From Sulfuricurvum sp. (GTDB lineage Bacteria > Campylobacterota > Campylobacteria > Campylobacterales > Sulfurimonadaceae): DNA of 64,000 nt. The stretch lies in the NCBI GenBank assembly GCA_030692765.1, contig JAUYUB010000002.1, positions 1-64,000 of the forward strand, read 5' to 3'. The notes beneath the pieces are model-generated. The model saw nothing but the letters and a program-made list of their open reading frames with translations, was not told where the DNA came from and did no database searches. A program made the position numbers and the translations under genes. How positions within the stretch are numbered: the first letter of the stretch is position 1; every line of letters begins with the position of its first letter. This document shows, piece by piece, positions 1-64,000 of this stretch.

Positions 1-395
1 AAGACGAGTTGGCTTTCGCCGCTGCTTATTTCTTTGCACGATTTGTTTGCGAGGTGTTCTATCTCCAAAAGTCTCAAAACCTTCTCGATCTCCTCATGCG
101 CAGTTCCATTTAACAGACTCAGCTCCAAGAACTCGCGTACATCAATATACTCATCAAAGACTTCGAGTTTTGAGGGGATGAAATTCAAAAGTCTGGCTCT
201 AAGCTCACCGCTCATCTCACAGACTTTTTGCGTGTTGCAGAAAATACGGTCGTTTTCTTTCAAATTGACAATTGCTTTGGCCAGTGTGGTCTTGCCCGCA
301 CCGTTTGAGCCTAAAATGACCATATTTTCGTTGTTGAGTTCAAATGAAACATTATTTAAATAGTCGGTATGAAGATGATCAATGTTTAGATTCAC
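1..395 (-). CDS. ABC transporter ATP-binding protein, partial (probable corrinoid/iron-chelate importer)
   Basis: This is the N-terminal ~131 residues of an ABC ATPase; the C-terminus lies outside the window. A GTG at 393-395 opens a frame that overlaps the end of the upstream binding-protein gene by 17 nt. The Walker A motif GSNGAGKT lies about 35 residues in, and an ABC signature variant (SSGES) is at the window edge. Family knowledge says such subunits power import through an inner-membrane permease. Its position directly behind a BtuF-like protein, a DUF4430 protein and a BtuB-like receptor suggests the BtuD role. The permease is not in the window and may follow. Substrate is inferred only from context. 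Confidence 0.85.
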   Translation of the reverse strand, partial: MNLNIDHLHTDYLNNVSFELNNENMVILGSNGAGKTTLAKAIVNLKENDRIFCNTQKVCEMSGELRARLLNFIPSKLEVFDEYIDVREFLELSLLNGTAHEEIEKVLRLLEIEHLANKSCKEISSGESQLV

Positions 396-1203
396 GTAAA
401 ATCTTTGTGAAGTCATCGATAAAAAGGACGATCCTGTCGCTTGGAATCCCTGCGTAATCCCCCTCCTGAATAAAGACAGAGTGCGTTTTTGCCGCATTGA
501 TAGGAAGATCGCGCCACGGGGAGAGGATCATTTCGCGCGTAAGATGCCGCTCCTTCATCAGCGGCGCGAGAACGATGACGATGTCGGGATTGGTTTTAAG
601 TATTTTTTCGAGATTGAGGACGGGTTGCCCTTTTCGACTGCTTTGCAGTGCATTGACATTCCCGCTGGCTTGGATAATATCATCGAAATAAAGATTTTGT
701 CCTGCTACATAAATCTCTTTGGAGAGATCGGTCGGGGAACCGATGACAATGAGAATCTTTTTATTTTGGACAATCCCTCTCAATCCTAGGAGTGATTTGT
801 CTATTCTTTTGGTTATGGCAACAGCTTTAGCCTCAGCATGTAACGGCTTGGCTATGGTGAAAAATGCTTTTTTGATGGAGTCGATAGTATCTATTTTAAT
901 AACAATCGTTTTTATCCCAAGTTGGGCTAACTTCTGGGTAAGAGGGAGATTATTGTCTTGCATTATGACAAGGTCAGGAGAGAGAGTCACTATTTTTTCC
1001 AGTGACGGGGAGAAATATCCTCCCACTTTCGTAACGCTTTTTGCTTCTTTTGGAGTATTACAATAAGAGGTATTCCCAACGACTTTTTCCCCCTCACCAA
1101 GGGCAAAAATCATCTCATTGACAGCAGGGCTTAGAGCGATGATACGTTCGACTGCCGAGAGTTGAACAGCCGTGATACAGATGAAAACTAATCTTAATAA
1201 CAT
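379..1203 (-). CDS. Periplasmic substrate-binding protein, BtuF/FepB-like
   Basis: A 274-residue class III periplasmic binding protein. The N-terminus has a hydrophobic signal peptide (MLLRLVFICITAVQLSA), followed by the family's typical opening RIIALSPAVNEMIFALG and the later segment GGYFSPSLEKIVTLSPDLVI. I chose ATG 1203 over the upstream GTG 1224 because an AAGGT box sits eight bases before it and the overlap with the preceding gene falls to 10 nt. Proteins of this kind deliver vitamin B12 or ferric chelates to an ABC permease. The neighbours (BtuB-like receptor, DUF4430 protein, ABC ATPase) favour corrinoids. The exact ligand is inferred. Confidence 0.85.
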   Translation of the reverse strand: MLLRLVFICITAVQLSAVERIIALSPAVNEMIFALGEGEKVVGNTSYCNTPKEAKSVTKVGGYFSPSLEKIVTLSPDLVIMQDNNLPLTQKLAQLGIKTIVIKIDTIDSIKKAFFTIAKPLHAEAKAVAITKRIDKSLLGLRGIVQNKKILIVIGSPTDLSKEIYVAGQNLYFDDIIQASGNVNALQSSRKGQPVLNLEKILKTNPDIVIVLAPLMKERHLTREMILSPWRDLPINAAKTHSVFIQEGDYAGIPSDRIVLFIDDFTKILRESKH

Positions 1204-1541
1204 GCTTCTACCTTGTAAACCCACATCATACTTTTTTCATTCTTTAGAACATAATTTTCTGCCATCTTTTTGACAGAATTTCCATCCATAAGATAGAACC
1301 AGCCGAATTTTCCAACTTTCGATTGTACCCCGTCAATAGAGCGGACAAAAGTAAATCTCCCCTTTTTGGCAACGACAACGTCGCTGACTTGCTTGAGCAG
1401 ATCCAGCGCCGTTGTTGTCCCCTCGTTGTAGGTTGTGGTAACTACTTTGTCGGGCGTATCATTAGCATAAACAATGGTTACTTCAATATCGTTTGCCAAG
1501 ATACCGGCACATAAAAGTAAGAGTACACTAATAATTTTCAT
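1194..1541 (-). CDS. DUF4430 (transcobalamin-like C-terminal domain) periplasmic protein
   Basis: A 115-residue exported protein with a short signal peptide (MKIISVLLLLCAGILAND) and a single DUF4430 domain. The family hallmark is visible near the C-terminus: GWFYLMDGNSVKKMAENYVL, then KSMMWVYKV. DUF4430 is the fold of the C-terminal domain of intrinsic factor and transcobalamin, which caps bound cobalamin. Its start overlaps the receptor stop (ATGA), and its end overlaps the binding-protein gene by 10 nt, so all are probably translated together. I infer a periplasmic corrinoid-binding or hand-over role between receptor and BtuF-like protein; no direct function can be read from the sequence. 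Confidence 0.8.
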   Translation of the reverse strand: MKIISVLLLLCAGILANDIEVTIVYANDTPDKVVTTTYNEGTTTALDLLKQVSDVVVAKKGRFTFVRSIDGVQSKVGKFGWFYLMDGNSVKKMAENYVLKNEKSMMWVYKVEACY

Positions 1542-3334
1542 CAGAATGATGCCTGTAAACCCACATAATATGCACGAGATGACGTTGCGTATCCGTCTAC
1601 AGTTTGATAGTATTTATCGGCGATATTGTCGATTTTGATATATGTTTGGAATGTTTTGTTTATAGTGTAATTTGCTACAGTATTCCAAACGGTATAGTAG
1701 CCTGTTTGGGCACCAGATTCATTGTCCTTGTCGTATCTACTGCCAATATAGGAACCGTTTAGGTTAAGATGAAAGTTTTCAATTCCGTAATAATCTATTC
1801 CAAATCCTATTTGTTCTTTTGGTCGACGTGCCAAGCTCTGATTGAGACTGTTTTTTGCACTTAATTGAGTGTAGTTTACATTTAAAGATGTATCTTTTAT
1901 TATTTTTGTTTGGTAGGAAAGTTCATATCCATTGAATTTTGACTCACCTTTTTCATTAAAATAATGAAAGCTTGGAATGAAGCTATAGTTTATCATGTCA
2001 GTAATTTTATTCTCAAAATAAGTAGCTTTAAGTCCTTGATATTCTATGGTAGCATCAAATGATTGTGTACTTTCAGGTCTTAATGTTGCTGTATAGCTTA
2101 AGTTGCTCAAAGTAGGAGCATTGTAAGCAGTACCGTAGTTAGAGGATAGACTAAGGTCTTTGGTAAAATTGTATTTAGCACCTAGTTTTCCTGTTGCTTT
2201 TTGATCAAATTTAGAGTTATCATCATATCGAAATGTTTCAGAAAAAAGCCAATCTTTAAATCTATTGGTATTGGCAATAAAGATACCTTTAGTTTGGTAC
2301 TTTAGTGCATTGTTGATGTATTCAAAGTTTTGCTGATTTAGTCCAATAATCAGTTCACTGTTCTCGCTATAATTAATATTTGTTTGGAGGCCAAACTCAT
2401 TTACCATGCTTTTTGCATTAAAAGTACCTTGTGTTCTATCAAATTTTGATTGTTGAGCATATGCTTTGATTTTATAAGAATCGGAGGTATGCGTGTAGTT
2501 TGTGGACATAAAGGTGTGATTTAAATACGATTTATTGGTTAAATTGTCACCAGTTGAACTATCATAATCGTATTGTGCATCGATTTTTTTATAAGAAAAA
2601 CTCAATTCATCATTATTTGAGAGATTTATTCCGCCTTGGATATTGTAGGTATTGTTGGTAGAACCATCCTTTTCCAATCCTAGCTCGTTGCCTCTTTTTC
2701 CATAATTTGGAGAAGATTTTTTTGCCTCAAACGCGCTAAACCCATCTGTGTCAAATCTATTGGCATTGATCTTGATATAGCCTTGATCTGTTTTATTCGA
2801 GAGTGTAGCTGTGTAGCTTTGAGTATTAAAGCTTCCGTATTTAACGCCGGCTTTAGCTGTAAGACCTTTTTGTGCTGTTTTGGTGATTATATTGACAACT
2901 CCACCGCTGGCATCTGCTCCCCAGATGCCTGATTGAGCCCCTTTTATAACTTCTATTCGCTCTATGTCATTCACAGATAACTGTGCTAATGGTGCACCGC
3001 TTAAACCTGCAGGTTCATTGTATCTAATACCGTCTATGACTATGAGGATTCTTTTTGAGTCAATTCCTCTGATAAAAAGAGAGTCTAGTTGACCAACACC
3101 ACCATTAGAGGTGGTGCTGATGCCGGGTAGAGTATTAAGTGCTTCTGCTATGGTCGAAAAATGCCGCTCTTGGATTTGTTCTGAGGTGATTATTTCAACA
3201 TTGGAAGTAACATTTTGAAGGGATTGTTCGGTTTTGGTTGCCGTAACGACGATAGGATCTACTGTGAGAGTTTCAGCCCCTAATGAGGCAACTAGTGTTG
3301 CAGACGCAACGAGTGATAGGGTGTGTTTAAACAT
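1541..3334 (-). CDS. btuB: TonB-dependent outer-membrane receptor, BtuB-like
   Basis: A 597-residue outer-membrane receptor. The chosen start (ATG 3334) gives a proper signal peptide (MFKHTLSLVASATLVASLGA) and has AAGGAC just upstream; the frame is open a further 33 codons but those look like leader sequence. After the signal comes a TonB box (PIVVTATK), a plug domain with the LFIRGIDSKRILIVIDGIR stretch and IERIEVIKG, and a 22-strand-type barrel ending in aromatic F. The size and short TonB box fit BtuB, and the DUF4430/BtuF/ABC genes downstream fit corrinoid uptake. An iron-chelate substrate cannot be excluded from sequence alone. Confidence 0.85.
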   Translation of the reverse strand: MFKHTLSLVASATLVASLGAETLTVDPIVVTATKTEQSLQNVTSNVEIITSEQIQERHFSTIAEALNTLPGISTTSNGGVGQLDSLFIRGIDSKRILIVIDGIRYNEPAGLSGAPLAQLSVNDIERIEVIKGAQSGIWGADASGGVVNIITKTAQKGLTAKAGVKYGSFNTQSYTATLSNKTDQGYIKINANRFDTDGFSAFEAKKSSPNYGKRGNELGLEKDGSTNNTYNIQGGINLSNNDELSFSYKKIDAQYDYDSSTGDNLTNKSYLNHTFMSTNYTHTSDSYKIKAYAQQSKFDRTQGTFNAKSMVNEFGLQTNINYSENSELIIGLNQQNFEYINNALKYQTKGIFIANTNRFKDWLFSETFRYDDNSKFDQKATGKLGAKYNFTKDLSLSSNYGTAYNAPTLSNLSYTATLRPESTQSFDATIEYQGLKATYFENKITDMINYSFIPSFHYFNEKGESKFNGYELSYQTKIIKDTSLNVNYTQLSAKNSLNQSLARRPKEQIGFGIDYYGIENFHLNLNGSYIGSRYDKDNESGAQTGYYTVWNTVANYTINKTFQTYIKIDNIADKYYQTVDGYATSSRAYYVGLQASF

Positions 3335-3649
3335 GAGTGTCCTTGAATAAGTGTAATAATAGTTGAGAGAAGGACACTCGTGGGTGGTGAGATAGTAGAG
3401 TAAGTGTGGATGGGATGCGTCGGACAGATCCACTCGATACGAGTGAAGTTTTGGAGCATACGCACAGCAGAAGCATACGCTTGAATAGCGGCAAGAGAAA
3501 AGTATGTTTTACCAAACCCTTTGGGTGCTTGCATCTTTGTCCTTTTTAACGATAAAGGAATTAAATCCCTTTATCTTCGCTAGCCGCTATGGCACTGAAG
3601 CTTTGCCTCTTTAGAGGCAGAACTATTTAGCGGATTATAGCAGGAATTT
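3335..3649 (-). promoter_or_regulatory. Structured 5' leader of the btuB operon with promoter, leader ORF and SD-sequestering hairpin
   Basis: This 315-nt gap holds no ordinary gene. Reading the minus strand: a TATAAT -10 box at 3639-3634; a hairpin with arms GCCTCT/AGAGGC (3618-3605); a hairpin with arms GATAAAGG/CCTTTATC (3575-3551); an AAGGAC ribosome site and ATG at 3534 that open an 80-codon frame running past the btuB start to 3292; and finally a perfect 10-bp inverted repeat, GAGTGTCCTT at 3379-3370 and AAGGACACTC at 3344-3335, whose second arm is the btuB ribosome site and abuts its ATG. This arrangement predicts translational control of btuB. I could not find the canonical cobalamin riboswitch core. 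Confidence 0.55.
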
Positions 3650-5221
3650 TTACGATTTAAACTGTCCAAGCTGTGTGTTAAGGTTTGTTGCGGCGAGGTA
3701 CAGCTCATTAGCAATAGCGGCAACTTGTTTGATCTCATTTTGATTATGCTCTGATAGATTGGACATTTCAGAGACTTTAGCGATGATTTCATTGATTTTG
3801 ACAGCCATTATTTCAGAGGTTTCAACACTTTTTTGACTTGTAATTACATTCATATTGAGTGCACTGGTGGTTGAATCTATTTTGGTATCAATTTCTTGAG
3901 AGCGTTCTCCAAGTCTTTCGATATTTCCACTGTTAGCATTCATCATGTCGGAGGAATCTGAGATCGATTGGATAACCACAGAGATGATAGAATTGATTTC
4001 CGTCAAACTTTTTTGTGTTCGCTCTGCCAGCTTACGTACTTCATCCGCAACAACAGCGAATCCGCGACCATGCTCACCTGCCCGAGCGGCTTCGATGGCG
4101 GCATTGAGTGCGAGTAGGTTGGTTTGATCCGCAATATCAGAAATAATGCTAAGCACACCGCTAACACTTGATGCTTCGCTGGAGAGCTGTGCAAAACGCT
4201 CACCCAAATCGTTACTCATTTGCGTTGCATTATGAATTTCATTGGTGATGATATGGGCGATATCACGGACGCTTTCAAGCTCCTTGGCACTGTTGCGGGT
4301 ATTTTCCAGTGTGTCACGGGCCATATCTACACTTTTCGTGAGAGAATTACCGATTTCAGAAGCGGTTTGATTGGCATTGTGTGCAAGTGTATTTGCTTTT
4401 TCAGAATGTTGGGCTAAATTTGAAGCGGCTGTGTTGAGCGAAGTTGTTGATTTTACGGCTGCGTTGGTGATCTCTTTGGTATCATTGATGGTGGACTGAA
4501 TTTTTTCGATGAAGGTATTGACATAGCCGCTGGCAGTACCGATCTCATCTTTGGTGTTTAAGATAGGAAGGCGCTTGGTCAGGTCCCCGTTTCCATGGGC
4601 AAGATCAGCAGAAACATGATCAAGCTCTTCAATAGGTCTTAAGATACTTCTTCCTGAAACGTAGTTGATTGAAATGAGCAAAGCGGCTAAAAGACTCCCT
4701 AAGATAAGGAACCATTTGAAAAAGCTGGACTTAAGTGCGTCAAAATAATCAGCTTTATTGATCCCGGGGATAACCCACATGTCCCATGCAGGTATATAGC
4801 GGTACGCAGCGATTTTATCTTGTCCCGTAGTTGCTGAAACGTACTCGTAGATTCCACCCGCTTTATCGGCACGGATGTGATCAATGTAATCATGTCCCGC
4901 TTTGTTTTGCCCTTCATCTTTGGGGTGGATAGTCATTACGCCATCGGCATTGATAAAATAGACGTATCCGCTGGCTCCGATTTTGATACTCTTGATTCCT
5001 TCTTTAAAAGCTGTTTCTTCATAGGCTTTGGGCTCAATTTTTGAGATGTAATTGACATTTTTTTCTAATGAGTCAGCAACGGTAATCAAGTCGTTGGTCA
5101 TAATGTCTTTTATCGAGCTCGTGGCAAGGAAGTATGCTACAATGACACTTACTAAAACAGCGCCTACGGCTGCTGCTAGATTGAAAATGAATTTTGATTT
5201 GATGGTATTGAATACAGCCAT
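3650..5221 (-). CDS. Methyl-accepting chemotaxis protein with periplasmic Cache domain
   Basis: A 523-residue transmembrane chemoreceptor. TM1 spans about residues 11-31, a single Cache-type periplasmic sensor about 35-165 (segment [16 protein letters not shown]), TM2 about 168-190, then a HAMP domain and a long signalling coiled coil. The hairpin tip [19 protein letters not shown] (about residues 365-383) is canonical for CheA/CheW contact. The protein ends in QFKS with no CheR-tethering pentapeptide. Single Cache domains of this sort commonly bind small carboxylates, but the ligand is unknown. It is monocistronic and sits head to head with the RqcH-like gene. It is the only membrane MCP in the window and is far from the chemosensory cluster at 46.6-64 kb. 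Confidence 0.92.
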
Positions 5222-5339
5222 GAGGAACAGATCCGCCTTTTTGGATAAGATTATCGTCTATAAAGACAATTTTATTTGTGCCTCATTGTAGTACCCCTTT
5301 AATAAATTACTTCTGAAGCTAGGATAACATTTTACAACA

Positions 5340-6677
5340 ATGAAATTTTCACATTTAGAACAAATCGTTCATTATTTACAGCGTTTTAAGCAAATTAACA
5401 CGGCATATCGGCTGAGCGACACGCAAATCCGCTTGGTGTTTGACAACAATGACGTGATTACCTTTGAGATGCGGCGAGATAATCCGAGTATTTTTCTTTC
5501 CCCTACGGCCGAGCGGGGGAAAATGTATCAAGCTCCGTTTGATGTGCTTCTCTCTAAGCGTTTGGCGCGCTCAACAATTCAATCCATCACCCTTCACAAC
5601 AATGACAAGCTTATCCGTATTGTTGTGAGCCAAAGCGGTTCCTATAAAAGCGAAGTCACAATGCTGCAGCTTGAGTTTACGGGCAAACATACCAATGCGA
5701 TCCTTTTGGACAGAGACGAAAAGGTTTTAGAAGCACTTCGTCATGTCGATGCTGAGATATCGGTGCGTACTGTACGCGTTGGGCAGGTACTTATCGATCC
5801 GCCACGACCATCGTTTACTCCCAAACCGTATCCGCTGGAAGATGTAGAAAGCTTTTTGAAGGATGCGTATTCTCAATACGCTGATGGAATTCTGGAACGA
5901 TTGAAGCGTGAAAAATCGCTGTTCATTGCCAAACGTTTGGATCAATATAAAACACATCTGTCACAGCTTGAGGATGAGGATATTTTGGCTAAAGAGGCTT
6001 TGGAGTGTCAGGATATCGGGCATCTCATATTGGCAAATTTACACACGATCAAAGGGTACGAAACGCATATAAAATTGAATAATTTTGACGGGACACCCAT
6101 CGAGTTCGATGTTCCTTCAGGATGTCGAGATGCGGCGATGATGGCACAGTCATTTTTTAAACGTTCAAAAAAAGCGAAACAAAAAAGGTTGGGACTGCAC
6201 ATAGAACGTGACAATTTGGAGGAAAAGATTCGCCATTTTGAATTGTTTATACAGACGATTCAAGAAGCAAATACACCTGAAGAAATTGCGTTGTTATTTC
6301 CACCAAAATCTGTTGGAACAAAAGCGAAGCCAACCGCAAAACCTTCCGACAGTATTGCTGAATTTTGGATTGAAGGGTGTAAAGTATCCTTGGGTAAAAG
6401 TGAAAAAGGGAACATTCAACTCTTGCAAAATTCACGGGCTAAAGACATATGGCTACACCTAAAAGACCGTCCATCTGCACACGTGATCATTACTACGGAC
6501 AAGCAGCAGTTAAGCGAAAAGATACTGCAAGCAGCGGCTAAATTATGTGTTGATTTCTCTGTATTTGAAAAAGGGCGCTATTTGGTCGATTATACTCCAA
6601 GACGCGAAGTAAAAGTTCAGAACAAAGCCAATGTCCTATATACAGACGCCAAAACGATCATGGTGGACAAGGGCTAG
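5340..6677 (+). CDS. rqcH: NFACT family protein, RqcH/Rqc2 homologue (compact)
   Basis: A 445-residue NFACT protein: NFACT-N at the start (MKFSHLEQIVHYLQRF...), a coiled-coil middle (about residues 180-320) and an NFACT-R/DUF814 domain at the end (AKDIWLHLKDRPSAHVII, about 370-390). The RqcH family binds stalled 50S subunits carrying peptidyl-tRNA and adds alanine tails for degradation. At 445 residues it is shorter than the roughly 570 of Bacillus RqcH. The position equivalent to the family's DR motif, needed for tRNA recruitment in B. subtilis, reads NDKL, so tailing activity is uncertain. The start is a plain ATG with AT-rich upstream sequence. Confidence 0.85.
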   Translation: MKFSHLEQIVHYLQRFKQINTAYRLSDTQIRLVFDNNDVITFEMRRDNPSIFLSPTAERGKMYQAPFDVLLSKRLARSTIQSITLHNNDKLIRIVVSQSGSYKSEVTMLQLEFTGKHTNAILLDRDEKVLEALRHVDAEISVRTVRVGQVLIDPPRPSFTPKPYPLEDVESFLKDAYSQYADGILERLKREKSLFIAKRLDQYKTHLSQLEDEDILAKEALECQDIGHLILANLHTIKGYETHIKLNNFDGTPIEFDVPSGCRDAAMMAQSFFKRSKKAKQKRLGLHIERDNLEEKIRHFELFIQTIQEANTPEEIALLFPPKSVGTKAKPTAKPSDSIAEFWIEGCKVSLGKSEKGNIQLLQNSRAKDIWLHLKDRPSAHVIITTDKQQLSEKILQAAAKLCVDFSVFEKGRYLVDYTPRREVKVQNKANVLYTDAKTIMVDKG

Positions 6678-6702
6678 AACGAATAGTAATGAGGTGAGTG
6701 CA

Positions 6703-7008
6703 ATGGCAATCGGTCCTGTTGGAAACACAATTTATGTTAATCAGCAAATGGCGAGTGTGGCAAGCGATAAAAATGTTCAGTTGAACCGTTTTGAACTTCA
6801 AGCATTGGCAGCACAAGTGATTATGCAAGATCAAGAAAAAGAGGTTCTGGAAGTTCGCCCTACTGAAGAAAATCACGCAGTTGATCCTGATCGCGAACAT
6901 ACCAAAGAACAAGCCGAACAAGAAGAGAAACGTGCAGAAGATCAGGAGAATGCTTTGTCCAAGGAAGAAGAGCAAAAACCACTGCATATCTTAGATATTA
7001 AAGTGTGA
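6703..7008 (+). CDS. Conserved hypothetical protein, acidic coiled-coil C-terminus
   Basis: A 101-residue protein I do not recognise. ATG 6703 is preceded by GAGGTGAG, a good ribosome site; an in-frame earlier start inside the RqcH gene lacks one. The first 50 residues are mixed (MAIGPVGNTIYVNQQMASVA...) and the rest is a highly charged Glu/Lys/Arg-rich helix, probably a coiled coil. No signal peptide or membrane segment is seen. It begins 25 nt after rqcH, so co-transcription is likely. The opening resembles those of small flagellar-accessory proteins in this phylum, but that is too weak to name it. Confidence 0.7.
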   Translation: MAIGPVGNTIYVNQQMASVASDKNVQLNRFELQALAAQVIMQDQEKEVLEVRPTEENHAVDPDREHTKEQAEQEEKRAEDQENALSKEEEQKPLHILDIKV

Positions 7009-7060
7009 TTACGCTATACTCGCGATAATATAGTTATGCCCATAATATAGGATACACACG

Positions 7061-7822
7061 ATGCAAGCAACGAACAGCGGATTACAAACCAGGATTATAA
7101 CTGCCGTTTTCTTGGGGCTTGGAGTTGTCGTCATTGGGTTGATCAATAACTTTTGGTTGATTTGGTTTGCGCTTGGGGTTGTGTATCTTTTGGCGTTTCA
7201 TGAAGCCAATCGCCTTTTTGGGATCAATAACAATTCTTTATATGCTTATGCGGCGATTCTTTGGATTACGGCAGCTTTGTATCCTTATGGCGAGGACCTT
7301 ATTTTGATAGCCGGAATTATTTTTGCCGGTGCTGTTGCCTATACGCAGAACATTCCGCATAAAAACTTTTTGCCTTTTCTTTACCCGACGGCAGGAATGC
7401 TGTTTACCCTCAGTTTGTACGAAGAGTATGGGATAGGGGCTCTCTTGTGGCTTCTTGTGGTGGTGGCTTCTGCAGATATCGGAGCTTATTTTGTTGGTAA
7501 AAGCATCGGCAAAACCCCTTTTAGCGCTTCTTCTCCGAATAAAACACGTGAAGGTGTTTACGGTGGAATTGTTACGGCAACCATCGCCGGATTTTTTATC
7601 GGTATTACCATCGTTGAGGACATTCCTCAAGCCATTATTATTTCGTTGATGGCGGCTGTCGGATCGGTATTCGGAGATCTCTTTGAGAGTTATTTAAAGC
7701 GGCAAGCGGGTGTTAAGGACAGCGGCTCTATTTTGCCGGGCCATGGCGGCGTTCTTGACCGTATAGACGGTTATTTGTTCTCATCGATTATTATGCTGGT
7801 ATTGCTACGAGGTCTCGCTTGA
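7061..7822 (+). CDS. cdsA: Phosphatidate cytidylyltransferase
   Basis: A 253-residue integral membrane enzyme with about seven hydrophobic segments. It makes CDP-diacylglycerol from phosphatidate and CTP, the entry step to bacterial phospholipids. The C-terminal signature is intact: SYLKRQAGVKDSGSILPGHG followed by GVLDRIDG, including the metal-binding aspartates. It heads a tight four-gene run (cdsA-dxr-hydrolase-tsaD) in which every junction overlaps by four nucleotides; the cdsA stop overlaps the TTG start of dxr. A TATAAT-like sequence lies near 7028-7045 upstream. Confidence 0.95.
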   Translation: MQATNSGLQTRIITAVFLGLGVVVIGLINNFWLIWFALGVVYLLAFHEANRLFGINNNSLYAYAAILWITAALYPYGEDLILIAGIIFAGAVAYTQNIPHKNFLPFLYPTAGMLFTLSLYEEYGIGALLWLLVVVASADIGAYFVGKSIGKTPFSASSPNKTREGVYGGIVTATIAGFFIGITIVEDIPQAIIISLMAAVGSVFGDLFESYLKRQAGVKDSGSILPGHGGVLDRIDGYLFSSIIMLVLLRGLA

Positions 7823-8892
7823 TCCTTTTAGGATCGACGGGCTCTATTGGTGTCAATGCTCTTTTAATCGCAGAGCAATTTGCCCTCAATATAGACACAT
7901 TGGTTGCGGGACGTAACCTCTCTTTGCTCAATGAGCAAATTAAAAAATATTCTCCAAAATGTGTTGTCGTATTGAATCATGAGGATATTTCTGCGGTTAA
8001 TCACCCTCACGTCCTTTGGGGGGAAGAGGGGATTTTACATGCCATTGAGTCATCTGAATCAAATCTTGTCATTAATGCGCTCGTGGGCTTTGCGGGATTA
8101 CGGCCTACGCTCAAAGCAATTGAATGCGGTAAGCGTATAGCACTGGCAAACAAAGAGTCTCTGGTTGCAGCGGGTGCGTTTATGGACATCTCAAAAATCC
8201 AGCCCATCGACAGTGAACATTTTGGTCTTTGGTATTTAAACAATAGCGCCCGCCCCATAGAGCGTATGCTTATTACCGCAAGCGGAGGCGCTTTTAGAGA
8301 CTGGCCTATAGAAAAAATCCAAGAAGCAACGCTCAAAGACGCACTCAATCATCCCAATTGGTCCATGGGTCAGAAGATCACGATAGACAGTGCTTCTATG
8401 ATGAACAAGATGTTTGAACTTCTCGAAGCCCGATGGCTTTTTGGTGAGGGAGAATACGATGCGGTTATTGAGACAAAATCCATTATTCATGCACTGATCG
8501 ATTACCGTGATGGTTCAACAACGGCTCATTTGGCACGCGCTGACATGCAGTTGCCCATTGCCTATGCTCTGATGGGGCAGATGGATCAAAAAATTCTTCC
8601 TTCGGTTAATTTGTTGGAAGTGGGTTCATTGGAATTTCGTGAGATCGCCGCAGAACGCTATCCTATTTGGGAGATACGACAAGAATTATTGCGCAATCCA
8701 AAGCGTGGGGTTGTGGTTAATGCTGCCAATGAAGCTGCTATTGAGCTTTTTATAGCGGGTAAAATCTCTTTTGTAGATATTGCCAAACAGGTGATACACG
8801 CGTTTGAACATTTTACCCAAGAGCCCAACAATATAGACGATGTTTTTGCAATGGACTGGGATGTTCGTAATCATATAAAGAGTCGTGTATGA
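7819..8892 (+). CDS. dxr: 1-deoxy-D-xylulose 5-phosphate reductoisomerase
   Basis: A 357-residue enzyme of the MEP isoprenoid pathway that converts DXP to MEP with NADPH. The nucleotide-binding motif LLGSTGSIG is at the very N-terminus. The catalytic region includes LANKESLVAAG and TIDSASMMNKMFELLEA, and SIIHALIDYRDGS is also present. The start is a TTG overlapping the cdsA stop (TTGA at 7819-7822); no later start would keep the Rossmann motif, so translation must depend on coupling. The protein is slightly shorter than the ~400 residues of E. coli Dxr because the N-terminus begins directly at the first strand. Confidence 0.95.
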   Translation: MILLGSTGSIGVNALLIAEQFALNIDTLVAGRNLSLLNEQIKKYSPKCVVVLNHEDISAVNHPHVLWGEEGILHAIESSESNLVINALVGFAGLRPTLKAIECGKRIALANKESLVAAGAFMDISKIQPIDSEHFGLWYLNNSARPIERMLITASGGAFRDWPIEKIQEATLKDALNHPNWSMGQKITIDSASMMNKMFELLEARWLFGEGEYDAVIETKSIIHALIDYRDGSTTAHLARADMQLPIAYALMGQMDQKILPSVNLLEVGSLEFREIAAERYPIWEIRQELLRNPKRGVVVNAANEAAIELFIAGKISFVDIAKQVIHAFEHFTQEPNNIDDVFAMDWDVRNHIKSRV

Positions 8893-9422
8893 GACAGAAA
8901 ACTTTATTGCTGCACGGATGGGGTGGAAGTGATGCACCTCATTGGCAAGCGTGGCTTGCAGGTGAAATCGCTAAAGATTACGGAATTGTTGCCTTCCCTC
9001 TTTTAGACAATCCCCATTTCCCAACCAAGAACCGATGGATGAATCAGGTAAAAACACTTCTTGAAGAATTTAAACCTGAGGTGGTTATCTGCCATTCTCT
9101 GGGGTGTATTTTATGGTTTCATCTGTGTTTAGAAGAGGATATAGACCCTGTTAAACGCCTGCTTTTGGTGGCTCCTCCACGTTTGGATTTGGAACTTGAT
9201 ACGATAAAAAGTTTTTTTCCGGTTGTTGCCCCTGATTTTTTATTTGCTGATGAGGCGCTGTTGGTGACATCCGATAATGATCCGTATATGAATCCTCTTG
9301 AAGCATTAGTGCTTCAAGAGGCATTGGATGTTGAGATGAAAGTACTGGAAAACGCAGGCCACATCAATACCGACAGCGGTTTTGGTGAATGGTCATGGGT
9401 CAAAGAATGGGTCATGGGATGA
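8889..9422 (+). CDS. RBBP9/YdeN-type alpha/beta hydrolase
   Basis: A 177-residue serine hydrolase of the small RBBP9/YdeN family. Visible features are the N-terminal [18 protein letters not shown], the nucleophile elbow CHSLGC (usually GHSLG), an Asp candidate in TSDNDPYM and the catalytic His in [14 protein letters not shown]. Substrates of this family are mostly unknown. The start overlaps dxr (ATGA) and the end overlaps tsaD (ATGA), so it is embedded between two essential genes and probably made in proportion to them. No signal peptide; cytoplasmic. Confidence 0.88.
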
Positions 9423-10396
9423 TTTTAAGTATTGAGAGCAGTTGCGATGACAGTTCAATCTCTATTACAGAAATTGAAACTAAAAAGCTTATTTACCACA
9501 AAAAAATTTCCCAAGAATTAGAGCATTCCAAGTATGGCGGGGTTGTTCCGGAGCTGGCCAGCCGTTTGCATGCTATCGCTCTTCCGGCAATCTTGGAAGA
9601 GTGCAAGCCATGGTTTGATCAGCTCAAAGCAATTGCAGTGACCAATGAACCGGGATTGGCGGTAACGCTCATTGAGGGTGTCACGATGGCAAAAGCATTA
9701 AGCATAGCACTCAATATCCCCGTTTTGCCTATCAATCATCTCAAAGGGCATATTTATTCCCTTTTTATAGAAAAAGAAGCAGTGTTTCCTCTAACGATTC
9801 TTTTGGTATCAGGAGGGCATACGCAAGTTATCGAAGTAACCTCTCATAAGGATATGACTACCGTTGCAACCACAATGGATGACAGCTATGGAGAGAGCTT
9901 TGATAAAGTTGCCAAAATGATGGGCCTTGGTTACCCTGGAGGTCCACTTATAGAGAAGCTTGCCCATGCTGGAGATGCCAGCCATTTTATTTTTACAGTA
10001 CCGTTATGGCAATCTCCCCTGATAGCCTTCAGCTATTCTGGATTAAAAAATCAAGTGCGTTTGGCGGTTGAAGCAAATAATCCAATTGATTATCCTGATA
10101 TCGCATATGCATTTCAAAAAACGGCGACCGATCATTTGATACAAAAACTCAAAAAATATTTTAAATCACGAAAACCACACCGTTTTGCCATCGTGGGTGG
10201 TGCGAGTGCAAATCTCTATTTACGTGGGGAGATCGAGAAGTTGCTGAGCACATATAATACAGCGTTGTTGTTGGCGCCATTGGAGTTTTGTGCCGATAAC
10301 GCTGCTATGATAGGCCGATGCGCTGTGGAAGAATTTATACGTGGAAATCATCTTGCTTATAATGATATTACAGTTAATCCACGCTGCAAGCTGTAA
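9419..10396 (+). CDS. tsaD: tRNA N6-threonylcarbamoyladenosine transferase TsaD
   Basis: A 325-residue Kae1/TsaD ATPase-fold enzyme that transfers the threonylcarbamoyl group to A37 of ANN-decoding tRNAs with TsaB and TsaE. The start at ATG 9419 gives the typical opening [13 protein letters not shown] and overlaps the preceding stop; an earlier in-frame ATG would add ten unrelated residues. The metal-binding HxxxH is present as HLKGH, and [27 protein letters not shown] and the C-terminal [10 protein letters not shown] motif are intact. It closes the cdsA-dxr-hydrolase-tsaD operon. Confidence 0.95.
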
Positions 10397-10490
10397 GTAT
10401 TCTTAGGTACACAAATCTCTTTTTGAATTCAGAGATTAATAATTCGATTTATGTACAATACCGTCATAAAATTAAACACAGGAGCCAAAG

Positions 10491-10994
10491 ATGGCAACGA
10501 CTAAATTCAAAGGTACAGACGTAGAATTATTGGGAAATACAGTAAATGTTGGTGATAAAGCACCTGCAATTACAGTTGTTAACTCTGCAGGACTTGGTGA
10601 CGTTACTGTAGGTGGTGCAACAGGTAAAAAACAACTAATCATCGTTGTTCCATCTTTGGACACAGGTGTATGTGCTACTGAAACTCGTAACTTCAATGCA
10701 AAAGTTGCTGGTCTTTCTGATGTTACTGTAACATTGGTATCTCTTGACCTTCCATTTGCAGCTGGTCGTTTTTGCCAAGCTGAAGGTATCGATAACTTGA
10801 CAGTATGTTCTGATTTCCGTAATAAAGACTTTGCAAACGCTTATGGCGTTTTGCTTGGCGGTTCAGTTCTTGCAGGTGTTACATGTCGCGCAATCTTTGC
10901 TGTTAATGCAGAAGGTATCGTTACGTACAAAGAGATCGTTCCTGAAATCACTGAAGAGCCTAACTACGATGCTGCATTGGCTTCTGTCGCGTAA
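10491..10994 (+). CDS. tpx: Thiol peroxidase (atypical 2-Cys peroxiredoxin)
   Basis: A 167-residue Tpx that reduces hydroperoxides with thioredoxin. The peroxidatic cysteine is Cys61 in VVPSLDTGVCATETRNFN, and the resolving cysteine is Cys95 in AAGRFCQAEG, the same spacing as in E. coli Tpx. A good ribosome site (CACAGGAGCC) precedes ATG 10491. Codon usage is biased toward a small set, as expected for a highly expressed protein. It is monocistronic, with its own upstream gap of about 95 nt and a strong terminator downstream. Confidence 0.97.
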   Translation: MATTKFKGTDVELLGNTVNVGDKAPAITVVNSAGLGDVTVGGATGKKQLIIVVPSLDTGVCATETRNFNAKVAGLSDVTVTLVSLDLPFAAGRFCQAEGIDNLTVCSDFRNKDFANAYGVLLGGSVLAGVTCRAIFAVNAEGIVTYKEIVPEITEEPNYDAALASVA

Positions 10995-11006
10995 TCATCT
11001 TTCAAA

Positions 11007-11037
11007 GGTCAAAGAAGCTTTTTCTTTGACCTTCTCT
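11007..11037 (+). terminator. Intrinsic terminator after tpx
   Basis: A perfect 10-bp hairpin, GGTCAAAGAA (11007-11016) and TTCTTTGACC (11022-11031), is followed by the pyrimidine-rich TTCTCTCTTT. It sits 13 nt after the tpx stop. The reverse strand has only a weak T-run, so it mainly serves tpx. Confidence 0.8.
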
Positions 11038-11078
11038 CTTTGAGAATTTTTCCTCACTCTTCATCGACCTAGTAGGTC

Positions 11079-11693
11079 TTATTTACAAAGTACATTTGCC
11101 CCTTGAGCTATTTTTGAAACACTGCAGGTATATCGTCCATCCAGCGTAATAACAGCACGTGCAAACTTCCCATGATAGGTTACTTTTACGGTTGAATACG
11201 GAGAAGCGGCCAAATTCTTTTCATAGGTATTGAAAGTAGTTGAATGGACAAAATCGATGATTATACTGCTGGGATCTCCAAGACTAAAAGAACGTAATAT
11301 AGGGTCTTTCGTAAGAAGTGAAATTTTATTGCCTGCATGAACAAATTGTATAAACCCATTATCAGCGTGGGAGGATCTATTGGCAGCAGTAGATGGGGTT
11401 GTTTGATTGGCATATTGTGACAGCACGAGAGGATGACGCCAATCTATGCTTTGATCAATTTGTAGCTTGCGTGTTTCAAAGCTTCCATCCACATTTTGAA
11501 AGGTAAAGGTCGCTTCTTTCAGGACACGTGCTTGATCGGGGAAACTGTAGGTCATAGAGCTCAACGGTGGTTTGTGGACAACGGCATTGGATGAAATGGG
11601 TATGGATGAACTTTCATCGGTTGAGAAAAATGGATTCTCTCTTGCAAAAGTTGCACAAGCTAGTATTAGGGTAACACAAAGTGATTTATTCAT
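11079..11693 (-). CDS. AMIN-domain periplasmic protein
   Basis: A 204-residue exported protein. The signal peptide is MNKSLCVTLILACATFA, followed by RENPFF, an opening typical of Campylobacterota AMIN proteins. The C-terminal ~110 residues have the alternating strand pattern of an AMIN domain (LGDPSSIIIDFVHS, YHGKFARAVITLDG). AMIN domains target proteins to peptidoglycan or the cell envelope. The gene overlaps the FtsB-like gene (ATGA) and is the last of the recA-eno-FtsB-like-AMIN run. From memory, the equivalent place in C. jejuni holds a similar envelope protein. Molecular function is unknown. Confidence 0.75.
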   Translation of the reverse strand: MNKSLCVTLILACATFARENPFFSTDESSSIPISSNAVVHKPPLSSMTYSFPDQARVLKEATFTFQNVDGSFETRKLQIDQSIDWRHPLVLSQYANQTTPSTAANRSSHADNGFIQFVHAGNKISLLTKDPILRSFSLGDPSSIIIDFVHSTTFNTYEKNLAASPYSTVKVTYHGKFARAVITLDGRYTCSVSKIAQGANVLCK

Positions 11694-12006
11694 GGGTTAG
11701 CTCCATTTTGAATCGGGACTGGATCTGACTCGAGCTCTTTAAGCTCAAAGTACTGTTTTTGTAAAGCGGCATTTTTAGTCTTCAGATTTTCAATATCGTC
11801 AGAGAGAAAGGACTGATATTCTTCTAGCTGAAACAATACCGATAATGAATTATTCCCAAAAATCAAAACACCTAAATAAAATATGAGGGCAAAAACGAAT
11901 CCGCAAGCAGCTATAAATTTTGAGGTAGAGAGGCCAAAACGGCGCTCACTGAAACTTTGGTAGTGCTGCTCATCATACAGTATTTGCTCATGCTCTTCTG
12001 GAGTCA

Positions 12007-12007
<1 letters not shown>
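11690..12007 (-). CDS. FtsB/DivIC-like septum-formation protein
   Basis: A 105-residue bitopic membrane protein: a cytoplasmic N-terminus of about 30 residues, one transmembrane segment (FIAACGFVFALIFYLGVLIFG) and a periplasmic coiled coil (about residues 60-92). This is the layout of FtsB/DivIC, which bridges FtsL and FtsQ in the divisome. Sequence identity to classical FtsB is low, so the call rests on topology and on the conserved place right after eno, where ftsB is also found in E. coli. Its ATG shares one base with the eno stop (TAATG). Confidence 0.7.
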
Positions 12008-14309
<2,302 letters not shown>

Positions 14310-14354
14310 CATGTCTATTCTCTCCTGAAAGGGTTTGTTTCTAAATTTTAGCAA

Positions 14355-14421
14355 TAATATGACATATTGAAATATATTTTATAAATATGACAAATTGCAA
14401 TATTAAGAATATACATATAAT
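14355..14421. promoter_or_regulatory. Divergent recA / mqnD-like promoter region with 14-bp direct repeat
   Basis: On the minus strand a TATTAT box (14360-14355) is suitably placed for recA; on the plus strand TATAAT (14416-14421) is suitably placed for the mqnD-like gene. Two copies of AATATGACAxATTG, differing at one position, lie at 14356-14369 and 14384-14397, that is 28 bp start to start. The first copy overlaps the recA -10 box. The spacing is close to, but not exactly, three helical turns. This is a candidate regulator site; no known factor is assigned. Confidence 0.45.
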
Positions 14422-14484
14422 AGAGATATTTTAGCGTTATTTGGTTAAAATCTAATTGATTTGACAAGTTAAGAGGGATTTTTA

Positions 14485-15348
14485 GTGAAAAAAATGGTGA
14501 TTGCCCATTCTCCGGATGCCGATGATATTTTTATGTATTATGCTATCAAGTTTGGCTGGGTCGGGAAAAAGAATACCATTTTTGAAAATCTTCCCTTAGA
14601 CATTGAGACTCTTAATGTAAAAGCGCTTAAAGGTACGTATGACATCAGTGCTATAAGTTTTGGATTATACCCTCATATACGAAATGATTACGCTTTATTA
14701 CGTACCGCTGTCAGCTTTGGCGAAGGGTATGGCCCCAAGCTGATTCGCAAAAAAGAGACGGTACTTAAAAAGAAGTTCACCGTTGCTTTAAGCGGGAAAT
14801 ATACGACGAATGCATTGCTGTTCCGTGTTGCTTATCCAAATGCCAAGGTGACGTACATGAACTTTTTGGAGATAGAACAAGCGGTTTTGGACGGAATTGT
14901 CGATGCCGGCGTTTTGATTCATGAAAGCATTTTGGGATACGATGAATCATTGGTCGTAGAGCGTGAGCTATGGGATATATGGTGCGAACTCAGCGGCGGA
15001 GAACTTCCTCTTCCCCTTGGCGGGATGGCGATACGACGCTCAATCCCCTTGAACACTGCCATTGAGTATGAAAATATCTTGACAAAAGCGGTGCGTATTG
15101 CCAGAGAGCACAAAGAGCGTCTCTCACAAATGTTGATCGAGCGTTCTTTGGTCCGTATTGATGCGGTGACTTTGGATAAATACTTGGAACTGTATGCCAA
15201 TGATGAGTCAATTAGCTTGAGCGAAGTGCAGTTTGATGCGATCAACAAACTTTTTGAGATTGGATATACGCATGGATTTTTTGAGCAAAAAATGGATGCA
15301 AGAGATTATTGTATTCCTTTAGAATATTCATCATTAAGGAATTCATAA
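14485..15348 (+). CDS. mqnD: Menaquinone biosynthesis protein, MqnD-like (futalosine pathway)
   Basis: A 287-residue periplasmic-binding-fold enzyme of the MqnA/MqnD family. MqnD cleaves cyclic dehypoxanthine futalosine to 1,4-dihydroxy-6-naphthoate. The opening IAHSPDADDIFMYYAI matches the SPxxDDxFxxxA start of MqnD, and GTYDISAISFGLYP and the central LSGKYTTNALLFRVAYP segment fit the family. MqnA is its close relative, so A versus D is decided only by this overall look. The start is a GTG with AAGAGGGA upstream. It begins a run with fliQ and murB (spacings of 1 and 12 nt), three genes unrelated in function. Confidence 0.8.
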   Translation: MKKMVIAHSPDADDIFMYYAIKFGWVGKKNTIFENLPLDIETLNVKALKGTYDISAISFGLYPHIRNDYALLRTAVSFGEGYGPKLIRKKETVLKKKFTVALSGKYTTNALLFRVAYPNAKVTYMNFLEIEQAVLDGIVDAGVLIHESILGYDESLVVERELWDIWCELSGGELPLPLGGMAIRRSIPLNTAIEYENILTKAVRIAREHKERLSQMLIERSLVRIDAVTLDKYLELYANDESISLSEVQFDAINKLFEIGYTHGFFEQKMDARDYCIPLEYSSLRNS

Positions 15349-15349
15349 C

Positions 15350-15619
15350 ATGATGCAAGAAGAGCTGGTCGGACTGGGAATCGAAACCTTTAAAATCGCC
15401 CTTGTGCTTTCACTGCCTGCTTTGCTGGTCGGTATGTTTTTGGGGCTTGCGGTGAGTATTTTTCAGGCAACAACACAAATCAATGAGATGACACTCAGTT
15501 TCATCCCCAAGATTATCGGAATTGTTGTTGTCATTATTTTGACGATGCCCTGGATGATGAATACGATGCAGGATTTCACGATCAGGATGTTCAATATGAT
15601 TCCGACGTTTATGCAATAG
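15350..15619 (+). CDS. fliQ: Flagellar biosynthesis protein FliQ
   Basis: An 89-residue membrane protein with two long helices forming a hairpin, a core part of the flagellar type III export gate together with FliP and FliR. The typical FliQ segment AVSIFQATTQINEMTLSFIP lies between the helices. Full family length. It is isolated from other flagellar genes, embedded between an mqnD-like gene and murB, as often seen in Campylobacterota where flagellar genes are scattered. Translation follows the preceding stop by one base. Confidence 0.95.
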   Translation: MMQEELVGLGIETFKIALVLSLPALLVGMFLGLAVSIFQATTQINEMTLSFIPKIIGIVVVIILTMPWMMNTMQDFTIRMFNMIPTFMQ

Positions 15620-15631
15620 CCCAATTGTCCT

Positions 15632-16426
15632 ATGAAAACCAAGATTGTTGATTTTTCGCGCTTTAGTTCGATTCGAATAGGCCCTGTTGTAGAAGTAGCA
15701 TTGATCGAAGATGATATTGTTCCTAAGGCTTACACGATTGTAGGATCGGCTAATAATCTTCTTGTCGGCCCAAATCCACCTCCTATTATGATGCTTTCCA
15801 AGCAGTATGATTTTATCCGTATAGAGAACAACCAGTTGCATATTGGAGCGGCTACCCCCGGTGGACGAGTTGTCTCTTTTTGCAAAAAAAACAATATTGC
15901 CCATTTTGAATATTTTTCCAAACTTCCCGGAACCATTGGCGGGATGATAAAGATGAATGCAGGGCTCAAGGAATTTGAAATTTTCAACTATCTTATCGCG
16001 GTACGTACTCAAAAAGGATGGATTCCAAAAGAGCAAATCCAATACGGTTATCGCAAAACATCGATTAATGAAGTGGTTTTTGAAGCCTCATTTGAGTTGC
16101 ACGGGGGTTTTTCGACTGAGCGTTTAGAGATGTTTGCCCAGATGCGGTCGAATCAGCCCAATACCCCAAGCGCAGGAAGCTGTTTTAAAAATCCTCCTGG
16201 TGATTATGCCGGTCGTTTGATCGAAGCAGTTGGACTTAAAGGATTACGTCGCGGGAATATGGCATTTAGCGAAGTACATGCGAATTTTCTAGTGAACTAT
16301 GGCGGTGGAACTTATGAGGACGCAATGAGTTTGATTCAAGAGGCTCAGCAAAAAATCATGGATACATTCGCAATTGCTTTACAGTGTGAAGTTGTCGTCC
16401 TGTGTGATACGTTTGTGACGAAATAA
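15632..16426 (+). CDS. murB: UDP-N-acetylenolpyruvoylglucosamine reductase
   Basis: A 264-residue FAD enzyme that reduces UDP-GlcNAc-enolpyruvate to UDP-MurNAc in peptidoglycan synthesis. FAD-binding signs are VGSANNLLVGP and LPGTIGGMIKMNAG. The catalytic serine sits in SAGSCFKNPPG, and the C-terminal VHANFLVNYGGGTYEDA is typical. It is shorter than E. coli MurB (342) and lacks the extra loop, like other epsilonproteobacterial and type II enzymes. The gene ends the mqnD-fliQ-murB run; a separate promoter follows for the next gene. Confidence 0.93.
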   Translation: MKTKIVDFSRFSSIRIGPVVEVALIEDDIVPKAYTIVGSANNLLVGPNPPPIMMLSKQYDFIRIENNQLHIGAATPGGRVVSFCKKNNIAHFEYFSKLPGTIGGMIKMNAGLKEFEIFNYLIAVRTQKGWIPKEQIQYGYRKTSINEVVFEASFELHGGFSTERLEMFAQMRSNQPNTPSAGSCFKNPPGDYAGRLIEAVGLKGLRRGNMAFSEVHANFLVNYGGGTYEDAMSLIQEAQQKIMDTFAIALQCEVVVLCDTFVTK

Positions 16427-16438
16427 TATAAATAATTA

Positions 16439-16485
16439 TTGACTTAATACGTCACTTTGGGCTATCATGGTACTAGCTAAGTGAC
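16439..16485 (+). promoter_or_regulatory. Promoter with inverted repeat upstream of the resolvase-like regulator
   Basis: TTGACT (16439-16444) and TATCAT (16463-16468) are separated by 18 bp, a recognisable sigma-70-type pair that is rare in this -35-poor genome. A 7-bp inverted repeat, GTCACTT (16451-16457) and AAGTGAC (16479-16485), lies across the promoter spacer and the likely start point. It is a plausible operator for the DNA-binding protein encoded just downstream (autoregulation), which is inference. Confidence 0.55.
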
Positions 16486-16500
16486 AAGGAAGTGCTATAG

Positions 16501-17163
16501 ATGGTGGTCAGCTATATACGTGCGGATAAAAATTTTGAGAATGTGATTGAACAGCTTAAAATCATTGGCGCTTACTGCGATCGGGAACATCTGGTTGTTG
16601 ACAAAGAGATGATCGATCAAACGTTCCAAAATAAGCGGATTGTAGAGCGTGATGAAGTTGTAAATTTATTTAGATCGCTGCACAATGATACGTTGTTGGT
16701 GTACGATACATGGGCACTAAGTATTAATATTGAAGACATCATACAAATGATGAGTTGTTTACTGCGAAATGGGATTGAAATACATTTTGTAAAATCAGGG
16801 ATAGTAATTGATCGTCAAAGTGATACAATGGTTGTTCTTGGTTTGATTGATCAGCTTCGCCAAACCATTCAAAATGAAAATAAAAAAGAGATTGGACGCC
16901 CTAAGGGATCGAAGTCTTCTTCAAAGTTCGATTTTTTCCTTGACCAGATTATCATAGAGTTAAAACAGGGACGTAATGTCAGCGATATCGCACGTCTTTT
17001 GAATGTGAGTCGCAGTTCGCTAAAGGATTATGTGGAGTCACGTGCACTTAAAGAGCTGGTACGCGGAATGACTCTGACACGAAACAATGAAGATGCTGAA
17101 GCGATGATTATTGGGACGATTAAGTGTCCATCGCTACAAGCAACGATAAAGGAGAGTGTGTAA
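16501..17163 (+). CDS. Serine-recombinase-derived protein lacking the catalytic serine (putative regulator)
   Basis: A 220-residue protein with the layout of a small resolvase/invertase: an N-terminal resolvase-like domain (about 1-130) and a C-terminal helix-turn-helix (about 140-190, GRPKGSKSS then VSDIARLLNVSRSSLKDYV). In active enzymes the opening reads YxRVSxxxQ; here it reads YIRADKNFEN, with Ala in place of the catalytic serine, and the arginine-rich catalytic centre is not evident. No inverted repeats or mobile-element genes flank it. Its stop overlaps the ccoG start (TAATG), so it is in an operon with an oxidase-assembly gene. I infer a transcription regulator exapted from a recombinase. 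Confidence 0.75.
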   Translation: MVVSYIRADKNFENVIEQLKIIGAYCDREHLVVDKEMIDQTFQNKRIVERDEVVNLFRSLHNDTLLVYDTWALSINIEDIIQMMSCLLRNGIEIHFVKSGIVIDRQSDTMVVLGLIDQLRQTIQNENKKEIGRPKGSKSSSKFDFFLDQIIIELKQGRNVSDIARLLNVSRSSLKDYVESRALKELVRGMTLTRNNEDAEAMIIGTIKCPSLQATIKESV

Positions 17164-18599
17164 TGGAAGAAAGTGCTTTAAAGGGAAAAGCGTATTTGGC
17201 AGGATGGATTCCTTATCGTATTAGACGATATTGGTTTTTTGTACTTGTCACTACATTTACTCTAGTGGTTCCATGGGTACGCATTGAAGGAAATCATCTC
17301 TTTTTGTTGAGCTTTGATAAGTTGAAACTGCATCTTATGTTTGTACAGTTTGATATGCAAGAACTCTATTTAATGCCATTTGTATTAATGTTCCTTTTTA
17401 TTGGTATCTTTGGTATTACGGTTCTTGGGGGTCGTTTCTTTTGCGGATGGATGTGTCCACAGACCATTTTTCGCGTAGCATATCGGGATTTACTCGAGAC
17501 AAAAATATTTAAACTGCGAAAACGGATTAAAAACAAGCAAATAGAACCTGATTATTCAACAACGAAAAATAAGATGAAGCGTGTTGCCCTGCTGTTGATC
17601 TCTGTGGTTCTGGCACTGCTGGCAGCAACGGATTTAATGTGGTTTTTTGTCCCCCCTGAGGATTTTTTGCAATACATGCGCAATCCTTCGGAGCATACGG
17701 TATTAATAGGGACGATCATGGGGATCGCCGCTTTTTTAGTGTATGACATTGTTTTCTTGAAAGAAGATTTTTGTGGCTATGTGTGCCCCTATTCACGAAT
17801 TCAGTCGGTTTTGTACGATGATGATACGATCATGGCGATTTACAATCCAAACCGTGGCGGTGAGATTTATGATGAGCATCATGTCAAAAATTTTACAACG
17901 CAAAAAAGTCTTTTGAGTGTTAATCCAACGGCAGAGTGCACCACATGCGAAAGCTGTGTAACGGTATGTCCGACTCATATTGATATACGAAAAGGGCTAC
18001 AGTTGGAGTGTATCAACTGTCTTGAATGTGTTGATGCTTGTACTGATGTCATGGGCAAGCTAGGCAAGCCAAGTCTGGTGGAATGGTCAAGTGAGAAAGA
18101 GACCCTCTTTAGGAAAGGTAAAACGCATTATCTACGTCCTAAAATCATTGGGTATGCGATAATTTTGCTTATTACAACAGTAATCATGATTATCATGGGA
18201 AGTGAAAAAGAGTACATACTCCTCAATATCAACAAAGAAAATCGTCTTTTTGGGATTAAGCATACGGATGATGGAAAAATTAGAGTTGATAATGCGTATA
18301 CGATTTTATTGCAAAATACGCTCAATGAAGATCATGAGTATTATTTTGACGTAATCGCTCCTGCGGGAATGCAAGGTAAAATAAAAATTGGGGAACCCAC
18401 TAAACCGTTCAAGGTAAAACCGGGTATTGTCAAGAAAAAAGTAATCGTTCTGTATACCGATGAAATACTCATGAATGATGCAAGCAAAGATACGGTGATA
18501 CCGATTACGATTCATGCCTATGCGATGGATGACAAAGAAAAAATCGTCACCGATAAAGAGTCAACGTTTACTTTCCCTCGGGCAGATTTATTAAAATAG
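17163..18599 (+). CDS. ccoG: Cytochrome c oxidase accessory protein CcoG
   Basis: A 478-residue polyferredoxin-like membrane protein for cbb3 oxidase assembly, implicated in copper reduction and insertion. ATG 17163 (AAAGGAGAG upstream) overlaps the previous stop; a longer frame starts inside that gene and is rejected. It has about five transmembrane segments, two membrane-edge cysteine motifs (CGWMCPQTIFR and CGYVCPYSRIQSV), two 4Fe-4S ferredoxin motifs (CTTCESCVTVCP and CINCLECVDAC), and a C-terminal periplasmic Ig-like domain. No ccoNOQP genes are in the window; they must lie elsewhere. Confidence 0.93.
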   Translation: MEESALKGKAYLAGWIPYRIRRYWFFVLVTTFTLVVPWVRIEGNHLFLLSFDKLKLHLMFVQFDMQELYLMPFVLMFLFIGIFGITVLGGRFFCGWMCPQTIFRVAYRDLLETKIFKLRKRIKNKQIEPDYSTTKNKMKRVALLLISVVLALLAATDLMWFFVPPEDFLQYMRNPSEHTVLIGTIMGIAAFLVYDIVFLKEDFCGYVCPYSRIQSVLYDDDTIMAIYNPNRGGEIYDEHHVKNFTTQKSLLSVNPTAECTTCESCVTVCPTHIDIRKGLQLECINCLECVDACTDVMGKLGKPSLVEWSSEKETLFRKGKTHYLRPKIIGYAIILLITTVIMIIMGSEKEYILLNINKENRLFGIKHTDDGKIRVDNAYTILLQNTLNEDHEYYFDVIAPAGMQGKIKIGEPTKPFKVKPGIVKKKVIVLYTDEILMNDASKDTVIPITIHAYAMDDKEKIVTDKESTFTFPRADLLK

Positions 18600-18610
18600 G
18601 CAAAAGAAGA

Positions 18611-19063
18611 TTAATGCTCATGGTCTTCTTCTTCTTTCTTCTCTTTCCCAAAGGTTTTTTCTAATCCGCTGATTAGTTCTTGCTTTTGCGTTTCGCTAAG
18701 TTTTGCTTCCGGATGCGTAGGTAGATAAAACCACAGGGGCATTTCTCCCTCACGTACCTCTTTAGCAGCTTCATCACCTTCGTTTTTTTTCTGAGCACCC
18801 CACGCTGAGACATTAAAATGTTCGCGTCCCTCTTCTACATCACGTGCAAGCAGCCATGAAACGGGGGCGATATTGCTGTACCATGGGTATTTTGTTTGAT
18901 GAGAATGGCAGTCGGAACAGGCGTTGTCAAAAAGCTCTTTTGTTCGAGGTGAGTCCCATGTCGGTTCACTGATGATGGGTGGATTCGTATGGTCTTTCCC
19001 GTAAGGGATGAGCTGAATCGCAACAGCGGTAATAGTAAGGGCAATGAATATTTTTGTTTTCAT
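18611..19063 (-). CDS. Haem-binding domain protein, monohaem cytochrome-like
   Basis: A 150-residue exported protein of the haem-binding-domain family (PF14376 type). It has an N-terminal signal or anchor ([22 protein letters not shown]), then the haem c attachment motif in [19 protein letters not shown], followed by [20 protein letters not shown], which is diagnostic of the family. The C-terminus is Lys/Glu-rich and ends in DHEH. Such proteins are periplasmic haem carriers of poorly known role. It converges with ccoG (12 nt between stops) and has its own upstream region. Confidence 0.88.
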
Positions 19064-19151
19064 CTTTAGCTCCTTTTAGAGGTAATTTGAAAAATTATAC
19101 ATCAAAAGGAAAGATAAGAGAAGGGTGCCTTGATGGACAAGGCGAGAAGGG

Positions 19152-20147
19152 TTATACGAGAACGGCTTCGCGCTTTCCTGCTTCGAGGTGCCCGATAACA
19201 TAGCCATCGGTATTGGCCAAGACGTGATCCACATTCTCAGGTCGGACAACGAGGATCATACCAACCCCCATATTGAAGGCACGGTACATCTCAGAACGTT
19301 CTACGTGCTGGCCGATGAGTTCGAAAATCGGTAATACACGAATAGAAGATTCGGCGATAACGGCACGAACACCTTCTGGTAAGACACGTGGCAGATTCTC
19401 AACAATTCCGCCGCCAGTGATATGACCCAAAGCTTGGATTTTATCTTTGAGTGCTTTAAATGTTTTGACGTAAATACGTGTAGGAGTCAAAAGGGTCTCG
19501 ATCAAAGGCTTCCCGTTAAAATCATCTTCAAACTTCATACCCATTTTTTCCAGCAATACTTTACGCGCGAGAGAGAAACCGTTTGAGTGCAATCCTGAAC
19601 TAGGAAGGGCAATAAGAATATCGCCTGCGTTGACTTGGCTTGTTCGATCCAGTTCACTCTTTTCGGCCACACCTACCGCAAAACCAGCAAGGTCATAATC
19701 GCCACCGTGATACATTCCCGGCATTTCAGCTGTCTCGCCGCCGATGAGGGCACATTCGGCTTCACGGCATCCTTGGGCAATACCGCTTACCACAGCGGTT
19801 GCCGCATTAACATCGAGTTTTGCAGTTGCGTAATAGTCGAGGAAAAAAGAAGGGGTTCCAAAATTACAGATGAGGTCATTGACACACATGGCAACCAAAT
19901 CGATCCCTACCGTATTGTGAATACCTGAATCGATAGCAAGCTTTAGTTTGGTACCAACACCATCCGTAGCTGCGAGCATAACAGGTTCTTTGTAACCAGT
20001 AGGAAGTTCAAATGCTCCCGCAAATGAGCCAATACCACCAAGAACACCTGGTATTGCTGTTGATTTGACAAGCGGTTTGATATTTTCGACAAAACTGTTG
20101 CCTGCGTCGATATCGACACCGGCATCTTTGTAGCTGATTTGACTCAT
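19152..20147 (-). CDS. purM: Phosphoribosylformylglycinamidine cyclo-ligase (AIR synthetase)
   Basis: A 331-residue enzyme of purine synthesis that closes FGAM to aminoimidazole ribotide with ATP. Visible are the N-terminal [28 protein letters not shown], the AIRS-family stretch [14 protein letters not shown], and the ATP-site [15 protein letters not shown] with [15 protein letters not shown]. Full family length. It is transcribed alone, divergent or spaced from its neighbours, with a weak ribosome site before ATG 20147. Confidence 0.97.
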
Positions 20148-20204
20148 GGAGTTCCTCGTCCGTTTTAGTAAAGGAATTATAACAAAGAGTGTGTTAGGGT
20201 AAGT

Positions 20205-20405
20205 TTATTTTTGAGCACAACTACCGAAGAGTTTGCTAAAAACCCATAACGACGGACAAAAATCTTTAATCGCCCAAACGATTACCATCAGAATAATAAA
20301 GCTTTGAAGGATCATTCCGTATTGTGTATAGCCATAAGCCGTAAGAGCCATTGAAAGTGTAAGAACGATTGCCATGAGGAAACGTTGAATTTTTTCAGCG
20401 CACAT
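20205..20405 (-). CDS. Small membrane protein (DUF2892-like)
   Basis: A 66-residue protein with two predicted membrane helices (about residues 10-26 and 30-47) and conserved-looking cysteines (MCAEKIQ, DFCPS, FGSC). Size and layout resemble DUF2892/YgaP-type inner-membrane proteins, which are often linked to sulfur transfer. That assignment is tentative. It lies 57 nt upstream of purM on the same strand, and may share a transcript with it. Confidence 0.6.
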   Translation of the reverse strand: MCAEKIQRFLMAIVLTLSMALTAYGYTQYGMILQSFIILMVIVWAIKDFCPSLWVFSKLFGSCAQK

Positions 20406-20565
20406 TATTTATTCCTTATATGTAATAATATTTATTCTTTGAAATTATAGTAATAATAATTTAGTGCAGTCTTAAGCCATTGATACTTCTTGGCATATTT
20501 CAATGGGATTTAATCTGTGCGTGATACAATCGCTAACAAATTACACATAGAAGAGATTTTTGCCC

Positions 20566-21120
20566 ATGAAAACGTTTATTTACCCTGAAATGATGGTCCA
20601 TGTGTCCATGTGTACGCATAAATTGCCAACATCGGTATTGCTTGCAAGTGATAAGAGTGATCTATTGATGAATGAGCTTGCACGCTATAAAGAGTCAGCT
20701 GTAACTACTGTAGGAAGCAATGATTTGCTTGAATCGTTTCGTAATGCAGAAGAAAAAAGTGCAGACGTCATTATGATAGACGCATTGACTACCGACAGTG
20801 TTGTTATTGCACACATCAGCCGTATTCTCAAGGATGACGGTTTGGTGGTAATGAAGCATCCAGCACTGGATGATCTCAGTGCGAATACAGCATTGATGGA
20901 AGCTTTGGGTAATTATTTCAAAATTATTATGCCATATCGCCTTGAAGACGGTTCAACCTTATTGTTGAGTTCAAAAGAGTATCACCCTACTGCGGATGTT
21001 ATTTTACAGCGTACGGATTTACTGGAAGGTCATCAGTATTATAACTGCGATGTACATCCCGCAGCTTTTGCTATGCCACAGTACATCCGAGAAAATTACC
21101 GCGGACTTGCTCGCAACTAA
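20566..21120 (+). CDS. N-terminally truncated spermidine-synthase (SpeE) homologue
   Basis: A 184-residue protein that resembles the C-terminal two-thirds of epsilonproteobacterial SpeE, as I recall it from Helicobacter. Matching points are an early HVSMCTHK segment (where SpeE has a conserved His and Cys-Thr), a Rossmann-like core (ADVIMIDALT, ILKDDGLVVMKHP) and the ending YYNCDVHPAAFAMP. The N-terminal beta-hairpin domain that binds polyamine in SpeE is absent, and the 160-nt upstream gap does not encode it in any frame I can see. ATG 20566 has a better-spaced AGAAGAG than the in-frame TTG 20560. It overlaps coaE (TAATG). It may be non-enzymatic. Confidence 0.65.
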   Translation: MKTFIYPEMMVHVSMCTHKLPTSVLLASDKSDLLMNELARYKESAVTTVGSNDLLESFRNAEEKSADVIMIDALTTDSVVIAHISRILKDDGLVVMKHPALDDLSANTALMEALGNYFKIIMPYRLEDGSTLLLSSKEYHPTADVILQRTDLLEGHQYYNCDVHPAAFAMPQYIRENYRGLARN

Positions 21121-21725
21121 TGGCGTATAAGTATGCCATCGCACTAACGGGTGGAATCGCAACGGGGAAAAGCACTGTTGCATCCCTTATGGGACTCAAT
21201 GGACTGCGCATTATTGATGCAGATGCGATTTCGCACCGTATTTTAGATGAGAACTCGGTATGGGTAGCAGAACATTTCGGTACCCAGTTTGTTAGCGGCG
21301 GAAAAGTTATTCGTCCAGAATTGGGAAAAGTCATTTTTGCCAATCCGGAAGCGAAGAAAGAGCTGGAAAGTTTTTTGCATCCAAAAATTCGCGAAGCGAT
21401 TGAAGACGAGAGCGAAAAACAAGATCGTTTTGAATATCCGTACCTTATTGATATTCCTTTGTTTTTTGAATCAGGCTCGTATCCGATTGGACGCTCAGTT
21501 GTCGTGTATACGCCAAAAGAGGTTCAGCTGGAACGTTTTATGAAGCGGAATGGTTTTTCACAGGAAGAATCGCTTCGTCGTATAGAAAGTCAAATGGACA
21601 TCAACGAAAAACGCTCCCGTGCTACATGGATAATTGATAACTCTTCAAACCTAAAGCATCTGCAGCAAGAGTGTGAAAACTTCGTGGATACCATTAAAGC
21701 ACTCTATCCCACTCCTAAGCTATAA
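21120..21725 (+). CDS. coaE: Dephospho-CoA kinase
   Basis: A 201-residue P-loop kinase that performs the last step of coenzyme A synthesis. The Walker A motif is LTGGIATGKST at residues ~9-19, followed by IIDADAISHRIL (substrate-binding DAD), and DIPLFFE in the CoA domain. Full family length. Its ATG overlaps the stop of the SpeE-like gene, and dapF follows after 36 nt. Confidence 0.95.
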   Translation: MAYKYAIALTGGIATGKSTVASLMGLNGLRIIDADAISHRILDENSVWVAEHFGTQFVSGGKVIRPELGKVIFANPEAKKELESFLHPKIREAIEDESEKQDRFEYPYLIDIPLFFESGSYPIGRSVVVYTPKEVQLERFMKRNGFSQEESLRRIESQMDINEKRSRATWIIDNSSNLKHLQQECENFVDTIKALYPTPKL

Positions 21726-21761
21726 TATCATCAATTAATTTCTCAATATAAGGATTTTGGC

Positions 21762-22511
21762 ATGCTCCAAATCGCCAAATACTGCGCAAGCGGTAATGAT
21801 TTTGTACTTTTTCACACCCTTAACGGCGCAGATCGATCTGGACTTGCAAGAGCTCTTTGTGATCGTCAAAACGGGATTGGCGCAGATGGGTTGATCGTAT
21901 TGTTGCCTCACGAAGATCATGATTTCGAATGGGAGTTTTACAATGCGGATGGTTCTACCGCATCCATGTGTGGAAATGGTAGCCGTGCCTGTGCCCATTA
22001 TGCATACCGTTTTGGTTTGGCACCTGCTGATATGGAGTTTTTGACAGGCGCAGGAGTGATTAAAGCAAGCGTAGAGGGTGATGTGGTTCAAAGCGATTTG
22101 ACTCCCCCTTATGTTGTCAATGATGAAATCATTGAAAATGAGATGCGATGGTGGCTTATTGATACCGGTGTTCCGCATTTGGTGACGTTTGATGCCGATA
22201 TGGAAAATTTTGACATAGAAATGGCACGCGCTTTACGCCATAAGTACAATGCCAACGTGAATATTGCATCAGTGCAAAGCAATGGGGCGATTAAGGTACG
22301 TACGTATGAACGCGGTGTTGAAGATGAAACATTGGCATGCGGTACAGGAATGGCTGCGTGTTTTTATCGTGCTACGATCGAAAATTCGGTTGCGGACAAT
22401 GCTCGTGTCTATCCAAAGAGCGGTGAAACACTTTATCTTGGATTGGATGAGGGGACGATAACGTTTAAAGGGGAAGTTAAAGGGGTTTTTGAGACTACTT
22501 GGAGAGAGTAG
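21762..22511 (+). CDS. dapF: Diaminopimelate epimerase
   Basis: A 249-residue cofactor-independent epimerase converting LL- to meso-diaminopimelate for lysine and peptidoglycan. The two catalytic cysteines are visible in ASMCGNGSRAC and LACGTGMAAC, and the opening KYCASGNDFVLF is the family's xxGNDF motif. A strong AAGGAT ribosome site precedes ATG 21762. It ends just before a REP-like inverted repeat and converges with prfA. Confidence 0.96.
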   Translation: MLQIAKYCASGNDFVLFHTLNGADRSGLARALCDRQNGIGADGLIVLLPHEDHDFEWEFYNADGSTASMCGNGSRACAHYAYRFGLAPADMEFLTGAGVIKASVEGDVVQSDLTPPYVVNDEIIENEMRWWLIDTGVPHLVTFDADMENFDIEMARALRHKYNANVNIASVQSNGAIKVRTYERGVEDETLACGTGMAACFYRATIENSVADNARVYPKSGETLYLGLDEGTITFKGEVKGVFETTWRE

Positions 22512-22515
22512 AATC

Positions 22516-22571
22516 CCGTTCGTGGTGAGCTTGTCGAACCATGCACCCTTCGACAAGCTCAGGGCGAACGG
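22516..22571. repeat. REP-like imperfect inverted repeat between dapF and prfA
   Basis: A 23-bp inverted repeat with a 10-nt loop: left arm 22516-22538 (contains GTGAGCTTGTCGAA) and right arm 22549-22571 (contains TTCGACAAGCTCAGGGCGAA). The arms match at 20 of 23 positions, with three mismatches in the middle. The right-arm sequence is one I recognise as recurring in intergenic regions of many unrelated bacterial genomes. Its GC content is higher than its surroundings. It lies between convergent stops and could also stop transcription both ways. Confidence 0.75.
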
Positions 22572-22572
22572 A

Positions 22573-23640
22573 TTACAATCCGCTTTGCTCCATCAGTTTT
22601 GACTGCATATCGGCGATTAGTGGCTCGATAATATCATCCATTAATCCCCCTTGCATAATCTCTTCGAGACGATAAAGGGTCAGTGTAATACGGTGATCAG
22701 ACATTCGGTTTTGAGGATAGTTGTAAGTGCGAATCCGTGCTGAACGATCACCTGAGCCTACTTGTTCTTTACGCTCTGACATCTCCTTGGCTTTCACCTC
22801 TTCCATTTGCATATCATAAATACGAGCTTTTAGGATCTTCATCGCTCTTTCTTTATTTTTGTGCTGTGACTTTTGGTCTTGATTGGTCACCACAATCCCA
22901 GTAGGGAGATGGGTGATACGCACCGCAGAGTCGGTCGTATTGACACTTTGACCACCGCTTCCGCTTGAGCGCATAACGTCGATTTTGAGGTCATTTTCAT
23001 TGATGTTAACCTCGACATCATCCACTTCAGGCATAATCGCCACAGTGATGGCGGACGTATGTACGCGTCCTTGGGATTCAGTTGCAGGGACACGCTGTAC
23101 GCGGTGTACTCCTGACTCGTATTTGAGAGACGAATACGCTCCCTCTCCTTTGATAAGAGCGATGAGCTCTTTGTATCCACCCGCATCCGAGGGGCTAGTA
23201 CTCATAAGCTCGATTTTCCATCCTTTGAGTTCTGCATAACGGACATAGGCGTTAAATAAATCGCCCACAAAAATAGCCGCTTCATCTCCACCCGTACCGG
23301 CGCGTAATTCGATGTAGATGTTACGTTTGTCATTAGGGTCTGTAGGGATGAGAAGCTTTTTGATCTCCTCTTCGAGTTCACCCACTTGTGGTTCAAGCGC
23401 TTTTAGTTCCTCTTTGGCAAGCTCACCGAGTTCGGCATCAAAGGCAAGCGCTTTGTTCTCTTCGATATCATCCAATACTTTTTTGTACTGAGTAGCTTTG
23501 GTATAGATAGCCAATAGAGAGCCTTGCTCTTTGGACAAATCGGTCATATTCTTGATGTCGTTTCCGATATCTGGAGAACTGAGAAGTTCGGTAATTTCAT
23601 TGTAGCGGTTAATAAAGGGGGTTAATTTGTCAGATAGCAT
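22573..23640 (-). CDS. prfA: Peptide chain release factor 1
   Basis: A 355-residue class I release factor for UAA and UAG. The codon-recognition segment [14 protein letters not shown] (PxT-type, RF1) and the peptidyl-tRNA hydrolysis motif [15 protein letters not shown] are intact, confirming RF1 rather than RF2. The [10 protein letters not shown] motif in domain 2 is also present. rpsT lies 82 nt upstream on the same strand, so the two may be co-transcribed. Its stop is only two bases from the REP-like repeat. Confidence 0.98.
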
Positions 23641-23722
23641 TATGATAATTCCTGTAAAAAGGCGTTGGGAGAAAAGGGGTCACGCAAAAGGAATGAATTC
23701 CTTTTAATGTGAATGTTTTTAG

Positions 23723-23989
23723 TTAAGCTTGTAGCGCGTTTACTGCAAGGTGGAGACGGCTAACTTTACGTCCAGCAGACTCTTTTTTCAAGACACCTTT
23801 GCTAACATACTTGTGAAGATTTGCGTTTGCAATAACAAGTGCTGCTTGTGCTTCTTCTTTGTTACCTGCATCAACTGCGGCACGGACTGCTTTTACGATG
23901 TTTTTAATACGTGTGCGATAAAACCGGTTACGCTCTGTGCGTTTTTCAGTTTGACGGATACGTTTCAATGCTGACTTATGGTTTGCCAT
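23723..23989 (-). CDS. rpsT: 30S ribosomal protein S20
   Basis: An 88-residue, lysine/arginine-rich primary 16S rRNA-binding protein. The opening [16 protein letters not shown] is diagnostic. The start ATG 23989 has an AAGGAT site upstream, and it is divergent from glmM. High expression codon bias is visible. prfA follows on the same strand. Confidence 0.97.
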
Positions 23990-24088
23990 GGCATTTATCC
24001 TTGTCGAATTTTTTTTAGGGTAGAATGTTACCTTAAAGATAATTAAAATTAAGTTAAGCGATATTAATACAGATATTAGGGGCTAATT

Positions 24089-25429
24089 ATGAAACTTTTT
24101 GGAACAGATGGAGTTCGTGGAGAGGCAGGCTCTTTTTTAACAGCAGAGCTTGCAATGAAAGTTGCGATGGCTGCCGGTATCTATTTTAGAGATCATGCCC
24201 GTACCAAAAAGATTTTAGTAGGCAAAGATACCCGTAAAAGCGGCTACATGATTGAGAATGCCATTGTAAGCGGGTTAACGGCTGTTGGATACGATGTTAT
24301 CCAAATCGGTCCTATGCCGACGCCAGCAATTGCTTTTTTAACAGAAAATATGCGATGTGACGCTGGGATCATGATTTCAGCCAGTCATAATGCGTATGAA
24401 GACAATGGAATTAAATTTTTTGATGCTCATGGTAATAAACTCTCTGGGGAGATAGAAGCTGCGATTGAAGCTATAGTACATGATAGAGAAAAACTCGAAC
24501 AAGGTTATGTTACAGGCAATAATATCGGTGCGGCTAAAAGAATTGATGATGTAATCGGACGATACATCGTGCAACTAAAGAATTCTTTTGGAAATGTCTT
24601 GACACTTCAAGGTCTTCGTATCATTTTGGATACAGCTAATGGAGCCGGATATAAAGTGGGACCAACGGTACTGGAAGAATTGGGAGCAGAAGTTATTGTC
24701 CTTCATGATAAACCAAACGGTATCAATATAAATGAAGGATGTGGAGCTCTGCATACCAAAGATTTACGAGAAGCGGTCAAGCAATATCGTGCCGATATCG
24801 GATTGGCGCTGGATGGCGATGCTGACAGATTGATTGTTGTAGATGAAAATGGTGATGAAGTTGATGGTGATCAGATTCTAGGAGCACTTGCACTCTTCTT
24901 ACAACGCAGTGAGCAGCTAAAAGGGAAAGGAATAGTGGCTACCGTCATGAGTAATCAAGCGCTTGAAGATTGTATGAGCGCTAACAAATTGAAGTTGCAT
25001 CGTTCTAATGTAGGTGACAAATACGTATTAGAAATGATGCGTGAACACGGAATTAATTTCGGCGGAGAGCAAAGCGGTCATATCATCATGCACGATTATG
25101 CTAAAACCGGGGATGGATTGGTGAGTGCACTTCAAATTCTCGCACTGCTTCTAACATCTGGGGAAAAGGCAAGTATGGCTTTACGTCCTTTTGAGCTTTA
25201 TCCTCAGAAATTGGTCAATATTAAAGTAAAGGTTAAAAAACCTCTCACCCAAATAGAGGGAATAGATGCTGAATTGGCCCACACTGAAAAGCTTCATATG
25301 CGTCAGCTGATCCGCTATTCGGGTACTGAAAACAAATTACGTATACTATTAGAAGGCAAAGATGCCAAAGTGTTAGAAAAGCAAATGGATCATTTGGTAG
25401 CATTTTTTGAGAAGGCGCTGAATGTTTAA
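24089..25429 (+). CDS. glmM: Phosphoglucosamine mutase
   Basis: A 446-residue alpha-phosphohexomutase that converts glucosamine-6-P to glucosamine-1-P for UDP-GlcNAc. The phospho-serine is Ser99 in [15 protein letters not shown], the metal loop is [13 protein letters not shown], the sugar loop is [10 protein letters not shown], and the phosphate-binding loop near the end is [11 protein letters not shown]. All catalytic elements are intact. Its last 8 nt overlap lspA. Confidence 0.97.
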
Positions 25430-25859
25430 ATCTCTCGCTATATTATTAGCGGTAATGTCGGCTGTTTTAATTGTAGATCAGGCAATAAAGAATATTTTTT
25501 TAGAGGGATGGCGTTATTACACCGATTACATTGATTTGATTCTGGTTTTTAACAAAGGGGTCGCATTTTCGATGTTTTCCTTTTTAGCAGAATCCCTCAA
25601 ATGGCTGCAGTTGGCATTGCTGGCGGGAGTGGTAGCATATACGCTCTGGCTCAAGGAAAATCGTTATCTTATCCCTACGGGGATAATGGTGGGAGCAGGA
25701 TTATCAAACGTCGCTGACCGCTTTATGCATGGCGGGGTCGTTGATTACGTTTATTGGCATTATGGATTTAACTTCGCCGTGTTTAATTTTGCCGATGTTA
25801 TGATTGATATTGCCGTTGTTTGGCTCATCATTCTCAATTACACTGTAAAAAAGGCTTAA
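25422..25859 (+). CDS. lspA: Lipoprotein signal peptidase (signal peptidase II)
   Basis: A 145-residue aspartic protease of the inner membrane that cleaves prolipoproteins at the lipid-modified cysteine. Four transmembrane helices are evident. The two catalytic aspartates lie in [16 protein letters not shown] and FNFADVMID, and [10 protein letters not shown] is the conserved NxGxAF loop. It overlaps the glmM end by 8 nt. One substrate candidate is the lipoprotein at 36677-36928. Confidence 0.96.
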
Positions 25860-25909
25860 GAGATTTTTAACCTCATAACCCGTATAATTCTGCTCTTCAT
25901 TATTATAAT

Positions 25910-25985
25910 GGTCTCATAGCTCAGTTGGTAGAGCACTACCTCGACAAGGTAGGGGTCACTGGTTCGAGTCCAGTTGGGACCACCA
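25910..25985 (+). tRNA. tRNA-Val (anticodon GAC)
   Basis: A 76-nt cloverleaf with encoded CCA. Acceptor stem GGTCTCA/TGGGACC, D arm GCTC...GAGC, anticodon stem CTACC/GGTAG with 7-nt loop TCGACAA, and T arm ACTGG-TTCGAGT-CCAGT. Reading the loop as positions 32-38 gives anticodon GAC, which decodes GUC and GUU. Position 33, normally U in nearly all tRNAs, reads C here. A TATAAT box lies at 25893-25898. The gene stands alone. Confidence 0.93.
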
Positions 25986-26167
25986 TTTCTCTTATATTTT
26001 GCCCATTCAACAATTTACCGCTTAAAAAAATTCCTTTTTCTTTCAATTGCATAATTGTTACAAATATTCCTATGATGGTACATATATAGAAAAAAATTAT
26101 ACTTTAAGAATTCTCAAATAAGTTAATAGATATTATTATTGATTATTTCTTAAATATAGGGTTTGGT

Positions 26168-26689
26168 GTGAGAGATTTTATTTATTCGGTTATGCAAGAT
26201 TACAGCTTGTTTGTTATTTTTTTTCATGTACTAGGGGCATCTGTCTGGGTTGGAGGGATGATAACTTTATGGTTTCTAACAAGGGAGTCGGGGGCAGGAA
26301 TTCCTATTGACCGCCGCGCTACAGGTCGAGCTGCATTGTATAAAAAATTCTTTACCTTTTTATCCCCTTTTATTGTTCTTTTATTTATAACCGCTTTGTT
26401 TATGGCATTGGGGTATAAGGACAATGCAATTGATGCCAATGGGTTTACGCTTGATGTGAAGAATTTAGAAACCTATAAGCTCATACATACCAAGGGAAGT
26501 ATCTGGACAATAATGGTTATGAATATGTTCTTCATGATTTGGATTCTTACGAAAGCCAGTTGCAAGCTGTGTAAAACAAAAGTAAGTGCAGACTGCATGT
26601 GGCTTGTAGGCAAGTACTTACTGCCATTGAATATTTTATTGGGACTAGTAGGGATATTTATAGGAGTATTTTTAAGAAGCACTTTTTAA
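26168..26689 (+). CDS. CopD-like integral membrane protein
   Basis: A 173-residue protein with four membrane helices. The first contains FFHVLGASVWVGGMITLWFL, where the HxxGxxxWxGG pattern is typical of the CopD/YozB-like superfamily of membrane proteins, some of which bind haem or copper. A Cys pair (CKLCK) lies in a cytoplasmic or periplasmic loop. Start is a GTG. It lies upstream of the caa3-type oxidase operon together with the next membrane protein, suggesting an oxidase-assembly or copper role, which is inference. Confidence 0.65.
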   Translation: MRDFIYSVMQDYSLFVIFFHVLGASVWVGGMITLWFLTRESGAGIPIDRRATGRAALYKKFFTFLSPFIVLLFITALFMALGYKDNAIDANGFTLDVKNLETYKLIHTKGSIWTIMVMNMFFMIWILTKASCKLCKTKVSADCMWLVGKYLLPLNILLGLVGIFIGVFLRSTF

Positions 26690-26692
26690 CAT

Positions 26693-27124
26693 ATGGATGA
26701 ATTGGTAGCCTATCTCTTCAAGCGGCGGATGATCATGATGGGTATTGTCGTTTTTTTAGCGATACTAGCTATTACAGCAAGCTACTTTATTCACCTCTCC
26801 CCCTCCACATATTTTGGAGGTAAATACAATCAGATGTTCATTTATGCACTAATTGTATATAAATTGATTGAATTGCCAATTCTTTATTATTTACTTCTTC
26901 ATCGTCATGTTAAAGCTTTAAGAAAAACATTGGATCATGAAGAGCTTCTTGTAAAGCTTAGAAAACATTCTAAGCTGCTTTTGTTTTTAATTCCACAAGG
27001 AAATACTGTTTTTGGGATAATTGCCTATAAATTAAGTGGGAATGTTTTTTATTTTCTTTTTTTCTCTTCAACTGCTCTTATAACACTATATTTAATAAAA
27101 CCTAATAAATTAAAACTTTACTAA
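26693..27124 (+). CDS. Hypothetical membrane protein
   Basis: A 143-residue protein with about four hydrophobic segments (about residues 13-32, 48-67, 92-108 and 115-133) and a charged helix between the second and third (HRHVKALRKTLDHEELLVKL). It starts three bases after the CopD-like gene, so the two form a pair. I do not recognise a family. Codon use is AT-rich, as in its neighbour. Its nearness to the oxidase operon, separated by a 110-nt promoter region, is the only functional hint. Confidence 0.6.
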   Translation: MDELVAYLFKRRMIMMGIVVFLAILAITASYFIHLSPSTYFGGKYNQMFIYALIVYKLIELPILYYLLLHRHVKALRKTLDHEELLVKLRKHSKLLLFLIPQGNTVFGIIAYKLSGNVFYFLFFSSTALITLYLIKPNKLKLY

Positions 27125-27131
27125 AAGTAAC

Positions 27132-27206
27132 AATTAACACACTTGTGTTAATTTTGTGTTAATTTATAACAACTTCAAGCTTATTTAAAGTTGATTTACT
27201 TATAAT
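27132..27206 (+). promoter_or_regulatory. Operator-like triple half-site and promoter of the oxidase operon
   Basis: Three copies of the 10-mer TGTGTTAATT: one inverted (27132-27141, reading AATTAACACA), two direct (27144-27153 and 27155-27164). The first two form a near-perfect 22-bp palindrome with a 2-bp centre. A TATAAT box follows at 27201-27206, so the sites fall about 40-75 bp upstream of it. A good ribosome site (AGGGGGG) precedes the Sco gene start. This looks like a dimeric regulator site controlling the oxidase operon; the regulator is unknown. Confidence 0.6.
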
Positions 27207-27234
27207 TTAGGACTTTTCTAAGGGGGGATTTATA

Positions 27235-28044
27235 TTGAGAAAAATTATACTACTTCTTTCTCTTCTAATAACTTTTTTAAATGCCGCTCCACTGGGCATT
27301 GAAGAAAAGTTAGGAAAGACCGTTCCTCTTGATTTGACATTTGTTAATGAAAAGTCAGAACGAGTAACATTAAAGAAATTAATGGATGGAAAACCAACCA
27401 TTATAACGCTAAATTATTTTCGATGTGCAGGCATTTGCAGCCCACAACTTAATGATTTGGCAAAAACTCTCGGAAAGTTGGATCTTGCAGAAAATACTGA
27501 TTATAAAGTAATTACAGTAAGTTTCGCAGAAAACGAAACACCAGAGTTAGCATCAGCAAAACGCAAAAATCAGATTGAGTCCATTGGACGACAATACGTT
27601 GCTGATGCATGGCATTTTGTTATTGGAGAGAATAACAGTTCTGGCAAACTGGCAGACTCTGTTGGTTTCCAATATGAGAAAACGACTTCCATGACGGGAA
27701 AAGTGGACTATATTCATTCCGCGTCATTGATAGTTTTGTCACCTGAGGGTAAAGTAACGCGTTATTTGTACGGCATTACACAAGCACCTATTGATTTGAA
27801 GATGGCAATCTTTGAAGCAAGTAATGGAACAGTACGCCCAACCATTGCGAAACCGTTACTTTTTTGTTATTCGTATGATGCGGAAGCAAAAAAGTACATT
27901 TTTGAATGGGAAAAAATTGCGGGCGTTGTAATGCTTGCATTGGTATTTGGATTCTTTCTTTACCTAGTCAAATTGGGGAGAAAAGAAGACGACCGACACA
28001 TGACACAAGAAGATAATCACACAAAAGGAGAGAATAATGAGTAA
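27235..28044 (+). CDS. SCO1/SenC copper chaperone, membrane-anchored
   Basis: A 269-residue thioredoxin-fold protein that delivers copper to the CuA site of cytochrome oxidase. The copper motif CAGIC (CxxxC) lies in NYFRCAGICSPQLNDL, and the third ligand His is in DYIHSASLIVL. It has an N-terminal signal peptide (ILLLSLLITFLNAAP) and, unusually, a second C-terminal membrane helix (VVMLALVFGFFLYLV) with a charged tail. The start is TTG 27235. It heads the operon and overlaps ctaD by 8 nt. Confidence 0.92.
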   Translation: MRKIILLLSLLITFLNAAPLGIEEKLGKTVPLDLTFVNEKSERVTLKKLMDGKPTIITLNYFRCAGICSPQLNDLAKTLGKLDLAENTDYKVITVSFAENETPELASAKRKNQIESIGRQYVADAWHFVIGENNSSGKLADSVGFQYEKTTSMTGKVDYIHSASLIVLSPEGKVTRYLYGITQAPIDLKMAIFEASNGTVRPTIAKPLLFCYSYDAEAKKYIFEWEKIAGVVMLALVFGFFLYLVKLGRKEDDRHMTQEDNHTKGENNE

Positions 28045-29713
28045 AAGTTATTTCGACGAAACACACTGTGCTTTTGGTCACCCAAAAAGCACTTTTATGC
28101 AATGGATGTTAACCATTGACCACAAGCGTATCGGTATTATGTATGCCGTGGTAATGTTCACATTCTTTTTTGTAGCCGTTGCGGCAGCATTGACAATGAG
28201 ATTTGAGTTGTTTGCTCCAGGCCAGCAGTTCATTGATGCGCACACGTTTAATCAGGCATTTACGCTTCACGGCGTAGTAATGGTATTCCTGTTTATTATT
28301 CCAGGAATTCCGGCAGTATTTGGAAACATTGTTATGCCATTGATGATCGGGGCAAAAGATGTCTCTTTTCCACGTCTTAACTGGTTTACATTTTGGCTTT
28401 ACATCGTAGGATGTTTGGTTGCATTGTCGTCTTTGTTTAATTTCAGTATTGCTGATGGCAGTTTGGTATTTAACTTTGCAGATACAGGTTGGACATTTTA
28501 TGCTCCATACAGTTTGAATACGGACACAAACGTTGTCACAACATTGGTGGCTGCATTTATTCTTGGTATGGCATCTATTTTGACAGGTCTTAACTTCTTG
28601 GTTACGATTCACCGCTTGCGTGCACCTGGTATGGATTTTTTCAAAATGCCATTGTTCGTATGGGGAATTTATGCGACTGCATGGATTCAGCTTCTTGCAA
28701 CACCGGTTGTTGGTATTACCCTTGTTTTGGCATTGCTAGAGAAGTATTTTGGTATCGGTATTTTTGACCCCGCTAAAGGTGGAGATCCAGTTTTATTCCA
28801 GCACTTATTTTGGATCTATTCTCACCCAGCAGTTTATTTGATGATTCTTCCTGCGTTTGGTATCATGTCTGAAATCATTCCGGCATTTTCACGCAGAGAG
28901 ATCTTCGGTTACCGTACAATCGCGCTTTCATCGGCTGCAATCGCAGGTGTTGGTTATTTGGTATGGGGTCACCACTTGTTTACGTCAGGTATGTCTGACA
29001 TCGCAAAAGTAATGTTCTCATTTTTAACATTCTTTGTTGCTATTCCAACAGGGATCAAGTTCTATGACTGGATCGCGACGATGTACAAAGGTAAAATTGT
29101 TCTTGATACTCCTATGTTATGGGCATTGGGTACGATTATTACGTTTGCAATCGGTGGTCTTTCAGGGGTTACTATTGCGATGGTCGGATCGGATATTCAC
29201 CTTCAAGATACCTATTACACTATTGCGCACTTTCACTATGCGATGTTAGGCGGGGTTGTATTCTTGTTCTTTGCAGGTATCCACTATTGGTTCCCTCTTG
29301 TATTTGGAAAAATGTACTCTGAAGTTCAGGCTAAATTGGCATTTTATGTTCTTTTTATCGGATTTAACTTTTTGTGGTTCCCAATGTTTATCGCAGGTTA
29401 CCTTGGTATGCCAAGACGTTATTTTGACTACTTGCCGGAGTTTCAAATTTATCACCAAATCTCATTTTGGGGTGCGATCATCTTTGTTACGGGATTGATT
29501 TACATGTTTTATGTATTGATCCAAGGTATGCGTAATGGGAAACCAACAACGCCGAATCCATGGAATGCGACAACACTTGAATGGCATTTACCAAGTTCAC
29601 CGCCACCGTTGGAAAATCATACAAAAGTTCCATACGTTGACTTTAGACCATACGAATATCATCATGGTCAACCGGTTGTTAAGTTTGATGAAAATATGAA
29701 AAGGATTGATTGA
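28037..29713 (+). CDS. ctaD: Cytochrome c oxidase subunit I (A2-type, caa3-like)
   Basis: A 558-residue 12-helix subunit carrying haem and the haem a3/o3-CuB centre. The motif YSHPAVY replaces the XGHPEVY of A1-type enzymes, which marks an A2-type haem-copper oxidase lacking the helix VI glutamate of the D-channel. The CuB histidines (WGHHLFTSG) and the haem ligands (TLHGVVM and TIAHFHYAM) are visible. Organisms of this phylum mostly rely on cbb3 oxidases, so this is an extra oxidase. The stop overlaps the ctaE start (TGATG). Confidence 0.95.
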   Translation: MSKSYFDETHCAFGHPKSTFMQWMLTIDHKRIGIMYAVVMFTFFFVAVAAALTMRFELFAPGQQFIDAHTFNQAFTLHGVVMVFLFIIPGIPAVFGNIVMPLMIGAKDVSFPRLNWFTFWLYIVGCLVALSSLFNFSIADGSLVFNFADTGWTFYAPYSLNTDTNVVTTLVAAFILGMASILTGLNFLVTIHRLRAPGMDFFKMPLFVWGIYATAWIQLLATPVVGITLVLALLEKYFGIGIFDPAKGGDPVLFQHLFWIYSHPAVYLMILPAFGIMSEIIPAFSRREIFGYRTIALSSAAIAGVGYLVWGHHLFTSGMSDIAKVMFSFLTFFVAIPTGIKFYDWIATMYKGKIVLDTPMLWALGTIITFAIGGLSGVTIAMVGSDIHLQDTYYTIAHFHYAMLGGVVFLFFAGIHYWFPLVFGKMYSEVQAKLAFYVLFIGFNFLWFPMFIAGYLGMPRRYFDYLPEFQIYHQISFWGAIIFVTGLIYMFYVLIQGMRNGKPTTPNPWNATTLEWHLPSSPPPLENHTKVPYVDFRPYEYHHGQPVVKFDENMKRID

Positions 29714-30414
29714 TGGCACACGATTCTCACGATTCTCACGAATATGTCCCAGAAATTGCGGTTGACCGCAATGGGAAAGAACACGTAGTTCAAGGCTGGC
29801 AGGGCGACTTTGATGGAGCTAAGTTAGGCTTTTGGTTGTTTATGCTGACTGAAGTATTGATGTTTGGAGCCATGTTTATGACTCTGACGTATTACTTCAC
29901 ATTGCACCATGCTGATTTTATTCATGCATCTTCGGAGCTTGATAGAACATTGGGCGGTATTAATACGGTTGTTCTCTTGTTTTCTGCATTAACAATGGGT
30001 CTTGGTTTATTAAAAATGCGTAGTGGCGATGTAAAAGGCGCTAAATTGATGATCTGGGCAACGATCCTTTTGGCATTGGTATTTTTAGGTGTTAAAGCAC
30101 TTGAATGGACGAATGATTACAATGAAGGTATCTTCTTGGGTCTTGAGACGATGCAAGCTGGCGGTGGAAAATCATTCGGTGAGATCTTATTCTTCGGTAT
30201 GTATTTCACAATGACCGGTCTTCACGGATTTCACATCATCATTGGTATCGGATTGATGTTGTGGTTACTTAAACGTATTAATAGCAAAAAAGTGTCACCT
30301 GAACACCACATTCTACATTTTAACATCGCCCTTTATTGGGATTTAGTACACCTTATTTGGGTATTCGTTTTCCCATATTTTTACATGACAGGTGCAGGAG
30401 CAATACATGGCTAA
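29713..30414 (+). CDS. ctaE: Cytochrome c oxidase subunit III
   Basis: A 233-residue subunit III with about five membrane helices after a His/Asp-rich soluble start (MAHDSHDSHE). ATG 29713 overlaps the ctaD stop and is preferred over a TTG one codon earlier. The conserved GLHGFHIIIGI and LYWDLVHLIWVFVFPYFY segments are typical of subunit III. It overlaps subunit IV by 8 nt. Confidence 0.95.
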   Translation: MAHDSHDSHEYVPEIAVDRNGKEHVVQGWQGDFDGAKLGFWLFMLTEVLMFGAMFMTLTYYFTLHHADFIHASSELDRTLGGINTVVLLFSALTMGLGLLKMRSGDVKGAKLMIWATILLALVFLGVKALEWTNDYNEGIFLGLETMQAGGGKSFGEILFFGMYFTMTGLHGFHIIIGIGLMLWLLKRINSKKVSPEHHILHFNIALYWDLVHLIWVFVFPYFYMTGAGAIHG

Positions 30415-30733
30415 TCATACAACAGTAGATTACAAAGCAGAAAAAGGCGGTTATTATAAAGTTCTTGTTGGACTTTTATTGCTTACGGCATTAACATTTA
30501 TTCAGCCGTCTATGTTTTTAACGGACATAACATTTGGTATACAAATGTTGATCGGAACGGTTAAAGCATGGATTATTTTAATGTATTACATGCATTTAAA
30601 AGGTGAGAAACTCATCGGATGGACAGTTGTTTTTGCTGTATTCATTGTTGTGTTTTTCTTTACCATCGTTATCATAGATGTTAGTAATTTCCAATATGCA
30701 GATGTTAGTCATATAACATCGCCAGCGAAGTAA
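30407..30733 (+). CDS. ctaF: Cytochrome c oxidase subunit IV (prokaryotic type)
   Basis: A 108-residue small subunit with three membrane helices, belonging to the prokaryotic COX4 family (VKAWIILMYYMHLKGEK is the most recognisable part). ATG 30407 has GGTGCAGGAG at a good distance; the in-frame CAG/ATG upstream start lacks a ribosome site. It lies between subunits III and II in an operon order (I-III-IV-II-ctaB) that differs from the usual II-I-III-IV. Confidence 0.88.
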   Translation: MANHTTVDYKAEKGGYYKVLVGLLLLTALTFIQPSMFLTDITFGIQMLIGTVKAWIILMYYMHLKGEKLIGWTVVFAVFIVVFFFTIVIIDVSNFQYADVSHITSPAK

Positions 30734-30742
30734 GGAGGCGGT

Positions 30743-31969
30743 ATGTCAGTAGAAATGAATACTAGTAATGTATTAGAAGGATTTAGCTCAAGAGCTGCAA
30801 CCTTCACAGCAGATTTAGATCAGGCGCTATGGATAAATTTGGTACTTTCAATTGTACTATTTATATCAGTTGTAGCACCAATGCTTTATTTTGCATGGAA
30901 GTACCGTGCAAGTAATGTTAAAGATGAAAACATAGAAAACATTACGCATCACACAGGTTTAGAAATTACCTGGACAGTTGTTCCTACGTTGATGTTGGCA
31001 GTTTTCTTCTGGTATGGATATACAACGATGAAAACACTTCGTACTATGCCTGATGCATCAGATGCAATTACTGTTAAAGTTGAAGGTAGTAAATGGAAAT
31101 GGAGATATGAGTATCCTGCAAATTCAAATGGGTATGTTCATAAACTTGGCGGAGCTTTTACTAAGCCTGTGCAAGATGAGAATGGAAAAATTATCGAAAA
31201 AGGTACAATGGACAAATCGGCACTGTATGTACCAGTTGGTACAAATGTCATCCTAGAGATGACAGCACCGCTGGGTGATGTTCTTCACTCATTCTTTGTT
31301 CCAGCATTCCGTATGAAAGAGGATGTGGTTCCAGGTCGTCTTACAAAGCAGTGGTTTAAAGCTGACAAAGTAGGTGAGTTTGATGTTGAGTGTGCTGAGT
31401 ACTGTGGTACAGATCACTCATATATGTACTCAAGAATTGTTGTACTTCCAAAAGCTGAATATGAAGCTTGGTTCAATAGCAATGCAGATACACCAAAAGG
31501 TAACTATGCTAAAGGCGGTGATGCAGTATTACAACGTCATGGATGTAAAAGCTGTCACGCAGTTACAACAGAAAAACTGCTTATTGGTCCTAGTCTAAAA
31601 ACAAGAACATTGACTAAAGAACAAGTATTGGATGTGATCAATAATGGTCAAAACAAACTTGGTTATGCTATGGGTGCGATGCCAGCTGGTTTGGCTAAAG
31701 GTACTGATGCTCAAGAGATTGCAGCTTATGTTGCTGGTGGTCTTAAAGGTACACAACCTGCTTCATTTGCGGCATGTAGTTCATGTCATGGTGAAGATGG
31801 TAAGGGTCAGTACGGTACGGCTCCAAGTCTTGTATCATATGATGCTACACTTTTAGGTCATGTATTGAAACACGGTAAAAAGGGTATGATCGGTACAATG
31901 CCAGAGTTCCCTTATGTATCAGACGAAGAGGTTTCAGCTATGGCTGAATATCTAAACGGTACAAAATGA
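30743..31969 (+). CDS. ctaC: Cytochrome c oxidase subunit II fused to two cytochrome c domains
   Basis: A 408-residue subunit II. Two membrane helices (about residues 28-52 and 70-95) are followed by the CuA cupredoxin domain, whose ligands are in DVECAEYCGTDHSYM. Two cytochrome c domains are fused at the C-terminus: CKSCH at about residue 266 (Met candidate in AMGAMPAG) and CSSCH at about 344 (Met in MPEFPY). Most caa3 enzymes carry one haem c; two is less common. It receives electrons from periplasmic cytochrome c. It overlaps ctaB by 4 nt (ATGA). Confidence 0.95.
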   Translation: MSVEMNTSNVLEGFSSRAATFTADLDQALWINLVLSIVLFISVVAPMLYFAWKYRASNVKDENIENITHHTGLEITWTVVPTLMLAVFFWYGYTTMKTLRTMPDASDAITVKVEGSKWKWRYEYPANSNGYVHKLGGAFTKPVQDENGKIIEKGTMDKSALYVPVGTNVILEMTAPLGDVLHSFFVPAFRMKEDVVPGRLTKQWFKADKVGEFDVECAEYCGTDHSYMYSRIVVLPKAEYEAWFNSNADTPKGNYAKGGDAVLQRHGCKSCHAVTTEKLLIGPSLKTRTLTKEQVLDVINNGQNKLGYAMGAMPAGLAKGTDAQEIAAYVAGGLKGTQPASFAACSSCHGEDGKGQYGTAPSLVSYDATLLGHVLKHGKKGMIGTMPEFPYVSDEEVSAMAEYLNGTK

Positions 31970-32826
31970 TCAAAGACTTTATCGTCTTAACTAAATTTGT
32001 CCTCTCTTTTGCCGTGAGCCTTTCGGCTCTCTTTGCTTACATTATGGCAAAGGGCGAAGTTGGAGCGGATATGTTTATTGCAACTTTTGCGGTGCTTTTG
32101 GTTGCGATGGGTGTTTCGACGCTTAATCAATACCAAGAGTATAAAGAAGACGCGCTAATGGAACGTACAAAACATCGTCCGATTGCCTCTGGCAAATGGT
32201 CTCCTCGTACAGCGATCATTATTGCCGCTATTTTGATTGTTGCTTCTCTTGCACTTATTTATGATTTACTTGGATTCATCGGAGTTGATCTATTTTTATT
32301 TTCCTTTCTTTGGTATAACTTTTTTTACACACCACTGAAAAAGAAGAGTGCTTTAGCGGTTGTCCCTGGAGCCATTCTGGGTGTTATCCCACCTGCCATT
32401 GGATGGCTTGCTGCTGGAGGGTCGCTTGCAGAGCCAGAGTTTTTCGCACTCGGTTTATTTTACTTTATATGGCAGATACCGCACTTTTGGTTATTGGTTA
32501 TGCTGCATTATGGAGATTATGCCGGAGCAGGATATCCAACTGCAATGCGTTTGTTTGGTAAGATGAGTCTTCAGCGTTTGACTTATTATTGGTTAATGTT
32601 GACGATTATGACAGGTTATTTTATGGTAACCGTTTTTCAACCGGCAAGTACGGTCATCATAGGGATACTTATGCTGACGGCATTGCTGGCCTTTATCAGT
32701 AGCCTACAGCTTTTGACCAAAGATTTTGATCTTAAGCGGGCTCGTAAGGTATTCTGGCAGATCAACTTGGCCTTTTTAGGTACAGTGATTTTGATCAGTA
32801 TTGATGAGTTTTTGAAAGTCCATTAA
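31966..32826 (+). CDS. ctaB: Protohaem IX farnesyltransferase (haem O synthase)
   Basis: A 286-residue UbiA-family prenyltransferase with about eight helices that farnesylates haem B to haem O. The first prenyl-diphosphate motif is NQYQEYKEDALMERTKHRP, where the first Asp of the usual NxxxDxxxD is Glu. The second region is YFIWQIPHFWLLVMLHYGDY. No haem A synthase (ctaA) lies in the window, so the oxidase could use haem A or O. The gene ends the operon, 62 nt before the next gene. Confidence 0.93.
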   Translation: MIKDFIVLTKFVLSFAVSLSALFAYIMAKGEVGADMFIATFAVLLVAMGVSTLNQYQEYKEDALMERTKHRPIASGKWSPRTAIIIAAILIVASLALIYDLLGFIGVDLFLFSFLWYNFFYTPLKKKSALAVVPGAILGVIPPAIGWLAAGGSLAEPEFFALGLFYFIWQIPHFWLLVMLHYGDYAGAGYPTAMRLFGKMSLQRLTYYWLMLTIMTGYFMVTVFQPASTVIIGILMLTALLAFISSLQLLTKDFDLKRARKVFWQINLAFLGTVILISIDEFLKVH

Positions 32827-32887
32827 TCTACTCTCCTTTGCATGAGGTTCTCCTCTTGCATCCTTCATTTATTTTCGAGGAATTTTT

Positions 32888-33397
32888 ATGTCAATGTATT
32901 CTCTAAAAGCCATATTATCGACCTTTTCAAAAGAGGATGGTACTAAGCGGACAATTTTCAATTTAGGAGCGATTGGCGGTATTAGTAGCAAAGCCGTTAT
33001 ATTGTTCTTCTTTGCAATGCCTTTTATAGAATATGCGTTGATTTTTAATCCGTATGTATTCAATGCATTGGGTATAGCACAATGTATTGTTTTGTATATT
33101 GTTCTGCTATCAACGGTGATGATTGCCATATTTTTTATTTCATGGAAAATTAAACAAAGTGTTATTAAAAAAATAACCCCTAGTTGGAATAAGTATTTTG
33201 AGAATATAGATTTAAAGATGCTTTTATCATCAGGGAGAACACCGTACAGTCAATTTTTTGACTTTTATTCTAAAGGACTTAAAGAAGATAAGAGTGAATC
33301 GCAACTGCATAGTTACTTACTTGAGTCATTCAAAATAATGGAAGAAGAAAACAAAGAGTTAATTGAAGCAATGATCAAAGATAATAAGTTTCATTAG
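32888..33397 (+). CDS. Hypothetical membrane protein
   Basis: A 169-residue protein with two transmembrane helices in the first half (about residues 36-52 and 65-92) and a soluble helical C-terminal half (about 95-169, Lys/Glu-rich). A GAGGAA-type ribosome site lies before ATG 32888. It follows ctaB by 61 nt without a clear terminator between, so it may be the last gene of the oxidase transcript. I recognise no family. Confidence 0.6.
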   Translation: MSMYSLKAILSTFSKEDGTKRTIFNLGAIGGISSKAVILFFFAMPFIEYALIFNPYVFNALGIAQCIVLYIVLLSTVMIAIFFISWKIKQSVIKKITPSWNKYFENIDLKMLLSSGRTPYSQFFDFYSKGLKEDKSESQLHSYLLESFKIMEEENKELIEAMIKDNKFH

Positions 33398-33465
33398 CTC
33401 GTTAATCTTTACAGAATCAAGTATGACGTATAATTCGCTCTATATTTAACAAAAGGCGTATCTTT

Positions 33466-35274
33466 ATGGATATCATCGCTATTAAACATAACGATCAGAT
33501 TTTTGATTTACAAACAGCGCAAAGCTTAGGGCTTACAGGAGAAGAGATTGTATTTGACAATTCTCCTGATTCTCTTGAAATTATTCGTCACTCTTGTGCT
33601 CATTTATTGGCTGAAGCGATCAAATCACTTTATACAGATGCAAAGTTCTTTGTCGGACCGGTTGTTAAAGAGGGTTTTTACTACGATTTTAAAGTCAATG
33701 AGCACTTAAGTGAAGAGGATCTTAAGAGTATAGAAAAAAAGATGCTCGACATAGCTAAGACAAAAGAAAAGATCGAACGCTATGAAATCACCAAAGAGGA
33801 AGCTCGTGGTAAATTTGCAGGTGATCACCTCAAACAAGCGGTTATGGACCGAATACCAAGTGATGCGATATCAATCTATAAACAAGGTGAGTTCGAAGAC
33901 TTGTGCCGTGGGCCGCATTTACCAAATGTTGGCTTGATCCGTTACTTTAAACTTACCAAGATTTCCGGAGCATATTTGGGCGGTGACAGCAAGAACGAGA
34001 TGCTCACTCGTATCTATGGCATCGCATTCGCAGATAAAGAGTCGTTGAAGCTGCATCTTGAGCAAGTAGCAGAAGCAGAAAAACGCGATCATCGTAAAAT
34101 CGGTGCAGAGATGAAGCTGTTCACATTTCGTGAAGAAGTAGGGGCTGGTTTTCCTATTTGGCTTCCTGCTGGGGCACGTATGCGTTCACGTTTAGAGCAG
34201 CTATTATTTAAAGCACACCGTAAACGCGGTTATGAGCCAGTTCGTGGTCCTGAGATGCTTAGAAGTGATCTGTGGAAAGTAAGCGGTCACTATCAAAATT
34301 ACGGTGAAAATATGTACTTCACTAATATTGATGAGATAGAGTTCGGCGTAAAACCGATGAACTGTGTCGGACATATCAAAGTGTATGAACATGACTTGCG
34401 TTCATACCGTGATTTGCCGCTTAAATACTTTGAGTATGGTATTGTTCATCGTCATGAGATGACGGGAGCATTGCACGGATTATTCCGTGTGCGCGAGTTT
34501 ACGCAAGATGATGCCCATATTTTTTGTACCGCAGATCAGATTGAAGAGCAGATTATCGAAGTCGTTGATTTTGTTGATAAGATTATGAGCACATTTCAGT
34601 TTAACTACAAGATGATGATCTCTACCAAACCTGAAAAAGCGGTTGGTGATGATGCAGTTTGGGAAATCTCTACTAATGCGCTTAAAAATGCGATGGACAA
34701 AAACAAACTTGCTTATGAGATAGATGAGGGGGGTGGAGCATTCTACGGTCCTAAGATCGATATTAAGATCACCGATGCAATCGGACGAGAATGGCAGTGT
34801 GGAACGATACAACTCGATTTCAATCTTCCTGAGCGTTTTGAGCTGGAATATAATGGAGAAGAGAACAGTAAAATACAGCCGGTTATGATTCACCGAGCCA
34901 TTTTAGGTTCCTTTGAGCGTTTTATTGGTATATTGACAGAGCATTACGCTGGAGAATTTCCAATGTTTATCGCGCCTACGCAGGTTGCGATTGTCCCGAT
35001 AGCTGAAACTCACGTTGAATATGCTAAAGAATTGGGAAATAAGCTGATTGACATGGGTGCAGATTATGAGATTTTCGATAAAAACGACAGTCTCAATAAG
35101 CGTATCCGAACGGCAGAAAAGGGTCGTGTTCCAATGATCATCGTTTTAGGCGATGAAGAAGTGAACTCTAAATGTGTTGCGGTGCGTGATCGTAGAACGC
35201 GCGAACAATACAATCTTAGTGAGAATGAGTTTCTTGCTTTGATCAAAGAAAAAATCAATGAGGTAAATTTTTGA
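33466..35274 (+). CDS. thrS: Threonyl-tRNA synthetase
   Basis: A 602-residue class II synthetase. The N-terminal TGS domain is essentially missing: only about 37 residues precede the editing domain, which begins [15 protein letters not shown]. The editing-site DLCRGPHLP is intact. The class II motif 1 to 3 regions ([38 protein letters not shown]) and the anticodon-binding C-terminus ([14 protein letters not shown]) follow. This shortened form is shared, to my memory, with other epsilonproteobacteria. The stop overlaps the infC TTG start. Confidence 0.96.
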
Positions 35275-35801
35275 TTAAAAAACAAGACCGAGTCCAAATG
35301 AATGAAGACATCAGGGTACCAGAGGTACGCTGTGTCGTTGACGGTGGTGAAGCATTAGGCGTTGTATCGATTAAAGAAGCGATGGATAAAGCAAATGAGT
35401 TGGGACTTGATCTCGTACTAATATCTCCTGATGCTAAGCCGCCAGTGGCAAAAATCATGGACTATGGTAAGTTTTATTACCAAGAAGAGAAAAAGAAAAA
35501 AGAAGCACGTAAGAAGCAAACTAAGATCGAAGTCAAAGAGATCAAGCTTTCAGTCAAGATTGCAGACAACGATATCGGGTATAAAGTAAAACATGCCCGT
35601 GAGTTCTTAGAAGAAGGCAAACATGTTCACTTTCGTGTTTTCCTGCGTGGGCGTGAAATGGCACATCCAGAGGCTGCTGCAGCTGTTTTACAGCGTGTTT
35701 GGCCTATGGTTGAAGATGTTGGTACAATGTACAAAGCGCCAGCCATGGAAGGACGTTATTGCAATATGATGATCCTTCCAAAGAAAGACGAAAAAAAGTA
35801 G
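35271..35801 (+). CDS. infC: Translation initiation factor IF-3
   Basis: A 176-residue IF3 that prevents 50S joining and proofreads the start codon. The N-domain has [16 protein letters not shown], the linker is Lys-rich ([17 protein letters not shown]), and the C-domain contains [20 protein letters not shown] and [12 protein letters not shown]. The only start in phase with the N-domain is TTG 35271 (overlapping the thrS stop) or ATT at 35274. A non-canonical start is a known basis of IF3 autoregulation (AUU in E. coli), so this is probably meaningful. Confidence 0.95.
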
Positions 35802-35835
35802 TTTTACCCCCTCTCATTTCTTCGTTCCCATTTCT

Positions 35836-35918
35836 CCCGCATATCTGCGGGAAGCTTTAGGGGATTGCAAAGGACACATGCGTCCTTGCCACTAAAATGG
35901 GCTTTGCCCATTTTAGTG
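35836..35918 (+). other. Three consecutive hairpins downstream of infC
   Basis: Within 83 nt are three stem-loops: CCCGCA/TGCGGG (35836-35851), GCAAAGGAC/GTCCTTGC with one bulge (35867-35889) and a perfect 13-bp stem CACTAAAATGGGC/GCCCATTTTAGTG with a 3-nt loop (35890-35918). None is followed by a T-run. They precede the rpmI promoter, so they form the 3' end of the thrS-infC message or a processed RNA. No coding potential is convincing here. Confidence 0.6.
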
Positions 35919-35949
35919 CGTAACATCAGTAAATAAAGCTTTTCTATGG

Positions 35950-35955
35950 TATAAT
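35950..35955 (+). promoter_or_regulatory. -10 box of the rpmI-rplT promoter
   Basis: A TATAAT lies 40 nt upstream of the rpmI ATG with an AT-rich upstream stretch (35920-35945) and no clear -35 box, as usual in this phylum. It suggests rpmI-rplT has its own promoter separate from thrS-infC. Confidence 0.55.
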
Positions 35956-35995
35956 CCGCGTCTCGTTTAGAGAATTTTAGCAAAGGATCAAGTCG

Positions 35996-36190
35996 ATGCC
36001 AAAAATGAAATCGGTTAAAGGGGCTGTAAAACGCTTCAAAATTAAGAAAAATGGCACTGTCAAACGTGGTACTGCATTTCGTAGTCACATTTTGACCAAA
36101 CAAGATGCTGGAACTCGACGTGGACAAAACACTCCTAAAGTGGTTGCTGCTGTCGATGTTAAAAACATCAAAAAGATGATCGTACGCTAA
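35996..36190 (+). CDS. rpmI: 50S ribosomal protein L35
   Basis: A 64-residue basic ribosomal protein ([18 protein letters not shown] opening, [17 protein letters not shown] middle). Full length for the family. It has an AAAGGATC ribosome site and lies in the classical infC-rpmI-rplT order. Confidence 0.97.
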
Positions 36191-36210
36191 TTTAGCATAC
36201 CGTTAACCCT

Positions 36211-36241
36211 CCAGACTAGTCTGGGCAAGTCCGCAAAGCGG
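36211..36241 (+). other. Structured rpmI-rplT spacer
   Basis: The spacer between L35 and L20 carries the perfect 14-nt palindrome CCAGACTAGTCTGG (36211-36224) and the small hairpin CCGC/GCGG (36231-36241). L20 represses its own operon in other bacteria through RNA structures; a similar role here is possible but unproven. Confidence 0.4.
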
Positions 36242-36289
36242 CACCCACTCATTATATTTGAAATGAAACGGGTAAAGAAAGGAAAAAAA

Positions 36290-36643
36290 ATGCCAAGAGT
36301 AAAAACAGGTGTCGTAAGACACAGACGTCATAAGAAAGTCTTGAAGCTAGCACGTGGTTTCTACAGTGGAAGACGTAAACATTTCCGTAAAGCGAAAGAG
36401 CAATTAGAGCGTAGTATGCAGTACGCGTTCCGCGATCGTAAACAGAAAAAACGCGAATTTCGTAAATTGTGGATTATCCGTATCAATGCGGCATGCCGTC
36501 TAAATGGTATGAACTACTCAAACTTCATGAACGGCCTTAAACGTGCCAACATCGAACTTGATCGTAAAATTCTCGCTGACATGGCTATGAATGATGCTAA
36601 AGCATTTACTGCTTTAACCGCTCAATCACAAGCAGCACTCTAA
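36290..36643 (+). CDS. rplT: 50S ribosomal protein L20
   Basis: A 117-residue rRNA-binding protein needed for early 50S assembly. ATG 36290 gives the universal [19 protein letters not shown] opening and has AAAGGA upstream; an ATG 27 nt earlier is in frame but would add nine non-conserved residues. Arg/Lys-rich throughout. A terminator follows. Confidence 0.97.
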
Positions 36644-36648
36644 AGAAG

Positions 36649-36672
36649 AAAGACCCACGGGTCTTTTTCTCT
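36649..36672 (+). terminator. Intrinsic terminator after rplT
   Basis: Perfect 8-bp stem AAAGACCC (36649-36656) and GGGTCTTT (36659-36666) with a 2-nt loop, followed by TTCTCTC. It begins six bases after the rplT stop. Confidence 0.8.
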
Positions 36673-36676
36673 CTTC

Positions 36677-36928
36677 TTACTTAAGAATCTTATAACCTTT
36701 TTTCTCTAGACACTCTTTACACTCAACTGTTATTGTTGCTGTTGATGCTTTATCCGCGTCTTTTAGGTCATAATAACGGCATTCTGAAAAATCAGCCTTT
36801 GCACGTGCTTCACTGTGTCCCTCAGGACAAATCATACCATTGATCATTAATTGCTTGTTGGAGCATCCACAGAGCGTTACAATGAGCATTACAGCTGTCA
36901 TGGCAGCAATAGTGAGTGATTTAGTCAT
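36677..36928 (-). CDS. Small lipoprotein
   Basis: An 83-residue predicted lipoprotein: signal peptide MTKSLTIAAMTAVMLIVTLCGC with a lipobox-like LCGC, then a mature part with four further cysteines (ICPEGH, SECRYY, VECKECLEKKG). ATG 36928 is chosen because it gives a clean signal peptide; the frame is open much further upstream but only inside thyX. It overlaps the thyX end by 8 nt. The cysteine pairs could bind a metal or form disulfides. I recognise no family. Confidence 0.75.
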   Translation of the reverse strand: MTKSLTIAAMTAVMLIVTLCGCSNKQLMINGMICPEGHSEARAKADFSECRYYDLKDADKASTATITVECKECLEKKGYKILK

Positions 36929-37547
36929 GGGTGGTTTCCTTGAGAGAGTTTTCGAAGAGATAACGGTGATCACTCGGGAGTGCTTCATATACCATATTGG
37001 CAAGATCACGTATTTCCCATAATGCAGCTTTGTCACTGCGAAGAGAGATAAAATTTTGCAGACTGCGCGCATTGATGGTCCATGATAGCTCTGTCTTGTA
37101 GCTTTCAGGCAAACAATATTTTGCTCGGTCATTGCTGATTCCTGCAACCAATACGGTTCGAAGGTTTTCAAGCGCGCGAATACTCATTTCATCAACAATC
37201 TCAACGCCGGTCATTACCAAGTACTTTTCAGCGCGTGATATGTCATCTAGGGCAAATGTTGCTTCGTCTTTCAGTTCTTTGAGAGTATAGCGGGTACTTT
37301 TTACAGATAAAGATGCCATACGGTGACGGGCTAGCTCTTGGAGTAATGCACGGCTGATACCTTCGAGATAAAAACTGTATACGAGGTGTTCAAGAGTAGA
37401 AGCGTGTTTGAATTTATTGCCAACGCGATCGATCAGTGCGCGATCTTTTTCTCCGCCATTGTCACTATTATCAAAACTTTGCCAACAAGTGCGGATTGCA
37501 TCTGCACAGACTACGAGAGGGGTATGGTGATGTAATGTTGCTTTCAT
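36921..37547 (-). CDS. thyX: FAD-dependent thymidylate synthase ThyX
   Basis: A 208-residue flavin-dependent thymidylate synthase that methylates dUMP using methylene-THF, FAD and NADPH. The ThyX signature RHRxxSxxxxSxRY is present as RHRMASLSVKSTRY. The dUMP-binding C-terminal region (INARSLQNFISLRSD) is also typical. Epsilonproteobacteria generally use ThyX in place of ThyA. The gene lies downstream of rnj on the same strand in reverse order and shares its end with the lipoprotein. Confidence 0.95.
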   Translation of the reverse strand: MKATLHHHTPLVVCADAIRTCWQSFDNSDNGGEKDRALIDRVGNKFKHASTLEHLVYSFYLEGISRALLQELARHRMASLSVKSTRYTLKELKDEATFALDDISRAEKYLVMTGVEIVDEMSIRALENLRTVLVAGISNDRAKYCLPESYKTELSWTINARSLQNFISLRSDKAALWEIRDLANMVYEALPSDHRYLFENSLKETTHD

Positions 37548-37595
37548 GAATCTAGTATAGCGTAGGTGGGTTTAAAAAAGGTAACGAAGGAGAGT

Positions 37596-37622
37596 GTAAA
37601 AGACGCTTTATGCGTCTTTTAC
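37596..37622 (-). terminator. Hairpin terminator at the end of rnj
   Basis: A perfect 11-bp stem, GTAAAAGACGC (37596-37606) and GCGTCTTTTAC (37612-37622), with a 5-nt loop. It overlaps the rnj stop codon. On the minus strand the second arm ends in CTTTTAC, giving a short T-run suited to intrinsic termination. Confidence 0.65.
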
Positions 37623-39754
37623 ATCACGAAAACGTGAGGAACGATGAGTGGGTATTTTTTCATTTTACGATAGATGTGCTTGCGAACGACTTGGCGCAAG
37701 TCATTTTCAAGCGCTTTTGGATTTTCAATAAGTCCTGGTTTGAGATTCAACAGGAAGTGCTCAAGTACATCTTCCATCTCTGCGGCAAATGCTTTGTCAT
37801 TACGATCGGCTACTAGACCGAAGCTCGTAACGAGCGGTTTGGAAAGTAGACGTGAATCGGCAGTACTGACTTGCGCCACAAGAACTACCATCCCCTCACT
37901 CGCCATTTTCTGACGGTCGATGACGATGTCATCTTCGATCTGGTGATTGTTTTGGTTGTCGATATACGTTTTCCCCGTTTTAACGGTTTTAGACTTACGC
38001 ATCATTTTACTGCTGACTTCCATACAGTCGCCATCGCTCATCAAGAGGATATTGCGCTCTGGAACACCACACGCAATCGCTGTATCACGGTGCTTCATGA
38101 TGTGGTTATACTCACCATGAATCGGCAAGAAGAATTTAGGATTTGTGAGGCGAAGCATAAGTTTTTGCTCCTCCATGCTTGCGTGTCCTGATACGTGGAT
38201 ATCACGATCATTGGCAACACGAGCACCAGCACGTTGTAAATAGTTCAACATACCTGAAATAGATCCTTCGTTACCCGGAATAGCACGAGCAGAGAGAACG
38301 ATCAAATCAGTTGGTTTGATCTTGATATGTCGGTGCTCACCAATCGCCATACGGAAAAGGGCTGAACTTGGTTCGCCCTGACTTCCGGTAGTAATAATCA
38401 AGACGTCTTTGTCGTTCATGCGGTTTGCTTCTTCAGCATCCACGAAAATGTTTTTAGGCAGTTTGATGTACTCATACTGCATTGCGATCTCGAGATTACG
38501 TTCCATGGATCGTCCGATAACACAAATCTTACGATTGCATTTCATCCCATACTGGATAGCTTGGTAAACACGGTGAATGTTTGAGCTAAAGGTAGACATA
38601 ATGATACGTCCCTCAGCTTTTGAGAAGATACGGTCAAATCCAGGGGCAACTGCAAGTTCACTTGGAGTCCATTCTTTGTTGTATGAGTTTGTTGAGTCAC
38701 TCATAAGACACAGAACCCCTTTTTCACCGTAGTGAGCAAGACGGTGAATATCTGCAGTATAACCATCTACTGGCGTGAAATCGATTTTGAAGTCACCTGT
38801 ATGGATGATAGTTCCTGCTTTGGTTGTGATTGCCAATGAACTCGAATCGATGATCGAGTGGGTCATGTGCATCCACTCGATGTCAAAATCATTACCGATG
38901 CGGTAGACTTCTCGTTTTACGATCGGGTTGAAATAGCGACGGAAATCACGCATGTGATGTTCGTCAAATTTGTTACCAATCATGGCAAGTGGAAGTGGTG
39001 TCCCGTAAATAGGAAATTGCATCTCTTTGAAAAAATACGGTACGGCACCAATATGGTCCTCGTGAGCGTGCGTGATGATGATGGCGACAATCTTTTTACG
39101 AATTTCACGTAGGTAAGTGAAATCAGGTACCAAGATATCTACACCGTGCATCTCTTCATTGGGAAAACTCATTCCAATATCAATAATGATTGCTTCGTTT
39201 TCGGTTTCAATAACGGTGATATTTCCGCCGATTTCACCTAATCCGCCCAATGGGGTGATCTTGACTTTTTCATTGTTGTCTAAATTGAGTTTTAGATGCG
39301 GGTTAAGACGATTTTTGTGCACTTCTTGATTTTTTAATACAAAGTCACGTAAGTTCGTGTCAATCGGTGCGCTTCCTGAACCACGACGGCCGCCACGGCC
39401 GCCACCGCTACGCTGTGGACGTGCATTGTTTTCACTCTCGGTCGATAAGTCGGTTGCGCTGTCGCTAGGAGCTGGGTTGCGAATCAAATGATTCGTACGA
39501 GGAGGCTGGTTATCGTTACGCGGTGGACGATTGTCTTGGCGCGGTGGACGATTGTCTTGTCTTGGTGGACGATTGTCCTGTCTTGGAGGACGGTTGTCTT
39601 GCCCTTCTCTTGGCGCGCCTTCTTCGCTGCTTCCTTCTGGACGATTGTTGTTTCTTGGTCTAAAAGGTCTTCGGTTATCATTACGTGGAGGGCGGTTCTC
39701 GCCTTGAGGACGAGTGTCTGCTTGTGATTGAGATTCGTTGTTTTCGTCTGCCAT
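37619..39754 (-). CDS. rnj: Ribonuclease J with long disordered N-terminal extension
   Basis: A 711-residue RNase J: metallo-beta-lactamase domain with HAHEDHIG, beta-CASP domain, and C-terminal domain. It degrades and processes RNA by 5'-exo- and endonuclease activity. The catalytic core begins near residue 165 (ITPLGGLGEIGGNITVIE). Before it lies an extension of about 130 residues rich in Arg, Asn, Pro, Gln and Gly, including four tandem copies of a DNRPPRQ-like heptad and an RGG-like patch (RSGGGRGGRRGSGS). H. pylori RNase J also has an N-terminal extension. rsmA lies 85 nt upstream. Confidence 0.95.
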   Translation of the reverse strand: MADENNESQSQADTRPQGENRPPRNDNRRPFRPRNNNRPEGSSEEGAPREGQDNRPPRQDNRPPRQDNRPPRQDNRPPRNDNQPPRTNHLIRNPAPSDSATDLSTESENNARPQRSGGGRGGRRGSGSAPIDTNLRDFVLKNQEVHKNRLNPHLKLNLDNNEKVKITPLGGLGEIGGNITVIETENEAIIIDIGMSFPNEEMHGVDILVPDFTYLREIRKKIVAIIITHAHEDHIGAVPYFFKEMQFPIYGTPLPLAMIGNKFDEHHMRDFRRYFNPIVKREVYRIGNDFDIEWMHMTHSIIDSSSLAITTKAGTIIHTGDFKIDFTPVDGYTADIHRLAHYGEKGVLCLMSDSTNSYNKEWTPSELAVAPGFDRIFSKAEGRIIMSTFSSNIHRVYQAIQYGMKCNRKICVIGRSMERNLEIAMQYEYIKLPKNIFVDAEEANRMNDKDVLIITTGSQGEPSSALFRMAIGEHRHIKIKPTDLIVLSARAIPGNEGSISGMLNYLQRAGARVANDRDIHVSGHASMEEQKLMLRLTNPKFFLPIHGEYNHIMKHRDTAIACGVPERNILLMSDGDCMEVSSKMMRKSKTVKTGKTYIDNQNNHQIEDDIVIDRQKMASEGMVVLVAQVSTADSRLLSKPLVTSFGLVADRNDKAFAAEMEDVLEHFLLNLKPGLIENPKALENDLRQVVRKHIYRKMKKYPLIVPHVFVM

Positions 39755-39839
39755 GGTAATCCTTTATTAAATTATTGGTTATGTATATAAGTGTATAAAA
39801 TTTACGATCGATACTAGCCGTTTATCAGTCAAAAAATGA

Positions 39840-40616
39840 CTATTGTAATAGGGCGTAGAGTCGGTGAAAGTCAGAGGTGCTAAGCTGATGAGGTCGGATG
39901 GTGCGTTCGAGTTCAAGCGTTTCAAAGGCCTGAGTCACAGCGGTTCCATCATAGCGTGCAGTGAGATTTTTGTAAAGAGTTTTGCGAGGTTGTGTAAACG
40001 CTATTCGTAGCATTTCCTCAAATTCTTCACCAGTACGATTCGCCGTTTTTCGAATAAGCAGTACGGCAGAATCGACTTTTGGAGCAGGTTCAAACGCAGT
40101 AGGCGGAACATGGAGGACGATTTCAACGTCTGCCACGCTCTGTGCTATTACGCTAAGGGCTCCAAAAGCTCTCTCGTTGGGTGTAGCGGAGAATTTTTCC
40201 GCTACTTCACGCTGAATCATGACAAGCATATTTTTACACGCCGGATCGGCGAGGGCTTTTAGTATGATGTTCGTAGCGATGTAATAAGGCAAGTTTGCCA
40301 CTAAATCGTACGGTTCATCCAAAAGCTCACTCTTCCAGGTTTCCAACACATCTCCGCATCGGAGTGTGAGTTTACTGGTAGCGATTGCATCGGCAAATTG
40401 GTGCTGTAAATGCTTGCACAAGTCGGTATCGACCTCAAAAGCGGTAACACTTTTGACATCAACTAAATACTTAGTTAAATCACCTAATCCAGGCCCGATC
40501 TCCGCAACGCGGTGAGGGGTAAGGGGCATCGATTGGATGATTTGGGCTACAACGCTCTCGTCACGTAAAAAATTCTGACCAAATCTTTTCTTGGCTATCG
40601 TGGCACGGTTCTGCAT
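39840..40616 (-). CDS. rsmA: 16S rRNA dimethyladenosine transferase
   Basis: A 258-residue KsgA/RsmA enzyme that dimethylates A1518 and A1519 of 16S rRNA with SAM. The opening KKRFGQNFLRDESVV, the SAM site AEIGPGLGDLTKYL and the catalytic NLPYYIATN are intact. It is divergent from hisF and precedes rnj in the same direction, pairing two RNA-maturation genes. Confidence 0.97.
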   Translation of the reverse strand: MQNRATIAKKRFGQNFLRDESVVAQIIQSMPLTPHRVAEIGPGLGDLTKYLVDVKSVTAFEVDTDLCKHLQHQFADAIATSKLTLRCGDVLETWKSELLDEPYDLVANLPYYIATNIILKALADPACKNMLVMIQREVAEKFSATPNERAFGALSVIAQSVADVEIVLHVPPTAFEPAPKVDSAVLLIRKTANRTGEEFEEMLRIAFTQPRKTLYKNLTARYDGTAVTQAFETLELERTIRPHQLSTSDFHRLYALLQ

Positions 40617-40716
40617 TCTTTGGAGTATATCTAATAAAGTCTAAATATAAAAGTAAATAAATAAATTAGTGAAGAGGCGATATACTATTAGAATTACAGT
40701 AGAAGATTGGAAGAGT

Positions 40717-41475
40717 ATGGAATATTTCGCTAAACGGATTATCCCCTGTTTGGACGTTAAAGACGGACGAGTGGTTAAGGGAGTTAATTTTGTCGGGCTA
40801 AAAGATGCAGGCGACCCTGTAGAAGTAGCAAAACGCTACAATGAGGAAGGGGCGGATGAGCTCACTTTTTTAGATATTACTGCTTCTCATGAGGAGCGTG
40901 ACACCATTGTGCACATTGTCGAACAAGTGGCACGTGAAGTTTTTATCCCTCTCACGGTTGGAGGCGGGATACGGGAACTCAATGATATCTACCGTCTTTT
41001 AAATGTGGGGTGTGACAAAGTAAGTATTAACTCCGCAGCGATAAAACGTCCTGGATTTATTGACGAAGGGGCGAAACGATTTGGCGCACAATGCATTGTC
41101 GTGGCCATTGATGTGAAACGCACGGGGGATCAGTGGAATGTTTATCTTAATGGCGGCCGTGTCGATACGGGGATAAATGCACTTGAATGGGCAAAAGAGG
41201 TGGTTGACCGCGGTGCGGGAGAGATATTGCTGACCTCGATGGATGCTGATGGGACCAAAGCCGGTTTTGATCTCTCGATAACGGAACAGATAAGTCATGC
41301 CGTGAATGTTCCCGTGATCGCCAGTGGAGGCGCAGGGACGATGGAGCATATCAAAGAGGCGTTTGAACATGGTGCGGATGCGGCATTGGCTGCCAGCATT
41401 TTTCATTACAAAGAGATTGATATAATGGATTTGAAACGTTATTTACGTGATAACGGGATTGCGGTGCGATTATGA
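40717..41475 (+). CDS. hisF: Imidazole glycerol phosphate synthase, cyclase subunit
   Basis: A 252-residue TIM barrel that closes the imidazole ring in histidine synthesis using ammonia from HisH. ATG 40717 gives the typical start [20 protein letters not shown]; a longer frame begins at 40669 in the rsmA gap and is unlikely. The catalytic Asp residues are in CLDVKDG and TSMDADGTK, and phosphate-binding [12 protein letters not shown] is present. It overlaps the next gene by 4 nt. No other his genes are nearby. Confidence 0.97.
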
Positions 41476-42008
41476 TTTTATGCGCAGGCAATAACGAGAC
41501 GTTTGATTTTGCGACCCCGATAGGGGTGGGTTTGGTGGACAGTGCGATGAGTTTAACGCGTATTTGTCTAACAGACAAACCCGACTTTATTCTTTTCGTC
41601 GGCAGTGCCGGCAGTTACGGTGACCATAACATCCATGACATCGTGGAGTCTAAAACAGCGGCTAACATTGAGTTAGGTTTCTTAGATAAAAGTGCTTATA
41701 CACCGATTGACAACGTCATATCTGCACAAACGGAAAATATCAAAGATGTTATGGTGAACTCTTCTAACTATATCACGACGAGCAAGGGTGCGATGGAACA
41801 AATGAGAGCACTTGGGCTGGGGATTGAAAACATGGAGTTTTTCGCGGTTATGCGTGTTGCGCAAGTGTTTGGGATTCCTGCGGGCGGTGTTTTTTGCATA
41901 ACGAACTATTGTGATGCTAACGCGCATCGGGATTTTATCGCTAATCATGGATTTGCGAAAGTATTGCTAAAAGCCCATTTGGAAGAGAAAGGGATACTTC
42001 GTGGGTAA
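41472..42008 (+). CDS. Nucleoside phosphorylase/nucleosidase-superfamily protein
   Basis: A 178-residue protein of the PNP/UDP phosphorylase superfamily. Recognisable parts are [10 protein letters not shown] (the early glycine-rich loop), [14 protein letters not shown] (equivalent to the VxMExxA motif) and [14 protein letters not shown] (equivalent to the catalytic Asp region). It is shorter than MTAN or PNP (~230) and lacks part of the N-terminal core. It may be a purine nucleosidase, possibly related to futalosine or methylthioadenosine turnover, but this is not settled. It lies in an overlapping run with hisF and rlmN. Confidence 0.7.
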
Positions 42009-43077
42009 GTTGTGTTTGCTGGACTATACCAAAGCAGAACTCTCCTCCATGGTGAAACCTTCGTTTCGCTCCAAGCAGATTTGGAATTGGATCTACCATC
42101 AATACGCCACAAGTTTTGATCAGATGCAAAACCTTCCAAAGGCGATGCGTGAAGAATTGACCAATACCTATGAGATCATGCCGCTGAAAATCGCCCGAAA
42201 AGAGTGCTCGAGTGATGGGACGATCAAATATCTGTTTGAACTGCGTGATGGAAAGACCATTGAGACGGTCTGGCTTAAGATGAAAGATGAGAGCATTGAC
42301 GATGAAGGCAATATTGAGCATGAAGCCCGTTTTACCGTGTGTGTTTCGACGCAAGTGGGATGCAAAGTAGGCTGCTCGTTTTGTCTGACTGCCAAGGGGG
42401 GATTTACCCGTGATTTGAGTGCCGGTGAAATCGTAGCACAGGTTTTGGCGGTTAAAATAGACAATAACCTCGCGGCGCATCGACGGCTTAATATCGTCTA
42501 CATGGGGATGGGAGAACCGTTGGACAATCTGGATAATTTGGCCAAAGCGATCACCATCTTCAAAGACGAGGATGGTTTGAGCATTTCAGGAAAACGGCAA
42601 ACGGTATCTACGAGCGGATTGAGTACAAAGATTGACAAACTCGGAGAGATGGACTTGGGTGTTCACATCGCTATTTCACTGCATGCAGTTGACGATGAGT
42701 TGCGCAGTGAGCTCATTCCGATGAACAAAGCGTATAATATCGCCTCCATTATCGATGCCGTCAAACGATTTCCGATTGATACACGCAAACGGGTGATGTT
42801 TGAATATTTGGTGATCAAAAATAAAAATGACGATCTGGTTTCGGCTAAAAAATTGGTGAAACTTTTGCACGGGATAAAAGCCAAAGTGAATCTTATCTTT
42901 TTTAATCCTTATCCAGGAAGCGATTATGAGCGTCCCACACGTGCCGATATGGTTAAATTTAAAGAGTACTTGGAGACACACGGTGTGTTGTGTACGATAC
43001 GTGATTCCAAGGGGCTGGATATCAGTGCCGCATGCGGTCAGTTAAAAGAAAAAGAGTTAAGTGAGGTTATGCAATGA
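42001..43077 (+). CDS. rlmN: Dual-specificity 23S rRNA/tRNA methyltransferase RlmN
   Basis: A 358-residue radical SAM enzyme that methylates C2 of A2503 in 23S rRNA and A37 in tRNA. The radical SAM cysteines are in [11 protein letters not shown], and the catalytic cysteine candidates are in DISAACGQL near the end. [11 protein letters not shown] and [15 protein letters not shown] are also typical. The start is GTG 42001, 8 nt inside the previous gene. A 27-codon gene overlaps its stop. Confidence 0.96.
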
Positions 43078-43157
43078 CACCCGTTGATTGGTTCCAAGTT
43101 GGGTTTATAGCCGTTATTGTGATCGGATTTGCCTGGGTGGCGCTGAAAAGAGAGTAG
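43074..43157 (+). CDS. 27-residue single-pass membrane microprotein
   Basis: An ATG at 43074 overlaps the rlmN stop (ATGA) and opens a 27-residue frame: a short charged start (MTPVDWFQ), one hydrophobic helix ([15 protein letters not shown]) and a basic end (LKRE). The overlap gives translational coupling. The amphitopic sequence looks like a true small membrane protein rather than noise, but length alone keeps confidence low. Too short for routine gene calling. Confidence 0.5.
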
Positions 43158-43159
43158 CA

Positions 43160-43855
43160 TCAAAAGATGTACTTGATCATCGCCTGAAAAACATCATTGT
43201 CTTGATGGTAGGTATTTTCATGATAGTAGTGCCACTCAGTACCTGCTTCTAATTTCCCCGTTGTTACCCCCACGGATGGAGAGAGATCGAATAAGAGCTG
43301 ATTTTGGGTTATAAAGTCGATGGTCGTCCAGTCGCTGAAGCCTTCAAAATGCCATCGTTGCGACAGCGGGACGTAATAGTTTGCTGAAAGCTGATAGGTG
43401 TCTTCGCCGATGTTGTGTACTTTTCGATAAAGGTTTAGTCCAAATACGCTAAATCCTGGAATATTGAGATCGGTTCCAATCCCATACAGCCACGCGTGGT
43501 AAGTATCTGAACGATTGTATTGAGCGGCTGCATACCACTCTTTGACGATTCCATCGGATGTTGAAACACCAGTTAGTTTATTAAGACTAAGACGGGGAGA
43601 TATTTCGCCGTATAGATCATTCTTTAGATTGGTAAACTGCAGTCCTTTTTTGGCATAGGCGTAATCGGCAAACATAAAAAGATCACCATAATCCCATGTG
43701 CGGTAGTGTTGTGCGGTCACGGTTTGTTTATGCCCATCCAGGGTATCTAAAAAGGTAGGTCCTTGGAAGTTACCCTCAAGCAATTGAATCTCACTGGTTG
43801 AAAATGCCAAGAGGTGTGAGGCGAGAAATGCCGACGTGAGTAAAAGTCGTTTCAT
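43160..43855 (-). CDS. Tsx-like nucleoside-channel outer-membrane protein
   Basis: A 231-residue outer-membrane beta-barrel with signal peptide (MKRLLLTSAFLASHLLAFS). The pattern RTWDYGDLFMFADYAYAKK near residue 53 and the final aromatic F (MIKYIF) match Tsx/OmpK-like 12-strand barrels that pass nucleosides. It lies 16 nt after an NMT1-type sensor diguanylate cyclase on the same strand, so its import role may be tied to that sensor's ligand. Substrate is not readable. Confidence 0.78.
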   Translation of the reverse strand: MKRLLLTSAFLASHLLAFSTSEIQLLEGNFQGPTFLDTLDGHKQTVTAQHYRTWDYGDLFMFADYAYAKKGLQFTNLKNDLYGEISPRLSLNKLTGVSTSDGIVKEWYAAAQYNRSDTYHAWLYGIGTDLNIPGFSVFGLNLYRKVHNIGEDTYQLSANYYVPLSQRWHFEGFSDWTTIDFITQNQLLFDLSPSVGVTTGKLEAGTEWHYYHENTYHQDNDVFQAMIKYIF

Positions 43856-43870
43856 TGGTTTCCTTTTTTG

Positions 43871-45436
43871 TTAGTTATTTTTGGCGAGCGTGATGCGATT
43901 TCGCCCGTTCGCCTTGCTCTCGTAAAGGGCGTCATCGGCTTTTTTGATTAGCTCGTCTTGGGTCTCCAGGAAAGTGATGCACGATGCAATCCCTCCTGAG
44001 ATTGTGATCGTAATCTCTTTATTATTGTACTTTGTGACGATGTTTTCAATATTTTTACGGCACTCTTCCATTCGCTCAAATGCTTGATCTGCCGGCATCC
44101 CAGGCATAACGATAATGAACTCTTCACCACCGAAGCGGCAGACGAAATCGTTTTGACGGATGGAGCTTGTAATGCACGTTGCGATATTTTTGAGTACCTG
44201 GTCCCCTGCACTATGACCATAGGTATCGTTGATGACTTTAAAGTGATCTAAATCGAGCATGACAATGGATAGGTCACTTAAGTCACGAGACGCCCGTGAG
44301 ATCTCTCTTGGGAGTGTCTCGTCCATGTAGCGGCGATTGTAAATCCCTGTCAGAGAATCGCGTATTGCTTGTTCTTTGATGATAAGATTAAGTCGGTAAA
44401 TATACCCAGCAACGGCAGCTATGGCAGCAAGAAGAAGCAATGTAATGCCAAGCAGATAATAGAGCCATTTGTTATCCACAGATACCGTTGGATCGTATAA
44501 AAATCCTTCTGGAATATCTGCCGATGTGCCAAATCCTAATTGTTGATACGTCTTGGCGATGCGTTCCCAGCGTGTAGGATTCATGTGACCTATTTCGATG
44601 AGGTCCGGTTCCATGAGATGACGGATGGCCTGGGCTTCAAAGCGGAGATGGTCACGCGTTTTGGCTTTCGTATAATCGTGTAAAATAACATCTATGGTCT
44701 CTTCCGGGTGTGCGAGTGCATAGGCCCAGCCGCGTAAACTCGCATCTCGGAATGCTTTAACCCGTTGGGGATGACTTTTGAGTTCCTCATCGCTGGTAAA
44801 CAGACAGTCACTGTAAAAATCAATACCGTATTTACGCGGATCAATGATAACGTATTCGATACCTTGTTGTTTTAGGTAATAGGGCTCATTGGTCGAGTAA
44901 CCGTTGAAAGCATCGACTTTTCTTTGAATCAAATCATTAATATCAAAGCTGCTTTCTATAATATTGAGTTTGTTGATATCAACGCCTTCATTTTTAAAGA
45001 GGGCCATGAGTTCCGTATTTTCAATATTTTTGGTCATCATCAGCCGTTTATCAAGCAAATCTCTTACAGTCGAAAGGCCCGAATCTTTTCGCAGAATCCA
45101 AACATTCGGGGAACTTTGAAACAGTGCGGCCAATGCCACGACGGGTTTGCCATTTTGACGCTCATTGATAAGTCCGGAGTTGCCAACACCGTACTGTGCA
45201 CGCCCAGAGACAACTTCATCTACGGGATGAGGATTCGTATCACCGACTTCTAAAATACGAACTTTGAGTCCTGCATCACGATAGTAGCCTTTGTGGGCTG
45301 CCATATAATAACCGGCGAATTGAAACTGATGAAGCCAGCGTAACTGAAGCGTTACCTCTTCTAGTGGCTTAGAAAAAAGAGAAGAAGGGAACAGTAAAAT
45401 TCCCAAAAGTAGGAGAAAAATATGTCTTTTGATCAT
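43871..45436 (-). CDS. NMT1/THI5-type periplasmic sensor with GGDEF domain (diguanylate cyclase)
   Basis: A 521-residue membrane protein: signal peptide (IFLLLLGILLFPSSLFS), a periplasmic NMT1/THI5-like binding domain (about 28-310, VTLQLRWLHQFQFAGYYMA), one transmembrane helix (about 325-347, YLLGITLLLLAAIAAVAG), and a C-terminal GGDEF domain (about 355-518). The active-site motif is GGEEF, so c-di-GMP synthesis is likely. THI5/NMT1 domains bind pyrimidines or riboflavin precursors. It is next to a Tsx-like porin, so it probably monitors a nucleobase-type ligand. A TATAAT box at 45468-45463 lies downstream of a TCTA microsatellite. Confidence 0.9.
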   Translation of the reverse strand: MIKRHIFLLLLGILLFPSSLFSKPLEEVTLQLRWLHQFQFAGYYMAAHKGYYRDAGLKVRILEVGDTNPHPVDEVVSGRAQYGVGNSGLINERQNGKPVVALAALFQSSPNVWILRKDSGLSTVRDLLDKRLMMTKNIENTELMALFKNEGVDINKLNIIESSFDINDLIQRKVDAFNGYSTNEPYYLKQQGIEYVIIDPRKYGIDFYSDCLFTSDEELKSHPQRVKAFRDASLRGWAYALAHPEETIDVILHDYTKAKTRDHLRFEAQAIRHLMEPDLIEIGHMNPTRWERIAKTYQQLGFGTSADIPEGFLYDPTVSVDNKWLYYLLGITLLLLAAIAAVAGYIYRLNLIIKEQAIRDSLTGIYNRRYMDETLPREISRASRDLSDLSIVMLDLDHFKVINDTYGHSAGDQVLKNIATCITSSIRQNDFVCRFGGEEFIIVMPGMPADQAFERMEECRKNIENIVTKYNNKEITITISGGIASCITFLETQDELIKKADDALYESKANGRNRITLAKNN

Positions 45437-45516
45437 GATAGCGACCTACTATATGCATATTCATTATAATTTAATTCATCAAGTATACCTAAAAATTATT
45501 AGAAATAAATCATAAT

Positions 45517-46404
<888 letters not shown>

Positions 46405-46637
46405 GCTCAAAGCTTCTTTTTGTTTAAATTATAATATATTTATGCTTGAAATAATTGTAGGAATGGGCCCTATGTATAGGGTACTATTTTTATGAGCCAA
46501 GCGAGATGTTTTAGGCTTAAAATCGATAAATTAAATTATTTTTAAAAATCAGCAACATTTTTCAAAAGTATAAGTTTTTCTTCAGATAGTTACCGCTATG
46601 CTACCCCTTATTAAGGTTTTAATTGAAGGGGTTAACA

Positions 46638-47066
46638 ATGGCAAGAACGGATGATGCACCCAATACAGAAGGGCTTACATTTTTAGATGATGGCGAAATG
46701 CTCTATGATGATTTATATTTATTATCTGAAACGGATGAAAAAGGGATCATTACCTATGTGAGCGATTCCTTCGCAAAAGTTGCTGGATGGAAAGGGGAAG
46801 ACCTTGTGGGTCAGCCTCATAACTGCGTTCGCCATCCTGATATGCCGCGTGCGGCATTTCGTTCATTATGGGACGATGTTCAGGCAAAAGGTTTTTGGAC
46901 CGGATACGTTAAAAATGCTCGTAAAGGCGGGGGACATTACTGGGTATACGCAACTGTTTTGCGTTCAACCGATAAAAACGGAAATATTAAATATGTTTCT
47001 ATTCGTATCAAACCATCACGTGAAGATATTAAAAAAGCAGAAGCGCTCTACGCGACACTGGATTAA
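46638..47066 (+). CDS. Aer-type PAS domain protein (energy/redox sensor)
   Basis: A 142-residue protein that is a single PAS domain. The segment NCVRHPDMPRAAFRSLW followed by GHYWVYATV is characteristic of the FAD-binding PAS of Aer and of CetB in C. jejuni. No membrane segment is present. ATG 46638 has GAAGGGG upstream. It starts the long chemosensory operon and lies ten bases before the double-MCP receptor, so it probably acts as that receptor's sensor. Upstream is a palindrome CCCTAT-GT-ATAGGG (46468-46481) of unknown use. FAD binding is inferred from family resemblance. Confidence 0.85.
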   Translation: MARTDDAPNTEGLTFLDDGEMLYDDLYLLSETDEKGIITYVSDSFAKVAGWKGEDLVGQPHNCVRHPDMPRAAFRSLWDDVQAKGFWTGYVKNARKGGGHYWVYATVLRSTDKNGNIKYVSIRIKPSREDIKKAEALYATLD

Positions 47067-47075
47067 GGAGTAATT

Positions 47076-48959
47076 ATGGCACTAGTAAGACGAACAGAGC
47101 ATGCACCCGCAGCAGTAGGAAGCGTTAGCCCAGACAAGAGACGTCAGCGTACATTGGCAAAACAGCAACAAATATCAGAAAGTATCGCCGGAGTAGCTAC
47201 GACTATTTTGGGAAATGCACAAGAGAGCGTTAGTGCGATTGAGCAACTCAAAAGCTCGATGGAACAAATCGCGACAGCAGCAGAAGAGAACAGCGGTGCG
47301 AGCGAACAAGCGCTTAAAAATGTACGCTCTATACACTCGAATATCGGGCGTATGACAACGAGCATTGATACGGTTATCTCTTCGACACTGGTAACGGGCG
47401 ATAATATCATGGCTGCTGTTGGAACGATCAACACTTCGGTTGCGCGTATGTCGCAGGCGGTTAATGTTGCTAAGACGTCTTCTACCAAATCAGAAGAGCT
47501 CAAAATTTCTTCTGAAAATATCGGAGAAGCGGTTGGATTCATCGCAAAAATTGCCGATCAGACCAATCTTTTGGCACTGAATGCCGCGATCGAAGCCAGC
47601 CGTGCAAAAGAGCATGGAAAAGGGTTCGCGGTTGTCGCAGATGAAACCCGTGCACTTGCCGGTGAATCAGAAAAAAATGCCGATTTTATTTCCAACTTGG
47701 TCAATAAAATTCAAGAAAGCATTGATAATATTATCAAAAGTATTCTGAGTACAACGGGTATCATTGAGCAGACCGGTGGACGCGGGTCTGCATTGAGCTT
47801 CAAAATGGAAGAGCTTACAAAGATCGCTGTTTACTCTGTAGAAGCAGCGCGAAATATGAGCAGCTATACGCAAAGTCTCGGTCAATCTGTTGTGCAGATC
47901 AGTGATGGTTCCAAAGAGATTGCAGACGCTTCAAGTGAAATCGCCAAATCCGTTGAACGTACCCTCAACAGCATCGAAATGCAGTCCAATTCATTGGTTC
48001 AAACCGAAGAAGACATCAAAGAGCTCAACAATCTCTCTGAAGAGTTGAAATTTTCAACGGATACGATGAAATCGGCGGAAGAGATTGCGGCTTCTGCCGA
48101 TGCGATCAGCTCAAGCATGGACGACATTCAAAACTCACTCAAAGAAGTAACGAGCGGTTTGAATCAAATCGAAGCTTCTTCTCAGGCAACCAACCAAAGC
48201 GCACTTTTGAATAAAGAGCTTTTTGAAAGCGGGCTTTCTGCATCAAAAGACATCAGTAAGCTTATCGAGATCGCTCGTCGTAACTTTGATTTGCTTAAAA
48301 CATCTTTTGGGGATGTAAAAGGTCAGATGAACGGTATTAGCAATGATTTTACTAATTCAATTACAGAGGGAAGCAGTGCAAGCGGTGAGCTTGATGTGAT
48401 TGTCAAAGAGACACGCAATGTCGATAAAACGGTTGGTAGCATCTCTAACAGTATTATTCAGCTTAACATGTTGGCGATCAGCGGTTCCATTGAAGCTGCA
48501 CGTGCGGGTGATTTTGGTAAAGGATTTGCGGTTGTTAGTGCGGATATCCGTAACTTGGCAAAAGATTCCGAGTCTAACACTGAGAAGATCAATGATACCA
48601 TCGAGTCTATGAATGCAGAGATCGATACGGTTCGTACAGATTGGATTAAACTGTTGATCAATCAAGAAGGTGAAAAAGAGCAAATCGGAACATTGATCCA
48701 TGAGATCGATAAAATCACAACGATGTTGATTGATTTGCTTGATCGCTTTACAGGGCTTAAAACGATTAATGACCAAAATATTGAGGGGCTTAATCAAGGC
48801 CTTATCGGCATCAGTGAGATTCAAAAAGCGGTCGAGCTTTCAGCACGCAATGCACAAGAGTCTCGCAAAGCAAGTGAATTGATTATTGAGACGGTTAGCC
48901 ATATCGGCGAGGGTGTCGAAGAACTCGCTGTGATGGCTGACGAACTTCAACAGGGGTAA
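47076..48959 (+). CDS. Soluble chemoreceptor with two tandem MCP signalling hairpins
   Basis: A 627-residue protein with no signal peptide, transmembrane segment or HAMP domain. It carries two complete MCP signalling regions: tip 1 near residue 155 ([19 protein letters not shown], canonical) and tip 2 near residue 465 (QLNMLAISGSIEAARAGD, divergent). The tips are about 305 residues apart, enough for two four-helix-bundle hairpins. In tip 2 several residues that contact CheA/CheW in E. coli Tsr are changed. The start is MALVRRTEHAP, with a good ribosome site. Next to a PAS protein and a triple-CheW, it is the likely core of a cytoplasmic array. Confidence 0.9.
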   Translation: MALVRRTEHAPAAVGSVSPDKRRQRTLAKQQQISESIAGVATTILGNAQESVSAIEQLKSSMEQIATAAEENSGASEQALKNVRSIHSNIGRMTTSIDTVISSTLVTGDNIMAAVGTINTSVARMSQAVNVAKTSSTKSEELKISSENIGEAVGFIAKIADQTNLLALNAAIEASRAKEHGKGFAVVADETRALAGESEKNADFISNLVNKIQESIDNIIKSILSTTGIIEQTGGRGSALSFKMEELTKIAVYSVEAARNMSSYTQSLGQSVVQISDGSKEIADASSEIAKSVERTLNSIEMQSNSLVQTEEDIKELNNLSEELKFSTDTMKSAEEIAASADAISSSMDDIQNSLKEVTSGLNQIEASSQATNQSALLNKELFESGLSASKDISKLIEIARRNFDLLKTSFGDVKGQMNGISNDFTNSITEGSSASGELDVIVKETRNVDKTVGSISNSIIQLNMLAISGSIEAARAGDFGKGFAVVSADIRNLAKDSESNTEKINDTIESMNAEIDTVRTDWIKLLINQEGEKEQIGTLIHEIDKITTMLIDLLDRFTGLKTINDQNIEGLNQGLIGISEIQKAVELSARNAQESRKASELIIETVSHIGEGVEELAVMADELQQG

Positions 48960-48963
48960 TTCT

Positions 48964-50340
48964 ATGCGTATCGAAGAGATTTTGATTATTCGCCATAATG
49001 AGGTTTCATTTGGTATTTCTACTGCGTTGATCGGTCAAATTCTTCGTGTTCCGGATATTACCAGTTTGGCATTGAGCCCTTATGAAGTGCGCGGCTTATG
49101 CGCCGTTGGCGGAGGGATTGTTACCTTGTTGGATTTCAACCTTTTGCTGGGGCTGGACCCTTGCAGCGGGTTGGATCAGGGGAATCGAGTTATCACGTTG
49201 AATAATGAGATGAGCGCATTGGCACTGCTTGTGGATGAAGTGACCGTTTCATTAACAATCGAGCAGGACAAGATTGAGTATTTAGATGTTACAGATGATG
49301 CGATCATCGCGATTGTTCATCATGAAGATACGCTGATCCAAGTGGTTAGCCTTGAGTACGTTATCGGGGCAATCCGTTCTGTGAAGGTATCCGCTCAAGC
49401 GGTTGTTGAAAAAAGCAGCTACGAGGCTGAATCATCCGTAAAAGCGGAAGATAAAAGCCGCTACCTTGTTTTTAAGATGGGGTCAGAAGAATATGCCCTC
49501 CCTATTGATGAGTTAAGAGAGATTTTAAATGCGGATGTCACGATTACCGCCATGGCGGGTTCAAATGATGAGATTATCGGCATGATGTCTTTACGCGAAG
49601 AATTGGTCGTCATTGCTGATTTACGTCTTTTTTATGGTTTTGAGCCCAAATCGGGAGAAAAAAATCGTATTATGATCATCCAGATGGGCAACAAGACGTT
49701 GGGATTGATGATCGATGAGATTGTAGACATTCATGAATTTTCCAAAGGAGATTTGGATTCACTGGGCACCAGTAATGATGATAAACGTATTGGCGGAGTT
49801 ATCCATAATGGAGAGAAGCTCATCTCGCTTATCTCAAACAGTGCGATTGCATCTTTACTTGAGCGAAACAGTGACATCATCGTCTCTAATGATGTAACTG
49901 TGGTGGGTGAAGATACGGCAGAGTTGGTAGAAGTGGTGATTTTTAAACTTGGGAATGAAGAGTATGCGTTTAGTATCGAAGAGGTTGCGGAGATCATTGA
50001 TATGACTCCTGTCACTCCTGTGGCCAATGCTTCTGAGATGGTGGATGGAATCATCAACATACGAGGACAAATTGTGACCATCGGTTCTTTGCACAAACGC
50101 TTGGGAATAAAAATCCCTACGGATGTGGATCAGAAAATTATTATATGTCATGCGCCAAAAGGACGGATTGGATTTTTTGTGAATACCGTGAGTGATGTTC
50201 TTTCCATTGATCCTGCACAGATGAGAGATGAAGAGAGCGCTGATGGGCTTTTTTCGAATGTCATCCATTTAGATGAAGGTAAACGGCTAGTTTTACTGTT
50301 TAATCGTAATATTTCACAACTATTGGAAAGCGCTGCATGA
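48964..50340 (+). CDS. Triple-CheW adaptor protein
   Basis: A 458-residue protein made of three CheW domains in series: about 1-140, 160-300 and 315-455. Each shows the CheW beta-barrel pattern (for example SRYLVFKMGSEEYALPIDEL in the second, VVIFKLGNEEYAFSIEEVAE in the third). No receiver domain is fused, so it is not CheV. CheW couples receptors to CheA; three domains could crosslink several receptors. It lies 4 nt after the double-MCP gene and overlaps cheB (ATGA). Confidence 0.9.
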   Translation: MRIEEILIIRHNEVSFGISTALIGQILRVPDITSLALSPYEVRGLCAVGGGIVTLLDFNLLLGLDPCSGLDQGNRVITLNNEMSALALLVDEVTVSLTIEQDKIEYLDVTDDAIIAIVHHEDTLIQVVSLEYVIGAIRSVKVSAQAVVEKSSYEAESSVKAEDKSRYLVFKMGSEEYALPIDELREILNADVTITAMAGSNDEIIGMMSLREELVVIADLRLFYGFEPKSGEKNRIMIIQMGNKTLGLMIDEIVDIHEFSKGDLDSLGTSNDDKRIGGVIHNGEKLISLISNSAIASLLERNSDIIVSNDVTVVGEDTAELVEVVIFKLGNEEYAFSIEEVAEIIDMTPVTPVANASEMVDGIINIRGQIVTIGSLHKRLGIKIPTDVDQKIIICHAPKGRIGFFVNTVSDVLSIDPAQMRDEESADGLFSNVIHLDEGKRLVLLFNRNISQLLESAA

Positions 50341-51395
50341 AAAGAATCTTGATAGCAGATGATTCGGCATTGGTTAGAAAACAAATAACAGAGATCGTAG
50401 GCGATCTTGGATTTGAAATTGACACGGCACGTAACGGCGCTGAAGCGGTAGAAAAAGCAACTGCGACTCAATACGATGTTATAACGATGGACATCAATAT
50501 GCCGATCATGGATGGTCTTACGGCGGTACGTAAAATTATGGAAATACGCCCGACACCGATTTTGATGATTAGTTCTTTGACTACTGAAAGTGCTAAAATC
50601 ACCATGGAAGCGCTTGATGCAGGTGCTGTTGACTATATCTCAAAACCCGGAACAATGAATGTGGGGCGTAATGAAAATACAGAAGACATTGTCCAAAAAG
50701 TGACGTCTCTGAGTCGTATCCCGCCGCGTCGTTTGAAAACAATGACCCGCCGCAGTGTTGTACGTGAACGTCCTGTAAGTGTTCGGGAAGCAACACGGAT
50801 AGAAAATAAATCGACGGCTGATGTGACTAAAATATTATTGATCGGCGCATCAACGGGCGGACCAGGGCTTCTTGAACAGATTTGTACAGCATTGCCCGCA
50901 ACATTTGGTTATGCTGTCTGCATTGTTCAGCACATGCCTGAGCAGTTCACCGCAGCATTTGCGGCGCGATTAGACAAAAACAGTGCATTGCCTGTTATAG
51001 AAGCAAAGGATCACATGGAGGTTTACCCTGGTAATATTTATCTCGCACGTGGCGGAGTTCACATGCATTTTGCTAAGAAAGTGACGGGAAGAATCGTTAT
51101 CCGTGAGGAGAAAAACAAAGGAAATCGTTTTTTCCAGCCCAGCGTTGATGAGATGTTTCACAGTGCACTTAAAGTATTTTCGGGCGATCAGATTGTAGGC
51201 GTTTTATTGACAGGAATCGGTGATGACGGTGCAAACGGCATGGTTGCGATTAAGCAAGCGGGCGGTTTTACCATTGGAGAAAGTGAAGAGACGGCAACCG
51301 TTTACGGAATGCCAAAAGAAGCGTACGATAGAGGGGGAGTGTCGCAGCAGCTCCCTTTCCCTAAGATTGTACGGGCACTACAGACATTACGCTAA
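50337..51395 (+). CDS. cheB: CheB protein-glutamate methylesterase
   Basis: A 352-residue CheB with a full receiver domain (phosphoacceptor Asp52 in TMDINMPIMDG) and a methylesterase domain. The catalytic serine is about Ser172 in IGASTGGPG; the His is in CIVQHMPEQF and the Asp in LTGIGDDGANGM. It removes methyl groups from receptor glutamates and deamidates glutamines when phosphorylated by CheA. The gene overlaps the triple-CheW stop. Confidence 0.95.
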   Translation: MKRILIADDSALVRKQITEIVGDLGFEIDTARNGAEAVEKATATQYDVITMDINMPIMDGLTAVRKIMEIRPTPILMISSLTTESAKITMEALDAGAVDYISKPGTMNVGRNENTEDIVQKVTSLSRIPPRRLKTMTRRSVVRERPVSVREATRIENKSTADVTKILLIGASTGGPGLLEQICTALPATFGYAVCIVQHMPEQFTAAFAARLDKNSALPVIEAKDHMEVYPGNIYLARGGVHMHFAKKVTGRIVIREEKNKGNRFFQPSVDEMFHSALKVFSGDQIVGVLLTGIGDDGANGMVAIKQAGGFTIGESEETATVYGMPKEAYDRGGVSQQLPFPKIVRALQTLR

Positions 51396-51405
51396 GGATT
51401 AAGGG

Positions 51406-52032
51406 ATGGCACTAGTAAAAAAACATATAGCGCAAGATGTGGAAGAGCTCCCACAATTTTCAAGGCTTGAAGATGTATTGGAATATTTTCATGAGAATGC
51501 GGATAAGTTTGATGAGCAAGGTTATGCAATCGAACAAATAGAAATGTTTGACGGCGGCGGGGAAGCGCTTGTGCATATTTTGGTTGACAGCCCTTACGTC
51601 CATAAAGACATAGCTTCCAAGATTGCGGCTACTCTTGCTAAAATGGACGGGAGTCGCGCTCCTATCGAGTCCATTATGGGGTTGCTTAAGGTGCGTAATG
51701 CGTACATCCGAAACCTTGGAATCACAACACTTCAAAGCTATGGCGACGCGATTAAATATTACATCGTTAAATTTTTGATTGGGGATGACCGCGATCTGCG
51801 TATTTTTGCGATTAATGTTTTAGGTGATGTTAATTTTGCTCAATCCCGTGATATGCTTATCGAACTTCTTGAAAAAGAGAGTGACATCAATGTCGCAATG
51901 ACAGCTGTAGATTATATGGCTGAGATTGGTGAAGTGGAGGATATCCCCTTGCTCGAAACACTCAAGAGCAGATTTCAGGATTCGTACGTTACTTTTGCCA
52001 TTGATAACGCCATCCGCAGTATTCGGGGGTAG
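51406..52032 (+). CDS. HEAT-repeat-like protein of the chemosensory cluster
   Basis: A 208-residue helical protein. The second half has repeated helix pairs of the HEAT type (DRDLRIFAINVLGDVNFAQS, then INVAMTAVDYMAEIGEVEDI), each about 32 residues. The first 60 residues have a different helical region. Its opening MALVKKH resembles the MALVRRT opening of the double-MCP receptor. Such repeats form protein-protein interfaces. It sits between cheB and cheR (10 and 3 nt gaps), so I infer a role in receptor adaptation or array assembly. Confidence 0.75.
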   Translation: MALVKKHIAQDVEELPQFSRLEDVLEYFHENADKFDEQGYAIEQIEMFDGGGEALVHILVDSPYVHKDIASKIAATLAKMDGSRAPIESIMGLLKVRNAYIRNLGITTLQSYGDAIKYYIVKFLIGDDRDLRIFAINVLGDVNFAQSRDMLIELLEKESDINVAMTAVDYMAEIGEVEDIPLLETLKSRFQDSYVTFAIDNAIRSIRG

Positions 52033-52035
52033 ATA

Positions 52036-52866
52036 ATGGAGCCACTTTTGTCAGAGGAAAACTTTCATAAGATGACCGAATATATCTATCGTAAGAGTGG
52101 GATATACTTGGAGGTTGACAAGCATTTTGACAAACTTTCCAAGTACATTGATGCACGCTGTAAGATTATCGGAGCTGATTCTTTCCGCAAGTATTTTTAT
52201 ACTTTGCGTTTTGATGATAAAGACGGTACAGAGTTTCAAGCACTTATGAATGGGATGACGGTCAATGAGACCTATTTTTACCGTGAAAAAGAGCAATTTG
52301 AGGTGCTGGTCGATCGAATCTTGCCGGAATTACACGCAGTAAAGCCAAAAGGGCAGGCTTTACGGATTTTATCTGCGCCAAGTTCTACAGGAGAAGAGCC
52401 GTATTCGATGATTTTGCACATTCTTGAAGAAGGGCGTATTGTTGAGGAACGTGATATTGAAATCGTCGGAATCGATATTGACAGTACGGTAATCGAAAAA
52501 GCCAAACTTGGCAAATACTCTGACCGTTCTGTGCACGCTATACCAGCCGGAGTACTCGCAAAGTATTTCAAAAAGAAACCTTTAGGCCATGATCTGATTG
52601 ATGATCTTATAGGCACTGTTGATTTTAAAGTATCCAATGTCTTCGATAGAGGGGATATGCGAAGATTGGGAAAATTTGATGTTATTTTTTCACGCAACAT
52701 GCTTATATATTTTGACGATGCCAGCCGAAAAGAAGTTGCGATGACCTTTTACGATATGCTTAATCCAGGTGGTTATGTCTTATTGGGGCATGCTGAATAC
52801 ATGAGCCGTATCACTTCGGTGTTCAAGGCAAAAAAAATTGATTCCACATTAATTTATCAAAAATAA
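52036..52866 (+). CDS. cheR: CheR chemoreceptor methyltransferase
   Basis: A 276-residue CheR that methylates glutamates of receptor hairpins with SAM. The N-terminal domain precedes GMTVNETYFYREKEQF, and the SAM site reads LSAPSSTGEEPYSM (usually ASTGEEPYS). The catalytic-core segment SRNMLIYFDDASRKEV is typical. Full family length. It is preceded by the HEAT-like gene (3-nt gap) and followed by a CheY. Confidence 0.95.
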   Translation: MEPLLSEENFHKMTEYIYRKSGIYLEVDKHFDKLSKYIDARCKIIGADSFRKYFYTLRFDDKDGTEFQALMNGMTVNETYFYREKEQFEVLVDRILPELHAVKPKGQALRILSAPSSTGEEPYSMILHILEEGRIVEERDIEIVGIDIDSTVIEKAKLGKYSDRSVHAIPAGVLAKYFKKKPLGHDLIDDLIGTVDFKVSNVFDRGDMRRLGKFDVIFSRNMLIYFDDASRKEVAMTFYDMLNPGGYVLLGHAEYMSRITSVFKAKKIDSTLIYQK

Positions 52867-52886
52867 ACACATTATAGGAGAACAAA

Positions 52887-53258
52887 ATGCCATTAGTAAT
52901 ATTTGTAGACGACAGTGAGACAGCGTTAGCATCCACTCGGATGGTTACGGATTCAATGCCAATTACGGTTAAGCAATATTTATCCGCCGTTGATGCACTC
53001 AATGAGATTAAAGGGGGGATGGTTCCTGATTTGATTATTACGGATATGAATATGCCCGTTATGAATGGATTTGAGTTTTTACAGGGGCTTCGTCAGGTGC
53101 CAGGCACGGCACGCACCCCGGTGTTGATGCTTACAACTGAGACACGCGATGAACTTAAAGCGCAGGGAAAAGCACTTGGACTGACGGGTTGGGTAGTAAA
53201 GCCGTTTAATCCGGCACAGCTGAAGCAAGCAATTTCTAGAGTATTGCGTCTCGCATAA
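52887..53258 (+). CDS. CheY-like response regulator (first of two)
   Basis: A 123-residue single-domain receiver. Acidic pocket VDDS, phosphoacceptor Asp53 in ITDMNMPVMNG, Thr in LTTETRD, and Lys105 in GWVVKPF are all intact. A clear AGGAGA ribosome site precedes it. With the CheZ-like gene immediately downstream, this CheY is a likely substrate of that phosphatase, and either the flagellar output or an accessory branch. Confidence 0.9.
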   Translation: MPLVIFVDDSETALASTRMVTDSMPITVKQYLSAVDALNEIKGGMVPDLIITDMNMPVMNGFEFLQGLRQVPGTARTPVLMLTTETRDELKAQGKALGLTGWVVKPFNPAQLKQAISRVLRLA

Positions 53259-53268
53259 GTCAAGTACG

Positions 53269-53661
53269 ATGCAATTCCTAAATACTCTTAATGGATTACT
53301 GGAACATGTTAAAAGCGTGGAGCGCGAGACCATTGGATTAACTCAAGAAGCGCAGTTGCGTTTTGTGCGCTTTCTCGATAAAAATAAGTTATGCGCAGAT
53401 GATGAAACGCTCGAAGCGATGCAGTATCAAGATATCATCGCGCAGCAGTTAAGTGCGACGATAGAAGCTATTGAGAGTGCGCAGGAGCATATGCAATATT
53501 TTATGCATGCATTTAGCGAAGACGATGCCATTGCGGCACAAAGCATTGAAAAAATGCATGGTAAATTGGCGAATGCGCTTGAGAAAGCAAAAGATAAGCA
53601 CAGTGCATTTAGTGGAAAAGTGAATCGTGAAGACGATGATGACGGAATAGAGTTTTTTTAG
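53269..53661 (+). CDS. Minimal CheZ-like phosphatase candidate
   Basis: A 130-residue helical protein. Residues 52-61, MQYQDIIAQQL, resemble the CheZ active-site helix (QDLTGQ of E. coli), with Asp55 and Gln59 in the catalytic places. It ends DDDDGIEFF, an acidic tail with aromatic end like the CheY-binding C-terminal peptide of CheZ (DDLLDSLGF). It is much shorter than E. coli CheZ (214). It is between two cheY genes. Function is inferred from motif and context. Confidence 0.7.
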   Translation: MQFLNTLNGLLEHVKSVERETIGLTQEAQLRFVRFLDKNKLCADDETLEAMQYQDIIAQQLSATIEAIESAQEHMQYFMHAFSEDDAIAAQSIEKMHGKLANALEKAKDKHSAFSGKVNREDDDDGIEFF

Positions 53662-53670
53662 GAGCATGAG

Positions 53671-54036
53671 ATGGCAACAGTAATGGTAGTAGACGATTCA
53701 AAAACAGTGCGGAGTTATCATGGCTCTATTCTAAAAGATTTAGGGGTAGAGGTGCTTGAAGCAGAAAATGGGATGGAAGCACTTGAAAAGTCGTTGGACA
53801 ATAATGTGGATTTGTATCTCGTGGACGTGAACATGCCGGTTATGGACGGTTATTCATTTGTAAGTGAATTACGTCAGCAGCCACTAAAGCGTTTTACTCC
53901 TGTGATTATGATCACAACACAAGTGGAAGCGACCGACAAGCTTGAAGCATTTAAAGTAGGTGCCAATCTTTTCGAAACAAAACCTATTAAGCCCGATGCT
54001 CTCAAAGGGTATCTTCAGCTCTTGTTAAAAGTTTAA
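53671..54036 (+). CDS. CheY-like response regulator (second of two)
   Basis: A 121-residue single-domain receiver: VDDS acidic pocket, phosphoacceptor Asp52 in LVDVNMPVMDG, Thr83 in ITTQVE and Lys104 in FETKPI. Compared with the first CheY it is a separate subtype, with Tyr preceding the Asp-containing strand (DLYLVD). It lies 9 nt after the CheZ-like gene and 14 nt before cheA. Confidence 0.9.
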   Translation: MATVMVVDDSKTVRSYHGSILKDLGVEVLEAENGMEALEKSLDNNVDLYLVDVNMPVMDGYSFVSELRQQPLKRFTPVIMITTQVEATDKLEAFKVGANLFETKPIKPDALKGYLQLLLKV

Positions 54037-54050
54037 ATCAAGGACAACAT

Positions 54051-56803
54051 ATGAATCCGCTACTCGAACAATTTTTATTGGAAGCCAGAGAGAATTTGGC
54101 GTTTATTGATCAAAACATTGAAAATATCGGAGGAGATGATCCTGAGTTATTAAACTCTGTTTTTCGTGCTGCCCATACGCTCAAAGGGGGCTCCGGAATC
54201 GTAGGGTTTGAAGCGGTCAAGCGTATTACCCATCATGCCGAAGATCTATTGGACATGCTGCGTGCAGGAAAGCTTGAGTTTAAACCGGTTATGATCGAAT
54301 CCTTGTTTAATGCGTTTGATGAGGTAGTTAACCTCATTGAAGCTGCCGAAGAATGCGGTGACGTTGTGGAAGCGGATGAGTCACGTATTGATCAGATTGC
54401 AGAAGAACTTAGCGCACTGATGGGGAAAACGACTGAAGTGCAAGCATGGACGTGCCCGTTTCGGCTGGAAAGCAATGTTGAGCGTATTGTCAATATCCCG
54501 ATGCCGTTTTTACGACAGTTCAGCCAAAAAATTCCCTTTAAAGTCGGCGAAATTGATGAGGAGTTTTGCGCTAAAGAACAACTGTATGCCATTGTCTTTG
54601 ATTTGGATGAATCGTGTATGGTGTATGGAAATGATCCTCTCTATACCCTCTCCCTTATCGGAGATAAAGTTTTAGGAATTCATTCATGCATGGGTGAAAA
54701 TGCGACAAAATCAGTTTTGTCCGGCTTTGATGATCCTGATGGATTACTGCTGCGTTTGAGCATGACGGCATTTGTCTATGCGACGTATGAAGAGATCAGC
54801 GATGCGTTGTTTAATTTCGTCGACGAGCTTAGCTTTGCTCCCCTTGATATTGTGACGTTGCTGCAAATTAGCGAGGGTGAAGCCGGGCATACATTGGATG
54901 TTCTTAAAGAGCTCTCAGCGGAGTGCAGCGGGGCGATTGATGCATTCAACCGTTTGGCAATCAGTGAGAAGATTAATAATACCTTGCCATTGATTGGACG
55001 AGACACTCTTCAAAGTATGCAGTTACGCCGTATTGACGAGTTATTAAATACGGTTAAAGATGCAGATATGGGCTTATTGAAATCGTTTTTCGCACAGTTG
55101 CCGCAGGGGAATGTGTATGTACACAATGCCTTGCTTGACGATGTTGTGAGTACGGAGGCAGTCGCTGTGCCTGAGTTAGGCTCCAAAACGACAGAAATAA
55201 ATGAGCTGGAGCGCATACAGCTCAAGGCGATATTAACGCAACAACTTCAAACTTTGGAAATGCTGGATGATGACGCGGCTCATGAGCGGGTATTGTCTAT
55301 TTTAGAAAATAACCTTAAGTCGTATATTTGCGATATACCAAGCAGCTTTGGCTCAAAAGAAGCCTTGATAAACTGGTTGCGCAGTGAGATAAGCGGTGAA
55401 TCTAGCATAGCGGTTGAAGAACCGGCAACAGCAGCAAAGACCCCTGTTGTTGAAGCAGTGCCTGTAATGGCGGCGGAACCTGCTGCGGTCAAGTCCTACA
55501 ACGAACCTGTTGCGAAAGCTTCTGAGGTGATTCCTGCAGTCTCAAGTGTGGTAGAACGTGTTGATTCTGACAATCAATTAAGCAGCAGCAAGAAGGGTGT
55601 CATTGGTAAAACGGTCAAAGTCGATCAGGAATCGATTGATCATTTGATGAACGTTGTCGGAGAACTTTTGGTGGCTAAAAACTCCTCCCGTATTTGGCGG
55701 ATGGCGTTCATAAGATGACAGGGGAAGTGATCAAGCGTGCGATTATGGAAAAATACACGTTTATCAACCGCCTGGCTGAACAATTGCAAGATTTGATCAT
55801 GTCGATGCGTATGTTGCCGATTTCCTATGTCTTTGACCGTTATCCAAAACTTGTACGTGACATCTCTAAAAATATGAATAAAAAAGTGACGCTCAGTATG
55901 GACGGAGGGGAAACAAAACTCGATAAAAATATGATCGAAATGCTTGCTGACCCGATGATTCATATTATGCGTAACTCTTTGGACCACGGGATTGAAATGC
56001 CGGATGTCCGTATCCAAAAAGGAAAAAATCCAGAAGGAAGCATAACGCTCAATGCCTATGCGCAGTCGGACAAGATCATTATTGAAATACGTGATGACGG
56101 TGCAGGCATCAATGTTAGCCGTGTGGTTCAAAAGGTACTTGAAAAAGAGTTGTTGACGCTTGAACAAGTAGAAGCTATGAATGATGATGAAAAAGCGGCC
56201 TTGGTCATGCTTCCGGGTCTCTCAACGGCGGAGACCATTAGTGAATACAGCGGTCGGGGCGTCGGAATGGACGTTGTACGCAAATCTATCGAAGGATTTG
56301 GCGGAACCATCCGTATCAAGACGGTACCCAATCAGGGAACGACGATTTATCTCTCTATTCCTGTATCTCTTGCGGTGACTTCATTGCTACATGTGACCAT
56401 GAGTGGGGTTCATTATGGATTCCCTATGGATTCAGTTTCCGAAACGGTCAAGATCGAATCATCTAAAATAGAGTATTTGCAAAACGAGCCATTTATTTAT
56501 TTACGTGGTGAAGTTATTCCGCTATTGTTTGCGAAAAACATGTTGGACGAAGAGGCATTAGCCCATAAATCACTTCCGGTGGTGGTACTAAATATCAAAG
56601 GAAACCTTCTAGCCGTTGTGGTCAATGAGTTGTTGGGACAATTGGATGTAGTCCAAAAACCACTTGAGGGGATTATGGAAGGGCACCCTATTTTCAGTGG
56701 TACTGCATTGCTGGGTAACGGGCAAATCATTATGGCAATCGATCCAATAGGAATTTTAGGAATATCGACAGTACTCAAAAGCGATCATCGAATCGCGAGC
56801 TAA
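54051..56803 (+). pseudogene. cheA: CheA histidine kinase, frameshifted by one missing base
   Basis: Two overlapping frames together encode one CheA of about 917 residues. The first (54051-55718) carries the P1/HPt domain with phospho-His42 (RAAHTLKGGSG), a long Ala/Val/Pro-rich middle and P3. The second, open to 56803, carries P4 (PMIHIMRNSLDHGIE N-box; YSGRGVGMDVV G-box) and the CheW-like P5. At 55680-55690 the normal P3 sequence would read KNSLPYLADG; the frame breaks exactly between S and L. Adding one C restores it. This may be a real deletion, a sequencing error or a frameshift. The operon is otherwise intact, so function may survive. Confidence 0.85.
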
Positions 56804-56818
56804 GTAAAGGAATTTAAG

Positions 56819-57253
56819 ATGGAAGATTATATTATCTTTACTATAGGTGATAACTATTATGCTTTAAATGTAGCATCGATACAACGGATCATTCAAGTTC
56901 CCAATGTAACGGCGATCCCCAATGCTCACCCTATGGTGGAGGGGATGATGTCCTATGAAGATCGCGTCATCAAAGTAGTAAGTTTTCGTGCCATGATGGG
57001 GATGGAAAGTTTTAATGAAAGTACGACGGGGAAGTCTCAAAAACTTCTCATTTACCAGACGCAAAGCGCGTTTTTTGGTATCAAAGTGGATCAGATTGAG
57101 GATATTAAAAACCTCGATTGCTCAACACTTAAGCACGTTGACAAGCTCGAAGCCAATGAAGGCTTTGCAGAGATTGAGGGCGTGGTTGAAGTAGACAATC
57201 GGCTTGTAAACGTGATTAAATCGGTAACTTTACCGATGAAGGAGAAAGTATAA
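56819..57253 (+). CDS. cheW: CheW adaptor protein
   Basis: A 144-residue single CheW domain (IIFTIGDNYYALNVASIQRI opening; VEGMMSYEDRVIKVVSF and EGVVEVDNRLVNVIKSV later). It is paralogous to the CheW at 57539. It lies 15 nt after cheA and overlaps the STAS gene by 1 nt (TAATG). One of five CheW domains encoded outside CheA in this cluster. Confidence 0.92.
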   Translation: MEDYIIFTIGDNYYALNVASIQRIIQVPNVTAIPNAHPMVEGMMSYEDRVIKVVSFRAMMGMESFNESTTGKSQKLLIYQTQSAFFGIKVDQIEDIKNLDCSTLKHVDKLEANEGFAEIEGVVEVDNRLVNVIKSVTLPMKEKV

Positions 57254-57522
57254 TGGCGACATTGATGGAAAATAATAGCGTAACGTTTAGCGGGGTTGTG
57301 TATGAAGACGAGATCGTTGCTTTGCGCGACTTTTTGCAGCTTGCCTCCCCTGCTGAGATTACGGTTGATTTTAGTGCATGTGATGATATACATTTAGGTG
57401 TCTTACAGCTCATTTTAGGGTATAAAAAATTGTATGGTGCAAATTTTTTCTATGGTAATGATGTCAAGCTGTATCAAAAACTGTGTGAAGGGTTTGAAAT
57501 AACCGAAATACATTGCGCGTAA
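57253..57522 (+). CDS. STAS-domain protein lacking the usual phosphoserine
   Basis: An 89-residue STAS-like protein (anti-anti-sigma fold). The core VDFSACDDIHLGVLQLILGY corresponds to the segment that in SpoIIAA reads D-S-S/A-G and carries the regulatory serine; here that place reads I-H-L-G. This suggests a constitutive binding module rather than a phosphoswitch. It is flanked by two cheW genes, so it may act in the chemosensory array. No partner kinase or sigma factor is nearby. Confidence 0.75.
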   Translation: MATLMENNSVTFSGVVYEDEIVALRDFLQLASPAEITVDFSACDDIHLGVLQLILGYKKLYGANFFYGNDVKLYQKLCEGFEITEIHCA

Positions 57523-57538
57523 ATGCCAGGGAGAAATT

Positions 57539-57967
57539 GTGAGCGACTTTATTATATTCACTGTCAATGAAGCGCATTACGCATTGGATGTGGCCAATAT
57601 AGAACGCATAGATCACGTTCCGGTACTGACACCTGTCCCAAATGCCCACTCTTTTGTGGATGGGATAATGATGTATCAGGGCAATACTCTCAAAGTAATC
57701 AATTTTAGAAAAATGACGAATACGCAGGGAGAGGAACTGGCATTAAACTCTCAGAAACTTTTGATTTATAGGGATGAGAAGGGGGTGTTTGCGATCAAAG
57801 TAGATGCGATTAAAGATATTATGTCGTTTGAACCCTCATCTGTTAAACCGTATGCCCATGTTGTTACCGTAGGGCAGTATTTACAAACGCGCGGTGTCGT
57901 TGAGTACAAACAGTCATTAGCCGTTGTCATCGATTCGGTTGAGCTTCCGCACGATGAGGCAGCATGA
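57539..57967 (+). CDS. CheW adaptor protein (paralogue)
   Basis: A 142-residue CheW domain clearly related to the one at 56819: both share IIFT...YALxVAxIxRI...VPNAHxxVxGxMxY and SQKLLIYxxxxxxFxIKVDxI. It starts with GTG 57539 and overlaps the ParA-like gene by 4 nt (ATGA). It probably couples receptor and CheA, or links the array to the ParA protein. Confidence 0.92.
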   Translation: MSDFIIFTVNEAHYALDVANIERIDHVPVLTPVPNAHSFVDGIMMYQGNTLKVINFRKMTNTQGEELALNSQKLLIYRDEKGVFAIKVDAIKDIMSFEPSSVKPYAHVVTVGQYLQTRGVVEYKQSLAVVIDSVELPHDEAA

Positions 57968-58707
57968 AAACAATCGTTGTAAGCAATCGTAAGGGGGGAT
58001 CGGCCAAGACCACGACTTCGGTGAATCTTGCCTGCGAATTGGCAAAAATAGGATCAGTGCTTTTGATCGATTTTGATACCCAGGGACACGCATCGCTGGG
58101 AGTGGGAAGCGAAGCTTCAGAGAACAATGGGGCTCATTCGATTTTTGTAGGTAAAACGCTCAGCGAGACGTTTGTTCATACGGTACACGATCAGCTCACC
58201 CTTTCCCCTGCGCAAGAGTTCTTTGATGTTTATGAGTTTGGAGATTTACGGGGAGTGCTTAAAAACCGTTTTCGCCGTGAGATGATCCATGATTTTTTTG
58301 ATTACGTGATTATTGATACCCCCCCCACCTTTGATGGACTGCTTAAAAATGCGCTGGAAGTCGCCGATGCGGTCGTCATTCCTTTTGTTCCGCATCATCT
58401 GGGCGTAGTCGCTGTGGGGCAAATGGTACGCGCTATCTATCAAAATGCTTCACTTAACGCGCAAAAAACGCCTGAAGTGGGAATTTTACCCGTGATGGTC
58501 AATGCACACATCCCTGAGCATCGTGAAGCCATAGCCAAGATTAAGACGCAATTTGGCGAAGAAAAACTTTTTTCAGGCATAGGGATCGATATCAAACTGG
58601 CCAAACAGTTTGAGGGAGGAACTCCTGTTGTTTTAGATGAAGAACGTTCCCGCGGAGTAAAAGATTATCGATATTTTGTGGAAGAGCTTTTGGCTCGATT
58701 AGCTTAA
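57964..58707 (+). CDS. ParA/MinD-family ATPase
   Basis: A 247-residue P-loop ATPase. The deviant Walker A reads KGGSAKTT (residues 10-17; usual KGGVGKTT), keeping both lysines, and Walker A' and B-type segments LLIDFDTQGHASLG and YVIIDTPPTFD follow. ParA relatives such as ParC and PpfA position chemoreceptor arrays in Vibrio and Rhodobacter; this gene overlaps a cheW, which supports the same role. There is no parB and no sign of a plasmid partition locus. Confidence 0.9.
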   Translation: MKTIVVSNRKGGSAKTTTSVNLACELAKIGSVLLIDFDTQGHASLGVGSEASENNGAHSIFVGKTLSETFVHTVHDQLTLSPAQEFFDVYEFGDLRGVLKNRFRREMIHDFFDYVIIDTPPTFDGLLKNALEVADAVVIPFVPHHLGVVAVGQMVRAIYQNASLNAQKTPEVGILPVMVNAHIPEHREAIAKIKTQFGEEKLFSGIGIDIKLAKQFEGGTPVVLDEERSRGVKDYRYFVEELLARLA

Positions 58708-58726
58708 ATAAAGAAAATGGATTTAA

Positions 58727-60067
58727 ATGATAAAAAAAATACTGATCGTTGATGACAATGAAAGCAACCGGATGCTCTTACGGGCACTTTTGGAAGATTA
58801 TGCTGAAGATAACGGCGTAGAGTTTACCATACGCGAAGCGGTAGATGGACTGGAAGCTGTAATGGTAGCAGCAAATGAGCATTTTAATCTTATCCTGATG
58901 GATATTATGATGCCTGAAATGAATGGGATCGAAGCGACAAAACGTATCCGCGCACAGGATGCAAAAGCGATGATTGTTGCGGTATCAGCGGTGGATGACG
59001 GCGAACGCCAAAAGCAGATACTGCAAAACGGTGCAGAAGACTATATTACCAAACCTATCAATGCGGATATATTTTTAGCGCGCTTAGGCAATTATTTATC
59101 ATTGATTGAGTCACGGGATACGTTAACAAGAAAGTTTAATCCAAGCGCCGCTAATTTGTTTACTCAAGAAATCTTTAGCCGCAAGCTGCTCTTTTACATC
59201 CAAAACGATGATGAACTAGCGGAATTTTGGGAATATTACCTGCTCCATTCAAGTCAACGAAGTGAAAGCTTGAGTGACGCGATACGGACCGTATATGCTT
59301 TGGCATCTATTGGCTTAAAGATCGGAGCAAAACAGCAGATTATCGTCGAGGAATCGATGGAGACAATGTTTATCACTCTTGTAGGGTTGGATGATATAGA
59401 TGCTAAGATCATTACATTGACCATGGCAAAGAATCCAACGGTTACGGATTATATCATGAGGGACGGAAAGTTCAGTATTGGGCTGAAGCGCCCCGATATC
59501 GAACAATCGGTTACGACTTCAAAGCATGAAATGGCATCTTTTGCCTCGGTATCTGCTTCAACAGCTCAAGTATCTGCAGCTCCTGCGGCAACCTATGAAG
59601 CGGTGGAAGAAACAATTCAGGCGTATGATTATATGGATCCTGAGGATTTGATAGAGCTCAAAGAGTTTGTGGGGAAACTTAATTCCCTTATGATGGTTGT
59701 GGGCGGTGAGATCGAACATGATGAAGTGGATGAGATCAGCGCGAATTTACAGCACATCAGCCGTATTGCTTCGGGATATACAGACAGCTATATTATCGGC
59801 AATACATTGGCGACTATGGGGCGTGCTATTTCAGAACATCGTGATCTTTTTATGGCAAAAGCAGGTGATCTGGCACCGATGTGCACCGCATTTGGACGCG
59901 ATTTGAACAGTTGGATACAAATGATTTTTGTGGACGGTGCGACCAATGTACATTATATGGATAATACCATCATAGCCAATGCACAAACGATCGAGAATAT
60001 TTTAACGATGAACGATACTGATCATAGCGAAGCAGCTGAAGACCTTGATGATATATTTGATTTTTAG
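58727..60067 (+). CDS. Receiver-domain protein with novel C-terminal region and acidic-aromatic tail
   Basis: A 446-residue protein. The receiver domain is intact (LIVDDN, phosphoacceptor Asp59 in LMDIMMPEMNG, Lys109 in YITKP). Residues 130-290 form a helical region I do not recognise, 290-320 is an Ala/Ser/Val linker and 320-435 is another helical domain. The last residues, DLDDIFDF, resemble the acidic-aromatic CheZ tail and the end of the nearby CheZ-like protein. No DNA-binding or enzymatic output domain is apparent. Confidence 0.8.
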   Translation: MIKKILIVDDNESNRMLLRALLEDYAEDNGVEFTIREAVDGLEAVMVAANEHFNLILMDIMMPEMNGIEATKRIRAQDAKAMIVAVSAVDDGERQKQILQNGAEDYITKPINADIFLARLGNYLSLIESRDTLTRKFNPSAANLFTQEIFSRKLLFYIQNDDELAEFWEYYLLHSSQRSESLSDAIRTVYALASIGLKIGAKQQIIVEESMETMFITLVGLDDIDAKIITLTMAKNPTVTDYIMRDGKFSIGLKRPDIEQSVTTSKHEMASFASVSASTAQVSAAPAATYEAVEETIQAYDYMDPEDLIELKEFVGKLNSLMMVVGGEIEHDEVDEISANLQHISRIASGYTDSYIIGNTLATMGRAISEHRDLFMAKAGDLAPMCTAFGRDLNSWIQMIFVDGATNVHYMDNTIIANAQTIENILTMNDTDHSEAAEDLDDIFDF

Positions 60068-60076
60068 GAGTTTAGA

Positions 60077-60289
60077 ATGGGATATCGATTAGAAGTAAAA
60101 AACGGATGCAGTTGTTTCAAGCGTGATGGTGGAGTCGATACACAAAGTTTCGAATCTGCCCAAGAGGCAAAAGAGGAAGCCGAAGCACTGCATGCGCGTA
60201 TGCAAAAAAACTATTGTAAAAAACATAAATTCGTGTTAACGAATGTGGCAGGAAACTATACGATTACGATACAGCCTAGAGTGGTTTAG
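60077..60289 (+). CDS. Conserved small protein of unknown function
   Basis: A 70-residue protein starting 9 nt after the receiver protein with a GGAG ribosome site. It has an early Cys pair (NGCSCFKRDGG), a charged helix (EAKEEAEALHARMQK) and a beta-like end (NYTITIQPRVV). No membrane segment. It precedes the hybrid kinase by 12 nt. No family recognised. Confidence 0.6.
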   Translation: MGYRLEVKNGCSCFKRDGGVDTQSFESAQEAKEEAEALHARMQKNYCKKHKFVLTNVAGNYTITIQPRVV

Positions 60290-60301
60290 GGGAGATAGTG
60301 G

Positions 60302-63300
60302 ATGATCAAAACATGGATAAGTAAGCTCAAAGTGCTGACTTCTTTATTTTCTCATTCGCTGAAAGCTACGCTGTTGTTTTGGTTTTTGACATTGAGTATT
60401 GTCCCCTTTGTAGCTGTGGCCTGGTATGGATACGTACATACGGTAAAAAGTGTTGATGAGATGCAGCGTAATAAGCTCTCCGACACAGCAGCACTTAATA
60501 TCGAAATACTTCGCACTCAATTTTATGAAGCGGTCCGAAATTTGGATAGCTGGAGTCAATTAAGAACACCCATAGACATATTGCCCACTTTAGAGGAACA
60601 TTTTTTACAAAGCAGACGAAGTATCGGTGATTTTGTTCATAGTCAAGAGTACGTGCAATTAGTGAAACGCCAGCCTAAAACGATGGAAAAACTCGCACAT
60701 AAATACGATTATGTGTACGATCTGTTTTTGATCGACATGAGTGGAAATATTCTATATACGATTGCCCATGAGTCTGATCTTGGGACCAATCTACAAAGCG
60801 GTCCTTATTCCCAAACGAAGCTTGCGCAATCTTTTCGTAAAACGCTTAATGATGGAAAACCCCACTTCTCTGACTTGGAACGCTATACTCCTTCAACCTT
60901 AGGTAATTCATTAGCCGGATTTATCACACAGCCTATAAGAGACCATTCTGGCAAAATGGTTGGAGTTATGGGATTGCAGTTAAATATGGGTGAACTGTTT
61001 AGCTCGATGAAGATCAAACATACAGGGCTGAATCAATATCTTGTAGGGACAGATGGATTGTTGCGAACAGCGATCAATCGTGACGATGAGATTCTAAAAC
61101 GTCGGATTGGTACGGCAAGTTTTTGGGATTGGCACAAAGAACACAACAGTCACAGTAAGTACACAGATACGATTGCTAAAAAAGCTATGGTCTACATAGG
61201 GCCTAATAAAAAGAGAGTATTAGGGGAACATCACTTGATCGATTTGCTGGGTGTTCGATGGGCATATATCAGTGAAATAGACTATTCACAAGCGAGGGAA
61301 AAACCAAACCAAATCTTTAAAATGCTCTTGATATTTACCCTTACAATGCTGTTAGGAGTAGTCGTGATCGCGATTTTCATCGCCAGACGTATTGTTAAGC
61401 CGATAAATATTTTATCAGAAGCAAGTCAAAAATACATGGATGGGGAAAAGGGAATCCAAATAGAGATACAAAGCAATAACGAGATAGGGGTATTTGGAGA
61501 GCTATTTAATTCGTTGATTAAAAAGCAGGAGAATGACGCACAGGAGCTAGCGTATCTATCTGAAAAGAAGAAAAAAGTTCTAGATGAGCTCAGAGAACAA
61601 AAATACGCACTTGATGCCCATTCCATTGTCGCAATCACGGATGTAAAAGGGACAATTACTTTTGTTAACGCTAAATTTGAAGAGATTACAGGGTACACCA
61701 AAGAAGAGCTTTTGGGAAAAAACCATCGCATCCTCAATTCAGGGCACCATGGCCTTGAGTTTTGGAAAGAGATGTATCATACGGTAAGCCAAGGGAAAAT
61801 ATGGCAGGCAGAAGTGTGCAATGTTGCCAAAAACGGGGATCCTTACTGGGTGGATACGACCATTGTTCCGTTTATAGGTGAAGATGGCAAGCCTAAAAGC
61901 TACATTGCAATCCGCACAGACATTACACAGCGAAAAGCAATCCAGGATTCATTGAACGAAGCGTTGGCATTGCAAAAAGCGGTCTTTGAAAATGCTGGGG
62001 TATCGATCATCACAACCGATATCTATGGGCTTATCACCGGATTTAATGCCGCGGCAGAAACGATTACCGGATACAGTGCCGATGAGATGATAGGAAAACA
62101 ATCTCCGGCTATCTTGCATAAAGTCGATGAGGTTGTCCTGCGAGCGCAAGAATTAAGCGAGGAGCTTGAAGAGGCAGTTGAGCCCGGGTTCAAAGTCTTT
62201 GTCATTAAATCCGATTACAATATGCCCAATGCACACGAATGGACCTATATCCGTAAAGATGGTAGTGAAGTACCGGTCTATTTAAATGTTACGGCACTGT
62301 ATGAAGCGGGCGGGACAACGAGTGGATATATGGGAATCGCGAGTGATGTGAGTCTGTTTAAAGAAGCACAACAACAGATGCGCCTGGCCAAAGAAGAAGC
62401 GGAGTCTTCAGTACGGATCAAAGCAGAGTTTTTGGCAACGATGAGTCATGAGATACGTACGCCGATGAACGGAGTTTTGGGGATGCTTGGATTGTTGGAG
62501 CATACAAAGCTCGATGAGACGCAGCGCCATCAGATCAAGGTTGCGTCCAACAGTGCGAACTCATTGCTGGGTGTTATCAATGATATTCTCGATTTTTCCA
62601 AAGTAGAAGCCGGCAAAATGGAACTTGAGATGATCGAGTTTAACTTACGAGATGAATTGGGAGAATTCATCGAAGCGATTGCTTACAGAGCTCAGGAAAA
62701 AGGGTTAGAACTCATATTGGATACGACGCAGCTCTCACGTACGGCAGTCATTACGGATCCGGGACGATTGCGACAGATCTTGATCAACCTCATTAGCAAT
62801 GCCGTGAAGTTTACCCATAGAGGAGAGATTCTTGTCAAAGTGATGCTGGAGGAAGTGGACAGTAAATCGGGACGTCTTCGTATCGATGTATGTGACAGCG
62901 GGGTCGGGATTGCCGCAGATAAAATCGATACACTGTTTGAATCCTTTTCTCAGGCAGACAATTCGACGACCCGTAAATACGGCGGCACAGGGCTGGGACT
63001 GGCGATCGTTAAAAAGATGTGTGAACTCATGGAGGGAACGGTATGGATAACGAGTACGCAATACGAGGGGAGTACGTTTCATATCGATGTCAAAGTAGGA
63101 CTTGGAAAAGTGTCAGATTTGAGCATACCAAGCGTATCGGTTGATGGAAAATCGGTATTGGTTGTGGATGACAATGAGACGAACCGAGCAGTAGTGCGTG
63201 CACAGCTGGAACAGTGGGGGATGGAGGTCTATGAGGCAGAAGACCCTATCATAGCCTTTGATTATTGTCAGATCCGTATTGCTCAAGGCCATATCCCACC

Positions 63301-64000
63301 GTATGATGTGGCCATATTGGACATGCAAATGCCCAATATGGACGGAGCGGATCTGGGGGAAGAGATTCGAAACATACCGCAATGCGATGGGATGAAAATG
63401 GTGATGATGACGTCGCTTGGATCGCGAAATGATGCCAAGCGGTTTGCAGAGATCGGCTTTAATGCTTTTTTTGCCAAACCGACTACGACGAATGATTTGC
63501 TCAAGGCGCTGAAAGTACTTTTTGATGAGGGAGCGGCGTTGGAAGCAGCCAATCCTCTGGTGACCAAAGACTATCTGGGAACATTGCAAGATGAGATAGG
63601 GGAAGTACAGTGGCCTCAGAAGACACGCCTATTGCTCGTAGAAGACAATCCGACCAATCAAATTGTGGCACAGGGGATGCTGGAGATGATCGGGCTGGAG
63701 GCAGATATTGCCAACAACGGCCAAGAAGCGCTTGAATCGATGCAGTTGGCAATGGACATCTCTCCGTACACGGTGATCTTGATGGATTGTCAGATGCCGG
63801 AAATGGATGGATACACTGCATCAACGGCGATTCGCGAAGGGCGTGCCGGTGAAGGATATAAAGAGGTGCCTATTATCGCGATGACCGCCAATGCGATGGA
63901 GGGAGACCGTGAAAAGTGTTTGATGGCGGGGATGAGTGACTATGTGAGCAAGCCGATTAATCTGGGACTGCTAAAGGAAGCTTTGATAAAATGGCTCAAA
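60302..64000 (+). CDS. Hybrid sensor histidine kinase (dCache-HAMP-PAS-PAS-HisKA-HATPase-REC-REC), partial
   Basis: The frame is open from ATG 60302 to the last base (1233 codons so far), so the C-terminus is missing. TM1 (about 23-45), a periplasmic dCache-like sensor (about 46-340), TM2 (about 342-362), HAMP, a coiled coil, two PAS domains (EITGYTKEELLGKN; TITGYSADEMIGKQ), HisKA with His716 in MSHEIRTPMNG, a HATPase with N and G boxes (LINLISNAVKFTH; YGGTGLGLAIV), and two receivers (LDMQMPNMDG; MDCQMPEMDG). An HPt domain may follow. The ligand is unknown. It follows the chemosensory genes in the same direction and may phosphorylate the receiver protein at 58727. Confidence 0.9.
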   Translation, partial: MIKTWISKLKVLTSLFSHSLKATLLFWFLTLSIVPFVAVAWYGYVHTVKSVDEMQRNKLSDTAALNIEILRTQFYEAVRNLDSWSQLRTPIDILPTLEEHFLQSRRSIGDFVHSQEYVQLVKRQPKTMEKLAHKYDYVYDLFLIDMSGNILYTIAHESDLGTNLQSGPYSQTKLAQSFRKTLNDGKPHFSDLERYTPSTLGNSLAGFITQPIRDHSGKMVGVMGLQLNMGELFSSMKIKHTGLNQYLVGTDGLLRTAINRDDEILKRRIGTASFWDWHKEHNSHSKYTDTIAKKAMVYIGPNKKRVLGEHHLIDLLGVRWAYISEIDYSQAREKPNQIFKMLLIFTLTMLLGVVVIAIFIARRIVKPINILSEASQKYMDGEKGIQIEIQSNNEIGVFGELFNSLIKKQENDAQELAYLSEKKKKVLDELREQKYALDAHSIVAITDVKGTITFVNAKFEEITGYTKEELLGKNHRILNSGHHGLEFWKEMYHTVSQGKIWQAEVCNVAKNGDPYWVDTTIVPFIGEDGKPKSYIAIRTDITQRKAIQDSLNEALALQKAVFENAGVSIITTDIYGLITGFNAAAETITGYSADEMIGKQSPAILHKVDEVVLRAQELSEELEEAVEPGFKVFVIKSDYNMPNAHEWTYIRKDGSEVPVYLNVTALYEAGGTTSGYMGIASDVSLFKEAQQQMRLAKEEAESSVRIKAEFLATMSHEIRTPMNGVLGMLGLLEHTKLDETQRHQIKVASNSANSLLGVINDILDFSKVEAGKMELEMIEFNLRDELGEFIEAIAYRAQEKGLELILDTTQLSRTAVITDPGRLRQILINLISNAVKFTHRGEILVKVMLEEVDSKSGRLRIDVCDSGVGIAADKIDTLFESFSQADNSTTRKYGGTGLGLAIVKKMCELMEGTVWITSTQYEGSTFHIDVKVGLGKVSDLSIPSVSVDGKSVLVVDDNETNRAVVRAQLEQWGMEVYEAEDPIIAFDYCQIRIAQGHIPPYDVAILDMQMPNMDGADLGEEIRNIPQCDGMKMVMMTSLGSRNDAKRFAEIGFNAFFAKPTTTNDLLKALKVLFDEGAALEAANPLVTKDYLGTLQDEIGEVQWPQKTRLLLVEDNPTNQIVAQGMLEMIGLEADIANNGQEALESMQLAMDISPYTVILMDCQMPEMDGYTASTAIREGRAGEGYKEVPIIAMTANAMEGDREKCLMAGMSDYVSKPINLGLLKEALIKWLK

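Follow-up and report, generated by a model that had tools for sequence, protein, structure and literature searches.

Among the closest described systems to the locus reported here is the Tn3/gamma-delta resolvase (TnpR); acting at res sites that hold the promoters of tnpR and tnpA, it regulates both genes, its own included (PMC7157771). Another is vaccinia F16, given as a predicted inactive serine recombinase in PMC11980589. The window analysed in this study (the whole stretch of 64,000 nucleotides of Sulfuricurvum sp., a genus of the Sulfurimonadaceae in the order Campylobacterales, GenBank assembly GCA_030692765.1, contig JAUYUB010000002.1, positions 1 to 64,000 of the forward strand) carries a forward-strand gene (16501..17163) for a 220-aa protein with the N-terminus MVVSYIRAD, which, judged from its sequence, is a degenerate, catalytically dead serine recombinase. 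We regard it as probable that this protein is a domesticated recombinase serving as a transcription factor, a dimer of which, placed on a 39-bp site, would repress its own promoter and ccoG.

Compared with TnpR, the family found in the window shares the serine-recombinase fold, as seen in profile matches to 1gdt and 5cy1, and autoregulation from promoter-holding sites, described for TnpR in PMC7157771, is predicted here. Unlike TnpR, this family lacks the catalytic Ser and Arg residues and has a shortened E-helix, it possesses a C-terminal tail with an invariant Cys, the arms of its site span 38-40 bp end to end, and its gene is chromosomal and lies before ccoG. As for the Mpi/Hin invertases, the likeness lies in the best NCBIfam match (Mpi), the best PHROGs match (an invertase) and a GRP segment that is Hin-like, whereas the Mpi score is far under its cut-off and the catalytic residues are gone. 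F16 is likewise a predicted inactive serine recombinase with a weak Pox_F16 match to the window protein (Pfam, E=0.0011, under cut-off), but it is a viral protein targeting nucleoli and is not known as a bacterial-type regulator. SqrR/BigR, CstR and CueR are regulators sensing thiols or Cu(I); they resemble the present family in their conserved cysteines and in their redox, sulfur or copper target genes, whereas their folds are unrelated and cysteine sensing is here a candidate property.

The open-licence PMC literature, covered mostly through top-ranked titles, yielded no title that treats this gene or a bacterial regulator made from an inactive serine recombinase. On respiratory regulation in Campylobacterota, a review (PMC6682613) contains recombinase, resolvase and ccoG 0 times, the A. 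butzleri genome paper (PMC2147049) contains recombinase, resolvase and invertase 0 times, and the portion consulted of a review of recruited mobile-element genes (PMC8987985) yielded no mention. The putative ccoG-linked family of dead-recombinase transcription factors is undescribed as far as this literature shows. If the proposal holds, a recombinase would have turned into a dedicated transcription factor, and ccoG would gain a candidate regulator whose 39-bp site and pair of cysteines are well defined and directly testable. Since the matching family models would name the gene an invertase or resolvase, a widespread regulator of an oxidase-assembly gene may hide under a wrong name.

By sequence, the 220-aa protein has the catalytic-domain fold of resolvases: the Pfam Resolvase N-terminal domain (PF00239) was matched with E=1.3e-7 and 32.2 bits vs. 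a cut-off of 23.3, and a PDB profile search with 23 orthologues retrieved gamma-delta resolvase 1gdt (E=5e-4) and 5cy1 (E=0.0035), the top match of that search being a designed repeat protein that matched the HTH part only. Pfam matches to HTH domains were weak and under their cut-offs (HTH_7, 21.2 bits vs. 23.8), the best NCBIfam match was the Mpi invertase model (38 bits, far under the cut-off of 272) and the best PHROGs match was a DNA-invertase family. An AlphaFold2 model, with six close relatives as input, reached a pLDDT of 44.8 and a pTM of 0.30, values too low for it to be of use. The gene is present as a single copy in the window's own genome, and its dN/dS of 0.05-0.10 vs. seven relatives, two of which have a dS >1, shows purifying selection at the sequence level.

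The loss of catalytic residues was followed in 101 orthologues, each from a different genome (62 of the window's family and 39 of the rest of the order), with four active-looking recombinases as controls (L064-L067; L068 is likewise another recombinase). At the catalytic Ser position of the YxRxS motif, occupied in the window by Asp9 (16525..16527, + strand), Ser is found in none of the 101 orthologues and in all four controls; Asp occurs in 61/101 and Lys in 13/101, and this limited share of Asp implies no new function of that residue. Of the Arg pair in DRLGR, the first is retained in 0/101 and the second in 1/101 (L125), and an E-helix column that holds Arg in the four controls is deleted in every orthologue. 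The preliminary description, which had read the change from YxRVS to YIRAD as the loss of the nucleophile, is thus borne out family-wide, and the alignment of catalytic Arg residues it had called for extends the loss to DRLGR.

The DNA-binding region (16894..17058, + strand) comprises a GRPKGS segment (residues 132-137), which we take to be arm-like from its resemblance to Hin, and an HTH (about residues 141-186). The GRP of the arm is present in 101/101 orthologues, giving a C-terminal HTH with a minor-groove arm, and the conservation of this region across orthologues agrees with the earlier view that the HTH is intact. Two cysteines are invariant as well: Cys86 (16756..16758, + strand) and the C-terminal Cys209 (17125..17127, + strand) are Cys in all 101 orthologues and constitute a conserved pair of the kind seen in cysteine-based sensor regulators. 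C209 sits in a C-terminal tail that the four control recombinases do not have, while position 86 is also Cys in one of these four. The preliminary description mentioned neither the invariant cysteines nor the 39-bp site, and it did not touch on how widely the gene occurs in the order or on the additional sites that relatives carry.

In the window, ccoG (17163..18599, + strand; TIGR02745, E=2.6e-135) starts with an ATG at 17163 that overlaps the regulator stop codon (TAATG), an overlap from which translational coupling of the two genes would be expected. That the regulator gene lies directly before ccoG, as had been remarked earlier, is a general arrangement: ccoG is the next gene on the same strand in 101/101 loci, picked among search matches in the family and the order rather than drawn at random, with estimated gaps of -34 to +114 bp. 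The ccoG alignment covers at least 380 residues in 98/101, the other three (L011, L045 and L054) being cut by contig ends, and in the closed genome G237 (L135) the adjacent ccoG has an interrupted frame, with a complete ccoG at another place in the genome. The pairing persists where upstream genes differ, or where the retrieved stretch contains neither the preceding gene, presumably murB in the window, nor those upstream of it. Four order genomes (G262, G286, G306 and G326) have the gene and no ccoG match; since the gene lies there at a contig edge, they speak neither for nor against the pairing. TIGR02745 is found in 352/398 genomes of the order and the regulator in 156/398, so that most ccoG genes of the order are without this regulator. 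As for the function of the neighbour, CcoG is a cupric reductase that serves the assembly of cbb3 oxidase. PMC8267372 describes the cupric reductase role and reports that C. jejuni lacking its homologue has only about half the oxidase activity.

Two minor observations concern the ccoG surroundings. A haem-binding-domain protein (PF14376, E=5e-40) is encoded at 18611-19063 on the reverse strand, convergent with ccoG, and is there in several close relatives. Also, six genomes (G202, G274, G358, G216, G233 and G259) have two or three ccoG matches of equal or near-equal score that lie far apart on a single contig, a pattern suggestive of recent duplication or of repeats in the assembly.

Concerning the distribution of the regulator, 127 of the 200 genomes of the window's family, in 17 of 18 genera, gave a match at E<=1e-5; among them, G006 and G011 carry other recombinases (E of 2e-8 and 7e-7) and G112 a 51-aa fragment. 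An order-wide profile search at E<=1e-25 located the gene in 156/398 genomes and 28/87 genera. In a draw from the phylum it was found in 65/298 genomes, all matches falling in the same order, the share of the 298 that lies outside the order not being given. Plasmids, phages and viral contigs searched with the gene gave no match, and a reading as a mobile gene was rejected on that basis.

Upstream of the gene, a promoter-like TTGACT-18 bp-TATCAT (16439..16468, + strand) is overlapped by a 39-bp operator-like site, TGACGA...ACGTCA (16416..16454, on neither strand in particular), which covers the -35 box as well as the murB stop codon. Its upstream arm (16416-16426) doubles as the 3' end of murB (GTG ACG AAA TAA), so that site and coding sequence overlap. 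In the aligned upstream regions, TGACGAAA...TATTGACTTTnnTCGTCA flank the -35 box and TATAAT follows; the conserved element is a TGACGA-n27-TCGTCA inverted repeat of 38-40 bp over the -35 box, and in most relatives both promoter boxes come close to the consensus. As with TnpR, an inverted-repeat site thus overlaps the gene's own promoter. One best half-site spacing could be assigned at 90/101 loci, 86 of these 90 having 38-40 bp and 64 exactly 39, and a 39-bp site scoring at least 10 of 12 was present at 77/101 loci vs. 3/2020 mononucleotide shuffles. Eight other families of the order have loci with the same pattern ahead of the gene; exceptions are several loci of family f6, where the right arm is degenerate, and L125, which has no clear site. 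For these comparisons, L057 was left out of one upstream-region comparison for want of an anchor, L042 was dropped by score, and alignment A4 was made without L010, L015, L101, L113, L115, L117, L118 and L146; L102 and L200 (100 bp only), L037-L039 (duplicates of earlier loci) and the named records L031-L036 (some from the same genomes as earlier loci) were also dropped.

A second TGACG arm occurs 10-16 bp after the first site in 46/62 family loci and, with a looser pattern, in 53/62, 13 bp on in 38 of them, a distance that would separate the sites of a pair by about five turns of the helix. A full second pair, covering -10 to the start, fits in 20/62 family loci, and in the window the second site is degenerate.

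Variations of the half-site were also noticed in other groups. Seven f4/f6 loci (L098, L106, L117, L118, L129, L132 and L133) have one to three extra direct TGACG copies upstream of the 38-40 bp site, spaced, by eye, about 20-25 bp apart, as if room were left for the binding of additional subunits. In f20, all ten loci (L104, L110, L111, L112, L120, L124, L126, L130, L131 and L136) have AAAAAGGTGACA just before the start codon, which may be a ribosome-binding site containing a half-site.

The preliminary description had pointed to a strong promoter with a 7-bp inverted repeat, through which the gene would control its own operon. Both the -35/-10 pair and the repeat (GTCACTT-n21-AAGTGAC, 16451..16485, its left arm overlapping the conserved half-site) are real; the repeat as an operator was rejected. 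Its right arm is lineage-specific: of the seven nearest relatives, L003 retains it and L002 and L004-L008 do not. In addition, the suggested genome scan for more such repeats, at gaps of 10-30 between GTCACTT and AAGTGAC, came out with two places vs. one for a backwards control. Control of the own operon remains in accord with the 39-bp operator-like site over the promoter, not with the 7-bp repeat.

The association of site and gene across genomes was analysed with R1, a promoter model built from such promoters, and R2, a symmetric model trained likewise on own promoters. The best R1 match was the own promoter in 20/20 genomes. At E<=0.002, R2 found a site in 117/125 family genomes with the gene vs. 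4/75 without it (G006 and G011 counted as without, G112 with its fragment as with the gene), an association that is partly trivial, since the own-promoter site disappears together with the gene. The remaining 8/125 have the gene and no R2 site; three of the four positive genomes without the gene are assemblies of 65-81% completeness and the match in the fourth is weak (7.5e-4). At E<=0.02, in 53 genomes of the order, a site was found in 37/42 with the gene and 1/11 without (G225, E=0.016). Twenty-five of these 42 gene-bearing genomes lie outside the family: 19 have the own-promoter site (the sole site in 18), five have none and G481 has a single one, inside a reading frame. In the window's genome, the site at 16416-16454 stands alone at R2 E<=0.02, three weaker R1 matches elsewhere lying inside reading frames (two) or having E=0.6 (one). 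A loose search pattern, TGACG-n27..31-CGTCA, was discarded as unspecific (10 genome places vs. 5 in the control).

Sites also precede other genes in part of the family, and the one at the promoter of an M48-peptidase operon provides a less trivial test than the R2 counts, which are largely own-promoter counts: it is present in 11/15 genomes with the regulator gene and 0/15 without, 12 of these 15 negatives forming one clade and the gene state changing four times on the tree. M48 sites were judged by position and score, so that G091 (score 9, at the place seen in relatives) was counted, whereas a G000 candidate with a score of 10 was excluded for lying >1 kb upstream; by chance, genomes without the gene reached 8-9 at best. 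G019 has a broken M48 gene. An independent-pairs test of whether the gene and the M48 site are lost together was not significant, with three pairs on supported branches and none contrary. The operon encodes a membrane-type protein of 63-70 aa and the M48 peptidase (Pfam, E=9.5e-38), and a gene that resembles prmC follows it; in the M48 promoters, no -10 box was seen where its normal spacing from the site would put it. The small membrane-type protein, which probably has a single membrane segment, was noted before the M48 gene in L139-L143, L145, L146, L148, L149 and L193, and the one member scanned had no Pfam or NCBIfam match. L137, L138 and L144 share with the ccoG promoter the placement of the site over the -35 box.

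In the mechanism we propose, a dimer of the regulator would bind the inverted repeat TGACGA-n27-TCGTCA and, with one arm between -35 and -10 and the body of the site over the -35 box, would keep its own promoter and ccoG repressed. Where a second arm pair exists, as in part of the family, farther downstream and covering -10 to the start, two dimers might lie on one face of the DNA and be joined as resolvase dimers are. DNA binding, the dimeric state, co-transcription with ccoG, the response to a signal and the direction of control, repression rather than activation, are all what we infer from such sequences. A MerR-like activator could also suit a promoter whose spacer is 18 bp with one arm inside it; that the protein activates rather than represses is nevertheless unlikely, given the near-consensus -35 and -10 boxes in most relatives and a second arm pair (20/62) better suited to repression. 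That the protein still recombines DNA site-specifically, with its nucleophile at another position, would explain the same fold family in Pfam, PHROGs and the PDB profile search, but it appears extremely improbable with Ser in 0/101, the first Arg in 0, the second in 1, the E-helix Arg column deleted in 101, and the searches of plasmids, phages and viral contigs empty.

Two other explanations keep the dead recombinase and change its relation to the site or to ccoG. The 39-bp site might belong to a different regulator, the recombinase gene being, like ccoG, merely a target with another job; binding is in our model a deduction and 4/75 genomes have the site and not the gene, which such a regulator would accommodate. 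Against this stand the 65-81% completeness of three of those four genomes, the weak match in the fourth, the M48 site found in 0/15 genomes without the gene and the inward-reading TGAC-type arms, which resemble resolvase half-sites, and we hold this explanation to be rather improbable. A pure autoregulator setting its own level, with ccoG as a passenger, would agree with the own-promoter site being alone in 18 of 19 genomes outside the family (E<=0.02) and in the window's genome; as ccoG is the constant neighbour in 101/101 loci, near enough for a shared promoter, this is very unlikely.

As regards the signal, C86 and C209 may be its carriers, whether by binding Cu(I) or a metal cluster, by oxidation of their thiols or by reaction with reactive sulfur, and the autorepressor of the ccoG operon is perhaps thiol- or metal-responsive. 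It is the cysteine pair together with the further targets that suggests a copper, thiol redox or reactive sulfur signal. These targets, found, like the M48 operon, in part of the family only, include a flavoprotein, for which the best NCBIfam match of the one protein scanned is type III sulfide:quinone reductase (99.7 bits vs. a cut-off of 525), and proteins with rhodanese, Nitro_FeMo-Co and DUF6858 domains. A wider and more tentative proposal, which we hold to be possible, is that of a Campylobacterales transcription factor family of dead recombinases with a Cys86/Cys209 sensor for Cu(I) or reactive sulfur. By way of res-like operators of 39 bp, it would link the copper reduction needed in cbb3 oxidase assembly (ccoG) with genes for sulfur handling and membrane proteases, and a resolvase-like tetramer may bridge two such operators. 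Outside the family, G386 has a weaker site (E=0.009) before the gene for thiosulfate reductase PhsA (1121 bits, cut-off 694).

Follow-up and report, generated by a model that had tools for sequence, protein, structure and literature searches.

The window analysed here is the 64,000-nucleotide stretch at positions 1 to 64,000 of contig JAUYUB010000002.1 from a Sulfuricurvum sp. assembly (GCA_030692765.1), and all of the window genes described below lie on its forward strand. At 47076-48959, an open reading frame of 627 amino acids with an ATG start (dosM) encodes DosM, the soluble double-signalling-domain receptor of F9-class chemosensory systems. A profile search of the genome returned three stretches of match to the Pfam family MCPsignal within this protein, two of which, at 47487-47948 (104.8 bits) and 48378-48797 (63.7 bits), exceed the cut-off of 34.6 bits. 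The third (47835-48197, 22.9 bits) falls below the cut-off, overlaps the first and is probably a register slip. The original prediction that one chain carries two MCP tips is borne out by these matches, and the concern it raised, that a profile might recognise only one true signalling domain, is answered by the two found. Above the cut-off, the chain has no Pfam domain except MCPsignal and no sensor domain, and a hydropathy scan of its 627 residues found no hydrophobic segment of membrane-span length.

Tip 1, a hairpin tip of canonical type, occupies 47526-47693 (residues 151-206, equivalent to Tsr 363-418), and tip 2, of a type specific to DosM, occupies 48426-48593 (residues 451-506, likewise Tsr 363-418, with K451 and E503 at Tsr 363 and 415). 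Counted from the equivalent of Tsr I377, the tips start at residues 165 and 465, and tip 2 of this protein is IQLNMLAISGSIEAARAGDFGKGF. Both tips stand as first read, tip 1 being canonical and tip 2 different. Since all nine other MCP genes read in this genome have a canonical tip, tip 2 is an outlier within its own genome. BLASTP of the protein against itself gave no match between the halves, so that the evidence for their relatedness comes from the profile and from aligning the tips. The protein also matches MCP structures (e.g. 2ch7) in sequence and in fold; the search with the whole model is weak for long coils, and its credible matches are MCPs. We found 77 related loci, and Sulfuricurvum-named relatives encode the protein at identities of up to 97%. 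A chance or assembly origin of the two-tip chain is ruled out by the occurrence of such chains, with the same tip-2 motif, in 87 loci outside the window. In one Sulfurimonas MAG (L085:8878-10712), dosM is apparently broken into two overlapping frames.

The gene before dosM, at 46638-47066, encodes a 142-residue single-PAS protein of Aer/CetB type (Pfam PAS_3, 8.8e-13), and the gene after it, at 48964-50340, encodes CheW3, with three CheW domains in one chain (Pfam CheW, 2.3e-67, in three stretches). These are followed by genes for a CheB-type methylesterase (50337-51395, recognised from its sequence and aligning with annotated CheB of other F9 clusters), a HEAT-repeat protein (51406-52032; Pfam HEAT_2, 3.4e-12) and a CheR methyltransferase (52036-52866, aligning with annotated CheR). 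Two CheY-like response regulators, recognised from sequence and conserved in relatives (52887-53258 and 53671-54036), enclose a conserved 130-residue protein that has no Pfam match and is also kept in relatives (53269-53661). The remaining genes encode a CheA kinase (54051-56803; Pfam Hpt, H-kinase_dim, HATPase_c and CheW), two single-domain CheW-like proteins (56819-57253 and 57539-57967, each aligned with E. coli CheW) and a ParA-family ATPase (57964-58707), which also ends some other F9 clusters and is annotated in L094 and L100. The order after CheW3 (CheB, HEAT, CheR, CheY-like, CheA) matches that of annotated alpha- and betaproteobacterial plasmid clusters. Most of the F9 clusters examined, including L094-L098 and L100, have the HEAT-repeat gene in this position; the Rhizobiaceae clusters L099 and L101 lack it. 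At three loci (L033, L042 and L051), homologues of CheA, CheW and ParA stand upstream of PAS-dosM and not downstream of it, which shows that some Sulfurimonas have a rearranged operon.

The cheA gene of the window is read in two frames (54051-55718 and 55694-56803). Aligned with five related loci (L013, L014, L015, L021 and L024), it has one base missing, with the frame split near 55685-55705, and the cheA of eleven relatives is a single open frame of 898-943 amino acids. Either a mistake in assembly or a genuine defect could account for the break. Elsewhere the genome encodes a second CheA (C1:50324-50530, an 834-residue frame) as well as flagellins, in agreement with the usual coexistence of F9 with another class and with flagella (PMC9321776).

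A previous study of Campylobacterota identified DosM, with its signalling domains in tandem, and the triple CheW, CheW3, as the signature components of F9 (PMC9321776). We assigned the class here from these two proteins and from the gene set, which comprises cheW3 together with dosM plus cheA (frame-broken in the assembly), cheY, cheB and cheR. The identity of DosM follows from its two MCP domains, the lack of a membrane segment, the adjoining triple CheW and a che operon order like that of annotated F9-like clusters. The protein is therefore of a known kind, which the original prediction correctly spotted while partly misassigning its mechanism. Its description of such chains as uncommon is roughly right, as a full F9 set was reported in 64 and a partial set in eight of 2,781 representative species, giving 72 with F9 genes; 98% of DosMs consist of two signalling domains only, without a sensor (PMC9321776).

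In Vibrio cholerae, cryo-electron tomography has described DosM as a rod that spans two facing baseplates and carries a signalling domain at either end, serving as the scaffold of two-layered cytoplasmic arrays 35 nm in height with CheA/CheW layers at both ends (PMC7534058). The double-layer sandwich that had been suggested for the present protein gains support from this precedent and from the CheW3 partner gene adjoining dosM. The other suggestion of the original prediction was that the two tips might make mixed or cross-linking contacts. In the literature searched, we found no imaged array from Sulfuricurvum. A second receptor seems to be required for the V. cholerae arrays, and no single-tip soluble receptor of 44H type was recognised in this genome.

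The geometry of the chain is strongly conserved. In every one of 87 loci, exactly 300 residues separate the two tips, at identities to the window protein down to ~28%, whereas the segment before tip 1 is variable. A conserved S[TS][DN] motif, located in 78 loci, always follows tip 1 by 162 residues and precedes tip 2 by 138; in the window protein it is the STD at residues 327-329 (48054-48062), which marks the junction of the halves. AlphaFold2, run with 44 sequences (mean pLDDT 86.9, pTM 0.58), predicts helices at residues 19-176, 178-326 and 330-626, with a break at 327-329 on this motif. The turn of the second hairpin is unbroken in the predicted secondary-structure string, and confidence dips near residues 471-490. 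Arms of the 44H length class are expected of a DosM; those predicted here, of ~147-158 residues, would correspond to 21-22 heptads by residue count. The constant spacing of 300 residues, seen in the sequences themselves, presumably serves to hold DosMs to a common length.

On this basis, we hypothesize that each DosM chain forms two hairpins with ~150 residues per arm, joined at the helix break, with the tips at opposite ends of the rod, and that each tip would dock into one of two facing CheW3/CheA baseplates, as shown for V. cholerae DosM. Three hundred straight helical residues would extend ~45 nm at 1.5 A per residue, compared with the 35 nm of the V. cholerae array (PMC7534058), which implies that the rod is not simply straight or that the species differ. 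This mismatch, suggestive of a middle that is not a plain straight rod, and the helix break predicted midway would also suit a chain that folds back at 327-329 and sets both tips on the same baseplate, as a single-chain receptor pair. We regard such a fold as very unlikely, given that the tomography of V. cholerae DosM shows an extended rod with its signalling domains at opposite ends (PMC7534058), and an extended rod with opposed tips is the arrangement that we favour.

The unusual character of tip 2 extends well beyond the window. DosM loci were sampled from Campylobacterota, Spirochaetota (Leptospiraceae), Riflebacteria and alpha- and betaproteobacterial plasmids, with V. cholerae DosM left out, and were compared as a set of 88 sequences, which includes near-identical relatives and holds 45 distinct tip-2 windows, and as a second set of 20 diverse sequences. 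In the DosMs read, tip 2 has the motif MLA[VI][SN]G[SN][IV]E[AS]ARAG. Both sets show consistent tip-2 states (Tsr numbering) of K/R at 363, mostly I/V at 373, M at 377, I/V at 380, S/N at 381, G at 382, S at 383, D at 402 and D/E at 409 and 415; the motif used to gather the 88 fixed positions 377-379, 382 and 388-390 and restricted 381, 383, 384 and 386, so that this set is not independent there, and left 363, 373, 380, 402, 409 and 415 free. Relative to the canonical tip, tip 2 of the 88 is altered at F373, I377, L380, N381, A382 and A383. At 376-383, tip 1 is canonical, and its residue at 373 is D. A DNA pattern for tip 2 matched three of 249 Campylobacterota genomes (this one, the same-genus G176, and G134), this one and G134 being read as DosM, and had no match in viral contigs.

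A maximum-likelihood tree was built from 40 DosM halves together with 13 domains of ordinary receptors. In this tree, all 20 second halves fall on one branch (support 100/100, 100% of bootstrap trees), and the first halves lie nearer the ordinary receptors without forming a single group. The common branch of the second halves suggests that the two halves of DosM were already distinct before the protein spread over the sampled phyla, and the asymmetry of the tips is very probably older than that spread. Judged from these alignments, tip 2 is an old, conserved variant specific to DosM, and its oddness is not peculiar to this protein. A functionless relic of domain duplication, drifting freely, might also depart, as tip 2 does, from the canonical tip at positions that are almost universal elsewhere; but the differences themselves hardly vary among 88 DosMs of several phyla and the spacing never changes, and we give this explanation almost no credence.

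The positions of these differences bear on what tip 2 does. Previous work has described contacts between CheW and receptor at R40-E402, D107-R404 and E18-R394 (PMC6954272), as well as contacts of CheA P3/P4 with receptor R394 and N405 and trimer salt bridges E402/R404 and D363/R415 (PMC6746300). F373, N381, E385 and R388 are among the residues important for cluster formation and function (PMC8466855). The original prediction located the divergence of tip 2 at the CheA/CheW contact positions, and this is mostly wrong, since the equivalents of Tsr R394, E402, R404 and N405 are kept or conservatively changed. The 88 DosMs retain E385, R388, R/K394, V398 (I in two), R404 (G in one) and mostly N405, and position 402 changes from E to D in 88/88. 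It follows that a tip 2 with lost or weakened CheA/CheW binding, which would leave one working tip and one that is purely structural, is improbable. That reading, which came with the original prediction, can point to the lower MCPsignal score of tip 2 (63.7 vs 104.8 bits) and to the changes at N381, L380 and I377. Besides the retained contact residues, the conservation of tip 2 across phyla and the CheA/CheW layers described by tomography at both ends (PMC7534058) speak against it.

Instead, among the positions consistently changed in tip 2 are F373 and N381, both reported to make trimer contacts, and those of the D363/R415 salt bridge, where K/R363 occurs with D/E415 in 88/88 DosMs, the reverse of the arrangement in Tsr. 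Changes on the trimer side, together with the reversed charges, point to a separate trimer-of-dimers interface on tip 2 that would have been conserved since before the F9 phyla diverged. Most other receptors of this genome lack the 363/415 bridge too. None of the five CheW domains here, nor CheA P5, has CheW R40, the residue that pairs with receptor E402 in E. coli; the contacts described for E. coli and Thermotoga thus serve only as a guide and do not transfer one to one. With that reading, tip 2 retains the residues that bind CheW and CheA according to published models while presenting a different trimer face, and its dimers would probably trimerise with other tip-2 dimers and not with ordinary receptors, the altered face making the trimers selective. 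A stronger form of this proposal, in which DosM throughout F9 combines an ordinary trimer interface with a charge-reversed one, each excluding the other, such that only like tips form trimers and orientation is sorted during assembly, is conceivable, though we would not at present bet on it. If true, the sandwich would be an ordered two-faced structure as opposed to two interchangeable layers.

DosM lacks a sensor domain, and the gene upstream of it may supply the signal. The PAS protein at 46638-47066 has 44% identity over 121 amino acids to the PAS domain of E. coli Aer, including the stretch GQPHNxVRHPDMPxAAF, and its gene ends 9 bp before dosM. A homologue with 71-97% identity lies just upstream of dosM in all loci of Sulfurimonadaceae type with enough upstream contig. 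No PAS match was found beside dosM in the Riflebacteria, the alpha- and betaproteobacterial, one Leptospiraceae and two divergent Campylobacterota loci (one of these with ~0.9 kb of upstream sequence), and the other Leptospiraceae locus has a 27% PAS match 3 kb from dosM. The genome encodes further free Aer-type PAS proteins, two of which adjoin single-tip MCP genes (C28:14824-16281 and C4:41943-43464) in pairs resembling CetA/CetB, the bipartite energy taxis system of Campylobacter jejuni in which a receptor stands beside a separate Aer-like PAS protein (PMC2628428). Gene linkage and homology make the upstream protein a probable sensor partner of DosM, which would probably provide a redox or respiration signal as CetB does for CetA. 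The dosM-linked PAS gene is accordingly a candidate source of the sensory input that F9 arrays of Campylobacterota otherwise lack.

Taken as a whole, we consider it highly likely that DosM acts here as a scaffold with two opposed tips in facing CheW3/CheA baseplates, a conserved tip 2 with its own trimer face and input from the PAS protein. The class-wide tip difference on the trimer face, the invariant spacing and the PAS linkage may be new points. We found no rule in the literature searched that derives from the tip difference which tip goes where, and the original description of DosM may state one; the conserved difference offers a concrete, testable rule for how an array might place each tip. 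Moreover, DosM arrays need no membrane, which makes them an entry point for reconstituting chemosensory arrays in vitro.

Among known systems, C. jejuni CetA is a single-tip receptor, in contrast to the two tips of DosM, and what they share is the separate Aer-like PAS protein beside the receptor. The two-layered cytoplasmic arrays of Rhodobacter sphaeroides, cited in PMC7534058, also have facing baseplates with receptors between them, but no tie by a double-tip receptor is described for them in that paper. The plasmid F9 clusters of Azospirillum, Methylosinus, Methylobacterium, Sphaerotilus and Eleftheria (L094-L098, L100) share the order dosM-cheW3-cheB-HEAT-cheR-cheY-cheA, the same kind of tip 2 and the 300-residue spacing, whereas they have no PAS gene directly before dosM and their DosMs are ~30-35% identical. 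Relative to V. cholerae, which was compared by description only, the Sulfuricurvum locus differs in the Aer-type PAS gene before dosM and in the two single CheWs and ParA after it, while sharing with the F9/cluster I DosM of that species (VC1403) the tandem signalling domains, the cytoplasmic location and the clustering with a triple CheW and CheA (PMC7534058, PMC9321776).
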